Source of the DNA: Bacteroides neonati
Lineage (GTDB): Bacteria; Bacteroidota; Bacteroidia; Bacteroidales; Bacteroidaceae
DNA length: 64,000 bases
Assembly: GCF_000499785.1 (NCBI RefSeq)
Contig: NZ_HG726024.1
Span: 62,001-126,000, forward strand
Reading direction: 5' to 3'
A program made the translations under genes and the position numbers. The notes below the pieces were generated by a model. The model saw nothing but the letters and a program-made list of their open reading frames with translations. It was not told where the DNA came from and did not search any database. Positions 1 through 64,000 of the stretch are shown here, piece after piece; position 1 is the first letter of the stretch, and every line of letters starts with the position of its first letter.

Positions 1-199
1 AACTTTATATTTTTTGCTTCAAGCATATCCCATGAATTATCCCACTAATTTGCTACGTGCTTTTGCGGTAGTTTGCTCATGGAGAATACTGAGAACAAAG
101 ATAGTATCTTTTTCATTATTGCCCAATAGAATAATATATTAATCAGTACTGACTCTCATAAACTGCAAATAATGTATTGGTTTTACGTAACATATAGCA
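1..199. other. left-edge noncoding stretch
   Basis: No gene can be supported here. On the minus strand positions 103-96 read TATCTTTG, which fits the Bacteroides -7 element and would fire leftwards out of the window; no clear -33 TTTG is seen at the right distance. The stretch follows the last gene of the ABC-3C operon. Confidence 0.3.
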
Positions 200-1240
200 C
201 TATTTTATTTTTTCATCATCAAAATATATTTTATAAAAATGTTTATTTTTGATTTCATCAAAACCTTGCTCTATTAAGGGGAACTTTTTATCAATAACAA
301 TCTTTACATTATCATCTAGTATAATCGTTTTAGTCATTGACTTGTGTATCTTTTTTAATACATTAGAGGGGATTTCAAAATTATTCATAATTTTGACTCC
401 TGTATTATCTTCATATGCTTTTTTGAAATTATCAAAATTCTGTTCAAGCTGCTTATCCTTAAATAAATCGGCTTTAAAATCATTAATTGATAGTTCACTA
501 TTAGATGCCATGTATTTTTCAGCGTTATGCAATATTTCAGCACATTCTGCATTTGTTAATGATGTGTTACCTTCTGCTGTATGTAGAATAAACTCCTTGC
601 ATATTTTAGAGAGCTCTTCTGTTTGAAAGTATGTATCTTCAATACGTTCAACATGGAGAAAACTATTAGTCCAATAATGTGCATCGTTATTTTTTGTATT
701 ATTTGATACTAAAACAGTATATCCATCACTATCATTTATATCTAAAATAAGACATCCTTTATCTACTTTTTTTAAAGAAATTCCCTTGTTGGAAGTGATA
801 TCGAATGAACTAGTAGTATCTTTTACTGTTAAGAACGTTGATTTTTCTTCTGTTTTTAGTAATGCAACAGCTTTAACTATTTTATTATTCCAGCTAAATC
901 TATCCAACAGAACTATGTAAAAATCACCTTTCTTAATTGATGGGTGAGTTGATTTTTCATATAGAAGTCTGGCTAAATCAATAGAACCCTGATAAAATGA
1001 ATCTGAAAAATTAAAAATATTATTGATAGTGTCTTTTACTAAATTAGAAGGTAATGAGTTCTCAATAGTAAAATGGTATATTTCATTGTCAGAAAATGAG
1101 TTTGTAATTAGTCTTACTAGGTCTTGCTCTATATTTTTATGTGCAATCAAACATTCAGAGAATTTGATGCCTTCACCAAGAAGAAAATTTCCCACTCGAT
1201 GTATTATTAAACTAGAGATTGAAATATTAGAAGAAATCAT
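200..1240 (-). CDS. NA37/YejK-type nucleoid-associated protein, fourth gene of an ABC-3C-like operon
   Basis: 346-residue protein resembling the 37-kDa nucleoid-associated family (NA37, YejK/NdpA type) as found in Bacteroidetes. Seen: an N-terminal IHRVGN-like start, the central block GDFYIVLLDR followed by VKAVALLKTE around residues 105-130, and KGCLILDIND near 165, all in the family order and at its usual length (about 340 aa). Known family members bind the nucleoid; the biochemical role is poorly defined. Its start lies only three bases after the stop of the ATPase gene, so it is almost certainly co-transcribed with the nuclease, middle component and ATPase upstream. That linkage suggests a DNA-binding or chromatin-associated role in the same system (inference). 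Codon use and AT-richness match the three upstream genes. Confidence 0.7.
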   Translation of the reverse strand: MISSNISISSLIIHRVGNFLLGEGIKFSECLIAHKNIEQDLVRLITNSFSDNEIYHFTIENSLPSNLVKDTINNIFNFSDSFYQGSIDLARLLYEKSTHPSIKKGDFYIVLLDRFSWNNKIVKAVALLKTEEKSTFLTVKDTTSSFDITSNKGISLKKVDKGCLILDINDSDGYTVLVSNNTKNNDAHYWTNSFLHVERIEDTYFQTEELSKICKEFILHTAEGNTSLTNAECAEILHNAEKYMASNSELSINDFKADLFKDKQLEQNFDNFKKAYEDNTGVKIMNNFEIPSNVLKKIHKSMTKTIILDDNVKIVIDKKFPLIEQGFDEIKNKHFYKIYFDDEKIK

Positions 1241-1243
1241 ATT

Positions 1244-3112
1244 TTATTGTTTGATTACATCATTTGGTATTAATCCATCATTATTAAAGAAAGTGGCAAC
1301 AGTATGAAAACAATCTAACTCATCATTTCCTTCCCAAAAAGTGGGATCAGTATGTTCTATCATAAATATTTGAAATTTCTCTTTTTTCTCTTCAGTTGCC
1401 CATTTAACAAAATTATTCATTATGTAATATATTTCATAAAGTTTTTGCCTATCAGAGTCATCTTTTGATGTATTATCTGTAAACAAGTAAGGTTTACTGG
1501 GCTGATCAATAAAGAGAAATGTAGGAATAAGACTATCGTTTCTCATTAAACTGAATTTTTGTAATCCTAGAAAGTAGGCAATATGTAGAAACATATAATT
1601 AGACTGACTACCTATGGTTTCCTTTGGAAAAATAGTTTGAGGTTCTTTTATTTTTAACACATATCTTTCAATATCAAAATCTACAATATAATTATTGTAT
1701 TCTCCCATTGTTTTAAATTGATTGTATATATACTGTATATCCTTTTCTAAGTCTAATTTCAAGTTGTTGAGCAGAATTTCAATACTAGGTATTTGCGATG
1801 TACGTTCTAATTCTGATGTATATTGTTGTAAGATACCTTCTGATGAAAATGGTTCAGGCAATTCTTTTTTTGCATATTCCAAATCAGCTTCTATTTTTCC
1901 TGCAAGTTTAAATACATCTGAGAATTTTGCATACTCATTTTTGACCTGAGATCTACTTTTTATCTCAGCCTCTATTTCTTTAATCTTTTTTTGTAAAACA
2001 TTAATCCTGTTGTAAACATCATTGCTTGGCTTTTGAGGTATATTAATTGCTACTTTTATCTTTTTTAAAGATTCCTGAAGAGCGTCTATGAAGCGTATGG
2101 TTTCAATAGATTGAATTAATTCTTCTTTGTTTTCATATAAATATTCAATCGGCTCTAAAGAATCGGTTGATTGTTTGAGATTTTGTATGTACGTATTGTA
2201 TTCTTCTATACATTTAGTGCAATCATCAATTTCTTTTTTAACTCTCCAACGTTCTTTTTCAAATGTTTCTCGCTCTCTAATTATCTTGGAATTGTCAGCG
2301 AGCATACTAAAACGTTTTGATATCGTGCCTAAAATATTAAAAATGTAGTCATTAGTTAATGTGGCAACTTCCGTTTCAGGAGATTCTAACAATCCATTTT
2401 GAAGTGCATTTATGTATATCTTTTCAAGTTTTTTTCTATATTCTTTTTGCTTGGTTATAATGTTATTTTTTTGTCTCTCCATTCGCTTTATCTCAGCTTT
2501 CAAAAAAAGCCTTCTTTTAGTCGATTGGATATACATTGAATTTAGCCCCAAAGCAAAAGGGAATGAATCTTTTATTGAAATTGTATCTTGGAAATAGGAC
2601 GTATCATAAAATTGCTCTTCAATAGTTATGATATTTTCTGTAATTATACAATATGGAAGAAAGCTCCTGAAGCTAATTTGTCTCTTATCTTTAATTCTTT
2701 GTTTGCTCAAATTTAGTATGTCTTCTGTAATTCCCCATTTTTTATTTAATATATTAAGCAAATCTCCTAATTCTATATTAGCCATTGGCATCTTATTGGT
2801 GAGAGCATTTCCTTGAACAAAATATAATTCAGGAGATATAACTCCATTTTTAGGCGCTTTTCTTGCTATAGAATAGTATTTATCATCCTTGAAAAAGCAT
2901 ATTCCATACCATGATACATTTTCATTTATAATCGTTTCAACCAGCTTGGAATAAGGAGCTAATAAACAATAATCTATAATGGATAGAAAACTTGTTTTCC
3001 CTTTAGTTGCCGTCCCTGTTATAACGTTTATCTTATTCGGTTCTAAAAAATAACTTTTAGGTTCAAAATTTCCATTGAACCACAGCTTGATTTCTTTTAT
3101 ATAAAAATTCAT
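1244..3112 (-). CDS. ABC-3C system SMC/RecN-like ATPase (DUF3732 type)
   Basis: 622-residue ABC-type ATPase of the coiled-coil class. The Walker A loop GTATKGKTS is at residues 33-41, followed by the family-typical IIDYCLL. The middle (about 195-420) is rich in Lys/Glu and predicted coiled coil. A signature-like IGSQSNY is at about 500 and a Walker B-like FLFIDQPS at about 533; then MIEHTD as the switch-His region. This order fits DUF3732 ATPases of ABC three-component conflict systems. The start codon overlaps the stop of the middle-component gene as ATGA, and the NA37 gene follows after three bases. Likely role: nucleotide-driven sensing or clamping on DNA that controls the partner nuclease (inference from family). 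Confidence 0.75.
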   Translation of the reverse strand: MNFYIKEIKLWFNGNFEPKSYFLEPNKINVITGTATKGKTSFLSIIDYCLLAPYSKLVETIINENVSWYGICFFKDDKYYSIARKAPKNGVISPELYFVQGNALTNKMPMANIELGDLLNILNKKWGITEDILNLSKQRIKDKRQISFRSFLPYCIITENIITIEEQFYDTSYFQDTISIKDSFPFALGLNSMYIQSTKRRLFLKAEIKRMERQKNNIITKQKEYRKKLEKIYINALQNGLLESPETEVATLTNDYIFNILGTISKRFSMLADNSKIIRERETFEKERWRVKKEIDDCTKCIEEYNTYIQNLKQSTDSLEPIEYLYENKEELIQSIETIRFIDALQESLKKIKVAINIPQKPSNDVYNRINVLQKKIKEIEAEIKSRSQVKNEYAKFSDVFKLAGKIEADLEYAKKELPEPFSSEGILQQYTSELERTSQIPSIEILLNNLKLDLEKDIQYIYNQFKTMGEYNNYIVDFDIERYVLKIKEPQTIFPKETIGSQSNYMFLHIAYFLGLQKFSLMRNDSLIPTFLFIDQPSKPYLFTDNTSKDDSDRQKLYEIYYIMNNFVKWATEEKKEKFQIFMIEHTDPTFWEGNDELDCFHTVATFFNNDGLIPNDVIKQ

Positions 3113-3567
3113 AATCTAATTCTTAATAGTTCATATAATTTTTCCGTAGAATACTTATCTATTAAAGATAAAAATAATGGTATGATATGATTAATTTTAT
3201 TAAATCTATTGCTTAATTTAGAAATGTCACTATTAATAATGGAATTCTTTTCATTTGAGTATATTATTCCGTCTTTATATGATCCGATATTAGAATCAAC
3301 AATTATTTTTAGGCTATTAATAACTATTGGTAGTAACCCATAATAATAGCGGTTATACTCCAATTGATATTTAGCTGTTTGTTTGAAAAAGCATTTAAGA
3401 GATACATTTTTATCTTCATTTAATACATCTACTAGTTGATCATTTAAAAGTACGGAAACAACAATCGCTATACGCGATATTTCAATTACTCTTGTTTGTT
3501 TTAATATTTGAACAATCACAAGAGAAACAATGGCTTCATTATTATATATGTAAAAAAAACTATTCAT
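3109..3567 (-). CDS. ABC-3C middle component-like protein
   Basis: Small helical protein (152 aa from this start) between the nuclease and the ATPase, the position and size typical of the middle component of ABC three-component systems. It has no catalytic motif; the N-terminus runs YIYNNEAIVSLVIVQILKQ, which is the kind of hydrophobic helical start seen in these adaptors. The ATG at 3567-3565 is preferred because it follows the nuclease stop by five bases; an in-frame ATG at 3606 would overlap the nuclease gene by 34 bases. The stop overlaps the ATPase start (ATGA). Assignment rests mainly on gene order and length, so moderate confidence. Confidence 0.6.
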   Translation of the reverse strand: MNSFFYIYNNEAIVSLVIVQILKQTRVIEISRIAIVVSVLLNDQLVDVLNEDKNVSLKCFFKQTAKYQLEYNRYYYGLLPIVINSLKIIVDSNIGSYKDGIIYSNEKNSIINSDISKLSNRFNKINHIIPLFLSLIDKYSTEKLYELLRIRL

Positions 3568-3572
3568 ATTTG

Positions 3573-4805
3573 TTATTTGTAAAGTTTTTCCCAAAAGAAA
3601 TGCCATCCAATTACAGGTGGTTTATTTGCTAGAGTATAGAAGAAACCATTACTCAATATCGTATCTAAATTTTGTTTTCTGTAAAATATGTCTCTATTCC
3701 TAACTTTCGATAAACAGCCGAAAGCTAGAGAAATAATCTCTTCTTCTTGAAACTCATAAAATGGGTCTTTCCTCAATTTTACATGGAGGGAATGATATGC
3801 TTCTTGAAAGGAATTATCCCAATGTCGAATAGCATTTGATTTCATTATTTTATAATCTTCAGGTAATAGTAATCGATTCCAATCTAGCATATGATTATCC
3901 CATGCGAGTTTACAATGGTGTGCCTTTATAATATCCATATCACTATTAATTGCATAGATATCATTAAGTTGTCGAATATAAATCTCTTTTTTTAGGAGTT
4001 CAAAATCCAGTGATGTTTCTATAGGAATATCTCTGATTGGTAGATTTTCTCTATCATACGCTTCTTCAAAACAATTTCTATATTTCTGATTAAAATCGTC
4101 ATATGATAAGGAGAAATTCGTATTGCCTTTTATAGCTGAAAATTTGTCTTCAAAAATTGAAGAAATAAGTAATTTGTATACTTTTTCTAAAGAAGATGGA
4201 TTAAATCTGCAAATTAATTCCAATTCTTTCTTTATCTTAGATATTATGTTATCATTACCAGTTTCATATACTATACTCTTTAATATTCTAGTCAATTTTC
4301 TTTTATCAAAGGATTTGATGTTATTTATGTATTTTTGTATATCTTCATCTTTGGTTTGGTCTGAAAGTTTCTGCAATTCATTTATGACATCATTGATTGA
4401 TATTTTATTTTCTTTTAAATCATCTAGAGTGTTAATGATCGATTTTGCTCCTATATTTTTATTAGTAAATAGAACATATGAAATTGAGTCCAACTCTTGT
4501 ACTGTTTTTTTTGATACTTTAACCCATTCAATCCAATTAGAAAGAGTTTTCCAAAGATCAGAATCTAGACTTGTAAGATTAATAGGAGTTCCATCTGCTC
4601 TTTTTTGAATAGTATGCTTTACTTGTATTAATTTTATGTGACCAGTAGAAGATTCAATATGTACATCATCTTTCGTTTCGTACCCCACTGCTTCTCCTTT
4701 CTCTAATTTGAGCAATTGGTATACGAATGAATAAAATTGATAGGTAAAGGCAGCATCATCGCCACCAGCAGAATGTGTTTTTTCAAAATTACTCAATTCA
4801 TCCAT
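3573..4805 (-). CDS. ABC-3C associated nuclease (Cap4/DUF4297-like PD-(D/E)xK domain plus C-terminal helical domain)
   Basis: 410-residue protein that opens the operon. The N-terminal 110 residues look like the dsDNA endonuclease domain of the Cap4/DUF4297 group: GGDDAAFTYQFYSFVYQLL, then E43 and D46/D47 in GYETKDDVHIE, and the core IQVKH with Q61-x-K63. These are the expected PD-(D/E)xK residues, so the nuclease appears intact. The remaining 300 residues are helical and probably form the partner-binding region used with the ABC ATPase. Together with the two following genes this fits an ABC-3C conflict system in which this protein is the toxic effector. A -7-like promoter element is at 4944-4951. 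Confidence 0.65.
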   Translation of the reverse strand: MDELSNFEKTHSAGGDDAAFTYQFYSFVYQLLKLEKGEAVGYETKDDVHIESSTGHIKLIQVKHTIQKRADGTPINLTSLDSDLWKTLSNWIEWVKVSKKTVQELDSISYVLFTNKNIGAKSIINTLDDLKENKISINDVINELQKLSDQTKDEDIQKYINNIKSFDKRKLTRILKSIVYETGNDNIISKIKKELELICRFNPSSLEKVYKLLISSIFEDKFSAIKGNTNFSLSYDDFNQKYRNCFEEAYDRENLPIRDIPIETSLDFELLKKEIYIRQLNDIYAINSDMDIIKAHHCKLAWDNHMLDWNRLLLPEDYKIMKSNAIRHWDNSFQEAYHSLHVKLRKDPFYEFQEEEIISLAFGCLSKVRNRDIFYRKQNLDTILSNGFFYTLANKPPVIGWHFFWEKLYK

Positions 4806-4943
4806 AGTGTAAATTTTAAAGGTTTATTTTTTAGTTACACAACTAGATATTAACAATGGCGATAATAATATCAATATTGAGTTGAGCCTTATTTTCTATT
4901 TTACAGCTCCACCTGATTGGATATCATCTATTCAGCACAACTA

Positions 4944-4951
4944 CAAAGATA
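4944..4951 (-). promoter_or_regulatory. candidate -7 element for the ABC-3C operon
   Basis: The minus strand reads TATCTTTG, an exact fit to the Bacteroides -7 consensus TAnnTTTG. The expected -33 TTTG is not clear. If used, the ABC-3C mRNA would carry a leader of roughly 130 bases. The rest of 4806-5087 is AT-rich and holds nothing else recognisable. Confidence 0.4.
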
Positions 4952-5087
4952 GCTCTTTTTTCAGAAAGATTTGTATGTTAAGAGAAAAAGTATTATCAAT
5001 TCTATTTACAGGAACTTAAGCTTTTGCTTAATTGGAGAATTAATTAAACATTTCTGCAACCGATATGCTTTTTAGGTGGATAAGAAC

Positions 5088-6038
5088 TCATAGTCTACGT
5101 CTTTTCTTTCGTTTTAGTTTGGGGGTTGGATATTGGAAAATCGGTTTTTGTGATAGATCTCCACTAAATGAAATTAGTGAATCAGGTGTTTGATCGTTTC
5201 CCTGATTGAAAGATCGATTGACAGAAGTCCTACTTTCTCCTTCAATAGTAATATGTATATCGCTGTTACAAGCTTGATGACCAGTTTCTCTGTTTTCAAG
5301 ATTGATAGGAAATAAGTTTTCTTGATTGATTTCTATTTTTTTTTCTTTGGGTTGAAGTTCTTGCTCTTGTTGTTTTAGCTGTTCGGATATAGAACTGTTC
5401 TTCACTGTATTATAATAATCGAAAGATTCTATTTGTTGTCGTTGATAACCAAACAGTTTGTCAAAGCCCTGTTCTACCTGTTGGAACAAGGTTACACGAT
5501 CAAAACCTCCTTTGATTATTCCGTTATTGGTATTCCTATGATTGGTAAGTGGTGACAGCTTCTTTTTATTAGCTTGATCTTTCCGGCTCACGATCAAATG
5601 ACAGTGTATATTCAGTTTATTATCTGAGCGTTTACGGTCAAAATGAATTTTGCCATAAAACTTTATATCCGAAACAGATAGTTCTTTATTGAAGTTCTTT
5701 GCATATTCGGGAATAAACACTTCACGGATATAACGTTTCATTGCTTCAACTTGTTCCTGCTCTGTATAACCCATCGCTTGGAGTTCCTTTTCGGATGGGC
5801 TTACATGGATAGCGTAAAACTTGGCATCTGTTTTTAGGAGTTGCCCGATATTAGTATCTATATCTTTTATAACTTTTGATTTGTAGATGTTATCCTCCAT
5901 AAGATTGAAAAAGCCTTCGGTATAGATACCCTTTTCTATCCTTTCTAAATCTTCGTGTTCTAGGTAATTAGCTAACTGACGGCTACTGCCAGCATTATTA
6001 TATGTTCCGTTTGATGGTGGAGCAAAATCTATGTGCAT
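5088..6038 (-). CDS. MobB-like relaxase (Bacteroides mobilization protein, DUF5712 type)
   Basis: 316-residue protein expected to nick the element at oriT and pilot the strand during mobilization. Seen: YAIHVSPS around residues 75-82, and the relaxase metal-binding pair in NIHCHLIVSR with H145 and H147; an N-terminal ANYLEHED block is also typical of the Bacteroidetes group. The C-terminus (about 215-316) is polar and ends in a Lys/Arg run, as often seen in these mobilization proteins. It starts four bases after the BfmA-like gene, so the two form one unit, and the probable oriT lies just upstream of both. Confidence 0.75.
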   Translation of the reverse strand: MHIDFAPPSNGTYNNAGSSRQLANYLEHEDLERIEKGIYTEGFFNLMEDNIYKSKVIKDIDTNIGQLLKTDAKFYAIHVSPSEKELQAMGYTEQEQVEAMKRYIREVFIPEYAKNFNKELSVSDIKFYGKIHFDRKRSDNKLNIHCHLIVSRKDQANKKKLSPLTNHRNTNNGIIKGGFDRVTLFQQVEQGFDKLFGYQRQQIESFDYYNTVKNSSISEQLKQQEQELQPKEKKIEINQENLFPINLENRETGHQACNSDIHITIEGESRTSVNRSFNQGNDQTPDSLISFSGDLSQKPIFQYPTPKLKRKKRRRL

Positions 6039-6042
6039 AATC

Positions 6043-6627
6043 TTATGTGTTTATCAGATTACTGATTTCAGCTTTTAGGTTATCTTTTCTTTTGCTATCC
6101 ATCACACCACAAGCGGATAGTTCCGAATAGAGTTGTATCAGGTGGAGTAACTTTTTATAATCCCGTTGGTGTATCTGGTAGAGTGCGTTAATTTGTTTCG
6201 ATTGGTTGTTTATCACATCGGCATGATTACAGAACTGTTCACTTAACTTTTTGAGTACGACTGTTTGTCTCTCCTGACTGGTTTCCAGTTGAGAGAGAAT
6301 GAGAGTTTCTAAAGTTTTGCCGATAGTATCAAAGCGTAAAGCGATAGAGTTGGTTGTCCGAATCATGGGATTCAGTTGTTCTTCCTCATAGTGACGAATG
6401 AAGCGTATAATATCATCCTGTCTCTTATTTATTTTCGCCAGTTCTGATTTTACGGATTCAGGAGCTTCGGAAGGGTTGATGTGTGCCTTATCAATATACC
6501 CGAACGCCAACTTTACAACTTCACTCTTTTTCAGTGAATAGCGTTTGCATATTTTCTCTACCAAAGCTGCCGTTTCCTTGTCAATGGAAATGGTAGTAAA
6601 TATCGTTTTTCGACTGCTGTTTGTCAT
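6043..6627 (-). CDS. BfmA/BtgA-family mobilization accessory protein
   Basis: 194-residue protein with an N-terminal ribbon-helix-helix-like segment (about 8-50: TTISIDKETAALVEKICKRY followed by LKKSEVVKLAFGYI) and a long helical C-terminus. This layout is that of the BfmA/BtgA proteins of Bacteroides mobilizable elements, which bind oriT and help the relaxase. It precedes the relaxase gene by four bases and follows the palindrome-rich region 6660-6800, consistent with binding there. No catalytic residues are expected. Confidence 0.75.
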   Translation of the reverse strand: MTNSSRKTIFTTISIDKETAALVEKICKRYSLKKSEVVKLAFGYIDKAHINPSEAPESVKSELAKINKRQDDIIRFIRHYEEEQLNPMIRTTNSIALRFDTIGKTLETLILSQLETSQERQTVVLKKLSEQFCNHADVINNQSKQINALYQIHQRDYKKLLHLIQLYSELSACGVMDSKRKDNLKAEISNLINT

Positions 6628-6881
6628 GGTAATTACTTTTTTATAGAAATATAAATAGATAAACGCCTGATGATAAGCATTGTAACGGAAGTGCTTATTA
6701 CAGGTGTCATTACAACGTGTTCTTGTAACACGCTAAAGCCGAAGGCTTTGCCTCGCAGAGCAAGAGGGAAGAACAGGACTTGTCCAGTTCCCTCTTGCTC
6801 GATTTAGCGAAACGGGCTAAACCAATAGGTGAGGCAGTTTCTGCTAAATGGGGAGCGATAGTTCTTCATCAGGCGGTAATA
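6628..6881. other. candidate oriT region with nested inverted repeats
   Basis: Noncoding 254 bases between the HTH gene and the mobilization genes. It contains a perfect 13-base inverted repeat GAGCAAGAGGGAA (6758-6770) / TTCCCTCTTGCTC (6788-6800), whose loop itself can pair (GGAC TT GTCC); a second repeat CGTGTT/AACACG near 6716-6732; and AGCC gaa GGCT near 6737-6747. Placement immediately upstream of bfmA-like and relaxase genes, and the stack of stem-loops, are what is expected of an oriT. The nic site cannot be pinned from sequence alone. Confidence 0.5.
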
Positions 6882-6986
6882 TTACCCACCTTGGTTTTCC
6901 TCAGTTTGCTTATCGAGTTGGTTTTCCTTTTTGAACCGTTCGTATGTCTTACAGTCGGCATTTTCTTGAATAAATACCCGAATATC
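6882..6986 (-). CDS. 3' exon of an intron-split HTH (excisionase-like) protein
   Basis: This is the second exon of the gene whose first exon is at 9472-9717. It begins at GAT (6986) and encodes DIRVFIQENADCKTYERFKK and a short Gln/Glu-rich tail, ending in TAA at 6882. Joining the exons at the group II intron boundaries gives an uninterrupted 116-residue protein whose junction KTYYRAA-DIRVFI matches the usual sequence of Bacteroides single-HTH regulators found at element ends. Without splicing, the 5' part stops after three intron codons. Splicing in phase 0 is therefore required for a full product. Confidence 0.7.
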   Translation of the reverse strand, partial: DIRVFIQENADCKTYERFKKENQLDKQTEENQGG

Positions 6987-7083
6987 GTAGGCTAAGCACC
7001 CACCGCCCTTTTCCATATTGCTATGGCGGGTTTGCAGATGCTCGCCCCCAAACCGGACGTACACCTTTCAATGTATCCGGCTT
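6987..7083 (-). ncRNA. group II intron domains V and VI
   Basis: Domain V is at about 7083-7050. On the minus strand it starts with the catalytic triad AGC in AGCCGGA, rises through a short stem to a GAAA tetraloop and returns through CG and UCCGGUU, the classic 34-base hairpin with a two-base bulge. Domain VI follows (about 7040-6987) and contains CCATA-GCAA-TATGG, a five-pair stem with a GNRA loop, with an A seven bases from the 3' end that could be the branch point. The protein gene ends 18 bases before domain V. Confidence 0.8.
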
Positions 7084-7101
7084 TCCATTAATACCAAGAA
7101 C

Positions 7102-8907
7102 TTAGCCGTTATCCATTCGTTGCCTGCATTTTTCACATACGACAAGTGTTTTCCGGTTCCGTTTAATCATCAGGCGTTCCCAATCATTGTCACCCTTTAG
7201 AGTTTTAAGATTTCGTACCTGAAGCATGGAAACTTCCCCTTTGGCACCGCATAGCTCGCATTGGCAGGATTGAAGTCGCCTTATCAATGTTGGTTCTTTT
7301 ACGCCAACATTGGCAAAGAACGGCTCTTTTTCTGAATAGAATTTACTTGTCCCTCTTTGACAGAAACCTTTATTATAGAATATCCGATACTTGGTCTTCC
7401 CATTTTTGTCGATATAAGGCACTGCAAAATTCTTGTCTTTTGTGTATTGACTGATCACTTTGCTTACCGTACTGTTCAGCTTTTGGGAGAGAGTCTTGTA
7501 CATACTGTATTCCATGATATGATAAAAGTTGTACAGGTTGTAGCTGTTACTCGCTATGGAATAATAGTTGTACAGTCCTTGGATTTCCGCATTGTATTGC
7601 GTGACTATATCCAAAATGGAGTTGTTAGTGATTCTTTTGCGGGCTTTGGGCTTCCAAATGGTCTTGCCTTTATACCTTTCAAAATCGAGTACATCATATT
7701 GTTGAAGTTTCTTTTTCATCACTTCTGATGTGATTTTCAGTACCACCTTGTTATTATGGATCCTTGCATATATATTTGACTTAGTTTTCTCAATATTGTC
7801 CGATTGGCGGACAAATATATCGTATCCTAAGAATTTTGCAGGCTTCCGGGCATTGGTTATCAAAGTCTTATCATCTGAAAGTTCAAGCCTGAGTATATTT
7901 TGCATCCACTGGGCTATCATTTCTTTCGTTTCTTGACAATCCTTTTGACTTCCGATTATTCCGATCAGAAAATCGTCCGCGTATCTAACGTAACGCATCC
8001 TCCGGAAATTACTATCCATAGGGTCTCCACTTGGCATTCTCCTTATCTGCTTCTCGTATTCTCTAACTTGTTCCAACTTCTCTGTTTTTACTTTTTCATC
8101 TTTTTCTGTTTCAATGGACTTTAACAGCAGACACTTCTTATTATATAATTTGTTGGTTTTCGGGAATATCCGTCTCTTTCTGCCTCCTTTACGGAATTCA
8201 TCACACACTCTTTGCATATATTTATCGAACTTGTCGAGGTATATATTAGCTAATATCGGGCTAATAATACCACCTTGTGGAGTTCCACTATATGTTCTGT
8301 GGAATTTCCAGTTCTCTAAATATCCCGCACGAAGGAACTTTCTGATCAGACGAATAAAGCGTTCGTCTTCTATCTTTTCCTTGAGTATGCTTATCAGGAC
8401 TTCATGGCTTATATTATCGAAGAACCCTTTAATGTCCCCTTCAACGAACCATTTGGTACCTGTGTATTCACGCTTGATTGTCAGCAGGGCTGTGTGACAA
8501 CTCCTTTCAGGGCGGAATCCGTGGGATGTATTGGAAAAGCCATCTTCATAGATTGCCTCCAGTATCATTCTTGTCACCTCCTGTACCAGTTTGTCATCAA
8601 AAGAGGGTATCCCAAGAGGGCGCATTTTACCGTTCTTCTTTGGTATATACACTCTCTTAGCCGGACGTGGCTGATATGTCTCATCTTTTAATGAGGCTAT
8701 CAGTGCCTCAATACGAGGTATGCTCATCCGGTCTGCCGTTTTCCCGTCAGTCCCAGCTGTCATATTGCCCACTTTAGCGTAAATGTTTTGGTAGGCAACA
8801 TAAAACATTTCTGTATTGAATAAAATCCGATACAACCGTTTATATTTATAGTTTAAAGTATTGCTGTGTTCAGCTAAGCTTTTTAATACTCTTTCTGGAT
8901 TTCTCAT
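7102..8907 (-). CDS. ltrA: group II intron-encoded reverse transcriptase/maturase
   Basis: 601-residue multifunctional intron protein from the ATG at 8907 (an open frame continues up to 9072, but MRNPERVLKSLAEHS is the usual family start and leaves room for domains I-III). Reverse transcriptase blocks are intact: IPKKNGKMRPLGIP, the GTPQGGIISPILANIYL block, and the active site YADD within RYVRYADDFLIG. A maturase (X) domain follows. The C-terminus still has the two Cys pairs of the HNH endonuclease (CELC and CEKC) and the RKTLVVC block, but positions normally held by catalytic histidines read LQ, R and D. The endonuclease is therefore probably inactive, while splicing and reverse transcription may persist. 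Confidence 0.88.
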   Translation of the reverse strand: MRNPERVLKSLAEHSNTLNYKYKRLYRILFNTEMFYVAYQNIYAKVGNMTAGTDGKTADRMSIPRIEALIASLKDETYQPRPAKRVYIPKKNGKMRPLGIPSFDDKLVQEVTRMILEAIYEDGFSNTSHGFRPERSCHTALLTIKREYTGTKWFVEGDIKGFFDNISHEVLISILKEKIEDERFIRLIRKFLRAGYLENWKFHRTYSGTPQGGIISPILANIYLDKFDKYMQRVCDEFRKGGRKRRIFPKTNKLYNKKCLLLKSIETEKDEKVKTEKLEQVREYEKQIRRMPSGDPMDSNFRRMRYVRYADDFLIGIIGSQKDCQETKEMIAQWMQNILRLELSDDKTLITNARKPAKFLGYDIFVRQSDNIEKTKSNIYARIHNNKVVLKITSEVMKKKLQQYDVLDFERYKGKTIWKPKARKRITNNSILDIVTQYNAEIQGLYNYYSIASNSYNLYNFYHIMEYSMYKTLSQKLNSTVSKVISQYTKDKNFAVPYIDKNGKTKYRIFYNKGFCQRGTSKFYSEKEPFFANVGVKEPTLIRRLQSCQCELCGAKGEVSMLQVRNLKTLKGDNDWERLMIKRNRKTLVVCEKCRQRMDNG

Positions 8908-9471
8908 AATGTCTCTCACATTTTCCGTTAATTGTATTAAGATATTAACTGCCTCCCTTCGCCATGTATGAGGCTTTCCCTCACTCGGACTACTACGGAG
9001 GCTCCGTTGCCATGCCGGATATTCAGAGGACAATACCTCATAACCTGTTAACAGGCGTTCCGGTTTAGGCAATCCCCATTTAGATATGTATCAACTAGTG
9101 GCGCGATGAATTGTCGGATATGGCATTCAACCTTTCCGCTTATTGCGGCTATGTCGTGATAAGTTCTTGCCGTTAGCTCGCCAATCCGATAAGCTACGGT
9201 ATCACAAAAAGACGTTTATAAATATCTTACGTCTTTACCTACAGATGAGTCATAGGTCTACCATTTTATCAATCCAGACATTATCCTCATATTCATCTTT
9301 TCACCTTGCCGTTCAGTCGCAACTTGATATTTAGTTGACTTACGGCTTTCCCGACATGCTACACTCCCTGTCCCGTTTCCGTTTCAGATAAGTCGGGTGA
9401 TGATAGATGTGAAGAACACTTACCTAATCTCCTGCCAAAGAGATATTTGATACATATCCTTATGGGCGCAC

Positions 9472-9717
9472 AGCAGCACGATAATAGGTTTTATGACTTA
9501 TCATAAAGTAAGGAAGTTTGCCACTTGCCCGATAGCGTTGCAGGGTTCGGAAAGATACTTTCAACAGGAAAGCTAAATCCTGATTATCCAATATCTTGTC
9601 GTTAGGATCTAATATTTTGTCGGTATTGATAAGGGATTTTAGGTCTTGTCCGATTTCGGAGAGTTTTTTTGATAGCCGTTCCATCCACTTGTCGAAGTTT
9701 TCGTTGTCTATATACAT
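9472..9717 (-). CDS. 5' exon of an intron-split HTH (excisionase-like) protein
   Basis: First exon, 82 codons, of a small DNA-binding protein. It holds a MerR/excisionase-type helix-turn-helix: LDNQDLAFLLKVSFRTLQRY, then the wing GKLPYFMISHKTYYR. Such proteins are common near the mobilization and integration genes of Bacteroides elements, where they act as excision or regulation factors. Translation without splicing would run three codons into the intron and stop at 9460. The exon ends at a codon boundary (GCT at 9474-9472), just before the intron GTGCG. Confidence 0.7.
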
Positions 9718-9846
9718 TTTGCTTCATTTTTAAGTTTAACATTATTGTTCTCAATCGATTGATGAAGCAAAGTTCGGCAAATGGATGAAAATAAGTTAGG
9801 GGTGTACCACTGGTACACCCCTATAAATAGTTGTTAAATATTTGAT

Positions 9847-10519
9847 TTATAGATAGCCTTTCTTTTTGCTTTCTTCATTAATGGCTTTACGAAGCGTATC
9901 TAAAAATTCGGTTATTTTTGATGGTTTACGACTAACGACACTTTCATGCTTCTTATGCACATCGCCCAATTTAATATTGAAAAGGTATTCAAAGGCTCTT
10001 CCGATTTCTGTAAGTGGTGCTTCTGTACCAGTGCGCGTTACCACTCTTTTAGATAGGAACAATCCACTAACTATCTCCATAATTTCAATAAGATAGGTTT
10101 CGTCTGTAAGGTAGAGCGGCGAGAGTGGAAGTTTATTCTTCCGGTTTTGGAATTGAACCGGATATTTAATTTGCATATTGAGTATGCGGATTTCCGTATT
10201 TACAAGTCCTATCGCTTCATCAATAAGCAATGACAAGGCGTTTTTCCCCCTGCTCAAATTGTACTCGATACGACTTGAGCCTGTTTAGTCCAAAAGAGAA
10301 GTAACGTAATAATACAGCGTAGTCCTGTTCCTTTATAGCAATACTTACTAAGTGATTGGCAAGTTCTTGCAATGCGGGCGTAAAATCATTTACGGCAAAC
10401 TCTTTCTGTGAGTGTTCCGACAATAGTCGGAAAAATCTCAAATCTGATAAGTCTTTCATAATTAATACATTTACATATTGATGAATTGCGTTGCTTTGCT
10501 GAGGATTGCGTTGATACAA
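9847..10519 (-). pseudogene. RteC-like regulator split by a frameshift
   Basis: Two overlapping minus-strand frames together look like one regulator. The 5' frame (10519-10220, 99 codons) runs to QFEQGEK and then leaves frame; the 3' frame (10257-9847) has no ATG at its start (only TTG) and continues NALSLLIDEA. Its end, IGRAFEYLFNIKLGD and then ITEFLDTLRKAI, fits the C-terminal region of RteC, the CTnDOT excision regulator. The frames meet at a run of five G followed by five A (10250-10241 on the minus strand); one base fewer would restore a single protein of about 225 aa. It could be a true pseudogene, a phase-variable tract or a sequencing error. Confidence 0.55.
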
Positions 10520-10577
10520 TTCTCTCGTAGCAAGCGGTTTGAATGAGTTTTTTCATACCGGTTATATTTTGTTGTAT

Positions 10578-12377
10578 TTATGATTTACGGTTATTTTTTC
10601 CACCAATCGTCCACCTCTTTGCTCGGTTGTAGGTTTCCCACATACGAGCGTATTCTCCTTTAAGAGCAAGTAGCTGCTCATGTGTTCCCTGCTCGGCTAT
10701 CACACCCTTATCTACATACAGAATTCGGTCGGCATTGGTGATTGTAGACAATCGGTGAGCGATGACCAATACCGTCTTTCCTTTGATGAGATGAGAGAAT
10801 GCTTCCAGAATCTTACCTTCGTTTTCGGGGTCGGCAAAGGCGGTGGCTTCGTCCAGCAAGATAATAGGGGAATCTTTTAATATGGCGCGAGCCAAGGCTA
10901 TGCGTTGTGCTTCACCACCAGAGAGGTAGATGCCTCCTTCGCCTACCAATGTCTGATAACCATTGGGTAAGGATTCTATAAACTCATGGCATTGAGCGGC
11001 ACAGGCAGCTCGTGCCACTTCCTCAAAGGTTGCAGTCTTGTTCCCCATACGGATATTCTCCTCGATGGTATCGAAGAAGAGCATATTATCCTGAAAGACA
11101 AAAGCTACGTTGTCCATCAACACCGAAGTGGGAATCTCTTTGACTGGTACTCCTCCTATTAAGAGTTTTCCGCTTTGAACGTCCCAAAAGCGGGCGGCAA
11201 GCATAGCAACGGTACTTTTACCGGCTCCCGAAGGACCGACTAATGCAGTTATCGTACCGGGATGGGCGATGAAAGATATCGCTTTGAGTATCGGCGTGGT
11301 GTCGTAGGCAAAAGAGACGTTGCGAAATTCCACTGAAGCGTCTTTGGGATGTCGGGGAATGTCAGGCTCTTCGATTTCGTCCATATAGAGAATGTCATCA
11401 ATCTTCTGTACACCCATGTTGTTCTGATTCAGAAAGCTGCCTATCCACAAGAGTTTAAGCACGGGAAAGAAAACAGCCACGCCGAAAAACAGGAACATGA
11501 GTAGCACCGGCACGAAAGTGGCATACGAGGCACTCCCCACAAGCAGCCACACTGCCACGGGAATGATGAAGAGCAGTGCCGAAGAGAGTATGGTAAGGAA
11601 ACCTACATATGTGGGTTGGTATTGTACGTTTACCTCGTTGGCAAATTTGCGGTACTCCTTGATGTCGTCATTGAGTTTGCGATAGGCATTAGTCGATTCG
11701 GTGAAGGTCTTCACCACCTGAATACCGCGAATATATTCCACAATACTAGCATTCATTCTACCTAAGGTCTCCACATACCGTTTGGAAACCTCCCGGATTT
11801 TTTTGCCGGTGTACATTCTTCCCATCACATAGAATGCCATCGCCAGCACAGCCAATACTACGATAGCCAACCGCCAGTCTACGGCAAACATATAGCTGAC
11901 GAGAATCAGCGGAAAAAGTAGGGCAGTTACGATGTCTGGGATATGGTGGGCAATAAACAGTTCGATGCGCTCCACGTCGTCGCTCATTATTTTCTTCAGT
12001 TCTCCCGAAGCTCGGCGGGAAAAGAACCCCAAGGGCAAACGAACCATTTTTTGTGCTAGCTGCATTCGTATTTCATACAGAATGTTGAAAGCGGCAATGT
12101 GCGAGAGCATGAGGGAAGCAAACGTGAGCACTCCGAAAGCGAAGAAAGCTCCCAAGGCGATATAGCTCCACAGCCAGATGTATGCCTTGTCAATCAATGA
12201 GGGATCAAGCGCATGCTCTGCCAATTCGATGAGAATATTGTACACCGCTATGATCGGCACAAACTGCACGACGGCGGTGATAACTGCCAACAACATCGCC
12301 CCGATGAGCAGCCGACGTTTAGTGCCGGCAATTTCTATCAACCGTGCCAGCCCGGTCTTGCGTTTATTTGTATCCAT
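10578..12377 (-). CDS. fused ABC transporter permease/ATPase, YbtP/Q-like half-transporter (second of pair)
   Basis: 599-residue half-transporter with six predicted membrane segments in residues about 25-315 and a nucleotide-binding domain after 345. Walker A GPSGAGKS is at 381-388, signature LSGGEAQ at 485-491, and Walker B IILLDE at 505-510; all ATPase residues look intact, although the D-loop region reads AFADPENE. It starts four bases after the first half-transporter, with which it should form a heterodimer. The neighbours (TonB receptor, DUF4374 lipoprotein) make uptake of a siderophore or related iron chelate across the inner membrane the best guess, as for YbtP/YbtQ; drug export cannot be excluded. 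Confidence 0.8.
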   Translation of the reverse strand: MDTNKRKTGLARLIEIAGTKRRLLIGAMLLAVITAVVQFVPIIAVYNILIELAEHALDPSLIDKAYIWLWSYIALGAFFAFGVLTFASLMLSHIAAFNILYEIRMQLAQKMVRLPLGFFSRRASGELKKIMSDDVERIELFIAHHIPDIVTALLFPLILVSYMFAVDWRLAIVVLAVLAMAFYVMGRMYTGKKIREVSKRYVETLGRMNASIVEYIRGIQVVKTFTESTNAYRKLNDDIKEYRKFANEVNVQYQPTYVGFLTILSSALLFIIPVAVWLLVGSASYATFVPVLLMFLFFGVAVFFPVLKLLWIGSFLNQNNMGVQKIDDILYMDEIEEPDIPRHPKDASVEFRNVSFAYDTTPILKAISFIAHPGTITALVGPSGAGKSTVAMLAARFWDVQSGKLLIGGVPVKEIPTSVLMDNVAFVFQDNMLFFDTIEENIRMGNKTATFEEVARAACAAQCHEFIESLPNGYQTLVGEGGIYLSGGEAQRIALARAILKDSPIILLDEATAFADPENEGKILEAFSHLIKGKTVLVIAHRLSTITNADRILYVDKGVIAEQGTHEQLLALKGEYARMWETYNRAKRWTIGGKNNRKS

Positions 12378-12381
12378 AGCC

Positions 12382-14148
12382 TTACTGTTTATTCGATTGT
12401 TTGAACTTCCATCCTTTTACCCGTTGTTGTTCCTCCCAAAGATTGCGATACAGTCCTTCCTCTGCCAAAAGAGCTTGATGCTTGCCTTGCTGCACCACCC
12501 GTCCTTGGTCTATCACTACAATATTATTGGCACTTATCACCGTGCCCAAGCGATGAGCGATGATGACTACAGTCTTTTCTTTCACCAAGTCGTTGATAGC
12601 ATCTTGGATGTGAACCTCGTTTTCGGGATCGAGCGAAGCGGTTGCCTCGTCAAGCAACACGATGGGCGCATCTTTCAAAATGGCACGGGCAATAGAGATA
12701 CGCTGTTTCTCTCCACCGGAGAGTGTGCTACCTCCTTCACCCACCATCGTTTCGTAGCCATCAGGCATGGCGGTGATGAAGTTGTGGCATTGCGCCTTGC
12801 GTGCGGCAGCTTCTATCTCTTCACGGGTAGCTGTCTCACGTCCCACGCGGATGTTGTTATAAATGGTATCGTTGAAGAGATACACATCCTGAAAGACGAT
12901 GGAAACTTGTTGCATCAGTGTATGCACGGTGTAGTCTTTGATGTTTCGTCCGCCAAATAGGATTTCCCCCTCGCTTACATCCCAGAAACGGGCAATGAGT
13001 CGTGTCAATGTCGTTTTGCCCGAACCCGATGGCCCCACAAAAGCGGTCAGTTCCTTTTCGGGAATGGTAAGTGATACATCCCGAAGTACGGGAATATCGG
13101 CATTATAGCTGAAACTGACGTGACGGAACTCTATCTCTGAGTTGACAACATCTTCTATTATACCCTCCGGAAGTACGGGCGTTTTGCAAAGAGCATCAAT
13201 GCGTTCGGCTCCCAGCTTCATGTAGTTGATGAGGGCGATAAAGGTCAAGGCGTTGATGAGTGGGGCATAGATAGCCGATCCTGCCAGCAGGAACATGATG
13301 TAAACGGGCATGGAGACTTTGGCATTTAACAACATCGAGAAGCCAAGTAGCATAATAAGAACTAGACCGCCATTGAGCAGAGTGGAAGCCAGCGTGATGC
13401 TGGGTGCGGGAGCCGCTTCCAAACGGATGCTCTCCCGCTTGAGATCACGGAAAGCTCGTTCCAAGCGTTCAAACTTATTGCCGCTCAGGTTGAAAGCCTT
13501 AATCAGGCGGATACCTTGTATATACTCGATCATGCGCGAAGCGGCATTGGTCTTTATTTTTTGATGCCTCTTGCCCAAGGTCGCCACAAAATGATTGGTA
13601 AGCAACATCATAGGGTATGCCAATGGAATGACAGCCGCTGCCGCCAAAGCCAATTGCCAGTTAAAGAACAAGAGCGACACCAAAGCAACGATGGGCATCG
13701 CCAGCCCGCCAAAGAACTGACCGATAAGGTGAGTGGTAAGCATTTCCACATTGTTGTAGTCGCTGACAATGTATGCCCCGATGTCGCCGGGATCACGACT
13801 GTTGAAAAAACTCATCGGCAGGCGGCGCAAGTGATCGACCACAGCCAAACGGCCGTTACAACATATTTCGTAGCCGTCGCGATAGGCTACGAGGTAGGCT
13901 TTCTTGCCAATTAACCAAAGGCAGATAAGAGAGATGAAGAGCAACAAGCACGCCCAACCGATGTTCACGAGGTTTATCGACATGCCGGGATTTTGCAGAG
14001 GTTTGAATACCTCCCACACCACGAGCAGCATTGCCCCATACGGTGCGCCACGAAAAAAGTACTCCGCAACCGTCCAGCCTATCAGCGGACGCAAGCGACG
14101 GGGCTGCCCCATCGTGGCGGAATTGAGTATTTGAGAGAGATTGTTCAT
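12382..14148 (-). CDS. fused ABC transporter permease/ATPase, YbtP/Q-like half-transporter (first of pair)
   Basis: 588-residue partner of the downstream half-transporter. Membrane segments lie in about residues 20-310. The nucleotide-binding domain has Walker A GPSGSGKT at 372-379, the signature LSGGEKQ, and IVLLDEATASLDPENE as Walker B plus D-loop. The conserved order and tight coupling point to a heterodimeric ABC exporter-fold transporter like YbtPQ or IrtAB that imports iron-siderophore. It lies after the DUF4374 gene, from which it is separated by a stem-loop (14229-14271) that could reduce read-through. Confidence 0.8.
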   Translation of the reverse strand: MNNLSQILNSATMGQPRRLRPLIGWTVAEYFFRGAPYGAMLLVVWEVFKPLQNPGMSINLVNIGWACLLLFISLICLWLIGKKAYLVAYRDGYEICCNGRLAVVDHLRRLPMSFFNSRDPGDIGAYIVSDYNNVEMLTTHLIGQFFGGLAMPIVALVSLLFFNWQLALAAAAVIPLAYPMMLLTNHFVATLGKRHQKIKTNAASRMIEYIQGIRLIKAFNLSGNKFERLERAFRDLKRESIRLEAAPAPSITLASTLLNGGLVLIMLLGFSMLLNAKVSMPVYIMFLLAGSAIYAPLINALTFIALINYMKLGAERIDALCKTPVLPEGIIEDVVNSEIEFRHVSFSYNADIPVLRDVSLTIPEKELTAFVGPSGSGKTTLTRLIARFWDVSEGEILFGGRNIKDYTVHTLMQQVSIVFQDVYLFNDTIYNNIRVGRETATREEIEAAARKAQCHNFITAMPDGYETMVGEGGSTLSGGEKQRISIARAILKDAPIVLLDEATASLDPENEVHIQDAINDLVKEKTVVIIAHRLGTVISANNIVVIDQGRVVQQGKHQALLAEEGLYRNLWEEQQRVKGWKFKQSNKQ

Positions 14149-14228
14149 AAGGATAAGGATATTGTTTTGAAGATGAAGTCTCTTTTTTGAAAATTGCCGC
14201 TCATATAATGATTAGGCAATCAATGAAA

Positions 14229-14271
14229 AGGGCAAAGAGAAAGCCGATATTTCAACACTCGTCTTTGCCCT
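14229..14271 (-). terminator. stem-loop after the DUF4374 gene
   Basis: Ten-base perfect arms AGGGCAAAGA / TCTTTGCCCT around a 23-base loop; on the minus strand the right arm is followed by TTTTC. It sits 20 bases past the DUF4374 stop and 80 bases before the ABC pair, so it may end or attenuate the receptor transcript. Confidence 0.5.
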
Positions 14272-14290
14272 CCTGATTTTGGACTATCAC

Positions 14291-15544
14291 TTAGTTGAAA
14301 AAGTACATATATGCTATATTTCCACTTGTCGATAGTGCCTGTCGCACCTTTCCTGTTGTGGGATTGTATGCAAAAACGCCCGAAGCGTCTACACCATACG
14401 CAGCAAATAAGACTTCATCATTATGATATTCTATTGCCACGCTATGACCATCTGTGTAGGGTATTCCTTCAATTTTCTTGATTGTTTTGGTGTTCAAGTC
14501 TATTATTACCGCCATGGAATTGCGTGCCGTATAAGGGTTATTGCCATTTAGCTCTACAATACCGACATAAGCAGCAACCTTTCCACTGCCAATATACTTG
14601 CAGTTGAATACCGTTGCCGGTTTATAGGTACTTCCCTCAATGCTTGTGTTGCTCATATCCCACGTTTTGGTTTCGTCAAACTCTTGTTTTCCTGCAGGAA
14701 TACAAACAAATCCATTTTTCAAGTATGTGGGGTCATATCCGAAATAACCTGTACAAGCCATGTAAATGTCATTTTGTTCATTTGTAAATACCATCCCTTT
14801 GAGGAAAGGACGGGTCGGAAAGCAAAGACCGCTCGTTTTCTCGGAAATTACTTTTACCACCTTGTCGGTTTTAGTATCAATAACAGCTACGTCCACCTGT
14901 CTATAGTCTGCAAATGGCATCCAGTTTTCTCCTATCTGATCGAGAGGCAAGTAGTATAGACCATCACGCAAGATGCCGTAAGCAGGTTCCGGGCTTGCAT
15001 CATTATGGGCATATTGCTTCAAGTCTATTTCTCCTTTCTTTTCCAAAGTCTTCGGGTTTACAATCATTATTCGTCCCAAAACATATGTGGGAATATAAGC
15101 CTTCTCTGCACTCACCTGTGTCAGGTTAATAGGATAAGAACCGGGAATAATCTGCATTTCTGCAGCTTTCTCCAATCCTTTGTAAGAACGTGCATATCTA
15201 ATAATGGTTTGTGTACCTTTACCACCATGCTCAGGAAAGACAAAAACATCATTTCCCACAATAGAGATAGAGGCAGCAAAACCAGTTTGAATGCCCTTGT
15301 TCATACTCAAAGAACCCGATAGCGCAGGTATCTGTTGCAGATATGACTGTCCACTTGCTCCATCGGCATTTTTCACTGTTGTTTCTATCAGAATATTACC
15401 TTCTCCTCCCAAAGGATTGTTCGGACTTGGATGTTCTCCATTATTTTTCTCACACGATGCTACAAACAACATCATTACACTCATGGCTATAAGTTGCCAA
15501 CTATTGAATACTACTTTCATTTTCATTTTTTTAATGATTATCAA
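14291..15544 (-). CDS. DUF4374 surface lipoprotein (siderophore/iron uptake associated)
   Basis: 417-residue predicted lipoprotein. The signal peptide ends in a lipobox (MMLFVASC) with Cys near residue 30; in-frame ATGs at 15526 and 15520 are equally plausible starts. The body is made of repeated strand-rich blades (TIIRYARSYKG, IMIVNPKTLEKKG, VAVIDTKTDKVVKVI, MAVIIDLNTKTIKKI), as expected of a beta-propeller. DUF4374 proteins in Bacteroides are encoded beside TonB receptors, and the xenosiderophore-binding XusB is described as a propeller lipoprotein of this kind. It starts 11 bases after the TonB receptor gene, so the two probably work as receptor plus surface capture protein. Confidence 0.75.
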   Translation of the reverse strand: MIIIKKMKMKVVFNSWQLIAMSVMMLFVASCEKNNGEHPSPNNPLGGEGNILIETTVKNADGASGQSYLQQIPALSGSLSMNKGIQTGFAASISIVGNDVFVFPEHGGKGTQTIIRYARSYKGLEKAAEMQIIPGSYPINLTQVSAEKAYIPTYVLGRIMIVNPKTLEKKGEIDLKQYAHNDASPEPAYGILRDGLYYLPLDQIGENWMPFADYRQVDVAVIDTKTDKVVKVISEKTSGLCFPTRPFLKGMVFTNEQNDIYMACTGYFGYDPTYLKNGFVCIPAGKQEFDETKTWDMSNTSIEGSTYKPATVFNCKYIGSGKVAAYVGIVELNGNNPYTARNSMAVIIDLNTKTIKKIEGIPYTDGHSVAIEYHNDEVLFAAYGVDASGVFAYNPTTGKVRQALSTSGNIAYMYFFN

Positions 15545-15555
15545 TTGATTTGTAT

Positions 15556-17904
15556 TTATCTGAAGACGTATCGCAATTTCACTCCAAAACTTCTACCCGG
15601 TAAAGGACGATTAAACTCCGACAAAACTGTGGAACTGGTCAGATTCTTTATTTTACCCGATATGAACAGCCGTTGATTCATGAAACTGTACTCAAAGCCA
15701 AGATCTATCGTTGTACTTCGAGGGATGCGACGTTTTGCATTCTCGGTTATTTCAAAGTCGTAGAGGTACTCTTCCACAAAAGCCAGATCGACAAATAGCC
15801 GTGTGTTTTGGCCTTTACCGCCGAAAAGATTTTCTTTGTGAAACTCCAAGCCTGCATTTGCCATGAAATAAGGAATATTGGGCATTCGTTTTCCTTTTGT
15901 TGCATTGGGTATATTACTGCCTTCCTCATGGCTTCTTACATCACGTAAGTCTTGGTAAGTAACATTGCCATAAGTATATAAAAAAGGGAATATATCCGCC
16001 TTCACTTCAAACTCCACACCAAGGGTTCGCATTTCTCCGAAATTTTGGTATTGGGCGCCGAAAATCCCTTTTGTAAAGCGAATCATATCCTGTAAATACA
16101 TATAGTACCCACTCAATTCTATTTGTAGATTACTCGGATGGATTCCGGTTACATCGTAGAGCACACCTGCATTTGCACTCAGGTTACGCTCAGGTAACAA
16201 TCTCTCTGATGGACTGATGGTATAGCCATCTCCTAACAACTCATTTTCTGATGGAATGCGTACGTCATATCCACCCGATAGTTTACCCATAAAGAAAGGT
16301 GTGAAGCGGTAGCGCATAGCGTTGCTAAACCCTATACTGTTCTTGTTTAGATTAATATCCTCTACAGGGATGTTCACATAAATGTTTTGATAGAATGTAT
16401 TCATCGAATACCAATAATATCTCGACGTGAGCGAGTTAAGAAACTTGTCGTTTTTTGTGCGGTAATCGTAGGTCAAACCTACCGTCCAGCTACGCATACG
16501 CGAGTCAAAATCTGTTTTCTTCCCCAGACTTTTTTCCTTGGTTGGATCTGAGGGATACCCATTGGCCAAGGTGAAAACCGAATTAAAACTGACAGAATGA
16601 TGCTTGTCTATCAGATATTCAAGACTCAGCTTATTCATAAACGTAGCTTTTTTATTATCCGATTCTGATGCGTATCGTGTACCCAGCTCGCCACCATGGA
16701 GCGAAGGAGTAGGATAAGAAACCCCACTCCAATCGTACCATACTTTAGTAGTGTCTACTAGCCCATATTGCGTATAGCCAATTGCTGTACTCATATCTAA
16801 GTCTAAGCCCTCTAACAGAAAATTGTCTTTCTCTAATTTATTGGCTAGCATATAAAGGCGCGACCTCGTATGCGCCTTTCTTATATCGGTTTCTATACCT
16901 TGTATTTCCTTGTAGGTATCAATAAATACGGGTTCAAACTCAACGTCATCAAACCACCAGTTCTTGGCTTTAAGACTTCCTCCTACGAGTGTTTTTCTGA
17001 AGTTGTCGTGATTGCGTTTGATTTTCAATCCTTTAACATAAGGAGATTCCATCGTGTAATCATTGTCTGCATAAGTATAGCCTCCTCCAATGCCAAAGAC
17101 CAATCCAGCATCTTTCAAGTTCCTTTTGAACACCGTTTGCGCCTTGTTTACATTAAACGACTCACGAGTATAGCTTAAATCAGCATAACGATCCGGATAT
17201 TCTTTTATCACAATATTAACTGCTCCCCCCATTGATGACCCTCCAAACTTGGCAGGAACCACGCCTTTGTATATCTCAATCCTATCAATCATATCAATAG
17301 GTATGTCATTTAGGTCAATAAAGTCTGACTGATCATTCAGAGGTGTTTCATCAATAAAGAAGCCTATGCGTTTGCCCTCTAAACCACGTACAGACAATCG
17401 AGAAGTGCTACCCACTCCTCCAGAAGAACGGATGGCAACGCCTACGGTCTTCGCTAATATTCCTTGAACATCACTCACTGTCCCTTGCAGCTGCTTCATG
17501 CTGATGACCGATACGGGCATGGCTTGCTCCCGAATCTTGCGGGCTTCACTTTTGCCCATCACCACCACTTCGTCCAGCGATTTGACTTCGGCTTTCAGGC
17601 GGATGATTGCTTTCTTAACGCTCTCTTTGCTCACGGTTATTGTTTGAACTGATGTTTGGTAGCCCACGAATTTTACCGTGAGCGAGTAAGTACCGAAAGG
17701 AATATCAGGAAAGGAGAACTCGCCGTGTTTATCGGCAACACCGCCCTTTTTCAGTTCCTCAATAAAGAGGGTTGCTCCGGGCAGTGGATCTTCGCCAGTG
17801 TTGTCGATAACCACGCCCGCAATCCGCCCCCCACCTGTTTGGGCGGATACACTGATGCTCATGAGCATCAGTATCAATAGAGAAAATAGTACTTTTTGTT
17901 TCAT
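15556..17904 (-). CDS. TonB-dependent outer-membrane receptor with N-terminal carboxypeptidase-like domain
   Basis: 782-residue receptor. A signal peptide (to about residue 21, ...SVSAQ) is followed by a CarboxypepD_reg-like beta-sandwich (about 26-110: AGVVIDNTGEDPLPGATLFI), the plug (about 120-235, with MPVSVISMKQLQG and RVEIYKGVVPAKFGGSSMGG-like residues) and a 22-strand-type barrel ending in the aromatic C-terminus ...VKLRYVFR. It imports a ligand through the outer membrane using TonB energy. The adjacent DUF4374 lipoprotein and YbtPQ-like ABC pair suggest an iron-siderophore or haem-like substrate. It is complete, without SusD, so it is not a glycan-uptake pair. Confidence 0.85.
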   Translation of the reverse strand: MKQKVLFSLLILMLMSISVSAQTGGGRIAGVVIDNTGEDPLPGATLFIEELKKGGVADKHGEFSFPDIPFGTYSLTVKFVGYQTSVQTITVSKESVKKAIIRLKAEVKSLDEVVVMGKSEARKIREQAMPVSVISMKQLQGTVSDVQGILAKTVGVAIRSSGGVGSTSRLSVRGLEGKRIGFFIDETPLNDQSDFIDLNDIPIDMIDRIEIYKGVVPAKFGGSSMGGAVNIVIKEYPDRYADLSYTRESFNVNKAQTVFKRNLKDAGLVFGIGGGYTYADNDYTMESPYVKGLKIKRNHDNFRKTLVGGSLKAKNWWFDDVEFEPVFIDTYKEIQGIETDIRKAHTRSRLYMLANKLEKDNFLLEGLDLDMSTAIGYTQYGLVDTTKVWYDWSGVSYPTPSLHGGELGTRYASESDNKKATFMNKLSLEYLIDKHHSVSFNSVFTLANGYPSDPTKEKSLGKKTDFDSRMRSWTVGLTYDYRTKNDKFLNSLTSRYYWYSMNTFYQNIYVNIPVEDINLNKNSIGFSNAMRYRFTPFFMGKLSGGYDVRIPSENELLGDGYTISPSERLLPERNLSANAGVLYDVTGIHPSNLQIELSGYYMYLQDMIRFTKGIFGAQYQNFGEMRTLGVEFEVKADIFPFLYTYGNVTYQDLRDVRSHEEGSNIPNATKGKRMPNIPYFMANAGLEFHKENLFGGKGQNTRLFVDLAFVEEYLYDFEITENAKRRIPRSTTIDLGFEYSFMNQRLFISGKIKNLTSSTVLSEFNRPLPGRSFGVKLRYVFR

Positions 17905-17933
17905 TGTTTATTTATATGATTGTTGGTTTCTCC

Positions 17934-18209
17934 TTAAATGCTGGGATCGGGAGCTTCCGACTTGGAAACGACTACAGGAGTTATACCTGAAGAGTTTCCT
18001 TCGGTTACTTTTTTTGTAAGTACCTCAACATCCTTAAACTCTACTCTGGCAATCGCCTTTTTGGGATTGAGTGCCGTTTCGTCAGCAATGAGTTTGGCCA
18101 CTTCACGTTCTTTCAACATACCCGTAGAACGTAGCACGGGATACCATTTGGCAGCTTCCTTCGGCTTGGAAAGATTTTTGCGGGCTGCTTTGTTATAAAG
18201 TATAAGCAT
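17934..18209 (-). CDS. short HU-like DNA-binding protein
   Basis: 91-residue protein whose first 50 residues (YNKAARKNLSKPKEAAKWYP then GMLKEREVAKLIADETALNP) match the start of the Bacteroidetes HU-like family, which normally begins with a KYY/KWYP motif and continues for 120-160 residues. The central part of the HU fold seems shortened: the typical second helix and beta arms are missing and the C-terminus is a Ser/Pro-rich tail. It may be a compact or partly deleted version. It lies between the DUF1858 gene and the TonB receptor (29 bases upstream of the latter), so it is likely in the same transcript. Confidence 0.5.
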   Translation of the reverse strand: MLILYNKAARKNLSKPKEAAKWYPVLRSTGMLKEREVAKLIADETALNPKKAIARVEFKDVEVLTKKVTEGNSSGITPVVVSKSEAPDPSI

Positions 18210-18257
18210 AAATCGATATTGTTTTGTGCCCTTTCGGGCAGTTATTAGTAGTAATTT

Positions 18258-18497
18258 TCAATATTTGAACTGTATATCTTCTCGTTCCATTTCTCCTTTG
18301 AGGTATGTGAGAAGAGTCTCCATATCGTCTCCTACTGTAAAGGCAATGCTCTCAATAGTAGTGCAATGCCCTAACGTACAGGTTGATACAGGATTGATTA
18401 AAGAAACATAACGACTGTCTCGTTTCACCAGTCGATGAATCAACTGCGGATAGGTAGTCAGAACCCGATGTATCGGGGTATATTTATTGATGCTCAT
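18258..18497 (-). CDS. DUF1858-like small protein
   Basis: 79-residue protein. The pattern INKYTPIHRVLTTYPQLIHRL, a central TCTLGHC with two Cys, and the C-terminal helix ending DMETLLTYLKGEM resemble DUF1858 domains, which occur in hybrid-cluster-protein and iron-sulfur repair contexts. An open frame extends up to 18662, but the ATG at 18497 overlaps the methyltransferase stop (ATGA), which argues for translational coupling from there. Role: possible redox or metal-linked accessory of the iron locus (inference). Confidence 0.55.
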   Translation of the reverse strand: MSINKYTPIHRVLTTYPQLIHRLVKRDSRYVSLINPVSTCTLGHCTTIESIAFTVGDDMETLLTYLKGEMEREDIQFKY

Positions 18498-19147
18498 CTG
18501 TCTATTGGTTTCATCATCGGTTGTTTTGTCGCTTGCACGCATATTCGTTGCGATTGGCTCTCCGGCGAAATGTCGTAGGTCACATTTATAAATCCCGCTT
18601 GTTCCAGCATTCTTTGTATTTCTATGGGTGAGTAAATGCGCAGGTCGATATTCCTCACCCACTTTTCATTGCCTTCCTCGCTGCATGCCTCGTTGCAGAT
18701 GTAGAACCTTCCTTCGGGTTTCAATACACGCAATACTTCCTTGAAGTTTTCCACTATATCATTCCAAAAGTAGATAGTTTCGAAAGCGGTTACAATATCG
18801 AAGCGGTTATCGTCAAAAGGAATGTTTGAAACATTCGCCTCTACGATAGATGCTCGTCCTTGACTGATAGCCGCCTTGTTCTTGCGACTCGCAATGTCCA
18901 CGCACGTGGGTGAATAATCCATGCCACAAACTAATCCATGAGTTCGTTTGATGAAATTAGCTAGGTTTTGCCCACCGCCACAACCGATGTCGAGCACCGT
19001 TTCGCCACCGGAAAGTTTTACGAAGTTGTCAATGCACCAAAGAGAAATCCGGTTATGCCCTCGGTTCATCATTTTCACAATGCACCTACCCATAAAGCTA
19101 TTCTTGGGTTTGCGGAAGTTTTGAAAGATGTTTTTTATTATGCTCAT
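18494..19147 (-). CDS. class I SAM-dependent methyltransferase
   Basis: 217-residue methyltransferase of the UbiE/Methyltransf_11 type. SAM-binding motif I is VLDIGCGGG at about residues 53-61, followed by the acidic end of strand 2 (CGMDYSP) and motif post-II FDIVTAFETIYFW at about 115-127. The N-terminus (FRKPKNSFMGRCIVKMMNRGHNRISLW) is shared by a set of Bacteroides enzymes found with siderophore receptors. The substrate is unknown; modification of a siderophore or metallophore is a reasonable guess. The DUF1858 gene is translationally coupled to its end. Confidence 0.75.
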   Translation of the reverse strand: MSIIKNIFQNFRKPKNSFMGRCIVKMMNRGHNRISLWCIDNFVKLSGGETVLDIGCGGGQNLANFIKRTHGLVCGMDYSPTCVDIASRKNKAAISQGRASIVEANVSNIPFDDNRFDIVTAFETIYFWNDIVENFKEVLRVLKPEGRFYICNEACSEEGNEKWVRNIDLRIYSPIEIQRMLEQAGFINVTYDISPESQSQRICVQATKQPMMKPIDR

Positions 19148-19237
19148 AATTATTCTTTGTTTTTAAGTCTTTTCTTGCTAATATGATATGTCTATTATTT
19201 GCTGTACGCGATGCCTAAAAATGGTTGCCCAATCGCA

Positions 19238-19468
19238 TCAGTCGAACATTGGACTACCAATGCTTGGGCAAGCCCCCGTAAATGCTATATCAGCTCCTGT
19301 TTTCATCGCGATAATTAAGGGGATATTGCCCTCGCAGCAGTTGTGCTCTATCTGAAGGGTGTTGCGGCGTATGCCGTATGTGGCAAAAAAAGCAATAGTA
19401 CTGCCTATGCCGGTGGATATACCGGCAAACAGTGTCAGAAGAAATGGAACAAATACTTGTTGTGACAT
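19238..19468 (-). pseudogene. truncated ZIP-family (ZupT-like) metal transporter fragment
   Basis: The first 30 residues (FVPFLLTLFAGISTGIGSTIAFF) match the first membrane helix of ZupT-like zinc/iron permeases, which are about 260 aa. After FFATYG the similarity stops and the remaining 46 residues have no membrane helices or ZIP motifs, so this is a remnant fused to unrelated sequence. It lies between the terminator at 19532 and the methyltransferase gene. It suggests that a metal permease once belonged to this iron locus and was lost by deletion. Confidence 0.55.
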
Positions 19469-19531
19469 GGCTATGACAGATTGGGAGTTAGTACTTCAAA
19501 AGAGAACGAAAATCTATTTTGTTCAAAAACA

Positions 19532-19562
19532 AAGCGAGTCGCTCTTTGCAGGCGACTCGCTT
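19532..19562 (-). terminator. rho-independent-type terminator
   Basis: Perfect ten-base arms AAGCGAGTCG / CGACTCGCTT around an 11-base loop, followed on the minus strand by TTTGTTTTTG. It lies 50 bases past the small gene at 19613-19816 and ends the tetR transcript, so the methyltransferase-to-ABC genes probably have their own promoter or depend on read-through. Confidence 0.75.
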
Positions 19563-19612
19563 GATACGATGAATTATTATTATTAAAAATGGGATGTTTC
19601 ATACATCTGTTA

Positions 19613-19816
19613 CTAAGTTAAGTCTGGAAAATCAGTCTCTGGACGTTCAATATCGATGCATTCTTTTTTAATTCTAATAGTCTCTTTGTTCAAAGCCTCT
19701 CTGGGCAGAGCGGATTTTCTGCTTTGTGTTACCCACGATTCCTCGCAGAGGAAAAGTCCGTTTACTCCTTGCACAAGCGTTATTTCGCCATTACAGATGA
19801 TGTTGGTGATACTCAT
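19613..19816 (-). CDS. small protein of unknown function in the tetR operon
   Basis: 67-residue protein, not recognised. It is soluble, with a strand-rich first half (ITNIICNGEITLVQGVNGLF), two Cys in the first 25 residues and an acidic C-terminus (DIERPETDFPDLT). Its start overlaps the end of the Cys-rich gene upstream by four bases and a strong terminator follows, so it is the last gene of tetR-Cys-rich-this gene. It may serve the same metal-related locus. Confidence 0.5.
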   Translation of the reverse strand: MSITNIICNGEITLVQGVNGLFLCEESWVTQSRKSALPREALNKETIRIKKECIDIERPETDFPDLT

Positions 19817-20070
19817 ATATTGATTGTTTTTAGTTGTTCTACCGAAGTGGTGCGGTATTTACCCTCCTGCACCAAGCGAAATCCTGCTTGACAAGACCTG
19901 CCGCATCTGCCCATGCAAGCAACGGGTGTCGGGTCGAACAGAAGATGGCTAAAGTGCTTCTTTTCCGAATCGAATACGAAAGAAATCCGATTGTCCACAA
20001 TTGTACAACCGCTTCCACAAGGGTTGCATTGTAGGCAGGAGGATGTGTGGATGTTTCTATTTGTTTTCAT
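19813..20070 (-). CDS. small cysteine-rich protein of unknown function
   Basis: 85-residue protein with two Cys clusters: CLQCNPCGSGC at about residues 13-23 and CMGRCGRSC at about 52-60. Eight or so closely spaced cysteines suggest metal (iron-sulfur, zinc or copper) binding. Not recognised as a named family. Its start overlaps the tetR stop (ATGA) and its own end overlaps the next gene, so all three are translated from one message. Given the iron locus beside it, a metal-binding role is likely but unproven. Confidence 0.55.
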   Translation of the reverse strand: MKTNRNIHTSSCLQCNPCGSGCTIVDNRISFVFDSEKKHFSHLLFDPTPVACMGRCGRSCQAGFRLVQEGKYRTTSVEQLKTINI

Positions 20071-20693
20071 CTTTCTATTTTTACATTCATGAGCCTTTTC
20101 CAGCCTCCTGTGCTAAAGCGGATATACTCACCAATAAAACATTCAATTTCTTCACTGGAAAGCTCTTCATGTTGCACCACCTCTTTCATCATATTAACCC
20201 ACCATGAGCAGGTGAAGTGCATAAAGAATAGAGAAATATCGGTATGCAGATCAGGGTAGAGCTTTTTCATACCTTCCATATATTCTATACCCATTACTGT
20301 ACTTCTTTTAATCCATTGTTCCCAATAATCATTGAAACGAGAGTCTTGGATAGATGAAAAAAGTAACTTAAATTCTTCACGATACCGTCTTACGATGTTC
20401 ATTACCTCCTTCATGGATGAGCGATGATATTCTTCGGAGGTAAAGACATCCAAAGAAAAGGCCTCCGGGCGATTATGATCTTCCAGCATACTGTTCATCG
20501 CCTCCAAAAGCGGATGCAACACGTCAGCCAACAAATCGTCCTTACAAGGATAATAATTGTAGATGTTGCTCAGACCGATACCCGACAATTTGGATATTTC
20601 ACGCATAGACACAGCCTTAAAGCCCTTCTTGAAAAAGGCTCTCCTTGCTGTTTCCAACAATAATTTATGTGTATATTCTTTTGTTGTTTGCAT
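20067..20693 (-). CDS. TetR/AcrR-family transcriptional regulator
   Basis: 208-residue repressor-type protein. The N-terminal HTH is clear: LLETARRAFFKKGFKAVSMR, EISKLSGIGLSNIYNYYPCK, DDLLADVL. The C-terminal two-thirds is the helical ligand-binding domain. It heads a three-gene operon with two small unknown proteins and sits beside the iron-uptake genes, so it may sense iron, a siderophore or an envelope signal. A near-perfect 20-base palindrome 28 bases upstream of the start (20721-20740) is the probable autoregulatory operator. Confidence 0.85.
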   Translation of the reverse strand: MQTTKEYTHKLLLETARRAFFKKGFKAVSMREISKLSGIGLSNIYNYYPCKDDLLADVLHPLLEAMNSMLEDHNRPEAFSLDVFTSEEYHRSSMKEVMNIVRRYREEFKLLFSSIQDSRFNDYWEQWIKRSTVMGIEYMEGMKKLYPDLHTDISLFFMHFTCSWWVNMMKEVVQHEELSSEEIECFIGEYIRFSTGGWKRLMNVKIER

Positions 20694-20720
20694 AGGTCAG
20701 AACGTAGTTCCTGTTATTAG

Positions 20721-20740
20721 AATACAAAGTACGTTGTATT
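20721..20740. promoter_or_regulatory. palindromic TetR operator
   Basis: AATACAA-AGTACG-TTGTATT: seven-base perfect arms around a GTAC core, so 9 of 10 base pairs are symmetric. On the minus strand it includes TACTTTG, close to a -7 element, so repressor binding would cover the tetR promoter. Length and symmetry fit a TetR dimer site. Confidence 0.6.
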
Positions 20741-21271
20741 TCAAAAATAAAACAATCCATACAAATGGGTATTTTCCTATAAAACAATCCCTATTTGTAG
20801 GGATACAAAAAAGGGTATATAACTATCAGCAGAGCCACTTCACGCCAAACCATAGTCATAAGTACGTGTATTGCCTCTACCGTATCCTCTTGTTATTCTT
20901 ATTCTGACCTCTTTCCATGGCTATTATTAATACGCAGGTTATAAATCATGTGTAAAAACTACTTTAATCTTTTCATGATTCCCTTTTTTAGTAATGATTA
21001 ATCGAATATGCTAAAAATATATCATATAAAACTTCTCTTTTCTGTCATTCTATCTTTTATCTATTTAGCTTGTCGTCATTAATTAACCCGGATTCATTTT
21101 GGTAGTTGTGCCGCAAGAGTATTATGACTAATAAATTATTCATGTGTCATTTTGCCATAAACAGTCTTTTTATACCACTCTCGGACAGTTTAGAAAACGG
21201 CTCTTGATTCTTCTCTCATTTGCCGATGAAAATAGAATCAACATGTTTTATTAACCATTAAAAATGAAAGT
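20741..21271. other. intergenic stretch between divergent tetR and HTH genes
   Basis: About 530 bases without a supported gene. It holds a short stem CCCTA-TTTG-TAGGG near 20791-20804 and two copies of AAAACAATCC, close to the tetR promoter; the remainder is AT-rich. Open frames here are antisense extensions of tetR. It marks the change from the minus-strand iron locus to plus-strand element genes. Confidence 0.4.
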
Positions 21272-21586
21272 ATGGAAGTAGTAACCATTGAAAAGAGAGC
21301 CTTTTCGTATGTCTGCGAAAGGTTCACCGAGTTTACCAAACGAATAGAGAGTTTGTGCAGTACTCATACTCAAAAAGTAGAAAACTGGCTGGATAGTCAG
21401 GAAGTGTGCCTGTTGTTAGGCTTTAGCAAGCGAACGCTGCAATATTACCGAAGTAGTGGGCGACTGGCTTATTCTCAAATAGGGAGCAAGATTTATTATA
21501 AGTCTTCCGATATTGAAAGAATTATTGCGGACAGTGAAACACAAAATCAGTCACCCAAACAAATCAAGCCTTATGAAAAGAACTAA
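21272..21586 (+). CDS. HTH (excisionase/MerR-like) DNA-binding protein
   Basis: 104-residue protein with an N-terminal helix and a single helix-turn-helix: LDSQEVCLLLGFSKRTLQYY followed by the wing SSGRLAYSQIGSKIYYK. This is the short HTH type found in tandem near integrases of Bacteroides mobile elements, acting as excision or regulatory factor. It overlaps the DUF3876 gene by 14 bases and a second HTH gene follows, forming a three-gene set upstream of the KAP NTPase and integrase. Confidence 0.7.
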   Translation: MEVVTIEKRAFSYVCERFTEFTKRIESLCSTHTQKVENWLDSQEVCLLLGFSKRTLQYYRSSGRLAYSQIGSKIYYKSSDIERIIADSETQNQSPKQIKPYEKN

Positions 21587-21866
21587 AGAATATTATCCGT
21601 CCTTCAACTTGTTTTCCATTGTCGGCACATGGGAAAGTGTTAATCTGAATCCTACGGTTATCATCTATCGGAACGACAAAGAGTATCTTCTTTCTATTAT
21701 ATATGTATCGGAAACCACCAAACAGGCTTCACCCTCTACTTATGAAATAGAGAAAGACGGTAGCCAGTATTTTATTGCTCCTGCTCCTAAACGGATTTAC
21801 ATAGATTATGATCCAGCGAAAGATGTGCTAAACCTTTCGTCATTGGGTGATTATCTGCGTAACTAA
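21573..21866 (+). CDS. DUF3876-like protein
   Basis: 97-residue protein from the ATG at 21573 (the open frame reaches back to 21513, inside the HTH gene). The body is strand-rich with VGTWESVNLNPTVIIYRNDK, then YLLSIIYVS and IYIDYDPAKDVLNL, as in DUF3876 proteins that accompany HTH genes in Bacteroides mobile elements. The family has no known function. The layout resembles a small beta-barrel or lipocalin-like sheet that reports on a peptide or ligand, but that is speculation. Confidence 0.6.
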   Translation: MKRTKEYYPSFNLFSIVGTWESVNLNPTVIIYRNDKEYLLSIIYVSETTKQASPSTYEIEKDGSQYFIAPAPKRIYIDYDPAKDVLNLSSLGDYLRN

Positions 21867-21946
21867 TCAATCGACCAGCTAATCTCTAACTGATTAGCTA
21901 TCTAGCCATCTTAAAATCAATATTTCAATAAAACAATCTTTCGATC

Positions 21947-22240
21947 ATGGAATTAATAAATAAAGATACACCGCAAGTCAAAGAATTTATTTCTTCGCTC
22001 GATTCAATGCTAAACGGTATTGAATCGATTGTCAAACACTATAAGCCCCACCTAAACGGAGAACGTTTCCTTTCCAATCATGAGGTTTCTAAAAAAATGA
22101 ATGTCAGTTTGCGAACTCTACAAGAATGGAGAGATACAGGATTAATTCCTTTCATCCAGATAAAAGGTAAAATCATCTATCGGCAAAGTGATATTGACAA
22201 ACTACTGCAAAAGCACTATTTTGAAAGCTGGAAAGAATAA
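21947..22240 (+). CDS. HTH (excisionase-like) DNA-binding protein
   Basis: 97-residue single-HTH protein: FLSNHEVSKKMNVSLRTLQE and a wing ending IKGKIIYRQSDID. It is related in pattern to the HTH gene at 21272 and to the intron-split HTH gene at 9717, so the element carries several such regulators. A long inverted repeat (22304-22404) lies 64 bases downstream and could be its target. Confidence 0.7.
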   Translation: MELINKDTPQVKEFISSLDSMLNGIESIVKHYKPHLNGERFLSNHEVSKKMNVSLRTLQEWRDTGLIPFIQIKGKIIYRQSDIDKLLQKHYFESWKE

Positions 22241-22303
22241 CCTGCCATCCTCAAAAACATTGTTTTTCGGAATTTAATTTGAATCATTGACTTTTCCAGT
22301 GAA

Positions 22304-22404
22304 GTATTTAGTCTGTGCAAGTCTTTAGACAAAAATACGCTCGAATACAATGAGAGGAAGATTTTTATCTAAACCGAAGGCTTGGACTTGAACAGACTAA
22401 ATAC
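22304..22404. repeat. 101-base long imperfect hairpin
   Basis: Outer arms of 20 bases (22304-22323 and 22385-22404) pair with one mismatch: GTATTTAGTCTGTgCAAGTC against the complement of GACTTGAACAGACTAAATAC. Inside, TTTAGACAAAAAT pairs with ATTTTTATCTAAA (12 of 13), so the stem continues. It is noncoding, lies between an HTH gene and the KAP gene, and is not followed by a T-run. Candidates: recombination/origin site, structured RNA, or small transposon remnant. Confidence 0.6.
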
Positions 22405-22481
22405 GGAACTTACCTTTGTCAATGTTTCATATTAAGTTTTGGAAAACTTATACTATCTAAAATTAAATCATTAAAATGCAC

Positions 22482-22489
22482 TATATTTG
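22482..22489 (+). promoter_or_regulatory. candidate -7 element for the KAP NTPase gene
   Basis: TATATTTG fits TAnnTTTG and lies 55 bases before the KAP start codon. No convincing -33 TTTG is found 19-23 bases upstream. Confidence 0.35.
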
Positions 22490-22543
22490 CTATGATATTT
22501 ATAGGTCTTGAATATTTATTCCTAACAATATAATAATACGTTT

Positions 22544-23959
22544 ATGAAGTGTAAACTGCAAAAAATAGATATACCAGATGAGAATCCTTTCTTAAACTGT
22601 AAGTTGGGCAGAGAAAAATATGCAGATATATTGAAAGCAATTGTTTTGACTTACAATGAAGGTTGTGTATTAGCTATAAATGGAAAGTGGGGAACTGGGA
22701 AGACTACGTTTGTTGAGATGTGGGCAAAATATTTGAAACTAGATGATTTTCATACATTATATTTTAATGCATGGGAGAATGATTTTATTTCAGATCCGAT
22801 TGTTGGTTTGCTTGGTGAACTAAAAAAGGTAAGTTCACAAAAGAAGAAAGAAGATGCACTTTTATCAGTTATAAGCACAGCAGGAAAAATAGTTCTGAAA
22901 GCAGCCCCTGCAATAGCTAAAGGAATACTAAAAAAATATGCAGGTGAAGATGTTGTTGATATTTGCTCTGATAGTATAGAAGAAGGAGCTTCTTTATTAA
23001 AAGAAGAAATTGAAAGCTATGGGAAGCAGAAATTATGTTTAGAGCAATTCCATGCCGAATTATCGAATTTCGTGGTAGATATTTGCAACGACAAACCTTT
23101 AGTTTTCATTGTTGATGAACTAGATAGGTGTAATCCTTATTATGCTGTAAAAATATTAGAAAGGATAAAACATCTTTTCAATATACCTAATATTGTATTT
23201 GTTATATCCATAGACAAACAGCAATTAGGTAATTCTATACGAGGGTATTATGGTAGTGATTTAATAGATGCAGATGAATATTTAAAGAGATTTATTGATA
23301 TTGAATATACCTTACCAGATCCTGATGTAGATAAATTTAGTAGCTATTTATATGAGTTCTATGATTTTGATGCATTCTTTGGAACAGAAGAACGGGGGCA
23401 ATATTTTAAACGAGATAATGAACAGGACAACTTTCTCAAAATCGCTCAAGCTCTTTTTAAACATAAGAATTTAACTTTAAGGCAGATAGAGAAAATATTT
23501 ACAAATACTCGATTGTCATTAAAAATGTTTTCGCATAATGAATATGTTTGTCCTGATGTACTTTTCTTGCTAACTTATTTTCATATATGCGAATCTGACT
23601 TATATGAGAAAATATGCCATAAAAATTATGATATTCAAGGGTTGGTAGATCAGCTAGAAAATAGTATTCCTCAATGCATATTTAAAGTAGATGAATCATA
23701 TAATAAGTATCGCAATCGTTTTTTCTTATTTACTATTGCTCAGTTAATAGCATGTTATGCGGTCGAAGGATATGCTCACGTTCCATTGATAACAGACAAA
23801 GAGCCAAATAAAAACCGTGAACTTTTATTTACTGCAAAATTTATGGATAATAAGACTCTAGTTGAAGCATTAGAATGGACAGAACATCAATATAGAGGAA
23901 TTTTTGCTTTATCACATATTACAAATAAGATAAGCTTATTAGAAAATTTTAAAAATTGA
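22544..23959 (+). CDS. KAP-family P-loop NTPase
   Basis: 471-residue NTPase. Walker A is GKWGTGKT at 47-54, preceded by VLAING; Walker B is PLVFIVDELDRC at about 185-196, followed by the family motif AVKILERIKHLF and VFVISIDKQQL (sensor region). KAP NTPases usually carry membrane helices inserted between the Walker motifs; here only one weakly hydrophobic stretch (about 106-129) is seen, so the protein may be soluble or peripherally bound. KAP proteins are recurrent in bacterial conflict systems. It stands alone between element HTH genes and the integrase, a common spot for anti-phage cargo (inference). Confidence 0.75.
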   Translation: MKCKLQKIDIPDENPFLNCKLGREKYADILKAIVLTYNEGCVLAINGKWGTGKTTFVEMWAKYLKLDDFHTLYFNAWENDFISDPIVGLLGELKKVSSQKKKEDALLSVISTAGKIVLKAAPAIAKGILKKYAGEDVVDICSDSIEEGASLLKEEIESYGKQKLCLEQFHAELSNFVVDICNDKPLVFIVDELDRCNPYYAVKILERIKHLFNIPNIVFVISIDKQQLGNSIRGYYGSDLIDADEYLKRFIDIEYTLPDPDVDKFSSYLYEFYDFDAFFGTEERGQYFKRDNEQDNFLKIAQALFKHKNLTLRQIEKIFTNTRLSLKMFSHNEYVCPDVLFLLTYFHICESDLYEKICHKNYDIQGLVDQLENSIPQCIFKVDESYNKYRNRFFLFTIAQLIACYAVEGYAHVPLITDKEPNKNRELLFTAKFMDNKTLVEALEWTEHQYRGIFALSHITNKISLLENFKN

Positions 23960-23981
23960 GGTTGCATTTATTTTGCATAAT

Positions 23982-24025
23982 GGCAGTCCATCCTTTTGTT
24001 TTAAAGTGTGAAAGGACAGACTGCC
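23982..24025. terminator. bidirectional terminator between convergent KAP and integrase genes
   Basis: Stem GGCAGTC (23982-23988) / GACTGCC (24019-24025) with an inner CCTTT / AAAGG pairing and a T-rich loop. It lies between two converging genes and can serve both strands. Confidence 0.55.
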
Positions 24026-24034
24026 TGATAATAA

Positions 24035-25255
24035 TTATATAGCCAATTCCGATAAACAGCTATTAACTTTCTGCATATCCTTTAGAATATTCTGATCCAG
24101 TACCCGTGCATAGTGTTTAGTTACGCTCGTATCTGCATGACCTAACATCTTGGCAACATTTTCCATACTCACGCCATTCGCTAGGCATATAGAGGTGGCA
24201 TAGGAGTGTCGGGCTGAATGTGTGCACAGATTTTTCTGCAATCCGCATACATCTGCAATCTCTTTCAAATAACTGTTCATGCGTTGATTGCTCAATACTG
24301 GCAATAGTTTTCCAGTACATTCTGCCACATTTTTATACTTTTCAAGTATAGAAGCAGCCACAGGCAACACAGGAATGTTACACATGATTTTTGTCTTTTG
24401 GCGGTTCTTTCTTATCCAAAGTTCCCCTTTGTTATCTCTTACTAAGTGTTCAGGTGATAGTTCTTTCACATCGCTGAAAGCCAATCCGGTAAAAATGCAA
24501 AAAACAAAAATATCCCGTACTTGCTCTACTCGCTTAATTGTGAATTCTTTGGCAAGAATAATTTTGATTTCGTCCATCGTCAGGAATTCAGGATCAGTTT
24601 CTTCTAGCTTAAAGCGATAGTAAGCGAATGGATCTTTCTTAATCCAGTCGTTTTCTAAAGCAATGCGGATAATCTTCTTCAAGTTCTTCAATCGGGTTAT
24701 AGCGGAGTTTTGCGCACAACCTTTTTCAATCTTCAAGAAAGCATCAAACTTAGAAATGAAATTCGCTTTTAAGTTATTCAAAGCAATATCCGATAATTGA
24801 TATTCCTTCTTGATAAATTCCTCTAAATATCGGGTAGTGGTTTCATACCGTTGCACGGTCTTACTAACAAAGTCTTTTCCGATCAACTTACGGCTTTGTT
24901 CGTTATGCTCCCTGAATACCTGCAATAGCGTTTTACTATCTTCATCCACACCATAATATAGCTTTCTCATAAGATCGACTGTAATAGTCTTACCTGCTGA
25001 TTCCAGTTCTCTATAAATTTGGTGTATGCGAGAGCGTGTGATTTCCAAGTAGTGGTTCAGTTCCACCGACATACGATCTTTTCCTTTGGAGTTTTCTTTT
25101 GCCTGATTCCATAGGTTTACAGGACAGCTTCTTTTTACTAAAACATCTACCATACAGCCGTTTACAGTGATTCTCATGCACACGGGTGCTTCTCCGTTCT
25201 TTAATAATCTGGCTTTCTTGATAAAGAATAGCACATTGAAAGTTTTTCTAGCCAT
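24035..25255 (-). CDS. tyrosine recombinase/integrase of the left element (IntDOT-like)
   Basis: 406-residue integrase with an N-terminal arm-binding region, a SAM-like core-binding domain (about 110-205) and the catalytic domain. H346-x-x-R349, H373 and the nucleophile Y382 are present (SARHSYATS, LGHADTSVTKHYARV). The first catalytic Arg position, normally in TGLR, reads FTGLAFSDV; loss of this Arg is also known for CTnDOT IntDOT. It probably integrates and excises the left element, with an attachment site just upstream (25.44-25.52 kb). Confidence 0.85.
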   Translation of the reverse strand: MARKTFNVLFFIKKARLLKNGEAPVCMRITVNGCMVDVLVKRSCPVNLWNQAKENSKGKDRMSVELNHYLEITRSRIHQIYRELESAGKTITVDLMRKLYYGVDEDSKTLLQVFREHNEQSRKLIGKDFVSKTVQRYETTTRYLEEFIKKEYQLSDIALNNLKANFISKFDAFLKIEKGCAQNSAITRLKNLKKIIRIALENDWIKKDPFAYYRFKLEETDPEFLTMDEIKIILAKEFTIKRVEQVRDIFVFCIFTGLAFSDVKELSPEHLVRDNKGELWIRKNRQKTKIMCNIPVLPVAASILEKYKNVAECTGKLLPVLSNQRMNSYLKEIADVCGLQKNLCTHSARHSYATSICLANGVSMENVAKMLGHADTSVTKHYARVLDQNILKDMQKVNSCLSELAI

Positions 25256-25440
25256 TTTTACATCGTTTTTAGAGTTACAAAACTATGTATTCTCTTCCAA
25301 AGTAAAACTATGCAAAACACTATGAATCAGTGAGAAAGATGCTAAATCGTGGGACTTTTTTCAGCCCGATTTATGTACCACGATTTGCACACCAACAATA
25401 TGCTTGAAACGGCTATTTTTTGCCACCTGCTAGAAAAAAG

Positions 25441-25473
25441 AAATCCCCGATAATGCTTGATTATCAGGGATTT
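25441..25473. terminator. bidirectional stem-loop terminator next to the putative att site
   Basis: AAATCCC-CG-ATAAT / ATTAT-CA-GGGATTT with a five-base loop: 13 of 14 pairs. Both sides are T- or A-rich (TTTCTTTTTT on the minus strand, TTTTTCTTTT after 25480 on the plus). Its place just after a tRNA-3'-end-like stretch suggests that it is the original tRNA terminator. Confidence 0.6.
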
Positions 25474-25497
25474 GCTTGATTTTTCTTTTGTTTTCAG

Positions 25498-25515
25498 TGA
25501 TCCGCCTGGGGCTCG
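25498..25515 (-). other. possible tRNA 3'-end remnant / attachment site
   Basis: On the minus strand CGAGC-CCCAG-GCGGATC-A has the layout of the end of a tRNA: T-loop end, five-base T-stem strand, seven-base acceptor strand, discriminator base, with no encoded CCA. The match ends inside the T-loop (the next bases do not fit), as expected where an element has integrated in the tRNA 3' end. A terminator follows in the tRNA direction. No intact tRNA is in the window to confirm it. Confidence 0.4.
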
Positions 25516-25604
25516 TGTATTGAAATCTAATGAAACATATATAAGGTTGTATGGATTGATAATCAGATGTTTATATTTGATTTTATTTTATCCCATTGAA
25601 TTTT

Positions 25605-25655
25605 TGTGGTGCAGTTTTGCAATTCTGTGGTGCAAAATCGCTATCTTTGCACCAC
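25605..25655 (+). promoter_or_regulatory. promoter and operator repeats of the right-element recombinase
   Basis: TTTG (25616-25619) and TATCTTTG (25642-25649), 22 bases apart, form a Bacteroides-type promoter 34 bases before the start codon. Three copies of an octamer overlap it: TGTGGTGCA at 25605 and 25626 in direct orientation and TGCACCAC at 25648 inverted. The last two make an inverted repeat across the -7 element, a good operator candidate for autoregulation. Confidence 0.6.
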
Positions 25656-25683
25656 GGTGAAAACAATCAAAATTCAATAAGTT

Positions 25684-27081
25684 ATGGAACGAGTTACCAT
25701 CTTTTTAAGGACAACAAAAACGGAAGGCGATATTAAGCTACGTTTCCGTTTACGCGATGGCAGGGAAGTTGACCTGTATCATAAAAGTGAGATCAGAGCC
25801 GCTCTGAAAGATATGGCTAAGTTTGATGAAAATGGGAATGTCAAGCCAAAGGTTTCGGTTTTTAACAAAGAACTTAAACTGGCCATTGATCATGAAATAG
25901 ATGCCATACATGCTGCTTATCATTCCTTGTGCGAGAAGATGCAGAAAGAACATATTAATGGTGAAATATTTGAGGACGCAATTGATTTGGTGCTGAATCC
26001 TGACGCTCGAAACCAAAAGAAAGCTGAAATGACCATGCTTGGACGGTTTGACAGATTTATTGTGGATGGTTATCGGGATGGTATATTTGGTGAAGGACGC
26101 ATGAAGCATTACCGTGTTGTATATGGTGCGCTGGAGCGATTCCTGGCAATAAAGAATCTCAGGAGCATAACTCCCATTGAGTTTACTGCTGATATGTTGA
26201 TGGATCTCCGTTACTTCTTCACGAATGAATATGAGTATGTGGAAAAATATTCCTACTTGTATGATGATAAAAGGGAGCGTGATATTCCTCGTCAGCCCAG
26301 AGACATGAATACAACCATCACCAGGCTAAAAAAGCTGCAAGCGTTTTTCAATGAACTGGAAGATAAGGAGGAAATTATGGCTTCTCCGTTTCGGAAGTTA
26401 GGGAAGAAGAGGAAGGCTACCGTCCTGAAAGAACGCTATGACGAACCGGTCTATCTTTATAAAGATGAACTATTGAAGGTGATGCGAACAGAAGTTCCTA
26501 CCACGCTTCAGGAAACCAAAGAATGCTTTCTACTGCAATGCGCTTTTGGTTGTCGTATCGCAGATTTCCAGGCATTGTCTATGAGTAAAGTCAAGGTAAC
26601 TGAAGATGGTATTCCCTTCATACACTACCTGCCGAAGAAAACCTTACGCGAAAATGTAGAGAATACCGAAATTGAAACTCCTATCCTGCGGTATGCTCTT
26701 GACTTGATTAAGAAATGGCAGTTCAATTTTCCTATCTTGAAATATGTTACAGGTAAAAGTGGATATAACGCCAAGATAAAATTGTTACTGCAACATTGCG
26801 GAATTGACCGTGAATGTAAAGTTTTTGATGACGGTCTAAATGACAATGTATATAAATCGCTGTATACATTTGGTAGCAGCAAACTTTGCCGGAAAACACA
26901 TGTGGACATAATGAACAAGGTGCAAGTCAATATGTATGCCGCTGGTCTGCATAAGGAAGGTAGCGAGGCTGTCAACCGCTATACAAAAATGGAAATGAAA
27001 GACCATTTTACGTTGATGTGCGTAGCTTTTGATCAACCGATATATAAGGTGGATAAAGAGTTGAATATAATCGGTGAATAA
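25684..27081 (+). CDS. divergent tyrosine recombinase-like integrase of the right element
   Basis: 465-residue protein with a beta-rich N-terminal arm (FLRTTKTEGDIKLRFRLRDGR), a SAM-like helical domain (about 120-225) and a recombinase fold. The region CAFGCRIADFQALSMSKV holds the likely first Arg, and the C-terminus SEAVNRYTKMEMKDH has a Tyr (about 433) at the nucleophile position. The canonical HxxR box is weak, with RKTHVDIMNKV as the nearest candidate. It is oriented away from the other integrase and is the first gene of the right element. It could be an active but divergent integrase or an accessory recombinase; a promoter with operator repeats precedes it. Confidence 0.65.
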   Translation: MERVTIFLRTTKTEGDIKLRFRLRDGREVDLYHKSEIRAALKDMAKFDENGNVKPKVSVFNKELKLAIDHEIDAIHAAYHSLCEKMQKEHINGEIFEDAIDLVLNPDARNQKKAEMTMLGRFDRFIVDGYRDGIFGEGRMKHYRVVYGALERFLAIKNLRSITPIEFTADMLMDLRYFFTNEYEYVEKYSYLYDDKRERDIPRQPRDMNTTITRLKKLQAFFNELEDKEEIMASPFRKLGKKRKATVLKERYDEPVYLYKDELLKVMRTEVPTTLQETKECFLLQCAFGCRIADFQALSMSKVKVTEDGIPFIHYLPKKTLRENVENTEIETPILRYALDLIKKWQFNFPILKYVTGKSGYNAKIKLLLQHCGIDRECKVFDDGLNDNVYKSLYTFGSSKLCRKTHVDIMNKVQVNMYAAGLHKEGSEAVNRYTKMEMKDHFTLMCVAFDQPIYKVDKELNIIGE

Positions 27082-27179
27082 TAAGGAAAACGCGATAGCT
27101 ATTTTCGAGAGCAATGAAATGATACTGGAGGTTCCTATCCAATAAAAGAAAAAATGGTATGGCTGAACTGTAAATAGAT

Positions 27180-27290
27180 CCGTTGGTGGAATTAAAGTAG
27201 CGCATATTTATTCTGTCAATGGGCCTGTTGCTCATTGTTTATAACAGGATTGTCAATGCGTTGATTTTCTTTATAATCCACACAACGTCA
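27180..27290 (-). mobile_element. IS982-family right-end remnant
   Basis: On the minus strand this encodes IIKKINALTIL and, after a small deletion, MSNRPIDRINMRYF, and then reaches TTAATTCCACCAACGG. This parallels the last 30 residues (ISKISALTIL, MNNRPIGRIKYAL) and terminal repeat of the intact IS982 element at 60157-61178, with clear divergence. It is an old truncated copy 100 bases after the recombinase gene. The rest of 27082-27443 shows nothing else. Confidence 0.6.
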
Positions 27291-27443
27291 TGATGGGGAA
27301 ATATCGCCACGCTCATTGACCAGATTTCCCGGAAAATACTTGCAGATATCGAGAAGTTTTGCGAATATTGCATGTGAGTTGTACATATGATGATTGAATA
27401 ATAAAAGTTTAGTTACTTCTGATATACTAACAATTAGATAATA

Positions 27444-28163
27444 ATGGCAATATTTAATGACAAGTTTAAGCGGACGAGATTAGACCAAAGTCCTTATCTG
27501 TTTCATTTTATAAACGGACGTGATACTTCTCCATGCGATACACTGCAGAAAATACTTGAAGAACAGCGGTTGATAAGCGATAAGGGATATATCTGTTTTT
27601 CAGCATCTCCAATAACAGCGATTACAAAATTCTTCGATACACCAACCCGAAGAACAGGACGTCCCATGTATTTGTCATGGGGATTGGGTTTTTCAAGGGA
27701 TATTTTAGTTCGCGATTTTGGCGCAAGAAACGTTATCTACACGGACGGCAGCGAAAGTATTCCTGAGCATTTGGCATGGAGAACAGATCTGTTAAATGTT
27801 AATTCTTATGATTTTGAATATCTTCGTGAATGGCGAATTAAAGGCGAAACGTTCGATTTTACAAGATTCCCCAAGAGTGATATTATTGTTGTTGCCCCAG
27901 ACTACAATTCTTTAAATCATCTGGTTGTAAAGTTCGACATGCAATTCACTCCTTATGCGAATTATTACGATGGTAGCATGGTAGAAGACTGGACAGAAGA
28001 ATTCACAAGGGAATGGAAAGGTATCTCAGTAGATAAGCTAGGTGTTTATTTGGATGACTACGCCGTTTCTGGAGCTACCGGCTCACAAACGGTAGGTGAA
28101 GACATGTGTGAGGTATTATTTTTAGAATCCTCATTGAATTTTGGAATACCAAAAAACAAATAA
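27444..28163 (+). CDS. unknown protein, AbiGi/DUF2971-like pattern
   Basis: 239-residue protein, not firmly recognised. It begins with LFHFINGRD...LQKILEEQRLIS, continues ICFSASPITAI and ends its core with YLREWRIKGETFDF, then DIIVVAP. This order (short N-terminal strand-helix naming a ligand, CFS box, EWR box) resembles AbiGi and DUF2971 proteins, which are linked to abortive infection and have an ADP-ribosyltransferase-like look. No catalytic set can be proved by eye. It is 13 bases upstream of an HNH nuclease gene, so the two are probably one functional module. Confidence 0.4.
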   Translation: MAIFNDKFKRTRLDQSPYLFHFINGRDTSPCDTLQKILEEQRLISDKGYICFSASPITAITKFFDTPTRRTGRPMYLSWGLGFSRDILVRDFGARNVIYTDGSESIPEHLAWRTDLLNVNSYDFEYLREWRIKGETFDFTRFPKSDIIVVAPDYNSLNHLVVKFDMQFTPYANYYDGSMVEDWTEEFTREWKGISVDKLGVYLDDYAVSGATGSQTVGEDMCEVLFLESSLNFGIPKNK

Positions 28164-28176
28164 AGCATTAACTACA

Positions 28177-29298
28177 ATGGAAGAAGAAAGGAAATACTAT
28201 TGCTATGTCTGCGACAATGAATTAACTGAAAAAAATAAATCAGATGAGCATATCATATTGAATGCCATCGGAGGACATCTACACTCATATACCATCATGT
28301 GTAAGGATTGTAACAGTCGATTGGGTGAAGCGGCAGACGCAAAGTTAGCTGAAGACTTGTCATTCTATACAGACATGTTGTGTGTAAAAAAGAATCGGCA
28401 GAATCGCCACTGCCAGATTATGACTAATGAAGATGGGCAAGATATAGTTGTTGAAGGTGCTGGTAAAAAACTAAAGTTAAGGTGTCCATATGTTAAGAAA
28501 GAGCCAGACGGTAAGAATATGAACATACAAATTTCGGCCCGTGATATGAACGAGTTGAGAGGCTTGCTCAGAGGGATGGTTAAGGAAAATACCTTGACTC
28601 AAAAAGATGTCGACAAGATAATGGAAAAAGCAACGATAACAGAATATAAGCCTAGATTGAAAAAGACTACTACTATTTCGGAGCTTGCTTTTCCAAGCAT
28701 AGTGAAGTCTGCTGTAAACTATTATGTTGACTGTTTTTATGATATTCCGACAATTAAACATCTGGTTCCATACATAAAGGGTGAGAAAGATACAATAGAT
28801 GTGTTGTATCTTCATCATTTCAAAGAGCTTCCGTATGAAGTGATCAAGGGGCAGATTACCCACATGATTCATCTTGAAGGAGACAAAAATACGAGATTGC
28901 TCTATGCCATGATGGAATACTACGGAATTTTCATTTATATCGTAGTCTTAGACTCCAATTATCAGGGCGATCCTGTCAATAAGACATACACTTACGATAC
29001 TGTTTCGGCAACAGAAACTGAACGTTCTTTTTCTTTGCTGTTGACATTGGAGGATTTGGACAAATTTCGTACCCAACCTTATGAAGAGTATGTTACATAC
29101 CTCCCATATATAGAACAAAGGGCGGATGAAGTAATGAAGATTTGGCAAGTAAGGCAGGACAGGGAGAAACTGCAGCAAGTGGTAAACAATGCGTTTGGGA
29201 AATATCCTGAAGGTTGTGTCCTAACAGACGAAATTTTGAAAGATATCGAAAACGATATAATGAAATTTTTTGAATGGGGAATCGCCAAATCTATTTAA
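28177..29298 (+). CDS. HNH_5-type endonuclease domain protein
   Basis: 373-residue protein from the ATG at 28177 (a TTG-started frame reaches back to 28141, into the previous gene). The N-terminus has the HNH_5 layout: CYVCDNELTEKNKSDEHIIL, then NAIGGHL and CKDCNSRLGEAADAKLA, giving two Cys pairs (about 9/12 and 48/51) and the catalytic E-H pair with N in CN. The remaining 300 residues are helical and unrecognised. It follows the AbiGi-like gene closely and a terminator lies downstream (29537-29582), so the two genes form a transcription unit and a plausible defence module. Confidence 0.65.
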   Translation: MEEERKYYCYVCDNELTEKNKSDEHIILNAIGGHLHSYTIMCKDCNSRLGEAADAKLAEDLSFYTDMLCVKKNRQNRHCQIMTNEDGQDIVVEGAGKKLKLRCPYVKKEPDGKNMNIQISARDMNELRGLLRGMVKENTLTQKDVDKIMEKATITEYKPRLKKTTTISELAFPSIVKSAVNYYVDCFYDIPTIKHLVPYIKGEKDTIDVLYLHHFKELPYEVIKGQITHMIHLEGDKNTRLLYAMMEYYGIFIYIVVLDSNYQGDPVNKTYTYDTVSATETERSFSLLLTLEDLDKFRTQPYEEYVTYLPYIEQRADEVMKIWQVRQDREKLQQVVNNAFGKYPEGCVLTDEILKDIENDIMKFFEWGIAKSI

Positions 29299-29536
29299 AT
29301 TAAACATTCTAATAATTATGCTAATAGGTGTACCAATTCTGCTAAATGTGATGAATAACAGACACTGTGCTAGCTGTGAAATTAGCGGTTACAAATGGGT
29401 TTCTCTATAATGAAATTGGCTTTTGGTGAACAATCTATCAGATTTTGGTCGCCAATTTGTGGCACAGGACGAGACAGGATATTACGAAAAGTATCATCGT
29501 AAAATAGCATCTGAAGCTACATTCTGCACTAAAAAT
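29299..29536. other. intergenic stretch after the HNH gene
   Basis: No gene supported. A short unstarted frame at about 29427-29562 (VNNLSDFGRQFVAQDETGYY...) looks protein-like but is only 45 codons, lacks an ATG and runs into the terminator, so it may be a coding remnant. Confidence 0.3.
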
Positions 29537-29582
29537 AAAATCAGGTTAAACATCTTGCGTTAAAGATTGTTAGCCTGATTTT
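29537..29582 (+). terminator. terminator downstream of the HNH module
   Basis: AAAATCAGG (29537-29545) / CCTGATTTT (29574-29582), with inner pairing AACATCTT / AAAGATTGTT and a T-rich tail (TTTTTGTTTT). The stem-loop ends transcripts from the two-gene module. The stretch from here to the next promoter (29858) holds no gene; it has repeats of GTGGCA/TGCCAC type near 29630-29670. Confidence 0.6.
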
Positions 29583-29857
29583 TGTTTTATCTGTACACCT
29601 GATTCCTTTTCTGGCTGTCTATAAATGTGGCAATGTGGCACTTAATCTACTTCTCCACTGACTGCCACAGATAAAAGGATACCACTTATCTATTATGTGG
29701 ATACACAACGTATAATGAGATGTATCTTCTGTCTATTTCTCTGTTTTTTCGACAGCCAAAAGAAGTGAACTTTTGACTGTCTATTTGTACATACCTATAA
29801 GTGTATAAGTGAATGTAGAATATCAGTAAATCAGCTTGTTAAGCTGTGTTTCAATCT

Positions 29858-29888
29858 TTTGCAATCTTGTTTTTCTACATTAGTTTTG
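29858..29888 (+). promoter_or_regulatory. consensus Bacteroides promoter with structured leader
   Basis: TTTG (29858-29861), exactly 19 bases, then TAGTTTTG (29881-29888): a full match to the Bacteroides promoter pattern. It would start a leader of about 100 bases (to the HTH start at 29997) that is GC-richer than its surroundings and contains small stem-loops such as CGTTA / TAACG and GAGAC / GTCTC. Confidence 0.65.
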
Positions 29889-29996
29889 CATCTGTCAAAG
29901 CCGTTATCTCATCATGTAACGTGTGGAGACTGGTGCGGGTGCAGCGGCGAATGTCTCGCCAATGATGGCTGCCAACAGACCTGCCGTAAAAGTATA

Positions 29997-30281
29997 ATGG
30001 ATGAATTTAGAAATCAAAGTTCACAAATGCTCATGATTGTGTCTCAGGATGATTTGGAACGTGTAGTTCAAAAAGCCATTGGAAAGTTACTTGACCAACG
30101 GGAGAACAAACCGGAAACATATCTGACGGCTGAGGAAACCGCCAAGCGGTTGAAAGTTGACCGATCTACCCTATGGCGTTGGAACAAAGAGGGCTATCTT
30201 GTTTCAGCCAAGGTGGGTAGTAAGGTTCGCTACAAATTGTCCGACGTGGAAAGGATACAAAAAGGTGAAGTCTATGAGTGA
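29997..30281 (+). CDS. HTH (excisionase-family) DNA-binding protein
   Basis: 94-residue protein from the ATG at 29997; the longer frame to 29859 crosses the predicted promoter and is Cys-rich nonsense. A helix-turn-helix is clear: LTAEETAKRLKVDRSTLWRW followed by the wing SAKVGSKVRYKLSDVERI. It belongs to the set of small regulators that precede RepA-like and primase genes in Bacteroides mobilizable and conjugative elements. A second gene of the same type follows. Confidence 0.7.
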   Translation: MDEFRNQSSQMLMIVSQDDLERVVQKAIGKLLDQRENKPETYLTAEETAKRLKVDRSTLWRWNKEGYLVSAKVGSKVRYKLSDVERIQKGEVYE

Positions 30282-30404
30282 TAATAGAATCATTCTGGAA
30301 AGAATGATAGTCAAGGCTGTCAGTACAACAATGTAAGTTGTATTGCTCTATTGATGACATTACCGGAGAAGAAATGGAGGGAAAAATAAGAAATAGAGCG
30401 TCCC

Positions 30405-30443
30405 ACCTTGATAGTTAGCCTGATAATAGGATAGTATCAAGGT
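30405..30443. repeat. nine-base inverted repeat upstream of an HTH gene
   Basis: ACCTTGATA (30405-30413) / TATCAAGGT (30435-30443), perfect arms, 21-base loop, just upstream of a promoter-like element. It could be an operator for one of the adjacent HTH proteins or part of the replication region. Confidence 0.45.
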
Positions 30444-30453
30444 AGTAAATGTC

Positions 30454-30481
30454 TTTGGCTTTTATACTCCAATTAACTTTG
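30454..30481 (+). promoter_or_regulatory. candidate promoter of the second HTH gene
   Basis: TTTG (30454-30457) and TAACTTTG (30474-30481), 16 bases apart; the -7 element fits well, but the spacing is shorter than usual. The leader that follows can fold as CCTC...GGAGG. Confidence 0.4.
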
Positions 30482-30555
30482 CCCCTCGGAACCGGTTTCA
30501 GAGTGAACGGAGGAAAAAACCTCTCATGTATAACATTTTAATTAAGCAAAAACTG

Positions 30556-30915
30556 ATGACAAAGAAAAATATAGAGAATGGAGAAACCACGGTGTGTTCC
30601 TCCTGTCTATTGAAGTTAAGCTATATCATTGCACGGATGGAAAAAATAGAGAGTGCTCTCTATTCTATTAAAGGCACGCTCAATTTCAAGGAAGCACGTG
30701 AATATCTCGACCTGTCCAACAGTCAGCTTTACAAGTTGACAAGGAATGGAGACATACCGTATTATAAGCCGACCGGTAAATTGATCTATTTCAACAAGCA
30801 AGAGTTGGATGAATGGGTCTGTCAGAATCATTCAGAGGATGATGCGGAGTGTGAAGGAATAATTGCTGAGATAGATAAGGCTGGTGCTGGCCACGATGAT
30901 AAATCAAACGGTTGA
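30556..30915 (+). CDS. HTH (excisionase-family) DNA-binding protein
   Basis: 119-residue protein from ATG 30556; an upstream in-frame ATG at 30526 is possible. A Cys pair (CSSC) near residue 15 precedes a helix and an HTH: LNFKEAREYLDLSNSQLYKL, wing DIPYYKPTGKLIYFNKQELDE. The C-terminus is acidic. It lies 33 bases before the RepA-like ATPase gene, an order common in Bacteroides elements. Confidence 0.7.
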   Translation: MTKKNIENGETTVCSSCLLKLSYIIARMEKIESALYSIKGTLNFKEAREYLDLSNSQLYKLTRNGDIPYYKPTGKLIYFNKQELDEWVCQNHSEDDAECEGIIAEIDKAGAGHDDKSNG

Positions 30916-30948
30916 TTCAAAAAGATACCAAAAGAAAGACTTCAAATC

Positions 30949-32022
30949 ATGATTGAGAACAAAAAGATTAGTTTAGGTGAAGATATAGACGAAAGTGCCT
31001 TTGAGCAGATTTTGAAATTTATCCGACTCAGGGTTACGGATGTTTATGCTTATCCACCGGAGATCGTACAAGTGGATGGTATCACCATTGCCACGCTGGG
31101 AAACTTCAGTGCATCGACCGGAAAGCCGAAGAGTAAGAAAACGTTCAATGTGTCGGCTATCGTGGCTTCTGCATTGTCTGGCAAGGAGGTGCTGCGCTAC
31201 AAGGCGACCCTGCCGAATGAGAAACATAAAGTGTTGTATGTAGATACAGAGCAGAGCAAATGTCATTGTCACAAGGTACTGGAGCGGATATTGATACTGG
31301 CTGGAATGCCCACTGATCGTGAGAATGAGCGACTGGAGTTCTATATGCTACGAGAGTATTCGCCCAAACACAGAAGGCAGATCATTAACCTTGCACTGGA
31401 AACAGACCCGAATATCGGGTTCGTGGTGATTGATGGGATTCGTGACCTTATGTATGACATCAACAATCCCAGTGAGTCGGTAGAGCTTATCAATGACCTG
31501 ATGCGGTGGTCGAGTATGCACGACCTGCACATCCATACAGTACTGCATCTCAATAAAGGTGATGATAATACCCGTGGGCACATAGGTACAGAGCTGAATA
31601 ATAAGGCGGAAACAATACTTCAAGTTACGAAAAGCCCGTTTGACAGCAGTATAAGCCAAGTGAAGGCCATGCACATCCGGGAGAAAGAGTTTACTCCGTT
31701 CGCATTCAAAATCAATAGTGAAGCATTGCCGGTACTGGTGGATAATTATGCGTTTGAGGCAGAGCGTAAACCTCTCTTTGAAGTATTGACGGATGAGCAA
31801 CATGTAAGCGCATTGGAAAGTGTGTTTGCGGAGGGGCCAATTGTCGGGTATGAGAATATGCTCAAATCCCTGCAAAAAGGTTATGAAGCCATCGGTTATA
31901 AACGAGGGCGGAACGTGTGCGTGGAACTGAATAAGTTCCTGATGGGAAAAGGGGTAATAACCAAAAAGGACAAGACTTACTCTTACGAACCTAAAGCCTT
32001 TGAGAATGAGGAACAAATATAG
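30949..32022 (+). CDS. RepA-like AAA ATPase (AAA_25 type), replication/mobilization
   Basis: 357-residue RecA-fold ATPase. The P-loop region is GNFSASTGKPKSKKTFNVSA (about 52-71, a KPKSKKT variant of Walker A), Walker B-like KVLYVDTEQS at about 96-105, and a later IGFVVIDGIRDLMYD with HLNKGDDNTRGHIGTELNNKAETIL, the usual RepA/KaiC-like switch block. The C-terminus (about 270-340) looks like a winged helix. With the primase next to it, it likely initiates replication of the circular element intermediate. Confidence 0.7.
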   Translation: MIENKKISLGEDIDESAFEQILKFIRLRVTDVYAYPPEIVQVDGITIATLGNFSASTGKPKSKKTFNVSAIVASALSGKEVLRYKATLPNEKHKVLYVDTEQSKCHCHKVLERILILAGMPTDRENERLEFYMLREYSPKHRRQIINLALETDPNIGFVVIDGIRDLMYDINNPSESVELINDLMRWSSMHDLHIHTVLHLNKGDDNTRGHIGTELNNKAETILQVTKSPFDSSISQVKAMHIREKEFTPFAFKINSEALPVLVDNYAFEAERKPLFEVLTDEQHVSALESVFAEGPIVGYENMLKSLQKGYEAIGYKRGRNVCVELNKFLMGKGVITKKDKTYSYEPKAFENEEQI

Positions 32023-32102
32023 CATGGAAAGAAGTTTAGTTTACTCCGGGGCTATATATGGTAAATCAATGTCGGACCGCTATAAAATACAAAAGGAATA
32101 GT

Positions 32103-32993
32103 ATGAACATCGCTCAAATAAAGCAAATAGACCTGGTGGACTACCTGAGAGCCATCGGCTTTTCACCTACAAAGGAAACGGCAAAGTCTGCCTGGTATCA
32201 CGCTCCTTATCGAGAAGACAGAACACCGTCATTCAAAGTCAATAAAGATAAAAATGTATGGTATGACTTTGGAACTGCTCAAAGTGGTGACATCATTGAT
32301 TTGGCGGAATTACTCTACCATTCAAAAGATGTGTCTCGATTACTCAAACTCATAGAGGGGGCAGCACCGGCACTGGCTCCTCTAATCAGAACTCCGATAT
32401 CCCAGAGTGGAGAACGGCTAACAGATCAGTTCAGAAATGTAAAAGTGGTGGATCTGAATAATGAAGCATTGAAATCATATCTGCAATCCCGTGGTATTGA
32501 TTTGGATATTTGGGAATGCGAATGTAAGGAAATTCATTATACCTGTAATAAAAAAGAGTATTTCGCTGTTGCTTTCCCAAATATTGCCGGTGGTTATGAA
32601 ATCCGTAATCCTTATTTTAAAGGGTGTATAGCGCCAAAGGATATATCCATCATCCGAAAACCGGATAGATTAGGAGTACGTTGCTGTTGCCTGTTTGAGG
32701 GGTTTATGGATTACCTCTCCTACCTGACTTTAGTAAAATTGGGAAGAGTAACCGAAGGTAGCGAGCCTATGGATTATATTGTTCTGAACTCGGTAAGCAA
32801 TGTTAGCAGAGCCATCGAACCAATTAGAAAATATAAGGTCGTTCATTGTTATCTTGACAATGATGATGCCGGTAGACGGGTTGTGGACTCCTTACATGAA
32901 TTATTGGGTGATAAAGTTCAGGATATGTTTGCGCCTTATCCACTCTACAAGGATTTGAATGACTTCTTGCGAAACAAGAAGAAAATTCCATGA
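32103..32993 (+). CDS. DNA primase (CHC2-like/Toprim) of the element
   Basis: 296 residues from the ATG at 32103 (the frame extends to 32058). The N-terminal part has the primase zinc-finger-like fold (YHAPYREDRTPSFKVNKDKN, WYDFGTAQSGDIIDLAELL), but without the usual Cys/His metal ligands. The Toprim half has a Toprim-like LFEGFMDYLSYL and YLDNDDAGRR, giving the acidic Glu and DxD residues. Such short primases follow RepA-like ATPases in Bacteroides elements and supply primers for replication of the transferred strand. Confidence 0.75.
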   Translation: MNIAQIKQIDLVDYLRAIGFSPTKETAKSAWYHAPYREDRTPSFKVNKDKNVWYDFGTAQSGDIIDLAELLYHSKDVSRLLKLIEGAAPALAPLIRTPISQSGERLTDQFRNVKVVDLNNEALKSYLQSRGIDLDIWECECKEIHYTCNKKEYFAVAFPNIAGGYEIRNPYFKGCIAPKDISIIRKPDRLGVRCCCLFEGFMDYLSYLTLVKLGRVTEGSEPMDYIVLNSVSNVSRAIEPIRKYKVVHCYLDNDDAGRRVVDSLHELLGDKVQDMFAPYPLYKDLNDFLRNKKKIP

Positions 32994-33055
32994 TAGTAGT
33001 AATATATGGATATTATTTTCTAATTTTGCAATTAAATAGTAATATCATACCATGT

Positions 33056-33382
33056 ATGAGTAATGCAGATTATGTTACCAACCAAGATATTATGCTACTT
33101 TTAGCGAAGCGCATAAAGGAGTACAGGCTTGCCGCACGGATGAGCCAAAAGGAAATGGCGGAGAAATCCGGTGTGAGCCTTGCTACAATAAGCCATTTTG
33201 AACAGGGTGTCAATCAGAATATGACCCTGAATAATTTCATATCATTGTTGCGGATAGTCGGTATGGAGCAACGTGTCAGTGATTTGCTGCCTGAATTGCC
33301 CATGCCGCCACTGGCACTGAAACAGATAAATAAATTCATTCCTAAAAGAGTAAGGAGAAACGATAATGATACAAAATCTTGA
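33056..33382 (+). CDS. XRE-family antitoxin/regulator, HipB-like
   Basis: 108 residues from ATG 33056 (an upstream ATG at 32990 overlaps the primase and adds a hydrophobic stretch). A standard XRE HTH: LLAKRIKEYRLAARMSQKEM, AEKSGVSLATISHFEQG. The C-terminus is basic. It overlaps the start of the HipA-like gene by 17 bases, the usual antitoxin-then-toxin order, so it should bind both HipA and the operon promoter. Confidence 0.75.
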   Translation: MSNADYVTNQDIMLLLAKRIKEYRLAARMSQKEMAEKSGVSLATISHFEQGVNQNMTLNNFISLLRIVGMEQRVSDLLPELPMPPLALKQINKFIPKRVRRNDNDTKS

Positions 33383-34670
33383 TGTATTTTTATGGAATCG
33401 AAAAGTAGGTACGTTGGTAGCCTATAAGGAGAAATACAAAGAAAAGGTATGCTTCTATTTCGACGGTGACTTTATAAAGGGCGGTTATGACATCGCTCCG
33501 CTGCAAGCCCCCATAAATGGTGTAAGTGCTCAACGTGGCTTGCCTGTCTATGCGGAGGATGGTAAGATCTTTGGTGGTCTGCCCTCTTTCATAGCTGATT
33601 CACTGCCTGACCATTGGGGAAATAGGGTATTCAATGAATGGGCGAAAGCGCATCATATAAAATCCCGTGACCTGTCATCACTTGACCGCTTGGCATACAT
33701 CGGTAGGCGAGGTATGGGAGCGTTGGAGTTTATACCTCCTGCCGCAGAAGAAATGGAAAAGCCGTTTAAAGTGGAGATTGCCGACCTGCATAGGCTTGCC
33801 CATGCTGCCTTGAACGAGGCTAAGGGCTTCAAGGCTGAGATGCAACCCGACTTGATGATTGAAAGCCTGTTCAAGGTGGGAACATCGGCTGGTGGCCGTA
33901 GAGCGAAAGCAATCATCCATGTGAATACAGAAACCAATGAGTGCTATTCGGGACAGGTAAACGCTCCCGCATCCGGCTTTACCCCGATGATTATCAAATT
34001 TGATGAGCATCTTGACCTGCCAACAACACGTATCGAATATAGCTATTACCTGATGGCGCGGGACGCGGGGATGGAAATGATGCCATCAATGCTGATTGAG
34101 GGCGAGAAGGAAGCGCATTTCCTGACGGAACGGTTTGATCGTAAAGGAAATGAGAAAATTCATATTCAGACTTTGGCGGCAATGAATCCGGGAGCGGACA
34201 GCTATGAGTCCCTGTTTGATACCGCCTGTCGCATCGGTATCGTGCCGGCGGAGATGCAGCGGTTGTTCCTGTCCATGACCATGAATGTGCTTGGAGGAAA
34301 CGTGGATGACCACAATAAGAATTTCAGCTTCATGATGGGGCAAGACGGCGTATGGCATATTACCCCTACGTATGATTTTACATTCTCGGTCGATCCGTCG
34401 GCACCGGGATATGTAAACCGTCACTGCATGACCATAAACAACAAAAACTCTGCCTTTGAACGTGGAGATTTGCTTGAGGTGGCTAAGAAATACAATATAA
34501 AAGGGGCTGATTCCCTGATAGAAAAGGCAATCGGTGTTGTCGGTGACTACGAGCAATATGCACATATAGCAGGGGTTGATGGCTATTGGAGCCACCAAAT
34601 AAAAGAGGAAATTAACGACCGTATTGAGATGTTATCAGAAATGTCTCGACAGAATGGATTTCATCGATGA
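33366..34670 (+). CDS. hipA: HipA-like serine/threonine kinase toxin
   Basis: 434-residue HipA-family protein. The N-terminal HipA domain (LDVFLWNRKVGTL, GLPVYAEDGKIFGGLPSFIADSLPDHWGN) is followed by the kinase-like core with GTSAGGRRAKAII, the catalytic loop GGNVDDHNKNFSFM and YDFTFS as the DFG equivalent. All expected kinase residues appear intact. In E. coli HipA phosphorylates glutamyl-tRNA synthetase and causes dormancy. The HipB-like gene overlaps it, and a large stem-loop follows at 34690-34731. Confidence 0.85.
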   Translation: MIQNLDVFLWNRKVGTLVAYKEKYKEKVCFYFDGDFIKGGYDIAPLQAPINGVSAQRGLPVYAEDGKIFGGLPSFIADSLPDHWGNRVFNEWAKAHHIKSRDLSSLDRLAYIGRRGMGALEFIPPAAEEMEKPFKVEIADLHRLAHAALNEAKGFKAEMQPDLMIESLFKVGTSAGGRRAKAIIHVNTETNECYSGQVNAPASGFTPMIIKFDEHLDLPTTRIEYSYYLMARDAGMEMMPSMLIEGEKEAHFLTERFDRKGNEKIHIQTLAAMNPGADSYESLFDTACRIGIVPAEMQRLFLSMTMNVLGGNVDDHNKNFSFMMGQDGVWHITPTYDFTFSVDPSAPGYVNRHCMTINNKNSAFERGDLLEVAKKYNIKGADSLIEKAIGVVGDYEQYAHIAGVDGYWSHQIKEEINDRIEMLSEMSRQNGFHR

Positions 34671-34689
34671 CGTTTTCCTTTGGAAAGCT

Positions 34690-34731
34690 TTTCTGCTACT
34701 TTACCCAAGTGTTGGGATAAAGTAGCAGAAA
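34690..34731. terminator. large stem-loop between convergent hipA and trlF
   Basis: TTTCTGCTACTTTACCCAA / TTGGGATAAAGTAGCAGAAA, about 19 pairs with one bulged base and a three-base loop. No T-run on the plus side and AAAAGCTTTCC on the minus side, so it may be a bidirectional terminator or a recombination-prone palindrome. The bases up to 34904 hold nothing else. Confidence 0.5.
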
Positions 34732-34904
34732 CCGAAGAAAAACATCTTGCATTTCCGTTTTCTTCTTATATTTGTTTGAAGAATATGTAGAAAATAAATT
34801 GTTGACTGATAGGTGATTACTTTACGACTGCATCATAACAGGTTACGAATTAGTTATATACACCTTGGTATTTATACTCAAAAAACGTCTGCCCCAAATG
34901 CCAA

Positions 34905-37900
34905 TTAGCGGCGTGGATTATCTTCATGGTATTTTACTTTACGCTTATTAAATGCGGGCATTGCACCTTCAAGTACATCAACAATCCGTTTATTTATCTT
35001 TATATTTTCAATTGAACCTGATTCGTACGAGAATAAATTCTCGTGTTCTTTGTCTATATTAACATATATTACCTGCTCGGCATCTGCTACTACAGCTAAA
35101 TTTGGATTATGAGTAACCATTATGATTTGCCGTTTACTTTTAGCTCTTTTAATGAATTTTACTAAAATCTTCGCCACGCTACCGTTGTCAAGGTTATCTT
35201 CTGGCTGATCTAAAATTAATGGTTTATTATCCATATCTAACAAAAGATAGAAGACTAACAACAAAGCACCTTTCTCACCAGGAGACAGGCATTCTAATTT
35301 TTTTCCATTCTGTTGCAATTGATAATTGAATGATAAATAATCAAGAGCAAATAGTTCTTTGTAAAATTTTAGCACATCAGTTATTTGATCTTCAATGTTA
35401 CGACTTTCATTATTTTGACCTTCGCGTTTATCAAAAAGTAGATTATCTCTTATTTCTTTTATTAGTTCTATCATAGAATCTACATTATTAACATCTTTAG
35501 ACTCAATAATCCTCCTAAGACGTAGTTCTGCATTTTCAATGTTATAAAAAGATCCCTTTATGTTTTTATTGATACGACTCAAAATGCTATTCTTGAAATT
35601 AGGATTAATTGATAGCGATGCGTTTATTGTTATCTCAAAACCTTCTAATAGGTCTGCATTACCTGTGATTTTTGCATCTATTTTTGATTTGATATTAGTA
35701 TAAATATCAACCACTTCCTTCTTACTTTGATGAATTTGACGAATCTTTCCAATAACTTCATTAAATTTAGACTCAATATCAGATGACAGCTTATTTTCTA
35801 AATATAACAACTCATTTTTAAGCCATTTAAGAGTGTTAACAGAAGGATTTTCATCTTGTCCCTCCAAATTTTTCTTCTTCTGATTATACTCTGTAAGTTC
35901 TTCCTGATATTTTTGATATGCTTGTTGTGGTTCTGATAACTTTTTTTGTTCTTCTTCTATTTGTAATTTTTTATTCTCCAATTGTTTAAACAGAGGGATT
36001 AATGTAGAATTAGCAGGTTGCTCACGCAAACCAATCTCAATATCTAAAACAATAACTCTTTCCTTCTTCTCTTTTTCTATATCCTCAATAGGTTTCGTGT
36101 CTATATCAACATTTATTATCTTATCCCAAGATAAACCAAGTGCATCTATATTATTATCACGGATAATAGCTTCTGATTGCTCTTTTAACGAGATTAACTT
36201 AGACTTCAATACAGATAAAATTTGGAGCTCATTGAGTAGATTTGTTTTTTCTGTTTTGAAACCTTCTATCTGGGCCTCAAATAAATTAACATCCGTTACA
36301 ATCTGTTCAATTTTGCGGACAACCTCCTCGTTTTCCTTAGAAAATTCGGGATTATCATTAGGGTTAGTTACTGCAATAGGCATTGTCAGAGCATCAATTT
36401 CGACTTGTTTTTGTGTGATCTGATCCTTAATTCCTTTTTTATATGTTGGATTTCGTTTTTTATCCAATTCAAATAATTGGCTTGATAGAGTATCAATATC
36501 ACTATGGATTAGTTTAATATTTTCATCGATGCTATGCTTTTTCTGAGTTATTAACGCATCAAAATCAGAAGCACCTAATCTATCTGTCTCATCTACATAT
36601 TGAAACACAACACCTTCTATCTCTTTTTTGAATGCTTCTACTTTTGATATCTCATTGCACAATTTTTCAAAATATCCCTGAGGAAGATATTTTATTAATT
36701 TTGTGGAACTTTCAACATCTGTATCGCCTAAATTTTTCTTGATTGAAGATCCATTTTCAAAAGAAATTTCAGCCTCAAAGTGTGAGGCTAAATTCTTAAG
36801 TCTAAACTTATTCTTATTTAAGAATGAAAAGTCTTCTTGATTTTCTTGATTAGAGCATAAAGCTATCATATCTGCGATTGCACTTTTACCACTACCTTTA
36901 TTTCCAATAATAGCTATAAGTTCTTTATTCAAGTCTATTTCAATATTATCAAACCACTTGCCCTGTTGTCCTGAATATGTTGCAACAGGGTTTATTTTTA
37001 TTGAATTGAGATATTTGGTTCTATCATTTTTTACTCGTTTGAATAATGGAGGCTCATCTCCAATATAAACTCTATCCTCAGGCTCATTTATCACCTGCTT
37101 TAATCCCTCAAAATTCGGATCTGCTTTAATCCAGCAAAATCTATTGTTATCCGGTAAAAATAATTTTTCTTCAGTGTGTGCATCAGACCCATGTAAGCAA
37201 GGTTTGATAGATCCACACATTTCTTTTACATTGGATGTGTTGTCGATAATTTTTCCTGATGGATCATGTTTGATTCCTAAAAAAAAGTCTCTGTCCTTTG
37301 GGTTTCCTGAGAATATACATTCTGAAATTTGATAAATAGTCCTTCTTACAGCATCTAATGATCCCTGTTCACTTTCAAATAAATCATAATGCTTTTGGAA
37401 AGAAGACGCACCATCTATACTTGAGTTACTAACAATAACTACCACATTGTCTCTTAATGCAGTATTATTAACAAGTAATTCTTTCAAACTTTCATGAGAT
37501 ACCACAAAGTTATCAATCCCCTTTTTATAAGCCTCTATACCCACGCCTTGTGAACCCAATGAATTACCTAGTGATATTATTCCTAACCTGTTCATTAAAA
37601 ATGGTTGACTTGCACCGACACATTTCAATGAATTAAAAAAATCATTATCAAGATTTTTAACAAAGTCAGGATTGAAAACACAATGAATATTAATTAGCTT
37701 ACCCCTATCTCCTACAGGAAGCATTCTGAGTTCCACATTAGGCAAAATAAGCATATTTCTTATTTCTTCTACTTCTTCCTCTGAAAATCCGCAACTAATT
37801 GATATATTATCTTTGTAGTTAAGCGCATTTTTGTAGTTTTCAATGCTAAAATAATCAGTTATGCCTATCACAGCTATTTTGTTTTCACTTGCTTTTTTAA

Positions 37901-38024
37901 ACAAGGTGTAACAAAAGCTATTAAAATCGGCACTCGTGAATTGGTCATTTTTGTTAGTTCCTTTAGTATGCACATGCAAATCCCATTTGCGCCACTCGGA
38001 TCCTTTGTTGTATTTATGTTCCAT
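34905..38024 (-). CDS. TrlF-family PHP-domain plus SMC-like ATPase
   Basis: 1039-residue protein. The N-terminal PHP phosphoesterase has DLHVHTKG at 15-22, GITDYFS at 54-60 and HGSDAH at 278-283, so metal-binding residues are present. Then an SMC/RecF-like ATPase: Walker A GNKGSGKS at 374-381, long coiled coil (about 490-860), and LSPGEKGAL plus LILDQPEDNLDNGS as signature and Walker B near the C-terminus, followed by MVTHNPN. This is the TrlF layout; the family is associated with defence loci. Its start codon follows a 29-base repeat shared with the HD-Hsp90 gene. Confidence 0.85.
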   Translation of the reverse strand: MEHKYNKGSEWRKWDLHVHTKGTNKNDQFTSADFNSFCYTLFKKASENKIAVIGITDYFSIENYKNALNYKDNISISCGFSEEEVEEIRNMLILPNVELRMLPVGDRGKLINIHCVFNPDFVKNLDNDFFNSLKCVGASQPFLMNRLGIISLGNSLGSQGVGIEAYKKGIDNFVVSHESLKELLVNNTALRDNVVVIVSNSSIDGASSFQKHYDLFESEQGSLDAVRRTIYQISECIFSGNPKDRDFFLGIKHDPSGKIIDNTSNVKEMCGSIKPCLHGSDAHTEEKLFLPDNNRFCWIKADPNFEGLKQVINEPEDRVYIGDEPPLFKRVKNDRTKYLNSIKINPVATYSGQQGKWFDNIEIDLNKELIAIIGNKGSGKSAIADMIALCSNQENQEDFSFLNKNKFRLKNLASHFEAEISFENGSSIKKNLGDTDVESSTKLIKYLPQGYFEKLCNEISKVEAFKKEIEGVVFQYVDETDRLGASDFDALITQKKHSIDENIKLIHSDIDTLSSQLFELDKKRNPTYKKGIKDQITQKQVEIDALTMPIAVTNPNDNPEFSKENEEVVRKIEQIVTDVNLFEAQIEGFKTEKTNLLNELQILSVLKSKLISLKEQSEAIIRDNNIDALGLSWDKIINVDIDTKPIEDIEKEKKERVIVLDIEIGLREQPANSTLIPLFKQLENKKLQIEEEQKKLSEPQQAYQKYQEELTEYNQKKKNLEGQDENPSVNTLKWLKNELLYLENKLSSDIESKFNEVIGKIRQIHQSKKEVVDIYTNIKSKIDAKITGNADLLEGFEITINASLSINPNFKNSILSRINKNIKGSFYNIENAELRLRRIIESKDVNNVDSMIELIKEIRDNLLFDKREGQNNESRNIEDQITDVLKFYKELFALDYLSFNYQLQQNGKKLECLSPGEKGALLLVFYLLLDMDNKPLILDQPEDNLDNGSVAKILVKFIKRAKSKRQIIMVTHNPNLAVVADAEQVIYVNIDKEHENLFSYESGSIENIKINKRIVDVLEGAMPAFNKRKVKYHEDNPRR

Positions 38025-38027
38025 TTC

Positions 38028-38056
38028 TCAGTAATTTAAAAGGTTATTTTCGGTAA
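38028..38056. repeat. 29-base direct repeat, copy A
   Basis: 28 of 29 bases match copy B at 40694-40722. It covers the stop codon region of the broken helicase gene and the spacer up to the start codon of the following gene (trlF). The shared block continues into CCATTT, which includes the start codon. Confidence 0.8.
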
Positions 38057-38259
38057 GTTGTTTATTATCTCTACACTGTCTATGCTTAAGCGGATGACAT
38101 TGAATAGGAGGCCGAGGATGTAGCGAGGATTGATGTGTTCGACAACCCAGAGGTTGGGGCTATTGGTGATACCGCTCTCTTCGTAGATGGTGGTAGCGTA
38201 ACGTTCCATATCCACTCGATGGCACTTTTGCTATTTATTACATAACTGTATATTGCCAT
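38036..38259 (-). pseudogene. C-terminal remnant of a restriction/helicase gene
   Basis: Reads MAIYSYVINSKSAIEW, then with one missing base MERYATTIYEESGI, WVVEHINPRYILGLLF and INNLPKITF-stop. This is the typical end of the large predicted helicase/type ISP-like restriction enzymes (SAIEWIMERY, then a conserved NPRYILDLL-like block). The frameshift lies at GAGTGGAT-ATGG (about 38210). It sits between the HD-Hsp90 gene and trlF. The N-terminal part of a gene of the same type is at 40694-40969. Confidence 0.65.
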
Positions 38260-38271
38260 ATTTTTGAATTT

Positions 38272-40689
38272 TTACTTAACTCGATTTAGTCCATTCAGAA
38301 AACTCTCATTCTTTGATTGCAATAGGAGATCCTTCATTTTACCCCAATAATCGCCAGTTACTTGACTTTTCAATTCAGAACATATCAGGTATGCCAAGGT
38401 CTCTTCAAAATCGAACCATTTCTCACTAATAAGAATTTCTGTTCTTGATGAGTTAAGATCCAGATCTCGCTTACCGCAAATATCAACCATCAATAACATT
38501 GGGAATGGAAACGATAGTGCTGCTTGATTGTTTTTTCTCCGCCAACTTTCTTGAAAAACTGAAGTGGGAACATTTATTCCATGCAAAGAAATCTTTGATT
38601 TTGATTTTGCTATTGTAGAGGTTGAATCATGGACATCAATACCTCCGTCTTCGCCGACACTTATATTTTTAGATTCATTCCTAATCTCATTCTCAATAAT
38701 AGAAATTCTCTTATCTAATGTGTAGTCAACACCGTCAACATTGACACTAACCGCTAAAATTTTTATTTCTTGAACTGGAGCATCATGTTTTTCAATGATA
38801 GCTATCTTAACGATACCACATATTCCGAACCCTTCATTATTTAATGCAATATCAAATGTGTGAATATTTTCATTCTCTTCTTTCCAAGTATAGTCAATCA
38901 TAGAAGACAAATCAAGCTCTTTAAAGCTATTTTCATCACGCACTTTTATAGAGGTTTCAGTTTCAATATTTATCTTGAAAGGAGGATTCTGAATAAGTGC
39001 TTCAACTGATTGTACAAATCTCTCGGGAGTCATTCTTTCCCAAGGGTTATTGGATTTTCTGAGTATCAATTTTGTTGTAGTTCCCGGTTGCTCTCTTTTT
39101 CCTTCTCTAATTAAGAAAATACTTTCTTGCCCTTCAATAGTAATGCTCAATGATCCGCTTGATCCATGCTGCGCATATATTCTTTTAGTATCAACAATCA
39201 TTGTATCTGCCACCATAAAGCAGGAAAGGATACCAATACCAAATCTTGACGTTGGGGTAAAGTCTGCTTTTGTTTCGGATTTGAGTGTATAAAAATCAGT
39301 AGATTTATAGAACGAGGTTCCTACCTTTGAATAGTAATTGTCAATGATGTATTGATCCATACCGGTTCCATTATCTTCTACTTCAAGAATCATAGACCCA
39401 TTCTCTGAATAGTATTTTACAAATATTTCAGGATGGTACGGAGTTCCCCACTTTTTCTCTTGAGCTTGCCTGAGCAGGCAGGCATCGATAGAGTTCTGCA
39501 ATAATTCTCTTAAGGCAACTTCGGGGTCACCATACAATTTTGTTCCCATCAATAAATCAATTACCTGTCGCTTACTTAGGTTGAATTGAGTGTCTCGATA
39601 AATGTATATGGGTTTCCCTTTTATATCTTTTTTTGTAGATATTTTCTCTCGATTAACTTTGAATGGCAATTTAAGAGAAATACATTGCCGCCTTGTAGCA
39701 TTAAATTCATTCAAAGATGAAAGAATATTAGTACAGATGCTTAACTCACTGTCGATAATATCACAAAATTGATGGATAGATGCTTCGATAACCGGATGCG
39801 TACATTTGGCAGAAAACTGTATAATATCAGTATTAATTTCCCATGCCTCAACAGCTCGATGTTTATTCCATTCTTTTATTGATAATGGTTCTCTGACATA
39901 TAGATGGGAAAATAAAACATCAGGTGTTCTTTTGGCATCAAAATCTAAAATATCCGCAACTCTCAAAACTATAGCAATAAGAGGTAAGCAGGCATAAGTA
40001 TTTTCGGCACAAAGATAATTTTTATCAAATTCAAGTGTAGAATACGTATCCTCATTATGGCTGAAGCAAATTGCAGCAAATTCAGATGTAAGGTCTGAAT
40101 CTCTATATTTAATTTTACCATTCCAATCTTTCTCAATAATATCCCTCGCTCTATCGGAATGGAATTTCCTAATAAATTCGGTGATTAGATATGATTTTAT
40201 AGTATCAACTTGAGAACTGTTGCCCGCTGAAATTAATTGTTGAATAATTTCTTGCTGGTCTGGACGTGCCAAATAAAAACGTTTAAACTCATCATAATCT
40301 GCTTGTTCATCTACTTCTAACTTTGGATCAGTATCCCATATTTTTTTCCACGTTAGAACTTGCTTTTCACTTGGAGCCATTCCAATATCATGAAAAAACG
40401 CACTCAAGATTAATAACATCAATTCAGGAACAGATAAGTTCTTAATCGTGCTTTCTGGTACTAATTTTTCCATCAAATATAGAACTCTAAATTGATGACT
40501 ACTGTCGTGCAATGTGAATTCTCCCATGTGCTTGATTATTGTTTTGGTTCGTAGGATGGCATATTCTACGCCACTATCAACCAAAGCAATGACTTCAGCA
40601 TCATTTTCTGAACATTTCTGCTTTAATTCGGTATAAATTGCACTTTTCTGAAGTTGTGGTAAATACTCATTTTTATAGTTGTCTGCCAT
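38272..40689 (-). CDS. HD-domain plus Hsp90-like ATPase protein
   Basis: 805-residue two-domain protein. The N-terminal third resembles HD phosphohydrolases: H61 and H65 (LHDSSHQFR), the H100-D101 pair (AFFHDIGM) and a later D near 247 (RVADILDFD). From about 375 a GHKL/HtpG-like ATPase follows: N-box ELLQNSIDA (395-403), DNGTGM (439-444) and GIGILS (484-489), then an HtpG-like middle region. HD plus Hsp90-like fusions are little studied; fused nucleotide hydrolase and chaperone-like ATPase suggests a conflict-system sensor/effector. It lies between helicase scraps and is the first gene after the repeat at 40694. Confidence 0.75.
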   Translation of the reverse strand: MADNYKNEYLPQLQKSAIYTELKQKCSENDAEVIALVDSGVEYAILRTKTIIKHMGEFTLHDSSHQFRVLYLMEKLVPESTIKNLSVPELMLLILSAFFHDIGMAPSEKQVLTWKKIWDTDPKLEVDEQADYDEFKRFYLARPDQQEIIQQLISAGNSSQVDTIKSYLITEFIRKFHSDRARDIIEKDWNGKIKYRDSDLTSEFAAICFSHNEDTYSTLEFDKNYLCAENTYACLPLIAIVLRVADILDFDAKRTPDVLFSHLYVREPLSIKEWNKHRAVEAWEINTDIIQFSAKCTHPVIEASIHQFCDIIDSELSICTNILSSLNEFNATRRQCISLKLPFKVNREKISTKKDIKGKPIYIYRDTQFNLSKRQVIDLLMGTKLYGDPEVALRELLQNSIDACLLRQAQEKKWGTPYHPEIFVKYYSENGSMILEVEDNGTGMDQYIIDNYYSKVGTSFYKSTDFYTLKSETKADFTPTSRFGIGILSCFMVADTMIVDTKRIYAQHGSSGSLSITIEGQESIFLIREGKREQPGTTTKLILRKSNNPWERMTPERFVQSVEALIQNPPFKINIETETSIKVRDENSFKELDLSSMIDYTWKEENENIHTFDIALNNEGFGICGIVKIAIIEKHDAPVQEIKILAVSVNVDGVDYTLDKRISIIENEIRNESKNISVGEDGGIDVHDSTSTIAKSKSKISLHGINVPTSVFQESWRRKNNQAALSFPFPMLLMVDICGKRDLDLNSSRTEILISEKWFDFEETLAYLICSELKSQVTGDYWGKMKDLLLQSKNESFLNGLNRVK

Positions 40690-40693
40690 TTTA

Positions 40694-40722
40694 TCAGTAA
40701 TCTAAAAGGTTATTTTCGGTAA
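40694..40722. repeat. 29-base direct repeat, copy B
   Basis: Partner of copy A (38028-38056), one mismatch. Here it forms the out-of-frame end of the truncated helicase gene and the spacer before the start codon of the HD-Hsp90 gene. Confidence 0.8.
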
Positions 40723-40969
40723 AGCATTTACACTGAATTGCCCAATAATCACCATTGTAAGTTTGGGCAACCAAATCAACTCCGGTATCTTTCCCTCCAA
40801 AATCTTTACGGAATGGAAATTCATTCCACAGCCAAACAGTCGAGAATAGCGTTATATATTTAGGGTCAGTCTGCAAATAAGCTTGCATAAGTTTCTCAAA
40901 CTTATCACCTTTATCTCTTTCAGAGAGAGCATACTTGCGGAATTTATCAAGATTTTTTCTAAACGACAT
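40694..40969 (-). pseudogene. N-terminal remnant of a restriction/helicase gene
   Basis: 91 codons. The first 80 (ERDKGDKFEKLMQAYLQTDP, FGGKDTGVDLVAQ, YWAIQCKC) match the N-terminal Mrr-like nuclease region of large predicted helicases/type ISP restriction enzymes, with D in DTGVD and QCK as the catalytic PD-(D/E)xK residues. The frame then enters the 29-base repeat and stops (TENNLLDY-stop). The missing 1500 or so residues were deleted or replaced. It begins six bases after an XRE regulator gene, its probable controller. Confidence 0.7.
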
Positions 40970-40975
40970 ATGTAT

Positions 40976-41182
40976 TTACTTGCTTTTATTTATCAATTCA
41001 CGTCTATCTATCCCCAATATGGTCGCAATCTTATCAAGCGTCTCTAATGATGGTTGTATCTTATTAGAACACCACTTTGATACGGTTGATGTATCTTTGC
41101 CTAATTTCTCAGACAACCATTTCCCTGATCGGCCTTGTTCAACAAGCACTATTTTTAGTCTATTGATTTGATTTTGCTTCAT
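40976..41182 (-). CDS. XRE-family transcriptional regulator
   Basis: 68 residues from the ATG at 41182 (an earlier in-frame ATG at 41209 adds nine residues). HTH: GKWLSEKLGKDTSTVSKWCS, then LETLDKIATILGIDRREL. This controller-like protein sits directly upstream of the broken restriction/helicase gene and faces the same way, so it probably regulated that system and may now control the HD-Hsp90 and TrlF genes. Confidence 0.75.
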   Translation of the reverse strand: MKQNQINRLKIVLVEQGRSGKWLSEKLGKDTSTVSKWCSNKIQPSLETLDKIATILGIDRRELINKSK

Positions 41183-41209
41183 TACAACTATTATTGGTAT
41201 CTCATACAA

Positions 41210-41605
41210 AGATATAGAAAATTATAACAAGCTCTATCAAATAGTCAAATATTTATCTAACAGGCATATACTGTTCTTAATAACGCTTATATAGTATTAG
41301 TTGCACATTCTGCTCAAATTAAAATATTTCGTCGATAGAAATCAACATCTCTAATATTATTTAGCCACGTCAATTATCATTTCCTACCCACATTTTTATC
41401 ATACTAGATACCCCATTTAGAAAAGGCTAATTGAGAGTCCTCTCTGATTTTGAATCCTCCACAATATGCTGTTTCTAAGCCGTCAACTCAGTGTTTAGTT
41501 TTTAGTGGCAAAAGTATTTCTGGCTTCTTCACGGACCAACAAGGTCGAGCCGCAAGTGGTTTTGATAGAAATCCTCCTGCTATATGGAGATTCTGATATA
41601 AAAAA
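41210..41605. other. intergenic region upstream of the tra operon
   Basis: About 400 bases with no supported gene, separating the minus-strand defence block from the plus-strand transfer operon. AT-rich; no long repeat seen. The tra promoter follows at 41606-41640. Confidence 0.4.
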
Positions 41606-41640
41606 TTTGTTCAGACCAGCAAAACCCGATTTTACCTTTG
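41606..41640 (+). promoter_or_regulatory. candidate promoter of the tra operon
   Basis: TTTG (41606-41609) and TACCTTTG (41633-41640), 23 bases apart. The leader to the first gene is about 275 bases and starts with a small stem GCAAC / GTTGC (near 41645-41660), which suggests post-initiation control as known for CTnDOT-type tra operons. Confidence 0.5.
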
Positions 41641-41915
41641 CGCACGCAACAAGTTAGTTGCCTGCATCAACTTATTCTACTTTCTCGCATGAAGGGAGTG
41701 ATGGCTACTGGAAACAGGAAAAAGAAATTGGAACAGATGTCATTTCCTAATATAAAGAACCGCTATTTTCTTCGTCTGAGTATGATTATAGGTATGATTT
41801 TTGTTTGAAAATGGAATACAGGTTAAAAACGGGAACTTTCCAAAGAGATTGTGAATTTCCCGCAAGTTTTCATCATTCCTTTGCCCCCGAAATCGAACAA
41901 AAACAGCTTAACAAC

Positions 41916-42491
41916 ATGAGTCCATTTGCAATATTTGCCATTGTGCTGACCATAGCATACATTATTTACTATGGCGTGAATATCAGTCGAGACCTGTACG
42001 GTAAAAAAGGTCAGGAGAGTGAAACGGAAGAGATTTTCGATATGGGTACTATGTCGGAGATTGAAGAACCAATTCCAGTGACAGAAGACGGGGATAGCTT
42101 TATCATAGGAACGCAAGCTGACCTTGAAAATCTTTCAGAATCAAATCAACCCAGAGAACAGGGAAGAGAGGGAAAGGGAAGTGATGATTCTTACAAGGGT
42201 GGAACAACTGACAAGGGTGGAACAGTTTACAAGGGTGAAGTTGCCGATAAAAGTGGAATCGCTGAGAAAAGTAAAGCTGAAGAACTGGTGGATAATGTTC
42301 GTCAGAATATGCTTGAAGGGGATATTCAGAGCGAAGTCGTGATGGATGAAACACAATTCGAGGACTATCTCGTCAATCAACAGGTTATCCTTTTTGATAA
42401 TCAACGTCAGAATAAGGGACTGAGGGAAGTGAAGGCTTCGGATAATGGGCCGTCTGAAAACAACCAATCGGAGATTAGAGATGCTATCTAA
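41916..42491 (+). CDS. first tra-operon protein, membrane-anchored with hexapeptide repeats
   Basis: 191 residues from ATG 41916; the frame extends to 41805, but the preferred start gives an N-terminal membrane helix (SPFAIFAIVLTIAYIIYYGV, residues 2-21). The rest is soluble and acidic, with five imperfect six-residue repeats (YKGGTT, DKGGTV, YKGEVA, DKSGIA, EKSKAE) at about 93-122. It occupies the TraD-like position ahead of TraE, and its stop overlaps traE by 11 bases. Function unknown; probably a transfer-apparatus accessory. Confidence 0.55.
   Translation: MSPFAIFAIVLTIAYIIYYGVNISRDLYGKKGQESETEEIFDMGTMSEIEEPIPVTEDGDSFIIGTQADLENLSESNQPREQGREGKGSDDSYKGGTTDKGGTVYKGEVADKSGIAEKSKAEELVDNVRQNMLEGDIQSEVVMDETQFEDYLVNQQVILFDNQRQNKGLREVKASDNGPSENNQSEIRDAI
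42192..42281 (+). repeat. five in-frame 18-base coding repeats
   Basis: The first two units share AAGGGTGGAACA exactly and later ones decay (AAGGGTGAAGTT, AAAAGTGGAATC). The repeats keep the reading frame. Copy number may vary between strains. Confidence 0.7.
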
Positions 42492-42813
42492 AAGACTGAG
42501 ATCTTCTTTGGTTTTGATTGGCTTGTTTTCGGTTCAGTCCGCACTCGCCAAAAGCGGTGGTGTGGATTATAGCTGGGGAGCCGATGCACTGGCGTTGATG
42601 CACGATTACGTGGTAACGATGATGCTGTACGTGCTTTACTTAGGTTATGCCATAGCTGCGATAGTGGTTGTGATAGCAAGTCTTCAGATATACATAAAAA
42701 TGAATATCGGAGAAGAGGGAGTAACGAAAGAGATACTCTTTCTGGTAGGTGCCTGTATCTTCATGATCGGTGCCTCCATCGTATTTCCTTCCTTCTTTGG
42801 GTATCAGATATAA
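42481..42813 (+). CDS. traE: TraE-like conjugation membrane protein (DUF4134)
   Basis: 110 residues from ATG 42481. Signal-like N-terminus (LVLIGLFSVQSALA), then two membrane helices (about 42-62 and 83-103) with the IYIKMNIGEEGVTKEIL loop between them. This VirB2/VirB3-like layout is that of DUF4134 TraE proteins. A second copy follows immediately. Confidence 0.75.
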   Translation: MLSKRLRSSLVLIGLFSVQSALAKSGGVDYSWGADALALMHDYVVTMMLYVLYLGYAIAAIVVVIASLQIYIKMNIGEEGVTKEILFLVGACIFMIGASIVFPSFFGYQI

Positions 42814-42869
42814 AAACACTCGACTGCGCAGAAGAGTAAAAACCGTGTACTAATTATTAATGTAAGAAA

Positions 42870-43235
42870 ATGTTTCAAAAAATCAAGAAAACCATGAAGG
42901 GTATTTGCTCTTCCGAGAGAATCAAAATGATGTCTCTCATGCTGTTTGTCGGAACGACAGCTGCAATCGCTCAAAATTCGGCAGGTGATTATACCGCCGG
43001 TACTACAGCCCTTGGGACTGTGACGACGGAAATTGCCAAGTATGTGCCGTATGTGGTCAAACTGTGTTACGCCATTGCCGGTGTAGTGGCGGTTGTAGGT
43101 GCTATCAGTGTGTATATCAAGATGAACAACGAGGAACAGGATGTCAAGAAGTCCATCATGATGATTGTGGGAGCTTGTATCTTCCTTGTGGCGGCCGCAC
43201 AAGCATTGCCGCTGTTCTTTGGTGTAACGAGCTAA
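42870..43235 (+). CDS. traE: TraE-like conjugation membrane protein, second copy (DUF4134)
   Basis: 121-residue paralogue of the preceding protein: cleaved N-terminus (...AAIAQ), two membrane helices, and the shared YIKMNNEEQDVKKSI and GACIFLVAA blocks. Only about a third to half of residues are shared by eye, so the duplication is old. Probably a pilus or channel subunit of the mating apparatus. Confidence 0.8.
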   Translation: MFQKIKKTMKGICSSERIKMMSLMLFVGTTAAIAQNSAGDYTAGTTALGTVTTEIAKYVPYVVKLCYAIAGVVAVVGAISVYIKMNNEEQDVKKSIMMIVGACIFLVAAAQALPLFFGVTS

Positions 43236-43241
43236 CTGGCA

Positions 43242-43547
43242 ATGGGCACAGACTCTAACTCCGACAGTCGGTATGCAGAATACCCGCTGTTCAAGGGGCT
43301 GCAAAAGCCGCTTGAATTCATGGGAGTCCAGGGCCGCTACATCTATTGGGCAGCAGGTGCCATCGGTGGAGCCATTATCGGCTTCATCGTGGCCTACTGC
43401 CTGATCGGATTTCTAGCGGGTCTGATTACATTGGTTCTTGCGCTGGGTACAGGTGCAGCTTTTGTCTTCATCAAGCAGAAAAAAGGGCTGCATAGCAAGA
43501 AAAGTGACAAAGGGGTATTCATTTATGCCTATTCAAAAAGAGTGTGA
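43242..43547 (+). CDS. traF: TraF conjugation membrane protein (DUF4133)
   Basis: 101 residues, two adjacent membrane helices (about 32-75) after YPLFKGLQKPLEFMGVQGRY, the typical DUF4133 start. VirB3-like. It starts six bases after the DUF4134 gene and is followed by an unusual lipoprotein gene before traG. Confidence 0.8.
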   Translation: MGTDSNSDSRYAEYPLFKGLQKPLEFMGVQGRYIYWAAGAIGGAIIGFIVAYCLIGFLAGLITLVLALGTGAAFVFIKQKKGLHSKKSDKGVFIYAYSKRV

Positions 43548-43575
43548 TAAGATCATGCAGAAAATTTAAATTACG

Positions 43576-45126
43576 ATGCAGTATCTATTTATTTTAATCG
43601 GAACAATTTTGTTGTCATCCTGTGGCAAAAAGACCCAAGCGGAACATTCACTGGAAGCCCAGCAGACAGCGGAAAAGACAAGGGAAAATTGGGACAATGC
43701 CAAACGTCCTTTTGCCGTGAGTATGGAAGGTTTGTCAACGCACGAAATGGAGGCGTTGTCTACAATCGGGGTTTATGCGAATCCGAAGGATGCCACGGAG
43801 GAAGAATCGGCTGCTTTTCAGGGAACGGCATTTATGAAGAATGAGAACGGAAGCTATCAGACAAGTGACCGGAATGCGGTGGCTACGGATTCGACGGCAC
43901 GACTATACGTCTGTTACCCGTACCGCAAAGGGGTGAAGGACAAGGATACCCTTCTGCTGAATGCTCCTTTTGGGGAAAATCTGTACGGAAGGGAAGTGCA
44001 ACGTGAATATGGCCGAACCCTATCAGTAAAGGTGAATCTGGTCAGTGCGATGGCTTTGCTTCGCATTACCTGTGGAAGCAACGATGTGCAGGATTGGCTT
44101 GAAGGGTTGAATATCATCGGTGAAAGCATTTATACGAAAGCCATGTATCTGCCCTATCAAGGCAGATGGTTCGGTATGGCAGCGGATGGTTCCGTCACTG
44201 CCCGGCAAGCGGACTGCCTGCTGAACAATGGCAGATCGTTTGATTATTACCTGATTCCGACGGAAACGGCAGGTGTGGTTACCATCCTTGCAAAAATCAA
44301 CCAGAAAAATTATGTGGTCAAGACTACGCTACCGCCTTTGCGTGCAGGGAGTTTGACCCAAATAAATCTTCATAAGACAGCCAACGGACTGACCGTAAAC
44401 AGCAGTTGGGTGGACACACGTCATGCCATCCTTGGCAATAACAGGGTGACTGAGGTCGACACCGTGAAAGTCGGCTATTATCTGCAAAAGGGTGGCTACA
44501 TCAGCAGCAAGCGGGACACATCGTCTGTGGCAATCGTCATTCAGACCAATGGAAAACGTGGTAAAGCGGTGGCACTGAAAGACTGTGAGGGAAGGCTCTG
44601 TTTTGGTAGCGGCTCCTTGAGCAGTGGAAAGGTGTTCGCTACCATTGACGGAAAACGGAAAGAAGGAATTGTCAATCCCAAACAGGCTCAGGGAGTCGGT
44701 GATACGGAGAGAATTATCTTCAAGCCCGGTATTCCATACGGAACGAATTGTGCCCTTGGTTATATAAATGGTGCGGAACTGACCACGCTACTGATTGGCA
44801 AATCACAGTTGAAAGCTACGGGTGATGCTCCTGAGACAGATACAGGCTTGTCCCTGTCACGAAAGGTGATGATTGATGAAACGCAAAGGCATCCGGGAAG
44901 CTATGTGCCCTCTCTTGCTGAAATGACAGCCTTGTACTATCAGCTTCGCTGCTCTGAAAGAGGTGCTGTATGGGGACAGTTTGAGATTCCAAGCGGTGAA
45001 TACCTGACCAGCAGCGAATCTACCAGCCAGTCATTCTACATGATGGATATGGAGAACGGTATCATTACCGGGACACTATCCAAACAGTACGCAAAGATGC
45101 AGTTGCGTCTTTTCTATCTTTTCTAA
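43576..45126 (+). CDS. large lipoprotein, fimbrillin-like with C-terminal DUF1566-like module
   Basis: 516-residue protein with a lipobox (LLSSC, Cys16). Residues about 40-300 look like a fimbrillin-type fold (VSMEGLSTHEMEALSTIGVY, TARLYVCYPY, LSVKVNLVSAMALLRI). The C-terminal 90 residues (YVPSLAEMTALYYQLRC, TSESTSQSFYMMDM) resemble the DUF1566/lectin-like module also present in the lipoprotein at 56965-57612. It stands between traF and traG, where CTnDOT has no such gene. It may be a surface adhesin or tip of the mating apparatus (inference). Confidence 0.55.
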   Translation: MQYLFILIGTILLSSCGKKTQAEHSLEAQQTAEKTRENWDNAKRPFAVSMEGLSTHEMEALSTIGVYANPKDATEEESAAFQGTAFMKNENGSYQTSDRNAVATDSTARLYVCYPYRKGVKDKDTLLLNAPFGENLYGREVQREYGRTLSVKVNLVSAMALLRITCGSNDVQDWLEGLNIIGESIYTKAMYLPYQGRWFGMAADGSVTARQADCLLNNGRSFDYYLIPTETAGVVTILAKINQKNYVVKTTLPPLRAGSLTQINLHKTANGLTVNSSWVDTRHAILGNNRVTEVDTVKVGYYLQKGGYISSKRDTSSVAIVIQTNGKRGKAVALKDCEGRLCFGSGSLSSGKVFATIDGKRKEGIVNPKQAQGVGDTERIIFKPGIPYGTNCALGYINGAELTTLLIGKSQLKATGDAPETDTGLSLSRKVMIDETQRHPGSYVPSLAEMTALYYQLRCSERGAVWGQFEIPSGEYLTSSESTSQSFYMMDMENGIITGTLSKQYAKMQLRLFYLF

Positions 45127-45171
45127 ACAGGTAAATAACGAACTATTGCAGTCACTAAACAAAATGCAGCA

Positions 45172-47874
45172 ATGACAATCTATGTAATCCTTTTTTTCGT
45201 GGCACTACTTATAGGCATGGCCGTATCAGTCTATACTTTCGGTACGGGAGGTAAGCGTCAGCGTATCTTTCAGGACATCTATTTTTCTGTTGAAGACACG
45301 AATGGGATTGGTGTCATCTATACCAAAACGGGAGAATATTCGGCGGTGCTGAAACTGGATAACCCGGTACAAAAGTACTCGGCGAATATTGATAGTTACT
45401 ATGAGTTCACCCATCTATTCACTGCCATCGCACAGACTTTAGGTGAAGGGTATGCCCTGCACAAACAGGACATCTTCACACGGAACCGCTTCGAATTTGC
45501 GGATGCGGAGAAGAAAGAGTTTCTGTCGAAATCCTATTTCGAATATTTCAAGGGAAGGCAATATACGGATAGTTGCTCGTACCTCACTATCACGCAGGAA
45601 GCCAGGAAGAGTAGCCTGTTCTCGTTCGACAATAAGAAATGGAAGGACTTCCTTGTGAAAATCCGTAAGGTACAGGATCAGTTGCGAGACGCAGGTGTAC
45701 AATCGGAATTTCTGGACAAAGCTGCCGCCAATGAGCTGGTGGACCGGTGTTTCTCCATGAACTTTACGGATAAGAATATCTCGATGAGTAACTTCAAGGT
45801 GGATGAAGAAAGCATCGGGATGGGCGACCATAAATGCAAGGTATATAGCCTTGTGGATGTGGACAGCACCCATCTGCCTGGACTGATCCGCCCCTATACC
45901 AATATTGAGGTGAACAATACCAGCATGCCGGTAGACTTGATTTCCATGATAGACAGCATACCCGAAGCACAGACCGTGATCTATAATCAGATGATATTCA
46001 TTCCCAATCAGAAACGGGAACTGGCTATGCTGGACAAAAAGAAGAACCGCCATGCGAGCATCCCGAACCCCTCCAATGAGATGGCTGTGGAAGACATCAA
46101 GCGTGTGCAGGAGACGGTGGCCAGAGAAAGCAAGCAATTGGTTTACACCCATTATAACCTGGTGGTATGCTGCGACAAGCAGGTGGACTTGCAGAAACCG
46201 ACGAACCATCTGGAGAACTGCTTCGGGCGTATAGGCATCCATATCAGTAAGAGAGCCTATAACCAACTGGAACTTTTTGTCAACTCTTTCCCCGGAAATT
46301 GCTACGGCATGAATGCGGACTATGACCGCTTCCTGACACTCGGTGATGCCGCCACCTGCCTGATGTACAAGGAGCGCATCCAGCACAACGAGGAAACGCC
46401 TCTTAAAATTTACTATACGGACAGGCAAGGTGTGCCTGTCGCTATTGATATCACAGGAAAGGAAGGGCTTAACAAGCTGACGGATAACAGCAACTTCTTT
46501 TGCCTCGGCCCCTCCGGGAGCGGTAAGAGTTTCCATATGAACAGTGTGGTCAGGCAGCTCCATGAACAGAATACCGATGTGGTCATGGTGGATACGGGTA
46601 ATTCATACGAGGGACTTTGCGAATACCTGAACGGCCGGTATATCAGCTATACCGAAGAGAAGCCTATCACCATGAATCCGTTCCACATCAACCGTGCAGA
46701 ACTGAATATAGAGAAAGTCAATTTCTTGAAAAATCTGATTCTACAGATATGGAAAGGTTCGGATGCTACGGCTACCGACCTTGAAATCCGTATCGCCGAA
46801 CAGATGGTCAACGAGTATTACGAAGTCTGCTTTAATGGTTCCAGCGGTTATGACCCCGCACGCAGGGAGGCTGTGGCTAAAAAGCTTGTCAACGGAGCGA
46901 AGCGTAAGGCAGCCATACTGGGTGTGGATGCGGAAACTTTACTCGCTAAAGTGCCTGGAACGGTGTCCATGTTGGAAGAGAGACGGAAGGCACTGAAGGT
47001 GCAGGAACTTTCATTCAATAGCTTCTACGAGTTCTCCATTGAACTTCTGGACATCATCTGCATGGAGAACAACATCACCGAGATAGACTATGACAAATAC
47101 GCCTATATGATACAACCTTTCTATAAGGGCGGAAAATATGAAAAGACACTCAACGATCAGGTGGACACGACACTGTTCAATGAAAGCTTCATTGTATTCG
47201 AGGTGGATGCGATCAAGGATAGTAAAGAATTATTCCCGATAGTTACGCTTATTATCATGGACGTATTCTTACAAAAAATGCGGCTGAAAAACAATCGGAA
47301 AGTCCTTGTAATCGAGGAAGCATGGAAGGCAATCGCCTCTCCGCTGATGGCGGAATACATTAAGTTTATGTACAAAACCGCCCGTAAATTCTGGGCCAGT
47401 GTGGGTGTGGTAACACAGGAGATTCAAGACATTATCGACAGTCCGGTGGTAAAGGAAGCCATCATCAATAACTCGGATGTGGTGATGCTGCTCGACCAAA
47501 GTAAGTTCAGAGAACGATTCGACAATATACAGTCCATCCTCGGCTTGACCGATGTGGACTGCAAGAAGATATTCACCATCAATCGCCTGGAGAACAAGGA
47601 AGGACGCTCGTTCTTCAAGGAGGTGTTTATCCGCAGAGGAATGACCAGCGGTGTGTATGGCGTGGAGGAATCGAAAGAGTGCTACATGACCTACACGACG
47701 GAACGGGCGGAAAAAGATGCCTTGAAACTGTATAAACGGGAGTTGGGATGCAGCCATCAGGAAGCCATCGAAGCCTATTGCCGGGACTGGAACTTGTCCG
47801 GCATTGACAAATCACTGGCGTTTGCACAAAAAGTGAATCAGGCAGGGCATGTGCTGAATTTGAGAATCAAATAA
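45172..47874 (+). CDS. traG: TraG conjugation ATPase (VirB4-like)
   Basis: 900-residue VirB4-type ATPase that powers the secretion channel. One N-terminal membrane helix (residues 2-22). Walker A GPSGSGKS at about 446-453 and Walker B KVLVIEEAW at about 710-718; the RGM-like C-terminal block IFTINRLENKEG and VYGVEESKE are as in Bacteroides TraG. Its stop overlaps the start of a 20-codon ORF (TAATG). Confidence 0.9.
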   Translation: MTIYVILFFVALLIGMAVSVYTFGTGGKRQRIFQDIYFSVEDTNGIGVIYTKTGEYSAVLKLDNPVQKYSANIDSYYEFTHLFTAIAQTLGEGYALHKQDIFTRNRFEFADAEKKEFLSKSYFEYFKGRQYTDSCSYLTITQEARKSSLFSFDNKKWKDFLVKIRKVQDQLRDAGVQSEFLDKAAANELVDRCFSMNFTDKNISMSNFKVDEESIGMGDHKCKVYSLVDVDSTHLPGLIRPYTNIEVNNTSMPVDLISMIDSIPEAQTVIYNQMIFIPNQKRELAMLDKKKNRHASIPNPSNEMAVEDIKRVQETVARESKQLVYTHYNLVVCCDKQVDLQKPTNHLENCFGRIGIHISKRAYNQLELFVNSFPGNCYGMNADYDRFLTLGDAATCLMYKERIQHNEETPLKIYYTDRQGVPVAIDITGKEGLNKLTDNSNFFCLGPSGSGKSFHMNSVVRQLHEQNTDVVMVDTGNSYEGLCEYLNGRYISYTEEKPITMNPFHINRAELNIEKVNFLKNLILQIWKGSDATATDLEIRIAEQMVNEYYEVCFNGSSGYDPARREAVAKKLVNGAKRKAAILGVDAETLLAKVPGTVSMLEERRKALKVQELSFNSFYEFSIELLDIICMENNITEIDYDKYAYMIQPFYKGGKYEKTLNDQVDTTLFNESFIVFEVDAIKDSKELFPIVTLIIMDVFLQKMRLKNNRKVLVIEEAWKAIASPLMAEYIKFMYKTARKFWASVGVVTQEIQDIIDSPVVKEAIINNSDVVMLLDQSKFRERFDNIQSILGLTDVDCKKIFTINRLENKEGRSFFKEVFIRRGMTSGVYGVEESKECYMTYTTERAEKDALKLYKRELGCSHQEAIEAYCRDWNLSGIDKSLAFAQKVNQAGHVLNLRIK

Positions 47875-47936
47875 TGAGACGGATTTTGAACCGGCTTATC
47901 ATGGATTGGAAAAGAGAAAAAGAAGAATTAAAGTAG
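47874..47936 (+). CDS. possible 20-residue peptide coupled to traG
   Basis: ATG overlaps the traG stop (TAATG) and the frame encodes a basic 20-residue peptide (RRILNRLIMDWKREKE...). The coupling is suggestive, but such a short frame can occur by chance. Confidence 0.25.
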   Translation: MRRILNRLIMDWKREKEELK

Positions 47937-47956
47937 GGTAAGTAAAATATAAAAAG

Positions 47957-48103
47957 ATGAAGAAAGATAGAAAAACTAAAGTAATGTCACCGGAGGAAGC
48001 AAAAATAGCATGGCTAAGTTCTATTATCTATTTCAAGAAGGAGGATAAGAAGAAAGCGATGGAAGAGGTGAATGCGATGAAAGCTGCAATCAAGAAAAAA
48101 TGA
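47957..48103 (+). CDS. small basic protein, 48 residues
   Basis: 48-residue lysine-rich protein (MSPEEAKIAWLSSIIYFKKE, then an Ala/Lys helix) between traG and the 847-residue gene; it is preceded by GTAAAATATAAAAAG and ends 10 bases before the next start. It resembles no family I know. Its conserved-looking composition and operon position support a real gene. Confidence 0.5.
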   Translation: MKKDRKTKVMSPEEAKIAWLSSIIYFKKEDKKKAMEEVNAMKAAIKKK

Positions 48104-48113
48104 ATCAACAATA

Positions 48114-50657
48114 ATGAGAAGATATCTGCTCCTGTTTGTCATAATATGCGTTTTTACCATTCAGGTGAAAGCACAGTATGTGCGTGTCAACTATGACAAG
48201 AAGACTATCGCAGCGATGGTGGGAGCCTACGGAGCAGAGACGGCCAGCGAAGTCTACTACAACGAGCAGGTAAAGAAGATTCTGGATAAGTACAGTGCCG
48301 CAGAAGTAGCAGCGGCAGGTATCTTCCTATCCAAATACATGGACCGGAAAGGCATGACCGAACTGGGCATATTGACCAGCAGTACGGAAAACTATTATTA
48401 CCGTCGCATCTACAAGCTGGTCAGTACGAAAATAATGCCCAAAATATGGACGGTGGCCGGAATGATGCTTCGCTCTCCGCAAACTGCCCTCTATTGGGGC
48501 AGCTATCTGATGAAAATCTGTAATGAGACGAAGAGTCTCTGTATGCAGTTTGAATCGGTAGTGACCAACAGTGAACTGTCTTTCAAGGACATCGCTTTTT
48601 TGGAACTTGATCCAAGAGTCGCCGCCCTCTTCAAACTCTCCGAGTCCGGAGAGATTGACTGGCAAACGATGTTTGATGATTTTGGTAAGATCTCAAGTAA
48701 TTTCACCAAAGAGAACCTTCAAGCGGATATAGACAAATTGTATAATATGGGTGTGAATCTGGCTACTACCGGAGGTGATAACCTGTCGGAGCAGATATTG
48801 GGTAGCAGCAGTTTCAATGAGCTTCTTCAGGGAAAAACCAACACGGTGATTAATGCCGTGAAAGGGAGCTACAAGCTTTATGAGCAGATGGATAAATCCA
48901 TCGGAGGCACCTTGCTGTCGTTAGTCGGCGGAGAGAACAATGTAAGTAACCTGTTCAATATGAGTAACTACAACCTGACCTCGTGGACGACGGACTATCT
49001 GCATGAGGCTGTGGGACAATATTATACCCAACGGTGGTATATCTACCGACGGGATGCCGGCAGTGAGACACTCTGCAACTACAACCCACCCACCGATGAT
49101 AACAGCGTGATCAATGGAGGTGAATGGGTGCGCTTTGAAACGAGCGATGCAGGTTTTTATCCCAATGCGGCACAGGTGGAACAAATACTGAGTAATTCGG
49201 AAAGGTACGCGGGATGGTCGAGAGCGAAGGTGAACCAACTGAATAGCGGTAATGACGGCTATACCTATTCAATCAACTACTGGCGCAACGGCTATGTGAT
49301 TTCAAGAAACGGCAAACAGACGAAGAAAGCCTACGCATACAGTATTTCCGTGACCAAGAGCTGGAATCATACGGAAGTGATTTACGAGGATTTATTTGAT
49401 TCCTACACCATGGACTTGAATGCGTTCAAGGCGGAACTGACCGCAAGGCTGTCAGAATACAATGATAACGAAGAGGGCTATACTTATTACATAGGTAGTG
49501 ATGCCAAGAAATATTATCAGGCAACGGATGCCGCCAAGCTGAAAGGTTGCGAAAGTGTCATCATCAGCGTGACCTGTCATGACGGGGCTACGCTTATCTC
49601 CGGTACCACCTCCTATAAATGCCGCACCTGTGGAGGCAGTCTGAATGCCCACACTAAAGAGTGTGTGATGCAAACCTCCCTTTCGGGCAATGAAAATCTG
49701 GAATTGTCCGAACTGGATGAAAAAGAGAAAGAGTACCAACAGCAAATCAGTCTGCTGCAAAGTCAGATAAACCAACTGGAAAATGAGAATGCCGACCTGA
49801 TCAAGAAGATAGCGTCAGCCAGTGTGGAAGATGCGGCCAGGTACAGGCAACAATATAACCAGAATAAGAGCCGGATCACCCAGTTGCAAACGGAGCTTGC
49901 CAGTTGGCAAAAGAAGATGGAAGAGCTGGCAGAAGCCCGTGCGGAAGCCAATGAAGATAATGCCGTGCCGACGGATGACTATTATCGCATACCGGCTATT
50001 CAAAAAGACTGCCAGACGGCTTATAGCCTATCATGGCAGGGTGACGGATGGTGGGAAGGCTACAGCTATCTGAGGAAAGCGACCGCTCCCAACATCAAGG
50101 GGACTGTCGCTTTCAAAGCGACCGTGACCATTGCCCGGAAACCGAAATATTTTCTGGGTATCAAAATACACCGTGCCATTATACAAATCAGTTGGGAAAT
50201 GACTGCGGAATATACCGATACGGAAGTGGTGGATGTATTGCAGCTCGACCCCAATAAGAGCGATGCGGACAAAGCCAAAGAGGTGAACAATCGGATATCG
50301 GAGATAGCCAGACAATATCCGAACTGCCAAGTAAGCACGGAATACATGAAGAGTGCCCCATCTGAAGAAGATCAGAGCGAAGATGTCTATCATCTATTAT
50401 GGTCGTCGGACAGATTGCAAGTAGCCCGGCAGGTGGATACCCGGCTGACGAAGATCTACGCCGATCTGGTGTCGCTGGAAAAGATGATGCACTACAAACG
50501 GTCGATCATAGATGTGCTGAAAGACGTTGCGCCGGCTATCCGTGATGACCAAGGCAGAAGATTGACACTGGTGGAGGAATGTCGGAAACGGTGGTTGCGT
50601 GGAGCCGCCAACAGTCTGCATTCAGTGGACTATAACGGAAAATATGAGGAGGAATAA
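48114..50657 (+). CDS. large exported tra-operon protein of unknown function
   Basis: 847 residues with a signal peptide (...VFTIQVKA). The first 250 residues are helical; a middle part (about 300-520) is strand-rich with Tyr; a four-Cys knuckle CRTCGGSLNAHTKEC is at about 503-517; a coiled coil follows (about 535-615); the C-terminus is mixed. Not recognised. In the operon it fills the slot between traG and the TraI-like genes. It is exported, so it may be a periplasmic core or VirB5/VirB8-like scaffold, but this is a guess. Confidence 0.6.
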   Translation: MRRYLLLFVIICVFTIQVKAQYVRVNYDKKTIAAMVGAYGAETASEVYYNEQVKKILDKYSAAEVAAAGIFLSKYMDRKGMTELGILTSSTENYYYRRIYKLVSTKIMPKIWTVAGMMLRSPQTALYWGSYLMKICNETKSLCMQFESVVTNSELSFKDIAFLELDPRVAALFKLSESGEIDWQTMFDDFGKISSNFTKENLQADIDKLYNMGVNLATTGGDNLSEQILGSSSFNELLQGKTNTVINAVKGSYKLYEQMDKSIGGTLLSLVGGENNVSNLFNMSNYNLTSWTTDYLHEAVGQYYTQRWYIYRRDAGSETLCNYNPPTDDNSVINGGEWVRFETSDAGFYPNAAQVEQILSNSERYAGWSRAKVNQLNSGNDGYTYSINYWRNGYVISRNGKQTKKAYAYSISVTKSWNHTEVIYEDLFDSYTMDLNAFKAELTARLSEYNDNEEGYTYYIGSDAKKYYQATDAAKLKGCESVIISVTCHDGATLISGTTSYKCRTCGGSLNAHTKECVMQTSLSGNENLELSELDEKEKEYQQQISLLQSQINQLENENADLIKKIASASVEDAARYRQQYNQNKSRITQLQTELASWQKKMEELAEARAEANEDNAVPTDDYYRIPAIQKDCQTAYSLSWQGDGWWEGYSYLRKATAPNIKGTVAFKATVTIARKPKYFLGIKIHRAIIQISWEMTAEYTDTEVVDVLQLDPNKSDADKAKEVNNRISEIARQYPNCQVSTEYMKSAPSEEDQSEDVYHLLWSSDRLQVARQVDTRLTKIYADLVSLEKMMHYKRSIIDVLKDVAPAIRDDQGRRLTLVEECRKRWLRGAANSLHSVDYNGKYEEE

Positions 50658-51445
50658 TGATGGAAAAAGAAAGAAATAGATTCATGAAAATAGTACATAC
50701 TACCTGTAGTAAAATAGTACACACTATTATACTACAGGTAGTAATCCTTCTATTTCCCATTAAGGCGAGTGCCCAGTGGGGATTTGACGTGCCGGTGGTG
50801 GAAGCTTATATCAATGACCACAAGCAACAGCGAAGCTTGTTGCTGGCACGCTCGACACTGGAACTCAGCAACCAACTTCTGCATGAGTACAGCAGCGAGG
50901 CTACGGTGGACTACAAGAACCTGAACGTGGATTTGGATAAGTACACACGTGCCTTTGATGTGATCGATGTGCTTTATCAGTCACTGCGTACCAGTCTGAA
51001 TGTCTACTCTACCTACCAATCAGTGAGCGAGCGCATACAGGACTACAAGCACCTGCTGGAGGACTATAACGAAAAGGTACTGAAACGCAACAAGCTATCG
51101 TTGGGTGATACGCTGCTTATCGGCATCAACCTGCGCTGCATACAGAAAATAAGCGATGAAGGCAACCATCTGTACCGTTCCCTTGGTGACCTTGTGTTGT
51201 ATGCTACCGGTGCGGCCGCTTGCTCCACCTCCGACCTGCTGCTGGTACTGGAAAGTATCAACAGCGGACTGGACAATATAGAGAAGCATCTGAACAAGTC
51301 TTACTTTGAGACGTGGCGGTATATCCAGCTCCGGATGGGGTATTGGAAAGAATCCGTCTATCGAAGCAAAAGCAAGTCTGAAATCATCGAGGGCGCTTTC
51401 GGCAGATGGAAAGAATCAGGACTGAACCCTTACAAAAATAAGTAA
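50657..51445 (+). CDS. periplasmic tra-operon protein of unknown function
   Basis: 262 residues (253 if started at the ATG at 50684, which gives a tighter signal peptide). The start overlaps the previous stop (TAATG). Signal peptide ends ...KASAQ; the mature part is helical with coiled-coil-like spacing (QRSLLLARSTLELSNQLLHE, YKHLLEDYNEKVL). The signal-peptide codons contain a 42-base perfect hairpin. Function unknown; its location suggests a TraI-like periplasmic component. Confidence 0.55.
   Translation: MMEKERNRFMKIVHTTCSKIVHTIILQVVILLFPIKASAQWGFDVPVVEAYINDHKQQRSLLLARSTLELSNQLLHEYSSEATVDYKNLNVDLDKYTRAFDVIDVLYQSLRTSLNVYSTYQSVSERIQDYKHLLEDYNEKVLKRNKLSLGDTLLIGINLRCIQKISDEGNHLYRSLGDLVLYATGAAACSTSDLLLVLESINSGLDNIEKHLNKSYFETWRYIQLRMGYWKESVYRSKSKSEIIEGAFGRWKESGLNPYKNK
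50700..50741 (+). repeat. 42-base hairpin inside signal-peptide codons
   Basis: CTACCTGTAGTA (50700-50711) / TACTACAGGTAG (50730-50741), perfect 12-base arms, with an inner AATAGT-ACAC-ACTATT hairpin. It also contains a repeat of AAATAGTACAYAC (near 50687 and 50712), so the encoded peptide repeats KIVHT. It starts 16 bases after the ATG at 50684 and about 40 bases after that at 50657, where it could hinder translation. Confidence 0.7.
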
Positions 51446-51448
51446 ATA

Positions 51449-52180
51449 ATGAAAAGAATCTTACTCCTGTCGGCAGCGGTCATGGGCATTTGCTCCGCAG
51501 TAAAGGCGCAAAGCGTCACGTACAGCCATGATGATGCCAAGATGAATCAGATTACCGTAATGGAAATCGGTTCGGGAGGGTTGACACCCTCAATGTACTA
51601 TACCGTTCTGCATAAATCTTATCAGAAGAGCGCATCGAGCAAGAACAAATTGGCTTTCAGAACAGCAGCCGGACTGAACCTTTATGCGCAAGTGGATGAT
51701 GCGGAAGCACTGGATTCTGCCCTGAACAAACGGGCAAAGATAGAAGCCCTGAATGTGGCAGACCGAAGCGGTGGCGCGCTGGACTTGGCATGGGTGGCGG
51801 AGAGTGGTAAGCTGAATAATAAGATGGCTGACTTTGAACGGAATATTCGCCGGGTATTGGAAGTGGGCGGTACGGCCAATGAGCAGGAACACTGGGTAGC
51901 GTACTACAACGTGTATCAATGCGCCATCAAAGCGGCACAGGATGGCTATATGCCCAATGTCCAGCGAAAAAAGGAATACCTGCGCATCTATGCGGATGTG
52001 GCACGGAAAAATGAAACACTCATCCTTTACATCGTGCGGCTTTCCAATGCCCGAAAGACTTCGGAGCTACTGACGGCTACGGGAAATATAGAGAATCACA
52101 AAGCACAAATTGTGAGAAACGCTCTCTCCCGTTGGCGAGATGCGGGTTGGAGTACCAGCAAGCATGGACTGGAAGAATAA
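51449..52180 (+). CDS. TraI-position periplasmic conjugation protein
   Basis: 243 residues, signal peptide to SAVKAQ, then a helical body (SYQKSASSKNKLAFRTAAGL, ADFERNIRRVLEVGGTANEQ). It starts three bases after the preceding gene and precedes traJ, the place where Bacteroides elements encode TraI. The paired position and a similar WRDAG / RWKESG ending suggest that it is a distant relative of the previous gene product. Exact family not certain. Confidence 0.55.
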   Translation: MKRILLLSAAVMGICSAVKAQSVTYSHDDAKMNQITVMEIGSGGLTPSMYYTVLHKSYQKSASSKNKLAFRTAAGLNLYAQVDDAEALDSALNKRAKIEALNVADRSGGALDLAWVAESGKLNNKMADFERNIRRVLEVGGTANEQEHWVAYYNVYQCAIKAAQDGYMPNVQRKKEYLRIYADVARKNETLILYIVRLSNARKTSELLTATGNIENHKAQIVRNALSRWRDAGWSTSKHGLEE

Positions 52181-52215
52181 ACAATAGAATAACATAACCT
52201 CAAAATAGCAAACGT

Positions 52216-53346
52216 ATGGCAGATAACATACTTTCGGATTTCGGGATCAATATTCTCGAAGAAGAGATAGACGACGTGATCTTTCAGACCAATGAATTTC
52301 TTTGCGATGCCACCTTTACCGGTGCGCAAGGCCCTTTTTGGTGGATTCTTCAAATGTGCATGGCACTGGCGGCACTTTTTTCTATCATTGTGGCCCTCGG
52401 AATGGCGTATAAGATGATGATAAAGCGTGAGCCATTGGATGTGATGAAACTGTTCAAGCCACTGGTGATCTCCATCATCCTGTCGTGGTGGTACCCACCG
52501 GCAGACACAGGTTTGAACGGTAGCGGAAGCAGTTGGTGCGTATTGGATTTCCTATCCTATATCCCCAACGCCATCGGCTCCTATACGCATGACTTGTATG
52601 AAGCGGAAGCCACGCAAATAACGGACAAGTTCCAGGAGGTGCAGGAGCTGATCTATGTGAGAGACACCATGTACACCAACCTACAGGCACAAGCCGACGT
52701 AGCTCATTCGGGAACATCAGACCCCAATCTGATAGAGTCCACGATGGAGCAGACCGGGGTGGATGAAGTGACGAACATGGAAAAGGATGCCAGCAGGCTA
52801 TGGTTCACCTCTTTGGTGAGCGGAGCGACCGTGTGCATTGATAAAATAGTGATGGTGATCGCCCTGATCGTGTTCCGCATCGGGTGGTGGGCAACAATCT
52901 ATTGCCAGCAGATCCTGCTGGGTATGCTGACAATCTTTGGCCCGATACAGTGGGCTTTCAGCCTGCTGCCGAAATGGGAAGGCGCTTGGGCGAAGTGGAT
53001 GACAAGGTATCTCACAGTCCATTTTTACGGAGCGATGCTCTACTTCGTAGGATTCTATGTGCTGCTACTCTTTGACATCGTGCTTTGCATACAGGTGGAA
53101 AACCTGAAAGCCATCACCACTTCGGAGCAGACAATGGCTGCGTACCTGCAAAACTCTTTCTTCTCGGCCGGCTATCTGATGGCAGCAAGCATCGTGGCTC
53201 TAAAATGCCTGAACCTTGTGCCGGACTTGGCGGCATGGATGGTGCCGGAAGGAGATACGGCATTCTCCACTCGAAACTTCGGCGAGGGTGTGGCGCAACA
53301 AGCCAAGATGTCAACGACAGGAGCCATCAGCTCCATGATGAAATAA
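52216..53346 (+). CDS. traJ: TraJ conjugation membrane protein (VirB6-like)
   Basis: 376 residues with five to seven membrane segments (for example about 43-62, 74-95, 205-225, 240-262, 275-300). REPLDVMKLFKPLVISIILS in the second segment is typical of TraJ. It forms part of the inner-membrane channel. It is followed by traK after a short gap. Confidence 0.8.
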   Translation: MADNILSDFGINILEEEIDDVIFQTNEFLCDATFTGAQGPFWWILQMCMALAALFSIIVALGMAYKMMIKREPLDVMKLFKPLVISIILSWWYPPADTGLNGSGSSWCVLDFLSYIPNAIGSYTHDLYEAEATQITDKFQEVQELIYVRDTMYTNLQAQADVAHSGTSDPNLIESTMEQTGVDEVTNMEKDASRLWFTSLVSGATVCIDKIVMVIALIVFRIGWWATIYCQQILLGMLTIFGPIQWAFSLLPKWEGAWAKWMTRYLTVHFYGAMLYFVGFYVLLLFDIVLCIQVENLKAITTSEQTMAAYLQNSFFSAGYLMAASIVALKCLNLVPDLAAWMVPEGDTAFSTRNFGEGVAQQAKMSTTGAISSMMK

Positions 53347-53385
53347 GAGACGAAAAATGAGTGAGTAACAAAACTAGAATAAAAT

Positions 53386-54000
53386 ATGGTCATTAAGAAT
53401 CTTGAAAACAAAGTAAAGCTGGTAACCATCATCTGCGGATTTTTCCTGTTGGGGTGTATTCTCATCAGCGTATCAAGTCTCTGGACGGCAAGAAGCATGG
53501 TGGTGGATGCCCAACAGAAAGTGTATGTGCTGGACGGCAATGTGCCCATCCTGGTACAGCGTACCACGATGGAGGAAACCCTTGACGTGGAAGCCAAAAG
53601 CCATGTGGAGATGTTCCATCACTATTTCTTCACATTGGCTCCTGATGACAAATACATCAAATACACGATGGAAAAAGCGATGTATTTGGTGGATGAAACG
53701 GGATTGGCGCAATACAATACTCTGAAAGAAAAAGGCTTCTATAACAATATCATGGGTACGAGTGCGGTATTCAGTATCTTTTGTGACAGCATTCAGTTTG
53801 ACAAAGGAAAGATGGAGTTTACCTATTACGGCCGCCAACGCATTGAGCGAAGGACAAGTATCTTGACCCGTGAACTGGTAACAGCAGGACAGCTCAAACA
53901 GGTGCCGAGAACAGACAACAATCCGCACGGACTGCTGGTGGTGAACTGGCGAACTCTGCTGAACAAGGACATCGAGCAGAAGACAAAGAACAATTATTGA
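53386..54000 (+). CDS. traK: TraK conjugation protein (VirB8-like)
   Basis: 204 residues with one N-terminal membrane helix (about 14-35) and a periplasmic domain containing RTTMEETLDVEAKSHVEMFH and GFYNNIMG, the TraK family core. Bridges inner- and outer-membrane parts of the transfer channel. Confidence 0.85.
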   Translation: MVIKNLENKVKLVTIICGFFLLGCILISVSSLWTARSMVVDAQQKVYVLDGNVPILVQRTTMEETLDVEAKSHVEMFHHYFFTLAPDDKYIKYTMEKAMYLVDETGLAQYNTLKEKGFYNNIMGTSAVFSIFCDSIQFDKGKMEFTYYGRQRIERRTSILTRELVTAGQLKQVPRTDNNPHGLLVVNWRTLLNKDIEQKTKNNY

Positions 54001-54024
54001 AATTAATCCCTAAAGCATACTAAT

Positions 54025-54357
54025 ATGAGCTGGAAAAAGATGATAATCGGAGAAAATATGCCTGACAAGGACGATCCGAAATACCAAAAACGGTATGAGA
54101 GTGAAGTGGCAGCAGGTCGCAAGACTGCTAGACTGCTGAAGATAGATCAGGCAGCCAGTGGTGTACAGCGGTTTGCCTGCAAACACCCGAAATGGTTTCT
54201 TACCATTGTATTCACCATTGTGGTGAGTTGCCTAGCATTTAATATCTACCGTATGGTTACCGTTAGCCGGATGCAGAAGACAGAGCAACACGCAACGGCT
54301 ACGAAGCAACAGGAAAAATTACTAAAACAAAAACTTCACCGCAATGATCACAGATAA
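54025..54357 (+). CDS. TraL-position small membrane protein
   Basis: 110 residues; a soluble N-terminus (DPKYQKRYESEVAAGRKTAR), one membrane helix (about 58-80) and a basic tail. The end overlaps traM by 14 bases. Its place and form fit TraL of CTnDOT-type systems, although the sequence is too short to be sure. Confidence 0.65.
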   Translation: MSWKKMIIGENMPDKDDPKYQKRYESEVAAGRKTARLLKIDQAASGVQRFACKHPKWFLTIVFTIVVSCLAFNIYRMVTVSRMQKTEQHATATKQQEKLLKQKLHRNDHR

Positions 54358-55603
54358 GATAAACTTCAGGCAGCCAAAGTATATGCTTCCTGCCATCCTT
54401 TACCCCTTCTTACTGATAACGGGATATTTAATCTTCGACATCTTTGATACCGAAGCGGCAGAGAAACCCAGTGAACTGCAAACTACGGAGTTTCTGAATC
54501 CGGAACTGCCACAGGCGCAGATTCAGAATGACGGTATAGGTGGCAAGTACGAGAGCATGGTGAAGTCCTACGGAAAGATTCAGGACTATTCAGCGGTAGA
54601 GAATATTGACCGGGGCAATCAGGAAGAGGACAAGGAAGGCTATGACTCCAAGTATTCAAAAGACGAACTTGCCTTGCTGGATATGGAAGCAGCCCAAAAG
54701 ACAGAAGAACTGGAAAAATTGCAACGCACGCAAGAGATCCAGGAAAAACTCCGGCAGAGTGCTGAAAAAGGGAAAGACCTGATGACGGACTCCACCGACC
54801 TGCAACCGCTAAGCGAAGCGGAACGGCTGGCACGAAGCAAACAACGGGAACAAGGGGCATTGGCTGAATTACAGAAAGCACTTGCCGAAGCACGGTTGAA
54901 CGGTCAGAAAAACACGGAAGGTGTGACGGATATGGCTGAAAACGGGGACAATGCAGGAAACGGACATACCGCAATGAAAGGGAAAATAGAGGTAAACGAA
55001 AATGAGGTGAATCGTATTGACGACAATGCGACAAGTAGTACGGTAGTAAAACTTGTAAAGAAGCCATCGGATTATTTCCACACGTTGGCCGAGAATGAGC
55101 CGGAACCGAAATTGATAAAAGCCATCATAGACGAGGATATCAAGGCGGTGGACGGGTCGAGGGTAAGGCTTCGGCTGCTGGATGATGTGGAAATCGGTGA
55201 GCTGGTTGTGCCTAAAGGATCTTATCTCTACGCCAGCATGAGTGGATTCGGCGATCAACGGGTGAAAGGCAATGTGAAAAGCCTGATGGTGGCCGATGAA
55301 TTGCTGAAGGTGAATCTTTCCATTTATGATACGGACGGGTTGGAAGGCCTGTATGTACCCAGCAGCACATTCAGGGAGACAAGCAAGGATGTGGCGAGCA
55401 GTGCCTTGGGCAGCAATGTAAATATGAACAACGGAACGGGTGGCAACAGCTTTACCCAATGGGGGATGCAAGCTGTGCAGAATGCTTACCAGCGAACCAG
55501 TAATGCTATTTCCAAGTCGGTGAAGAAAAACAAGGCGAAGCTGAAATACGGGACATTCGTGTATCTGGTGAACGACAAAGAGAAGAAATCAACGGAACGA
55601 TAA
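54344..55603 (+). CDS. traM: TraM conjugation protein (VirB10-like)
   Basis: 419 residues: a short cytoplasmic start, one membrane helix (about 10-32), a long Gln/Glu/Lys-rich linker (about 60-190) and the C-terminal conserved domain beginning near 245 (IKAIIDEDIKAVDGSRVRLR, VPKGSYLYASMSGF). This layout is TraM; it spans the envelope and joins TraK, TraN and the ATPases. Confidence 0.85.
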   Translation: MITDKINFRQPKYMLPAILYPFLLITGYLIFDIFDTEAAEKPSELQTTEFLNPELPQAQIQNDGIGGKYESMVKSYGKIQDYSAVENIDRGNQEEDKEGYDSKYSKDELALLDMEAAQKTEELEKLQRTQEIQEKLRQSAEKGKDLMTDSTDLQPLSEAERLARSKQREQGALAELQKALAEARLNGQKNTEGVTDMAENGDNAGNGHTAMKGKIEVNENEVNRIDDNATSSTVVKLVKKPSDYFHTLAENEPEPKLIKAIIDEDIKAVDGSRVRLRLLDDVEIGELVVPKGSYLYASMSGFGDQRVKGNVKSLMVADELLKVNLSIYDTDGLEGLYVPSSTFRETSKDVASSALGSNVNMNNGTGGNSFTQWGMQAVQNAYQRTSNAISKSVKKNKAKLKYGTFVYLVNDKEKKSTER

Positions 55604-55619
55604 TCAAGGAGTAAAAGAT

Positions 55620-56465
55620 ATGAATATCAAACAGAAAATTGCAGCCCTCACATGGGGCCTATTGACAGTATGTCCAACATTCGCACAACAGACGTACGAA
55701 GAGATGGAGCAGATAACCGTGAATGAGCAGGTGACTACTGTCATCACCGCCTCGGAACCGATTCGATTTGTGGATATATCCACCGAAAAGGTGGCAGGCG
55801 ACCAACCCATCAATAACACGATCCGGCTGAAACCCAAAGAAGGTGGTCATGAGGATGGCGAGGTGCTGGCTATCGTAACGATAGTGACGGAACGTTACCG
55901 CACGCAATATGCTTTGCTATACACAACAAGGATGAAGGAAGCGGTGAGTGACAAAGAGATACAGCTAATGGAAAGGCAAGCTTACCGTAATCCGGCGGTG
56001 AGCCTGTCCACCGAAGAGATGTACCGCTATGCCAGGCAGATATGGACTTCTCCGGCAAAGTTCAGGAATGTGAGTAGCAAGCAACACCGGATGATTCTAC
56101 GGCTGAACAATGTGTATGCCGTGGGTGACTATTTCTTTATCGACTACTCGATAGAGAATCGCACGAACATCCGATTTGACATCGATGAAGTACGTATCAA
56201 GTTGGCAGACAAAAAAGTATCGAAGGCGACTAATTCGCAAATCATCGAGCTAAAGCCTGAAATGACCTTGGAACAGACAAAATCCTTTCTGCACGGGTAT
56301 CGGAATGTGGTTGTGATTAAGAAACTGACGTTTCCCAATGACAAGGTACTGACCATCGAGATGAGCGAGAAACAGATTTCCGGCAGAACCATTGCTATCA
56401 ACATAGACTATGAAGATGTGCTGAGTGCCGACAGTTTTAATAACGCCTTACTGAGAGAAGAATGA
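55620..56465 (+). CDS. traN: TraN conjugation protein (DUF4138, VirB9-like)
   Basis: 281 residues, signal peptide to TFAQQ, then strand-rich DUF4138: ITVNEQVTTVITASEPIRFV, VLAIVTIVTERYRTQYAL, with the C-terminal KLTFPNDKVLTIEMSEKQ. Forms the outer ring of the transfer channel with TraO. Overlaps traO by four bases. Confidence 0.85.
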   Translation: MNIKQKIAALTWGLLTVCPTFAQQTYEEMEQITVNEQVTTVITASEPIRFVDISTEKVAGDQPINNTIRLKPKEGGHEDGEVLAIVTIVTERYRTQYALLYTTRMKEAVSDKEIQLMERQAYRNPAVSLSTEEMYRYARQIWTSPAKFRNVSSKQHRMILRLNNVYAVGDYFFIDYSIENRTNIRFDIDEVRIKLADKKVSKATNSQIIELKPEMTLEQTKSFLHGYRNVVVIKKLTFPNDKVLTIEMSEKQISGRTIAINIDYEDVLSADSFNNALLREE

Positions 56466-56968
56466 AAAAGATACTGATGATATTGGTAGCAGCCTTGACA
56501 ATGAGCACTACCGCATGGGCGAACGACCGGGATGGAAGAATACAAATAGGAACCGGACTGCTCTACAAGAATGGAATGGATTTGACTATCGGCTATGAAT
56601 ACGAGACGAAGTATCACAATGCGTGGGAGTTCTTCGGCAATGCCTATCTGAAATGGGATGAATGCGCTTCCTGCGGACATGTCTGCCCGGAGTCGTTTTG
56701 GAACAACTACAGAACGTGGGGATTGGGTGTGGCTTACAAGCCTTGCGTAGTGAGGGGACGTAACCATCATGGAAATTTGCGGCTCGGCGGCTCGCTGGGT
56801 TCCGGGGACGGTAATGTGTTAGGCGGTATTCATGTAGGTTATGAGCATAGCTATTCCTTGAAGAAGGGGTGGCAGCTCTACTGGCAAGTGAAGAGCGATA
56901 TTATGATAGAAGGTAAAGACCTGTTCCGTACAGGTATAGTAATCGGAGTAAAAATACCAACGAGATGA
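56462..56968 (+). CDS. traO: TraO conjugation protein
   Basis: 168 residues, signal peptide to TAWA, then a small beta-barrel-like body (GTGLLYKNGMDLTIGYEYET, GGIHVGYEHSYSLKKGWQLY) with two Cys pairs in the middle (ECASCGHVC). Family of outer-membrane TraO proteins. It overlaps both neighbouring genes by four bases. Confidence 0.75.
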   Translation: MKKILMILVAALTMSTTAWANDRDGRIQIGTGLLYKNGMDLTIGYEYETKYHNAWEFFGNAYLKWDECASCGHVCPESFWNNYRTWGLGVAYKPCVVRGRNHHGNLRLGGSLGSGDGNVLGGIHVGYEHSYSLKKGWQLYWQVKSDIMIEGKDLFRTGIVIGVKIPTR

Positions 56969-57612
56969 GAGAGATACTATTAATCTGTATGAGTGCCGTT
57001 CTGCTGACGGCTTGTGACAGTCATCAAGAGTTTCCGGACACCGCAATGAAAGTGGGACATATCCTGTGTACGGATGGGCAAGTACTGCCCTACGCCCACT
57101 ATAAGGAATCAGGCAAGGAAGCCGTGGGGGTTGTGTTCTACCTGAACCGTGATTCGGAAACGGAAGGGAAAGGGTATGCTGTATATCTCTATGATACGGC
57201 AGCCGAAGCTTTAGCGGACAGCATCGGAGTAAATCAGGGTACGTCGGCGGATGTAACCGCACTAGACGGGAACGCCAATACCTTTGCCCTATTCCATACG
57301 ACAGATGCGTCGTCCCCTTTGGCGAAAAGCGTGTTTGACATCTGGAGCTACGGTCAAAGTGCCTATATCCCGTCGGTGGGGCAAATGAGGCTGCTGTATG
57401 GTGTGAAAGCTGATGTGAACCAATTCATTGAGCTTTGCGGAGGGGACTTGCTGCCTGATACTCCTGACCAGTGCTGGTATTGGACTTCTACGGAAGTGAA
57501 AGGACAGCAGACTGCCAAAGCGTGGCTGTATTCCGTGGGGAGCGGAGCCATGCAGGAAACACCGAAGCTGCAAGCGCATAAGGCGAGAGCGATTATAACC
57601 ATCAATGAGTAG
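56965..57612 (+). CDS. lipoprotein with DUF1566-like domain
   Basis: 215 residues with lipobox (LLTAC, Cys17). The body YAVYLYDTAAEALADS, then YIPSVGQMRLLY and CWYWTSTEVKGQQTAKAWLY, follows the DUF1566/lectin-like pattern (fibrillar or sugar-binding surface modules). It shares this module with the C-terminus of the lipoprotein at 43576-45126. It overlaps traO by four bases, so it is an integral gene of this operon. Confidence 0.55.
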   Translation: MREILLICMSAVLLTACDSHQEFPDTAMKVGHILCTDGQVLPYAHYKESGKEAVGVVFYLNRDSETEGKGYAVYLYDTAAEALADSIGVNQGTSADVTALDGNANTFALFHTTDASSPLAKSVFDIWSYGQSAYIPSVGQMRLLYGVKADVNQFIELCGGDLLPDTPDQCWYWTSTEVKGQQTAKAWLYSVGSGAMQETPKLQAHKARAIITINE

Positions 57613-57643
57613 CGGGTACTGATACTAACAGATACAGGAAACT

Positions 57644-59836
57644 ATGGAAGAAAGCAAGGAACTACAGGGAGCGTACAAGATATTCAGGGCGGTGATTTAT
57701 ATCTCTATCCTGATGGAATTTTTCGAGTATGCCGTTTCACCGGAGATGCTGGACCACTGGAGCGGCATACTCTGCGATGTGCATGGCCGCATCAAGACGT
57801 GGCTTATCTACCAAGACGGAAATCTTGTTTACAGCAAGATAGCGACCTTTGCGCTTATCTGCATCACGTGCGTGGGTACAAGGAACAAGAAACATCTGGA
57901 ATTTGATGCCAGACGGCAGGTACTTTATCCGTTGGTTAGCGGTGTAGCGTTGCTGATAACGGCTGTGTGGCTCTTTGGCTTTACCCTGAATGTACGGCTG
58001 TATGGCTTACCGCTGAATGTCATTCTGTATATGGGGACAACCATTATCGGAACTATTTTGGTGCATGTGGCATTGGATAACATCTCAAAGTTCCTGAAAG
58101 AAGGATTGCTGAAAGACCGCTTTAACCTTGAAAACGAAAGTTTTGAGCAATGTACCCAGCTTCAGGAAACTGACTATTCAGTGAATATTCCGATGCGTTT
58201 TTATTATAAAGGTAAGTTTCGCAAAGGGTTCTGCAATATCTCTAATCCGTTCAGGGGAACGTGGGTGGTGGGTACGCCGGGGTCGGGTAAGACCTTTTCC
58301 ATCATAGAGCCGTTTATTCGCCAGCACTCTGCTAAAGGGTTTGCGATGGTAGTTTACGACTACAAGTTCCCGACCTTGGCTGAGAAACTCTACTATCATT
58401 ACAGGAAGAATCAGGAACTTGGCAAAGTGCCCAAAGGTTGCAAGTTCAATACTATCAACTTTGTGAATGTAGAATACAGCCGGAGGGTGAATCCCATCCA
58501 GCAAAAATACATCCAGAATCTGGCGGCGGCCAGTGAGACTGCTGAGACACTGCTGGAATCCCTGCAAAAAGGAAAGAGAGAAGGCGGTGGCGGCAGTGAC
58601 CAGTTTTTCCAAACATCGGCGGTAAACTTCTTGGCAGCGTGCATCTACTTTTTTGTGAACTATGAACGGGAGCCATACGATGAGAATGGTAAACGGCTGT
58701 ATGCGGAAAAGGCGCAAGACAAGGAGACGAAGTTTTGGAAGCCGACGGGTGTGGTGCGTGACAAGAAAGGCGGGGAGATTGTTCAAGCTGCCTATTGGCT
58801 GGGCAAATATTCGGATATGCCACATATTCTGTCTTTTCTGAATGAAGGATATAAAACCATATTCGAGGTGTTGGAAACGGATAATGAGGTAGCACCGCTG
58901 CTCGGCCCGTTTCAAACGGCATTGAAAAATAAGGCGATGGAACAGTTGGAGGGTATGATTGGTACACTGCGTGTCTATACCAGCCGGTTGGCGACTAAAG
59001 AATCCTATTGGATATTCCATAAGGACGGCGATGACTTTGACTTGAAGGTATCAGATCCGAAGAACCCAAGCTATCTGCTGATTGCAAATGATCCGGAGAT
59101 GGAAAGCATTATCGGGGCGTTGAATGCTCTGATTCTGAATCGACTTGTGACCAGAGTGAATGCAGGGCAGGGCAAGAATATCCCGGTGAGCATCATCGTG
59201 GATGAGTTGCCTACATTGTACTTTCATAAGATAGACCGACTGATAGGTACTGCCCGAAGTAATAAGGTAAGCGTGGCTCTGGGGTTTCAGGAACTACCAC
59301 AATTGGAAGCGGATTACGGGAAAGTAGGTATGCAGAAGATTATTACGACTGTGGGCAATGTGATAAGCGGCTCTGCCCGTGCCAAGGAAACGCTGGAGTG
59401 GCTGAGTAATGACATTTTCGGTAAGGTGGTGCAGCTTAAGAAAGGTGTCACCATCGACCGGGACAAGACCTCAATTAATCTGAATGAAAATATGGACAAC
59501 CTCGTTCCGGCAAGTAAAATTTCCGATTTGCCTACCGGCTGGATATGCGGTCAGGTCGCACGTGACTTTGTGAAGACTAAAGTAGGGAAAAATGGAAGTA
59601 TGAATATTCAGGAATCAGATGAGTTCAAGACTTCCAAGTTCTACTGCAAGACGGATTTCGATATGACAGAGATAAAGAAAGAGGAAGCTGATTATGCAAA
59701 CTATCCACTGCCCCGATTCTATACCTTCAATTCGAAAGAAGAGCGAGAACGGATTCTCTACAGGAATTTTGTGGAAGTTGGGCTGGAAGTGAAAGCGATG
59801 ATTGCGGATGTGCTTAATAAGAGGGGAAGTATTTAA
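57644..59836 (+). CDS. mobC: VirD4/MobC-type coupling protein
   Basis: 730 residues. Four N-terminal membrane helices in about residues 10-160, then an FtsK/VirD4-like ATPase: Walker A GTPGSGKT at about 209-216, Walker B IIVDELPTLYFHKIDRL at about 521-537 and the conserved GFQELPQLEADYG. Couples the relaxase-DNA complex to the channel. No relaxase gene flanks it, and the sequence after it (to 60149) has no transfer gene. Confidence 0.85.
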   Translation: MEESKELQGAYKIFRAVIYISILMEFFEYAVSPEMLDHWSGILCDVHGRIKTWLIYQDGNLVYSKIATFALICITCVGTRNKKHLEFDARRQVLYPLVSGVALLITAVWLFGFTLNVRLYGLPLNVILYMGTTIIGTILVHVALDNISKFLKEGLLKDRFNLENESFEQCTQLQETDYSVNIPMRFYYKGKFRKGFCNISNPFRGTWVVGTPGSGKTFSIIEPFIRQHSAKGFAMVVYDYKFPTLAEKLYYHYRKNQELGKVPKGCKFNTINFVNVEYSRRVNPIQQKYIQNLAAASETAETLLESLQKGKREGGGGSDQFFQTSAVNFLAACIYFFVNYEREPYDENGKRLYAEKAQDKETKFWKPTGVVRDKKGGEIVQAAYWLGKYSDMPHILSFLNEGYKTIFEVLETDNEVAPLLGPFQTALKNKAMEQLEGMIGTLRVYTSRLATKESYWIFHKDGDDFDLKVSDPKNPSYLLIANDPEMESIIGALNALILNRLVTRVNAGQGKNIPVSIIVDELPTLYFHKIDRLIGTARSNKVSVALGFQELPQLEADYGKVGMQKIITTVGNVISGSARAKETLEWLSNDIFGKVVQLKKGVTIDRDKTSINLNENMDNLVPASKISDLPTGWICGQVARDFVKTKVGKNGSMNIQESDEFKTSKFYCKTDFDMTEIKKEEADYANYPLPRFYTFNSKEERERILYRNFVEVGLEVKAMIADVLNKRGSI

Positions 59837-60149
59837 CCTGCATAACTCCTTTAACTCCTACTAACTCCTGAGTGTGAATAATGCAGGCTAAAGTCTTCTG
59901 TTATCAAAAGTGAGGCGTATCACAACAATGAATATACTGTATAATTAATACTGATGTAGGGCTTTGCAGTTAACCGTTGCATAAAACCTATGCTTGTATA
60001 AGGCCATTCGTAGCTTGCTTCTTTCCTTATTTTGATTATGTTACCCATTTTTCTCTATAAAAATGAAAATTCATCTTTTTACTAATTATTAGGTTGACAT
60101 AGCTTTAGAAAATTCATCTGGACTGACTATCAAGAATGATCTACATATA
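59837..60149. other. intergenic region after the tra operon
   Basis: About 310 bases without a supported gene. Near 59845-59870 there are three close copies of AACTCCT. The rest is AT-rich. It ends at the IS982 target-site duplication. Confidence 0.4.
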
Positions 60150-60156
60150 TCTCTAT

Positions 60157-61178
60157 ACCCGTTGGCGGAATTAATTATCTAATAAGATGTTTTAAAATAA
60201 GTTGTACATATTCGTGATATTTAGTATATTAGAAGTGAGCAAACTTTTAATATGTCATCACTCTATGCACAACTTATATGCAATATTCGCAAAATTTCTC
60301 CACATTTGCAAGGAGTTTTCTGATAATCTTGTAACCGAACACGGTAACATACCTCGCCCCGGAGTTGTTCCTCGTTTTTCTGATTTAGAAGTAGTTTCTC
60401 TTAGCCTTACGATGGAGTCTATTGGTTTGGATAGTGAAAACTACTTATTTTCCAAACTAGGAGAATACTCCAATGAGCTGCCACATCTAATTTCAAGAAG
60501 ACAATTTAATGATCGTAGGAAACTCACAGCCAATCTCTGTAAAGAGATACGCGAAAGAATTGTGACTGAAATTGATGGTGGGGAAGAATTCTTCTGTATA
60601 GATTCAAAGCCAATAGAGGTTTGTCGTATTGCCAGAGCTAAACGCTGCAAAGTTGGCAAAGATGACTATGAACGTTCACCTGCATTTGGATATTGCGCTT
60701 CACAAAAACTTTATTACTATGGCTACAAACTACACGCAGTCTGTGGATTAAACGGTGTGATACACTCCTTTGATTTGACAAAGGCAAACGTTCATGACAT
60801 TCATTATCTTCAGGATGTAAAGTATGAATATCAGGATTGTAGCCTGTTTGGTGATAAAGGATATATTGGAACTGAGGTACAATTGGATTTATTTGAAAGT
60901 GCTAACATTAAACTGGAAGTACCTTACAGACTCAATCAAAAGAATTGGAAGCCAACATTTATTCCTTTTGCTAAAGCAAGGAAAAGAATTGAAACACTCT
61001 TTTCGCAGATGTGTGACCAGTTCATGATGATAAGGAATTATGCCAAAGACGTCAATGGGATTTTTACTAGGATAATCAGTAAGATTAGCGCTCTTACGAT
61101 TTTGCAATACATCAACAAAATGAACAATAGACCTATTGGAAGGATTAAATATGCGCTAATTTAATTCCGCCAACGGGT
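60157..61178 (+). mobile_element. intact IS982-family insertion sequence
   Basis: 1022 bases. Perfect 18-base terminal inverted repeats: ACCCGTTGGCGGAATTAA at the left (60157-60174) and its complement at the right (61161-61178). Flanks repeat TCTCTAT on both sides (60150-60156 and 61179-61185), a 7-bp target duplication. The transposase is complete, so the insertion is recent. An older relative is left at 27180-27290. Confidence 0.9.
60265..61164 (+). CDS. IS982-family transposase
   Basis: 299 residues from ATG 60265 (a TTG-started frame begins at 60202). DDE-type catalytic core: FFCIDSKPIEVCR, later CSLFGDKGYIG and ARKRIETLFSQM, matching the first Asp, second Asp and Glu of IS982 enzymes. 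Full length and undisturbed; its stop is in the right inverted repeat. Confidence 0.9.
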   Translation: MHNLYAIFAKFLHICKEFSDNLVTEHGNIPRPGVVPRFSDLEVVSLSLTMESIGLDSENYLFSKLGEYSNELPHLISRRQFNDRRKLTANLCKEIRERIVTEIDGGEEFFCIDSKPIEVCRIARAKRCKVGKDDYERSPAFGYCASQKLYYYGYKLHAVCGLNGVIHSFDLTKANVHDIHYLQDVKYEYQDCSLFGDKGYIGTEVQLDLFESANIKLEVPYRLNQKNWKPTFIPFAKARKRIETLFSQMCDQFMMIRNYAKDVNGIFTRIISKISALTILQYINKMNNRPIGRIKYALI

Positions 61179-61256
61179 TCTCTATATTTTTTTTCGTTTT
61201 CTTTTTCCATTCATTTTTTATAATTATCTTTATCAATTAATAGAAAGAATTACAGT

Positions 61257-61769
61257 ATGATCAAGGCAAAAAAAGATATTGATGACGCATTCCGGTGCTA
61301 TTACCGTCCGCTTTGTTTATATGCTATGCACTATCTGCATGATATGGCTATGGCAGAAGATATCGTACAGGATTGTTTTACTGAACTTTGGGAAAGAATG
61401 ACCGCAAATAAAGATGTGTCAAATGTGAAGGCTTATCTTTATATGATGGTTAGGAACCATTGCTATGACCTATTAAAAAAGGAAGGGCAAAGTGATGGTA
61501 ATTTATTACTATCAGATTTAGAAGATAGTATTTCAGATGAGGAGTGCGAAGAACGTTCTCTGATAGAAGCTAGGCTTTGGACTGCTATTGATTCTCTACC
61601 GGAACGCTGCCGCGAAGTTTTTCTTCTTAGCAAACGTGACGGATTAAAATATAAAGAGATTGCTGACAAACTGAATGTTTCAATAAAAACTGTTGAAAAT
61701 CAGATGAGTAAAGCTTTGAGAGTTCTCAAAGAAGGTTCCAAAAAAATATATTCTTTCTTCTTTAACTAA
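61257..61769 (+). CDS. ECF sigma factor (Bacteroidetes FecI-like)
   Basis: 170 residues with sigma-2 (YYRPLCLYAMHYLHDMAMAE, DIVQDCFTELW) and sigma-4 (LPERCREVFLLSKRDGLKYK, EIADKLNVSIKTVENQMSKA). It heads a sigma / FecR / TonB-receptor set in which the receptor signals through FecR to release the sigma factor. The IS982 copy ends 78 bases before the start codon, so it may have replaced part of the promoter. Confidence 0.85.
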   Translation: MIKAKKDIDDAFRCYYRPLCLYAMHYLHDMAMAEDIVQDCFTELWERMTANKDVSNVKAYLYMMVRNHCYDLLKKEGQSDGNLLLSDLEDSISDEECEERSLIEARLWTAIDSLPERCREVFLLSKRDGLKYKEIADKLNVSIKTVENQMSKALRVLKEGSKKIYSFFFN

Positions 61770-61837
61770 TTTTTCTTCTTTTCGCGTAGTGGTTTTTTTA
61801 TCATTTTCAGTCTTAGCTCAAAAAAACAATAAAAGCC

Positions 61838-62650
61838 ATGAAAGATATAGAGAAAAAATGTCTTCAGTTCGTACTAAGATATTATAAGCTGGGAGCACTG
61901 GATACGCAAAAGGCTATCCGCAATTTTGAACTGAAAAACGGACTTGTGCAAAGAAACTCCCGGATCTACTGGTATACCGGTATTGCTGCTACTATTCTAT
62001 TATTTATAGTGTCCGGCATTTATTTTTATAACATTGATACGAAAGAGGACTGGACAAAACTTGTAGCTGCTAATTCTACTGAAACTTATCTGTTACCGGA
62101 CAGTACGGCAGTAACTCTGTCTCCTCACTCATCCTTATCTTATCAGCCTAGCGGCTTCGCTCATAAAAACCGGCAGGTCGCTATGTCAGGAAAAATATAT
62201 TTTTCAGTTAAAAGAAATGAAAAACTGCCGTTCGAAATAGTAGGTTCGATTTCTCGCGTAAGAGTATTGGGAACTCGGTTCCAGGTTATTGAAAATCACG
62301 AAAATTCGCAAGTGTGTGTTGTATCGGGTAAAGTGCTCTTTACAGCCAAAGGACAAGATAAGGGCATCATTTTAACAAAAGGGATGGAAGCTACATTGGC
62401 AGATGGAGAGCAAATGCCCGTTCTTTCAACTACTCCTAATATAAATCAAACGGCTTGGGCTACCGGAGTATTCACATTTGATGATACTCCTCTACCGATA
62501 GTATTGAAAGAATTGTCTGATTATTATCATGTACAACTCACTTCTAAGGATATTGATAAAAAACTTAGTGGAGAATTTACTACTGGCAGTATAGATGAAA
62601 TTGTAGATTTGATAGAGAACGTTTTACAGGTCACAATACAAAAGAATTAA
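61838..62650 (+). CDS. FecR-family anti-sigma factor
   Basis: 270 residues: short cytoplasmic start, one membrane helix (about 48-64), then the FecR domain (AANSTETYLLPDSTAVTLSP, VLGTRFQVIE) and a C-terminal DUF4974/STN-like part (FTFDDTPLPIVLKELSDYYH). It is shorter than usual FecR proteins (310-400 aa), mainly because of a short cytoplasmic region. It lies 68 bases after the sigma gene and four before the receptor. Confidence 0.85.
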   Translation: MKDIEKKCLQFVLRYYKLGALDTQKAIRNFELKNGLVQRNSRIYWYTGIAATILLFIVSGIYFYNIDTKEDWTKLVAANSTETYLLPDSTAVTLSPHSSLSYQPSGFAHKNRQVAMSGKIYFSVKRNEKLPFEIVGSISRVRVLGTRFQVIENHENSQVCVVSGKVLFTAKGQDKGIILTKGMEATLADGEQMPVLSTTPNINQTAWATGVFTFDDTPLPIVLKELSDYYHVQLTSKDIDKKLSGEFTTGSIDEIVDLIENVLQVTIQKN

Positions 62651-62654
62651 AGTG

Positions 62655-64000
62655 ATGAGTCGGATTTTTATTTTTATAGTGATGATAAGTACTTACCTTC
62701 CGGTACAAGCGCAAAATAAGGCGGCAAGTACTATTAAAGAACAAATGGAATTTGTTCATAAGACTCACAAGGTGAATTTCATCTATGACTCCTCCTTGAA
62801 TTTGAATCATACCTATGAGGGAAAAACACTTCAGGGACTTAATCTGGAGTTGAGCTTGCGAGAATTATTTAAAAAAACGGATATAAAGTGGGAAGTCAGA
62901 GGCAAATATGTATTACTTAAAAAAAAGAAATCGTTTACTGCCAGTGGATACGTTTTTCAAGAGAATGGCGAACCATTAATTAATGCGACAATCAAGGATA
63001 TGGAGCTTGGAGTAGGAACACTTAGTAATGAATTTGGCTTTTTCAGCATTACCCTGCCGGAAGATAAGCGCATTCTTCATATTACTTACGTTGGTTTTGG
63101 AGAAAAGACAGAGAATATAGATTTAAATCAAAATAAGATGTTGAAGATTTATCTGAAAGAAGATTATTCATTGGATGAAGTAGTGATTGTAGGTGATCTG
63201 AATTCACCCATCCACACTACCCAGGCTGGAAAAGTATCTCTGGACGCACGTAGTTTGCAGACAGAATATGCTATGTTCAGCTCTCCAGATGTGGTAAAGG
63301 CACTTCAAAACCTGCCGGGAGTAGCTTTCGGTACAGAGTTGACCTCCGGGCTTTACGTTCACGGTGGTAACAATGATGAGAATTTATTTTTGCTTGACGG
63401 AACCCCGTTGTACCAAATCAACCATTTGGGAGGTTTATTTTCGGCATTCAATATTGATATTATTAAAAACATAGAGTTTTATAAAAGTGGATTTCCCGCC
63501 CGCTATGGTGGTTGCTTGTCTTCGGTAGTTGACGTAAGAACCAACGATGGTGATATGAAGGAACACCATGGGGCTTTTTCGATTGGATTATTGGATGGAA
63601 GAATTCAGTACGAAGGTCCGATTGTTAAAAACAAAACTTCTTTTAATATTGCCATGCGGAGAAGTTGGTTGGAAGCTTTTTCTTCTCCCATATTGTACTT
63701 TCGTAATAAATCTCGTGACGACAATAAATTGACCGGCAGATACGCCTTTCACGATATTAATGCCAAGATCACTCATTTTTTTTCTGATAAAAGCAAGGCA
63801 TATATTAGTCTTTACACAGGAAATGATATTGTAAAAATTGATAATAACCAATATTTTAATGACTATGCAGAGAACTCGAATGAAGAATTGTATAGATCAA
63901 AGTTCAACCTACAGTGGGGAAATTTAACAACGGCTGTACACTGGAACTATAATTTTTCTCCCAAATTGTTCGCTAATTTTGCAGGTGTGTATTCCCGTAA
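62655..64000 (+). CDS. TonB-dependent receptor with STN signalling domain (partial, cut by window end)
   Basis: 448 codons visible, open to the right edge with no stop. Signal peptide to about QAQNK, then an STN domain (about 25-88: FIYDSSLNLNHTYEGKTLQG), a carboxypeptidase-like regulatory domain (about 93-175: ASGYVFQENGEPLINATIKD) and the plug (about 185-300: VKALQNLPGVAFGTELTSGL, LLDGTPLYQINHLGG). The STN domain fits signalling to the FecR and sigma factor encoded just upstream. No SusD gene is visible; the substrate is unknown. Confidence 0.85.
   Translation, partial: MSRIFIFIVMISTYLPVQAQNKAASTIKEQMEFVHKTHKVNFIYDSSLNLNHTYEGKTLQGLNLELSLRELFKKTDIKWEVRGKYVLLKKKKSFTASGYVFQENGEPLINATIKDMELGVGTLSNEFGFFSITLPEDKRILHITYVGFGEKTENIDLNQNKMLKIYLKEDYSLDEVVIVGDLNSPIHTTQAGKVSLDARSLQTEYAMFSSPDVVKALQNLPGVAFGTELTSGLYVHGGNNDENLFLLDGTPLYQINHLGGLFSAFNIDIIKNIEFYKSGFPARYGGCLSSVVDVRTNDGDMKEHHGAFSIGLLDGRIQYEGPIVKNKTSFNIAMRRSWLEAFSSPILYFRNKSRDDNKLTGRYAFHDINAKITHFFSDKSKAYISLYTGNDIVKIDNNQYFNDYAENSNEELYRSKFNLQWGNLTTAVHWNYNFSPKLFANFAGVYSR

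Follow-up and report, generated by a model that had tools for sequence, protein, structure and literature searches.

A predicted LtrA-like group II intron in an HTH gene of a Bacteroides mobilization module and its site-faithful relatives in Bacteroidales conjugative elements

Within the 64,000-nucleotide stretch of Bacteroides neonati DNA analysed here (the window), a gene for an HTH_17 protein is interrupted by what its sequence identifies as a group II intron with an LtrA-like intron protein (IEP). Very probably, this mobile intron of the LtrA kind has retrohomed into the gene, splices exactly, and belongs to a site-faithful radiation of introns in Bacteroidales. The HTH gene starts at 9717 on the minus strand, and the parts of the interrupted gene are the following:

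9472..9717, minus strand: exon 1 of the HTH_17 gene, codons 1-82, with a partial HTH_17 match
6987..9471, minus strand: group II intron of 2485 nt, 5' GTGCG and 3' AC, without counterpart at 79/80 homologous loci
6882..6986, minus strand: exon 2 of the HTH_17 gene, 34 codons plus the stop
7102..8907, minus strand: intron ORF of 601 aa, reverse transcriptase/maturase/HNH endonuclease by domain matches, YADD at 7983-7972
6987..7085, minus strand: domain V-VI, by Rfam match and fold
6993, minus strand: candidate bulged A, seventh base from the intron 3' end, unpaired in the fold of the 3' region
9460..9462, minus strand: in-frame stop read if the intron stays in, the protein then ending in ...YYRAAVRP

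The last bases of exon 1 are TATCGTGCTGCT at 9472, the intron opens with GTGCGCCC at 9471 and closes with TTAGCCTAC at 6987, and exon 2 runs from GATATTCGG (6986) to the stop codon (6882). These ends carry the GUGYG and AY typical of group II introns. The match of domain V-VI to Rfam RF00029 (7085-6987; 57.1 bits, cut-off 40) finishes on the last predicted intron base, with the putative bulged A of domain VI close to the 3' end. Both extremities are more stably folded than shuffled sequence, as the 5' region beats 100 shuffles (z -4.15) and the 3' region 200 shuffles (z = -3.88). The ORF contains RVT_1, Intron_maturas2 and AI2M-like HNH domains, each above cut-off, while the match to TIGR04416 is slightly below it (296.2 bits, cut-off 300). 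The presence of the three domains in domain IV, and a best match among solved structures to PDB LtrA (500 bits over residues 9-597, i.e., 589 of the 601), place the intron in the LtrA kind. We take its class to be ML/IIA, a name carried over from LtrA, the IEP tree described below being built from Bacteroidales relatives only. The source genome contains one copy of the intron. The original prediction of a group II intron with exact in-frame junctions at 9471/6987 is borne out to the base by RF00029, by the intron ends and by an intronless allele in Parabacteroides.

This allele was obtained by using exon 1 as query in species genomes, the best 80 of 104 relatives being kept. The junction is uninterrupted at 79 of these 80 HTH loci (in two of the 79, L024 and L082, the reading frame is broken elsewhere in the gene), and the intron is present at a single one, L013 of Bacteroides cutis. 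At the Parabacteroides locus, L007, exon 1 (246/246 nt) and exon 2 (105/105 nt) are identical to those of the window with nothing in between, and the 4 kb upstream are 98.9% identical to the source DNA. The L007 protein of 116 aa reads ...KTYYRAADIRVFIQ... across the junction, which is the sequence predicted from the joined exons. Hence, the product predicted from joining exists as an actual protein in another genome, and the intron has been inserted cleanly. It had been proposed that joining the exons restores a full-length HTH protein and that intronless relatives would be informative in this respect; both proposals hold. The intact L007 protein matches HTH_17 with 34.8 bits over profile positions 2-50 of 51. 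Without splicing, the stop lying 9 nt inside the intron would limit the product to 85 aa and cut the HTH domain short; because of this in-frame stop (9462-9460), the match of the unspliced product ends at profile position 39 of 51, with 26.5 bits, under the cut-off of 27.

In B. cutis, the intron starts at the same codon of the same HTH gene and is 96.8% identical to the focal intron over 2263 bp, whereas exon 1 is identical at only 212 of 246 nt (34 differences, 86%). As the intron is much more alike than the exon, it moved more recently than the two alleles diverged; judging from this alignment, it moves independently of the HTH gene. The L013 contig stops inside the intron, so that the 5' junction is seen there while the 3' half of the intron is absent from the assembly, and when the remainder of the intron and exon 2 were looked for in the B. 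cutis genome, the sole match was to a different intron.

The surroundings of the HTH gene on the minus strand were as follows:

6043..6627, minus strand: BfmA/BtgA-family mobilization protein, downstream neighbour (NF041200, 50.3 bits, cut-off 24)
5088..6038, minus strand: MobB-like relaxase / DUF5712 (DUF5712, 235.2 bits; MobB_relaxase, 152.6 bits, below the cut-off of 200)
9847..10519, minus strand: rteC-like gene upstream, in two overlapping frames, from ORF reading and a profile match

In 67 of the 80 loci, the HTH gene has a BfmA match on its downstream side, beginning at 595-662 nt from the HTH start; among the 13 loci without it, some are ended by a contig edge and L013 is interrupted by the intron. 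Another contig of the source genome carries a further rteC-HTH-bfmA module, in which the HTH gene is intact. From this conserved order, the HTH gene is to be seen as a member of an HTH-bfmA-mobB mobilization module. It had been suggested that the host is an excision factor and that the habitat is exceptional for a group II intron. The HTH_17-type fold expected of an excisionase is indeed present in the intact homologue (34.8 bits), but with the two integrases of the window as the only probes no integrase linkage was found, the neighbours being the rteC-like, bfmA and mobB genes, and no analysis pointed to excision activity. For this neighbourhood, a role in regulating the mobilization operon, or an accessory role in it, would be more fitting. 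As for the habitat, the insertion lies in a gene that belongs to a mobile element and thus makes no exception to where group II introns usually reside. The proposed dependence on splicing stands for the HTH protein, which is full length only with the intron out, and is doubtful for the element as a whole, since an intact HTH paralogue occurs in the source genome. Besides, a minus-strand cluster at 200-4805 of the window, beside the mobilization genes, encodes an NA37-like nucleoid protein and a DUF3732 ATPase-like protein and gives a weak Cap4-nuclease match below cut-off; it is perhaps a defence island.

A separate observation concerns the rteC-like gene (10519-9847), whose two overlapping frames join at a G5A5 run, GGGGGAAAAA, at 10250-10241. 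A G5A4-6 run occurs at this site in 44 of the 80 loci (L007-L086; L055 not evaluable), and in 43 of the 44 the same +1 relation links the first ORF (...QGEK...) to the second (...RGKNAL...). Among the other 36 loci, 19 have a single rteC ORF of at least 208 codons. The run looks like a conserved recoding site (programmed frameshift or slippage) in one RteC subfamily; a literature search for rteC with frameshift returned nothing relevant.

Pairing between intron and exons was then considered, with two candidate sites in the intron:

9179..9185, minus strand: EBS1 candidate AUUGGCG, pairing 6/7 with exon positions -7 to -1, three pairs being G-U, in a register chosen post hoc
9240..9244, minus strand: EBS2 candidate CUGUA, pairing 4/5 with exon positions -12 to -8, in a register chosen post hoc

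The EBS1 location was taken by homology to other introns. When own exons were compared with swapped ones over 18 insertion positions, 0/20000 permutations were as good, for EBS1 as well as for EBS2, in a set of 57 introns from which duplicates, L100 and seven loci (ends unclear or gene unassigned) had been removed. For the focal intron itself, the EBS1 energy was equalled or beaten by 1 of 56 foreign exons, with the duplex lying on the stem side of a hairpin, outside the loop, and the EBS2 energy was equalled or beaten by 24 of 56. With an HTH allele like that of L033, the focal EBS1 would pair at 7/7 places. The pairing of the B. cutis copy is poor, 29 of 56 foreign exons being as good overall.

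Relatives of the IEP were then counted at E <= 1e-60 in genome sets that overlap. They occur in 14 of 301 genomes of the family, 28 of 158 of the genus and 5 of 393 of the order, as well as in 14 of the 39 genomes reached from 42 of the 80 HTH loci and in 4 of the 25 genomes from one further genus. The 5' end was placed for 90 copies, of which 88 were unique by flanking sequence, L087 and L088 being the only plasmid copies included. Conjugative-element genes host 71 of these 88 insertions, spread over 23 positions and about 12 gene families; L103 and L146 are assigned to their position from the 3' side alone, and L123, scored at the primase-like position, has a stop codon three codons ahead of the insertion. 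The remaining 17 lie elsewhere or without gene assignment, ten of them in Parabacteroides gordonii; they include L088, which has 14 open residues upstream and a 3' end that was not found. Host genes were named by a family search run on each half separately. The genes supported as hosts are those for relaxase, coupling protein, VirB4-like ATPase, TraI, TraN, DUF4134, integrase, primase-like, ArdC, helicase-like, topoisomerase-like and HTH proteins. By position, the TraG P-loop ATPase was hit at 4, the MobC coupling protein and ArdC at 3 each, and the MobB relaxase and tyrosine integrase at 2 each, further hosts being Toprim_2 primase-like, Toprim topoisomerase-like, SNF2 helicase-like (2 positions, weak scores), TraN/DUF4138 and DUF4134 proteins. 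The two TraI positions are without Pfam match and owe their name to the annotation of L087 and a weak TrbJ match.

In the initial reading of the frame, the phase was picked for the longest open flanks and the insertions were in-frame partly by construction; alignment of each flank apart to intronless homologues gave an independent check. The two halves abut in 15/15 introns (14 positions), with no gap in 4 and with one column, a split codon, in 11. This is illustrated by the relaxase, in which the upstream half matches the Pfam profile as far as position 95 and the downstream half from position 96 on. Searches with VirB4 and the coupling protein in 247 genomes each yielded few full-length relatives because the element of the window is of a rare type, and gene neighbourhoods of other elements were used in their place. 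In viral contigs, 17 IEP relatives were found, the one examined (L157) being in a primase-like gene, and the junction pattern for the HTH position gave 0 matches there. In a phage collection, six records were partly similar, with none at the HTH position among the matches listed. In the open-access literature searched, group II introns were not found described at these positions of Bacteroidales elements, which is weak evidence of absence, and the accessible portion of PMC6907783 makes general mention only of gut-element kin of the focal intron.

Several individual copies deserve mention in their own right. In the P. gordonii genome (G825, the genome of locus L008), thirteen copies (L195, L203, L207, L209, L211, L213-L216, L222-L225) have equal IEP scores; three are at the VirB4-m position of the VirB4-like ATPase, and the other ten are off-site and preceded by similar 5' exon sequence, which suggests a burst of ectopic retrotransposition. 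At L275 (2151-14595 of G249:C1, minus strand), five head-to-tail copies, 100% identical (5 x 2489 bp), stand in one coupling-protein gene, as either a true tandem or an assembly effect. Nine introns (L095, L096, L105, L110, L114, L118, L124, L125, L132) split a tyrosine integrase right after TTQIYA, a site which we take to adjoin the catalytic tyrosine. The intron protein of L157 (IMGVR_UViG_2514885005_000001), at the primase-like position, is nearly the same as that of the Bacteroides copy L093. In Bacillus phage BUCT083 (ON107264.1, 85334-87811), a partial intron match overlaps an annotated DNA polymerase gene.

A maximum-likelihood tree was built from 56 distinct IEPs (73 rows before identical ones were dropped, which took the ectopic P. 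gordonii copies, whose protein equals that of a VirB4-m row, out of the label count). The 24 insertion-site labels require 24 changes on this tree for a minimum of 23, whereas shuffled labels require 44.9 on average, with 0/200 shuffles as low as 24. The HTH introns of the window and of B. cutis group together as sisters on their own branch (length 0.69, support 100/100). According to this tree, nearly every lineage is faithful to one position in one conjugative-element gene. L098 and L100, without gene assignment, nest within site clades, which together with the ectopic P. gordonii copies shows that off-site jumps do happen.

Some sites look motif-like by eye, presumably residues adjoining the catalytic tyrosine of integrases and the histidine motif of relaxases. 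A general preference for conserved protein positions was examined and dropped: for 15 introns, which represent 14 positions as two of them share the primase position, Fisher's p was 0.23. On average over the 15 introns, a fraction of 0.39 of the windows equalled or exceeded the junction in conservation; for the HTH position, this fraction was 0.459. Of 23 representative introns tried, these 15 had at least 5 intronless homologues, too few being available for TyrInt-Tyr, ArdC-a, ArdC-b, ArdC-c, DUF4134, the two helicase-like introns and Topo. This result agrees with the accessible part of Swithers et al. (2009; PMC2814812), in which group II introns are without preference for conserved positions.

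The focal intron resembles Ll.LtrB of Lactococcus lactis and Ef.PcfG of Enterococcus faecalis, a relative of Ll.LtrB according to the accessible text of PMC5072309, in its LtrA-type IEP, its 5' GTGCG and its host gene in a conjugative element. The IEP is about 43% identical, over 99% of the protein, to LtrA and its close relatives in plasmid records. The two known introns differ in being hosted by a relaxase gene instead of an HTH_17 gene of a Bacteroides mobilization module, and their splicing and mobility have been shown experimentally, whereas those of the focal intron are predicted; as far as anatomy tells, it would work like Ll.LtrB. A closer relative, L087, on the B. ovatus plasmid NZ_CP081918.1, has an IEP about 54% identical, the same 5' and 3' ends and a conjugation gene as host, but lies in another gene and position (annotated TraI), the HTH introns standing on their own branch. 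In the mechanism that we propose, an LtrA-kind intron would have retrohomed into the HTH_17 gene within the mobilization module that a Bacteroides conjugative element carries. Once transcribed, the intron would fold in the pre-mRNA, bind its own maturase and excise itself, joining the exons exactly and allowing synthesis of the 116-aa HTH protein. From a message left unspliced, only the truncated 85-aa protein would be made.

No sign of an assembly or annotation artefact was found, and one is extremely improbable given that L013, from a second genome, has this intron at the identical codon, and given the intron's structure and exact ends. An intron that is present but splices poorly or never would leave the HTH gene knocked out, with the 85-aa protein as sole product. 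The imperfect exon pairing and the stop codon 9 nt inside the intron are in keeping with such a state, the insertion may be too young for decay to be visible as the exons equal the empty allele, and the intact paralogue could compensate for the loss. Yet domain V-VI and every IEP domain look intact, and the lineage has been kept at one position in two alleles 14% apart, unlike a dead copy; we regard poor splicing as distinctly unlikely. It is possible, although we lean against it, that the intron splices and nonetheless acts as a brake, lowering the HTH protein and so mobilization. This would parallel Ll.LtrB in the ltrB relaxase gene, which reduces relaxase expression and conjugation according to the accessible part of Qu et al. 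(2018; PMC6003770), and would fit the LtrA-like IEP and the related introns in relaxase, coupling-protein and ATPase genes, while the intact HTH paralogue speaks against it. The preferred reading remains that of a retrohomed intron of the LtrA kind with exact splicing.

The focal intron is ordinary in kind, and the site-faithful radiation through transfer genes is the part worth following. In this LtrA-like radiation of Bacteroidales conjugative elements, nearly every lineage keeps to one codon position and at least 23 positions are occupied. Because the transfer machinery would need splicing, the introns might act together as a shared brake or switch on gut gene transfer; this broader reading is rather doubtful at present. 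The HTH gene of a mobilization module is a type of host for LtrA-like introns that is new to us, and the identical empty allele makes splicing and homing cleanly testable. In annotation pipelines, such genes would be labelled as broken or short though they may be whole once spliced. The wider set, which is of more consequence, suggests that splicing may have become a requirement, in one element or another, for a large part of the Bacteroidales conjugation machinery.
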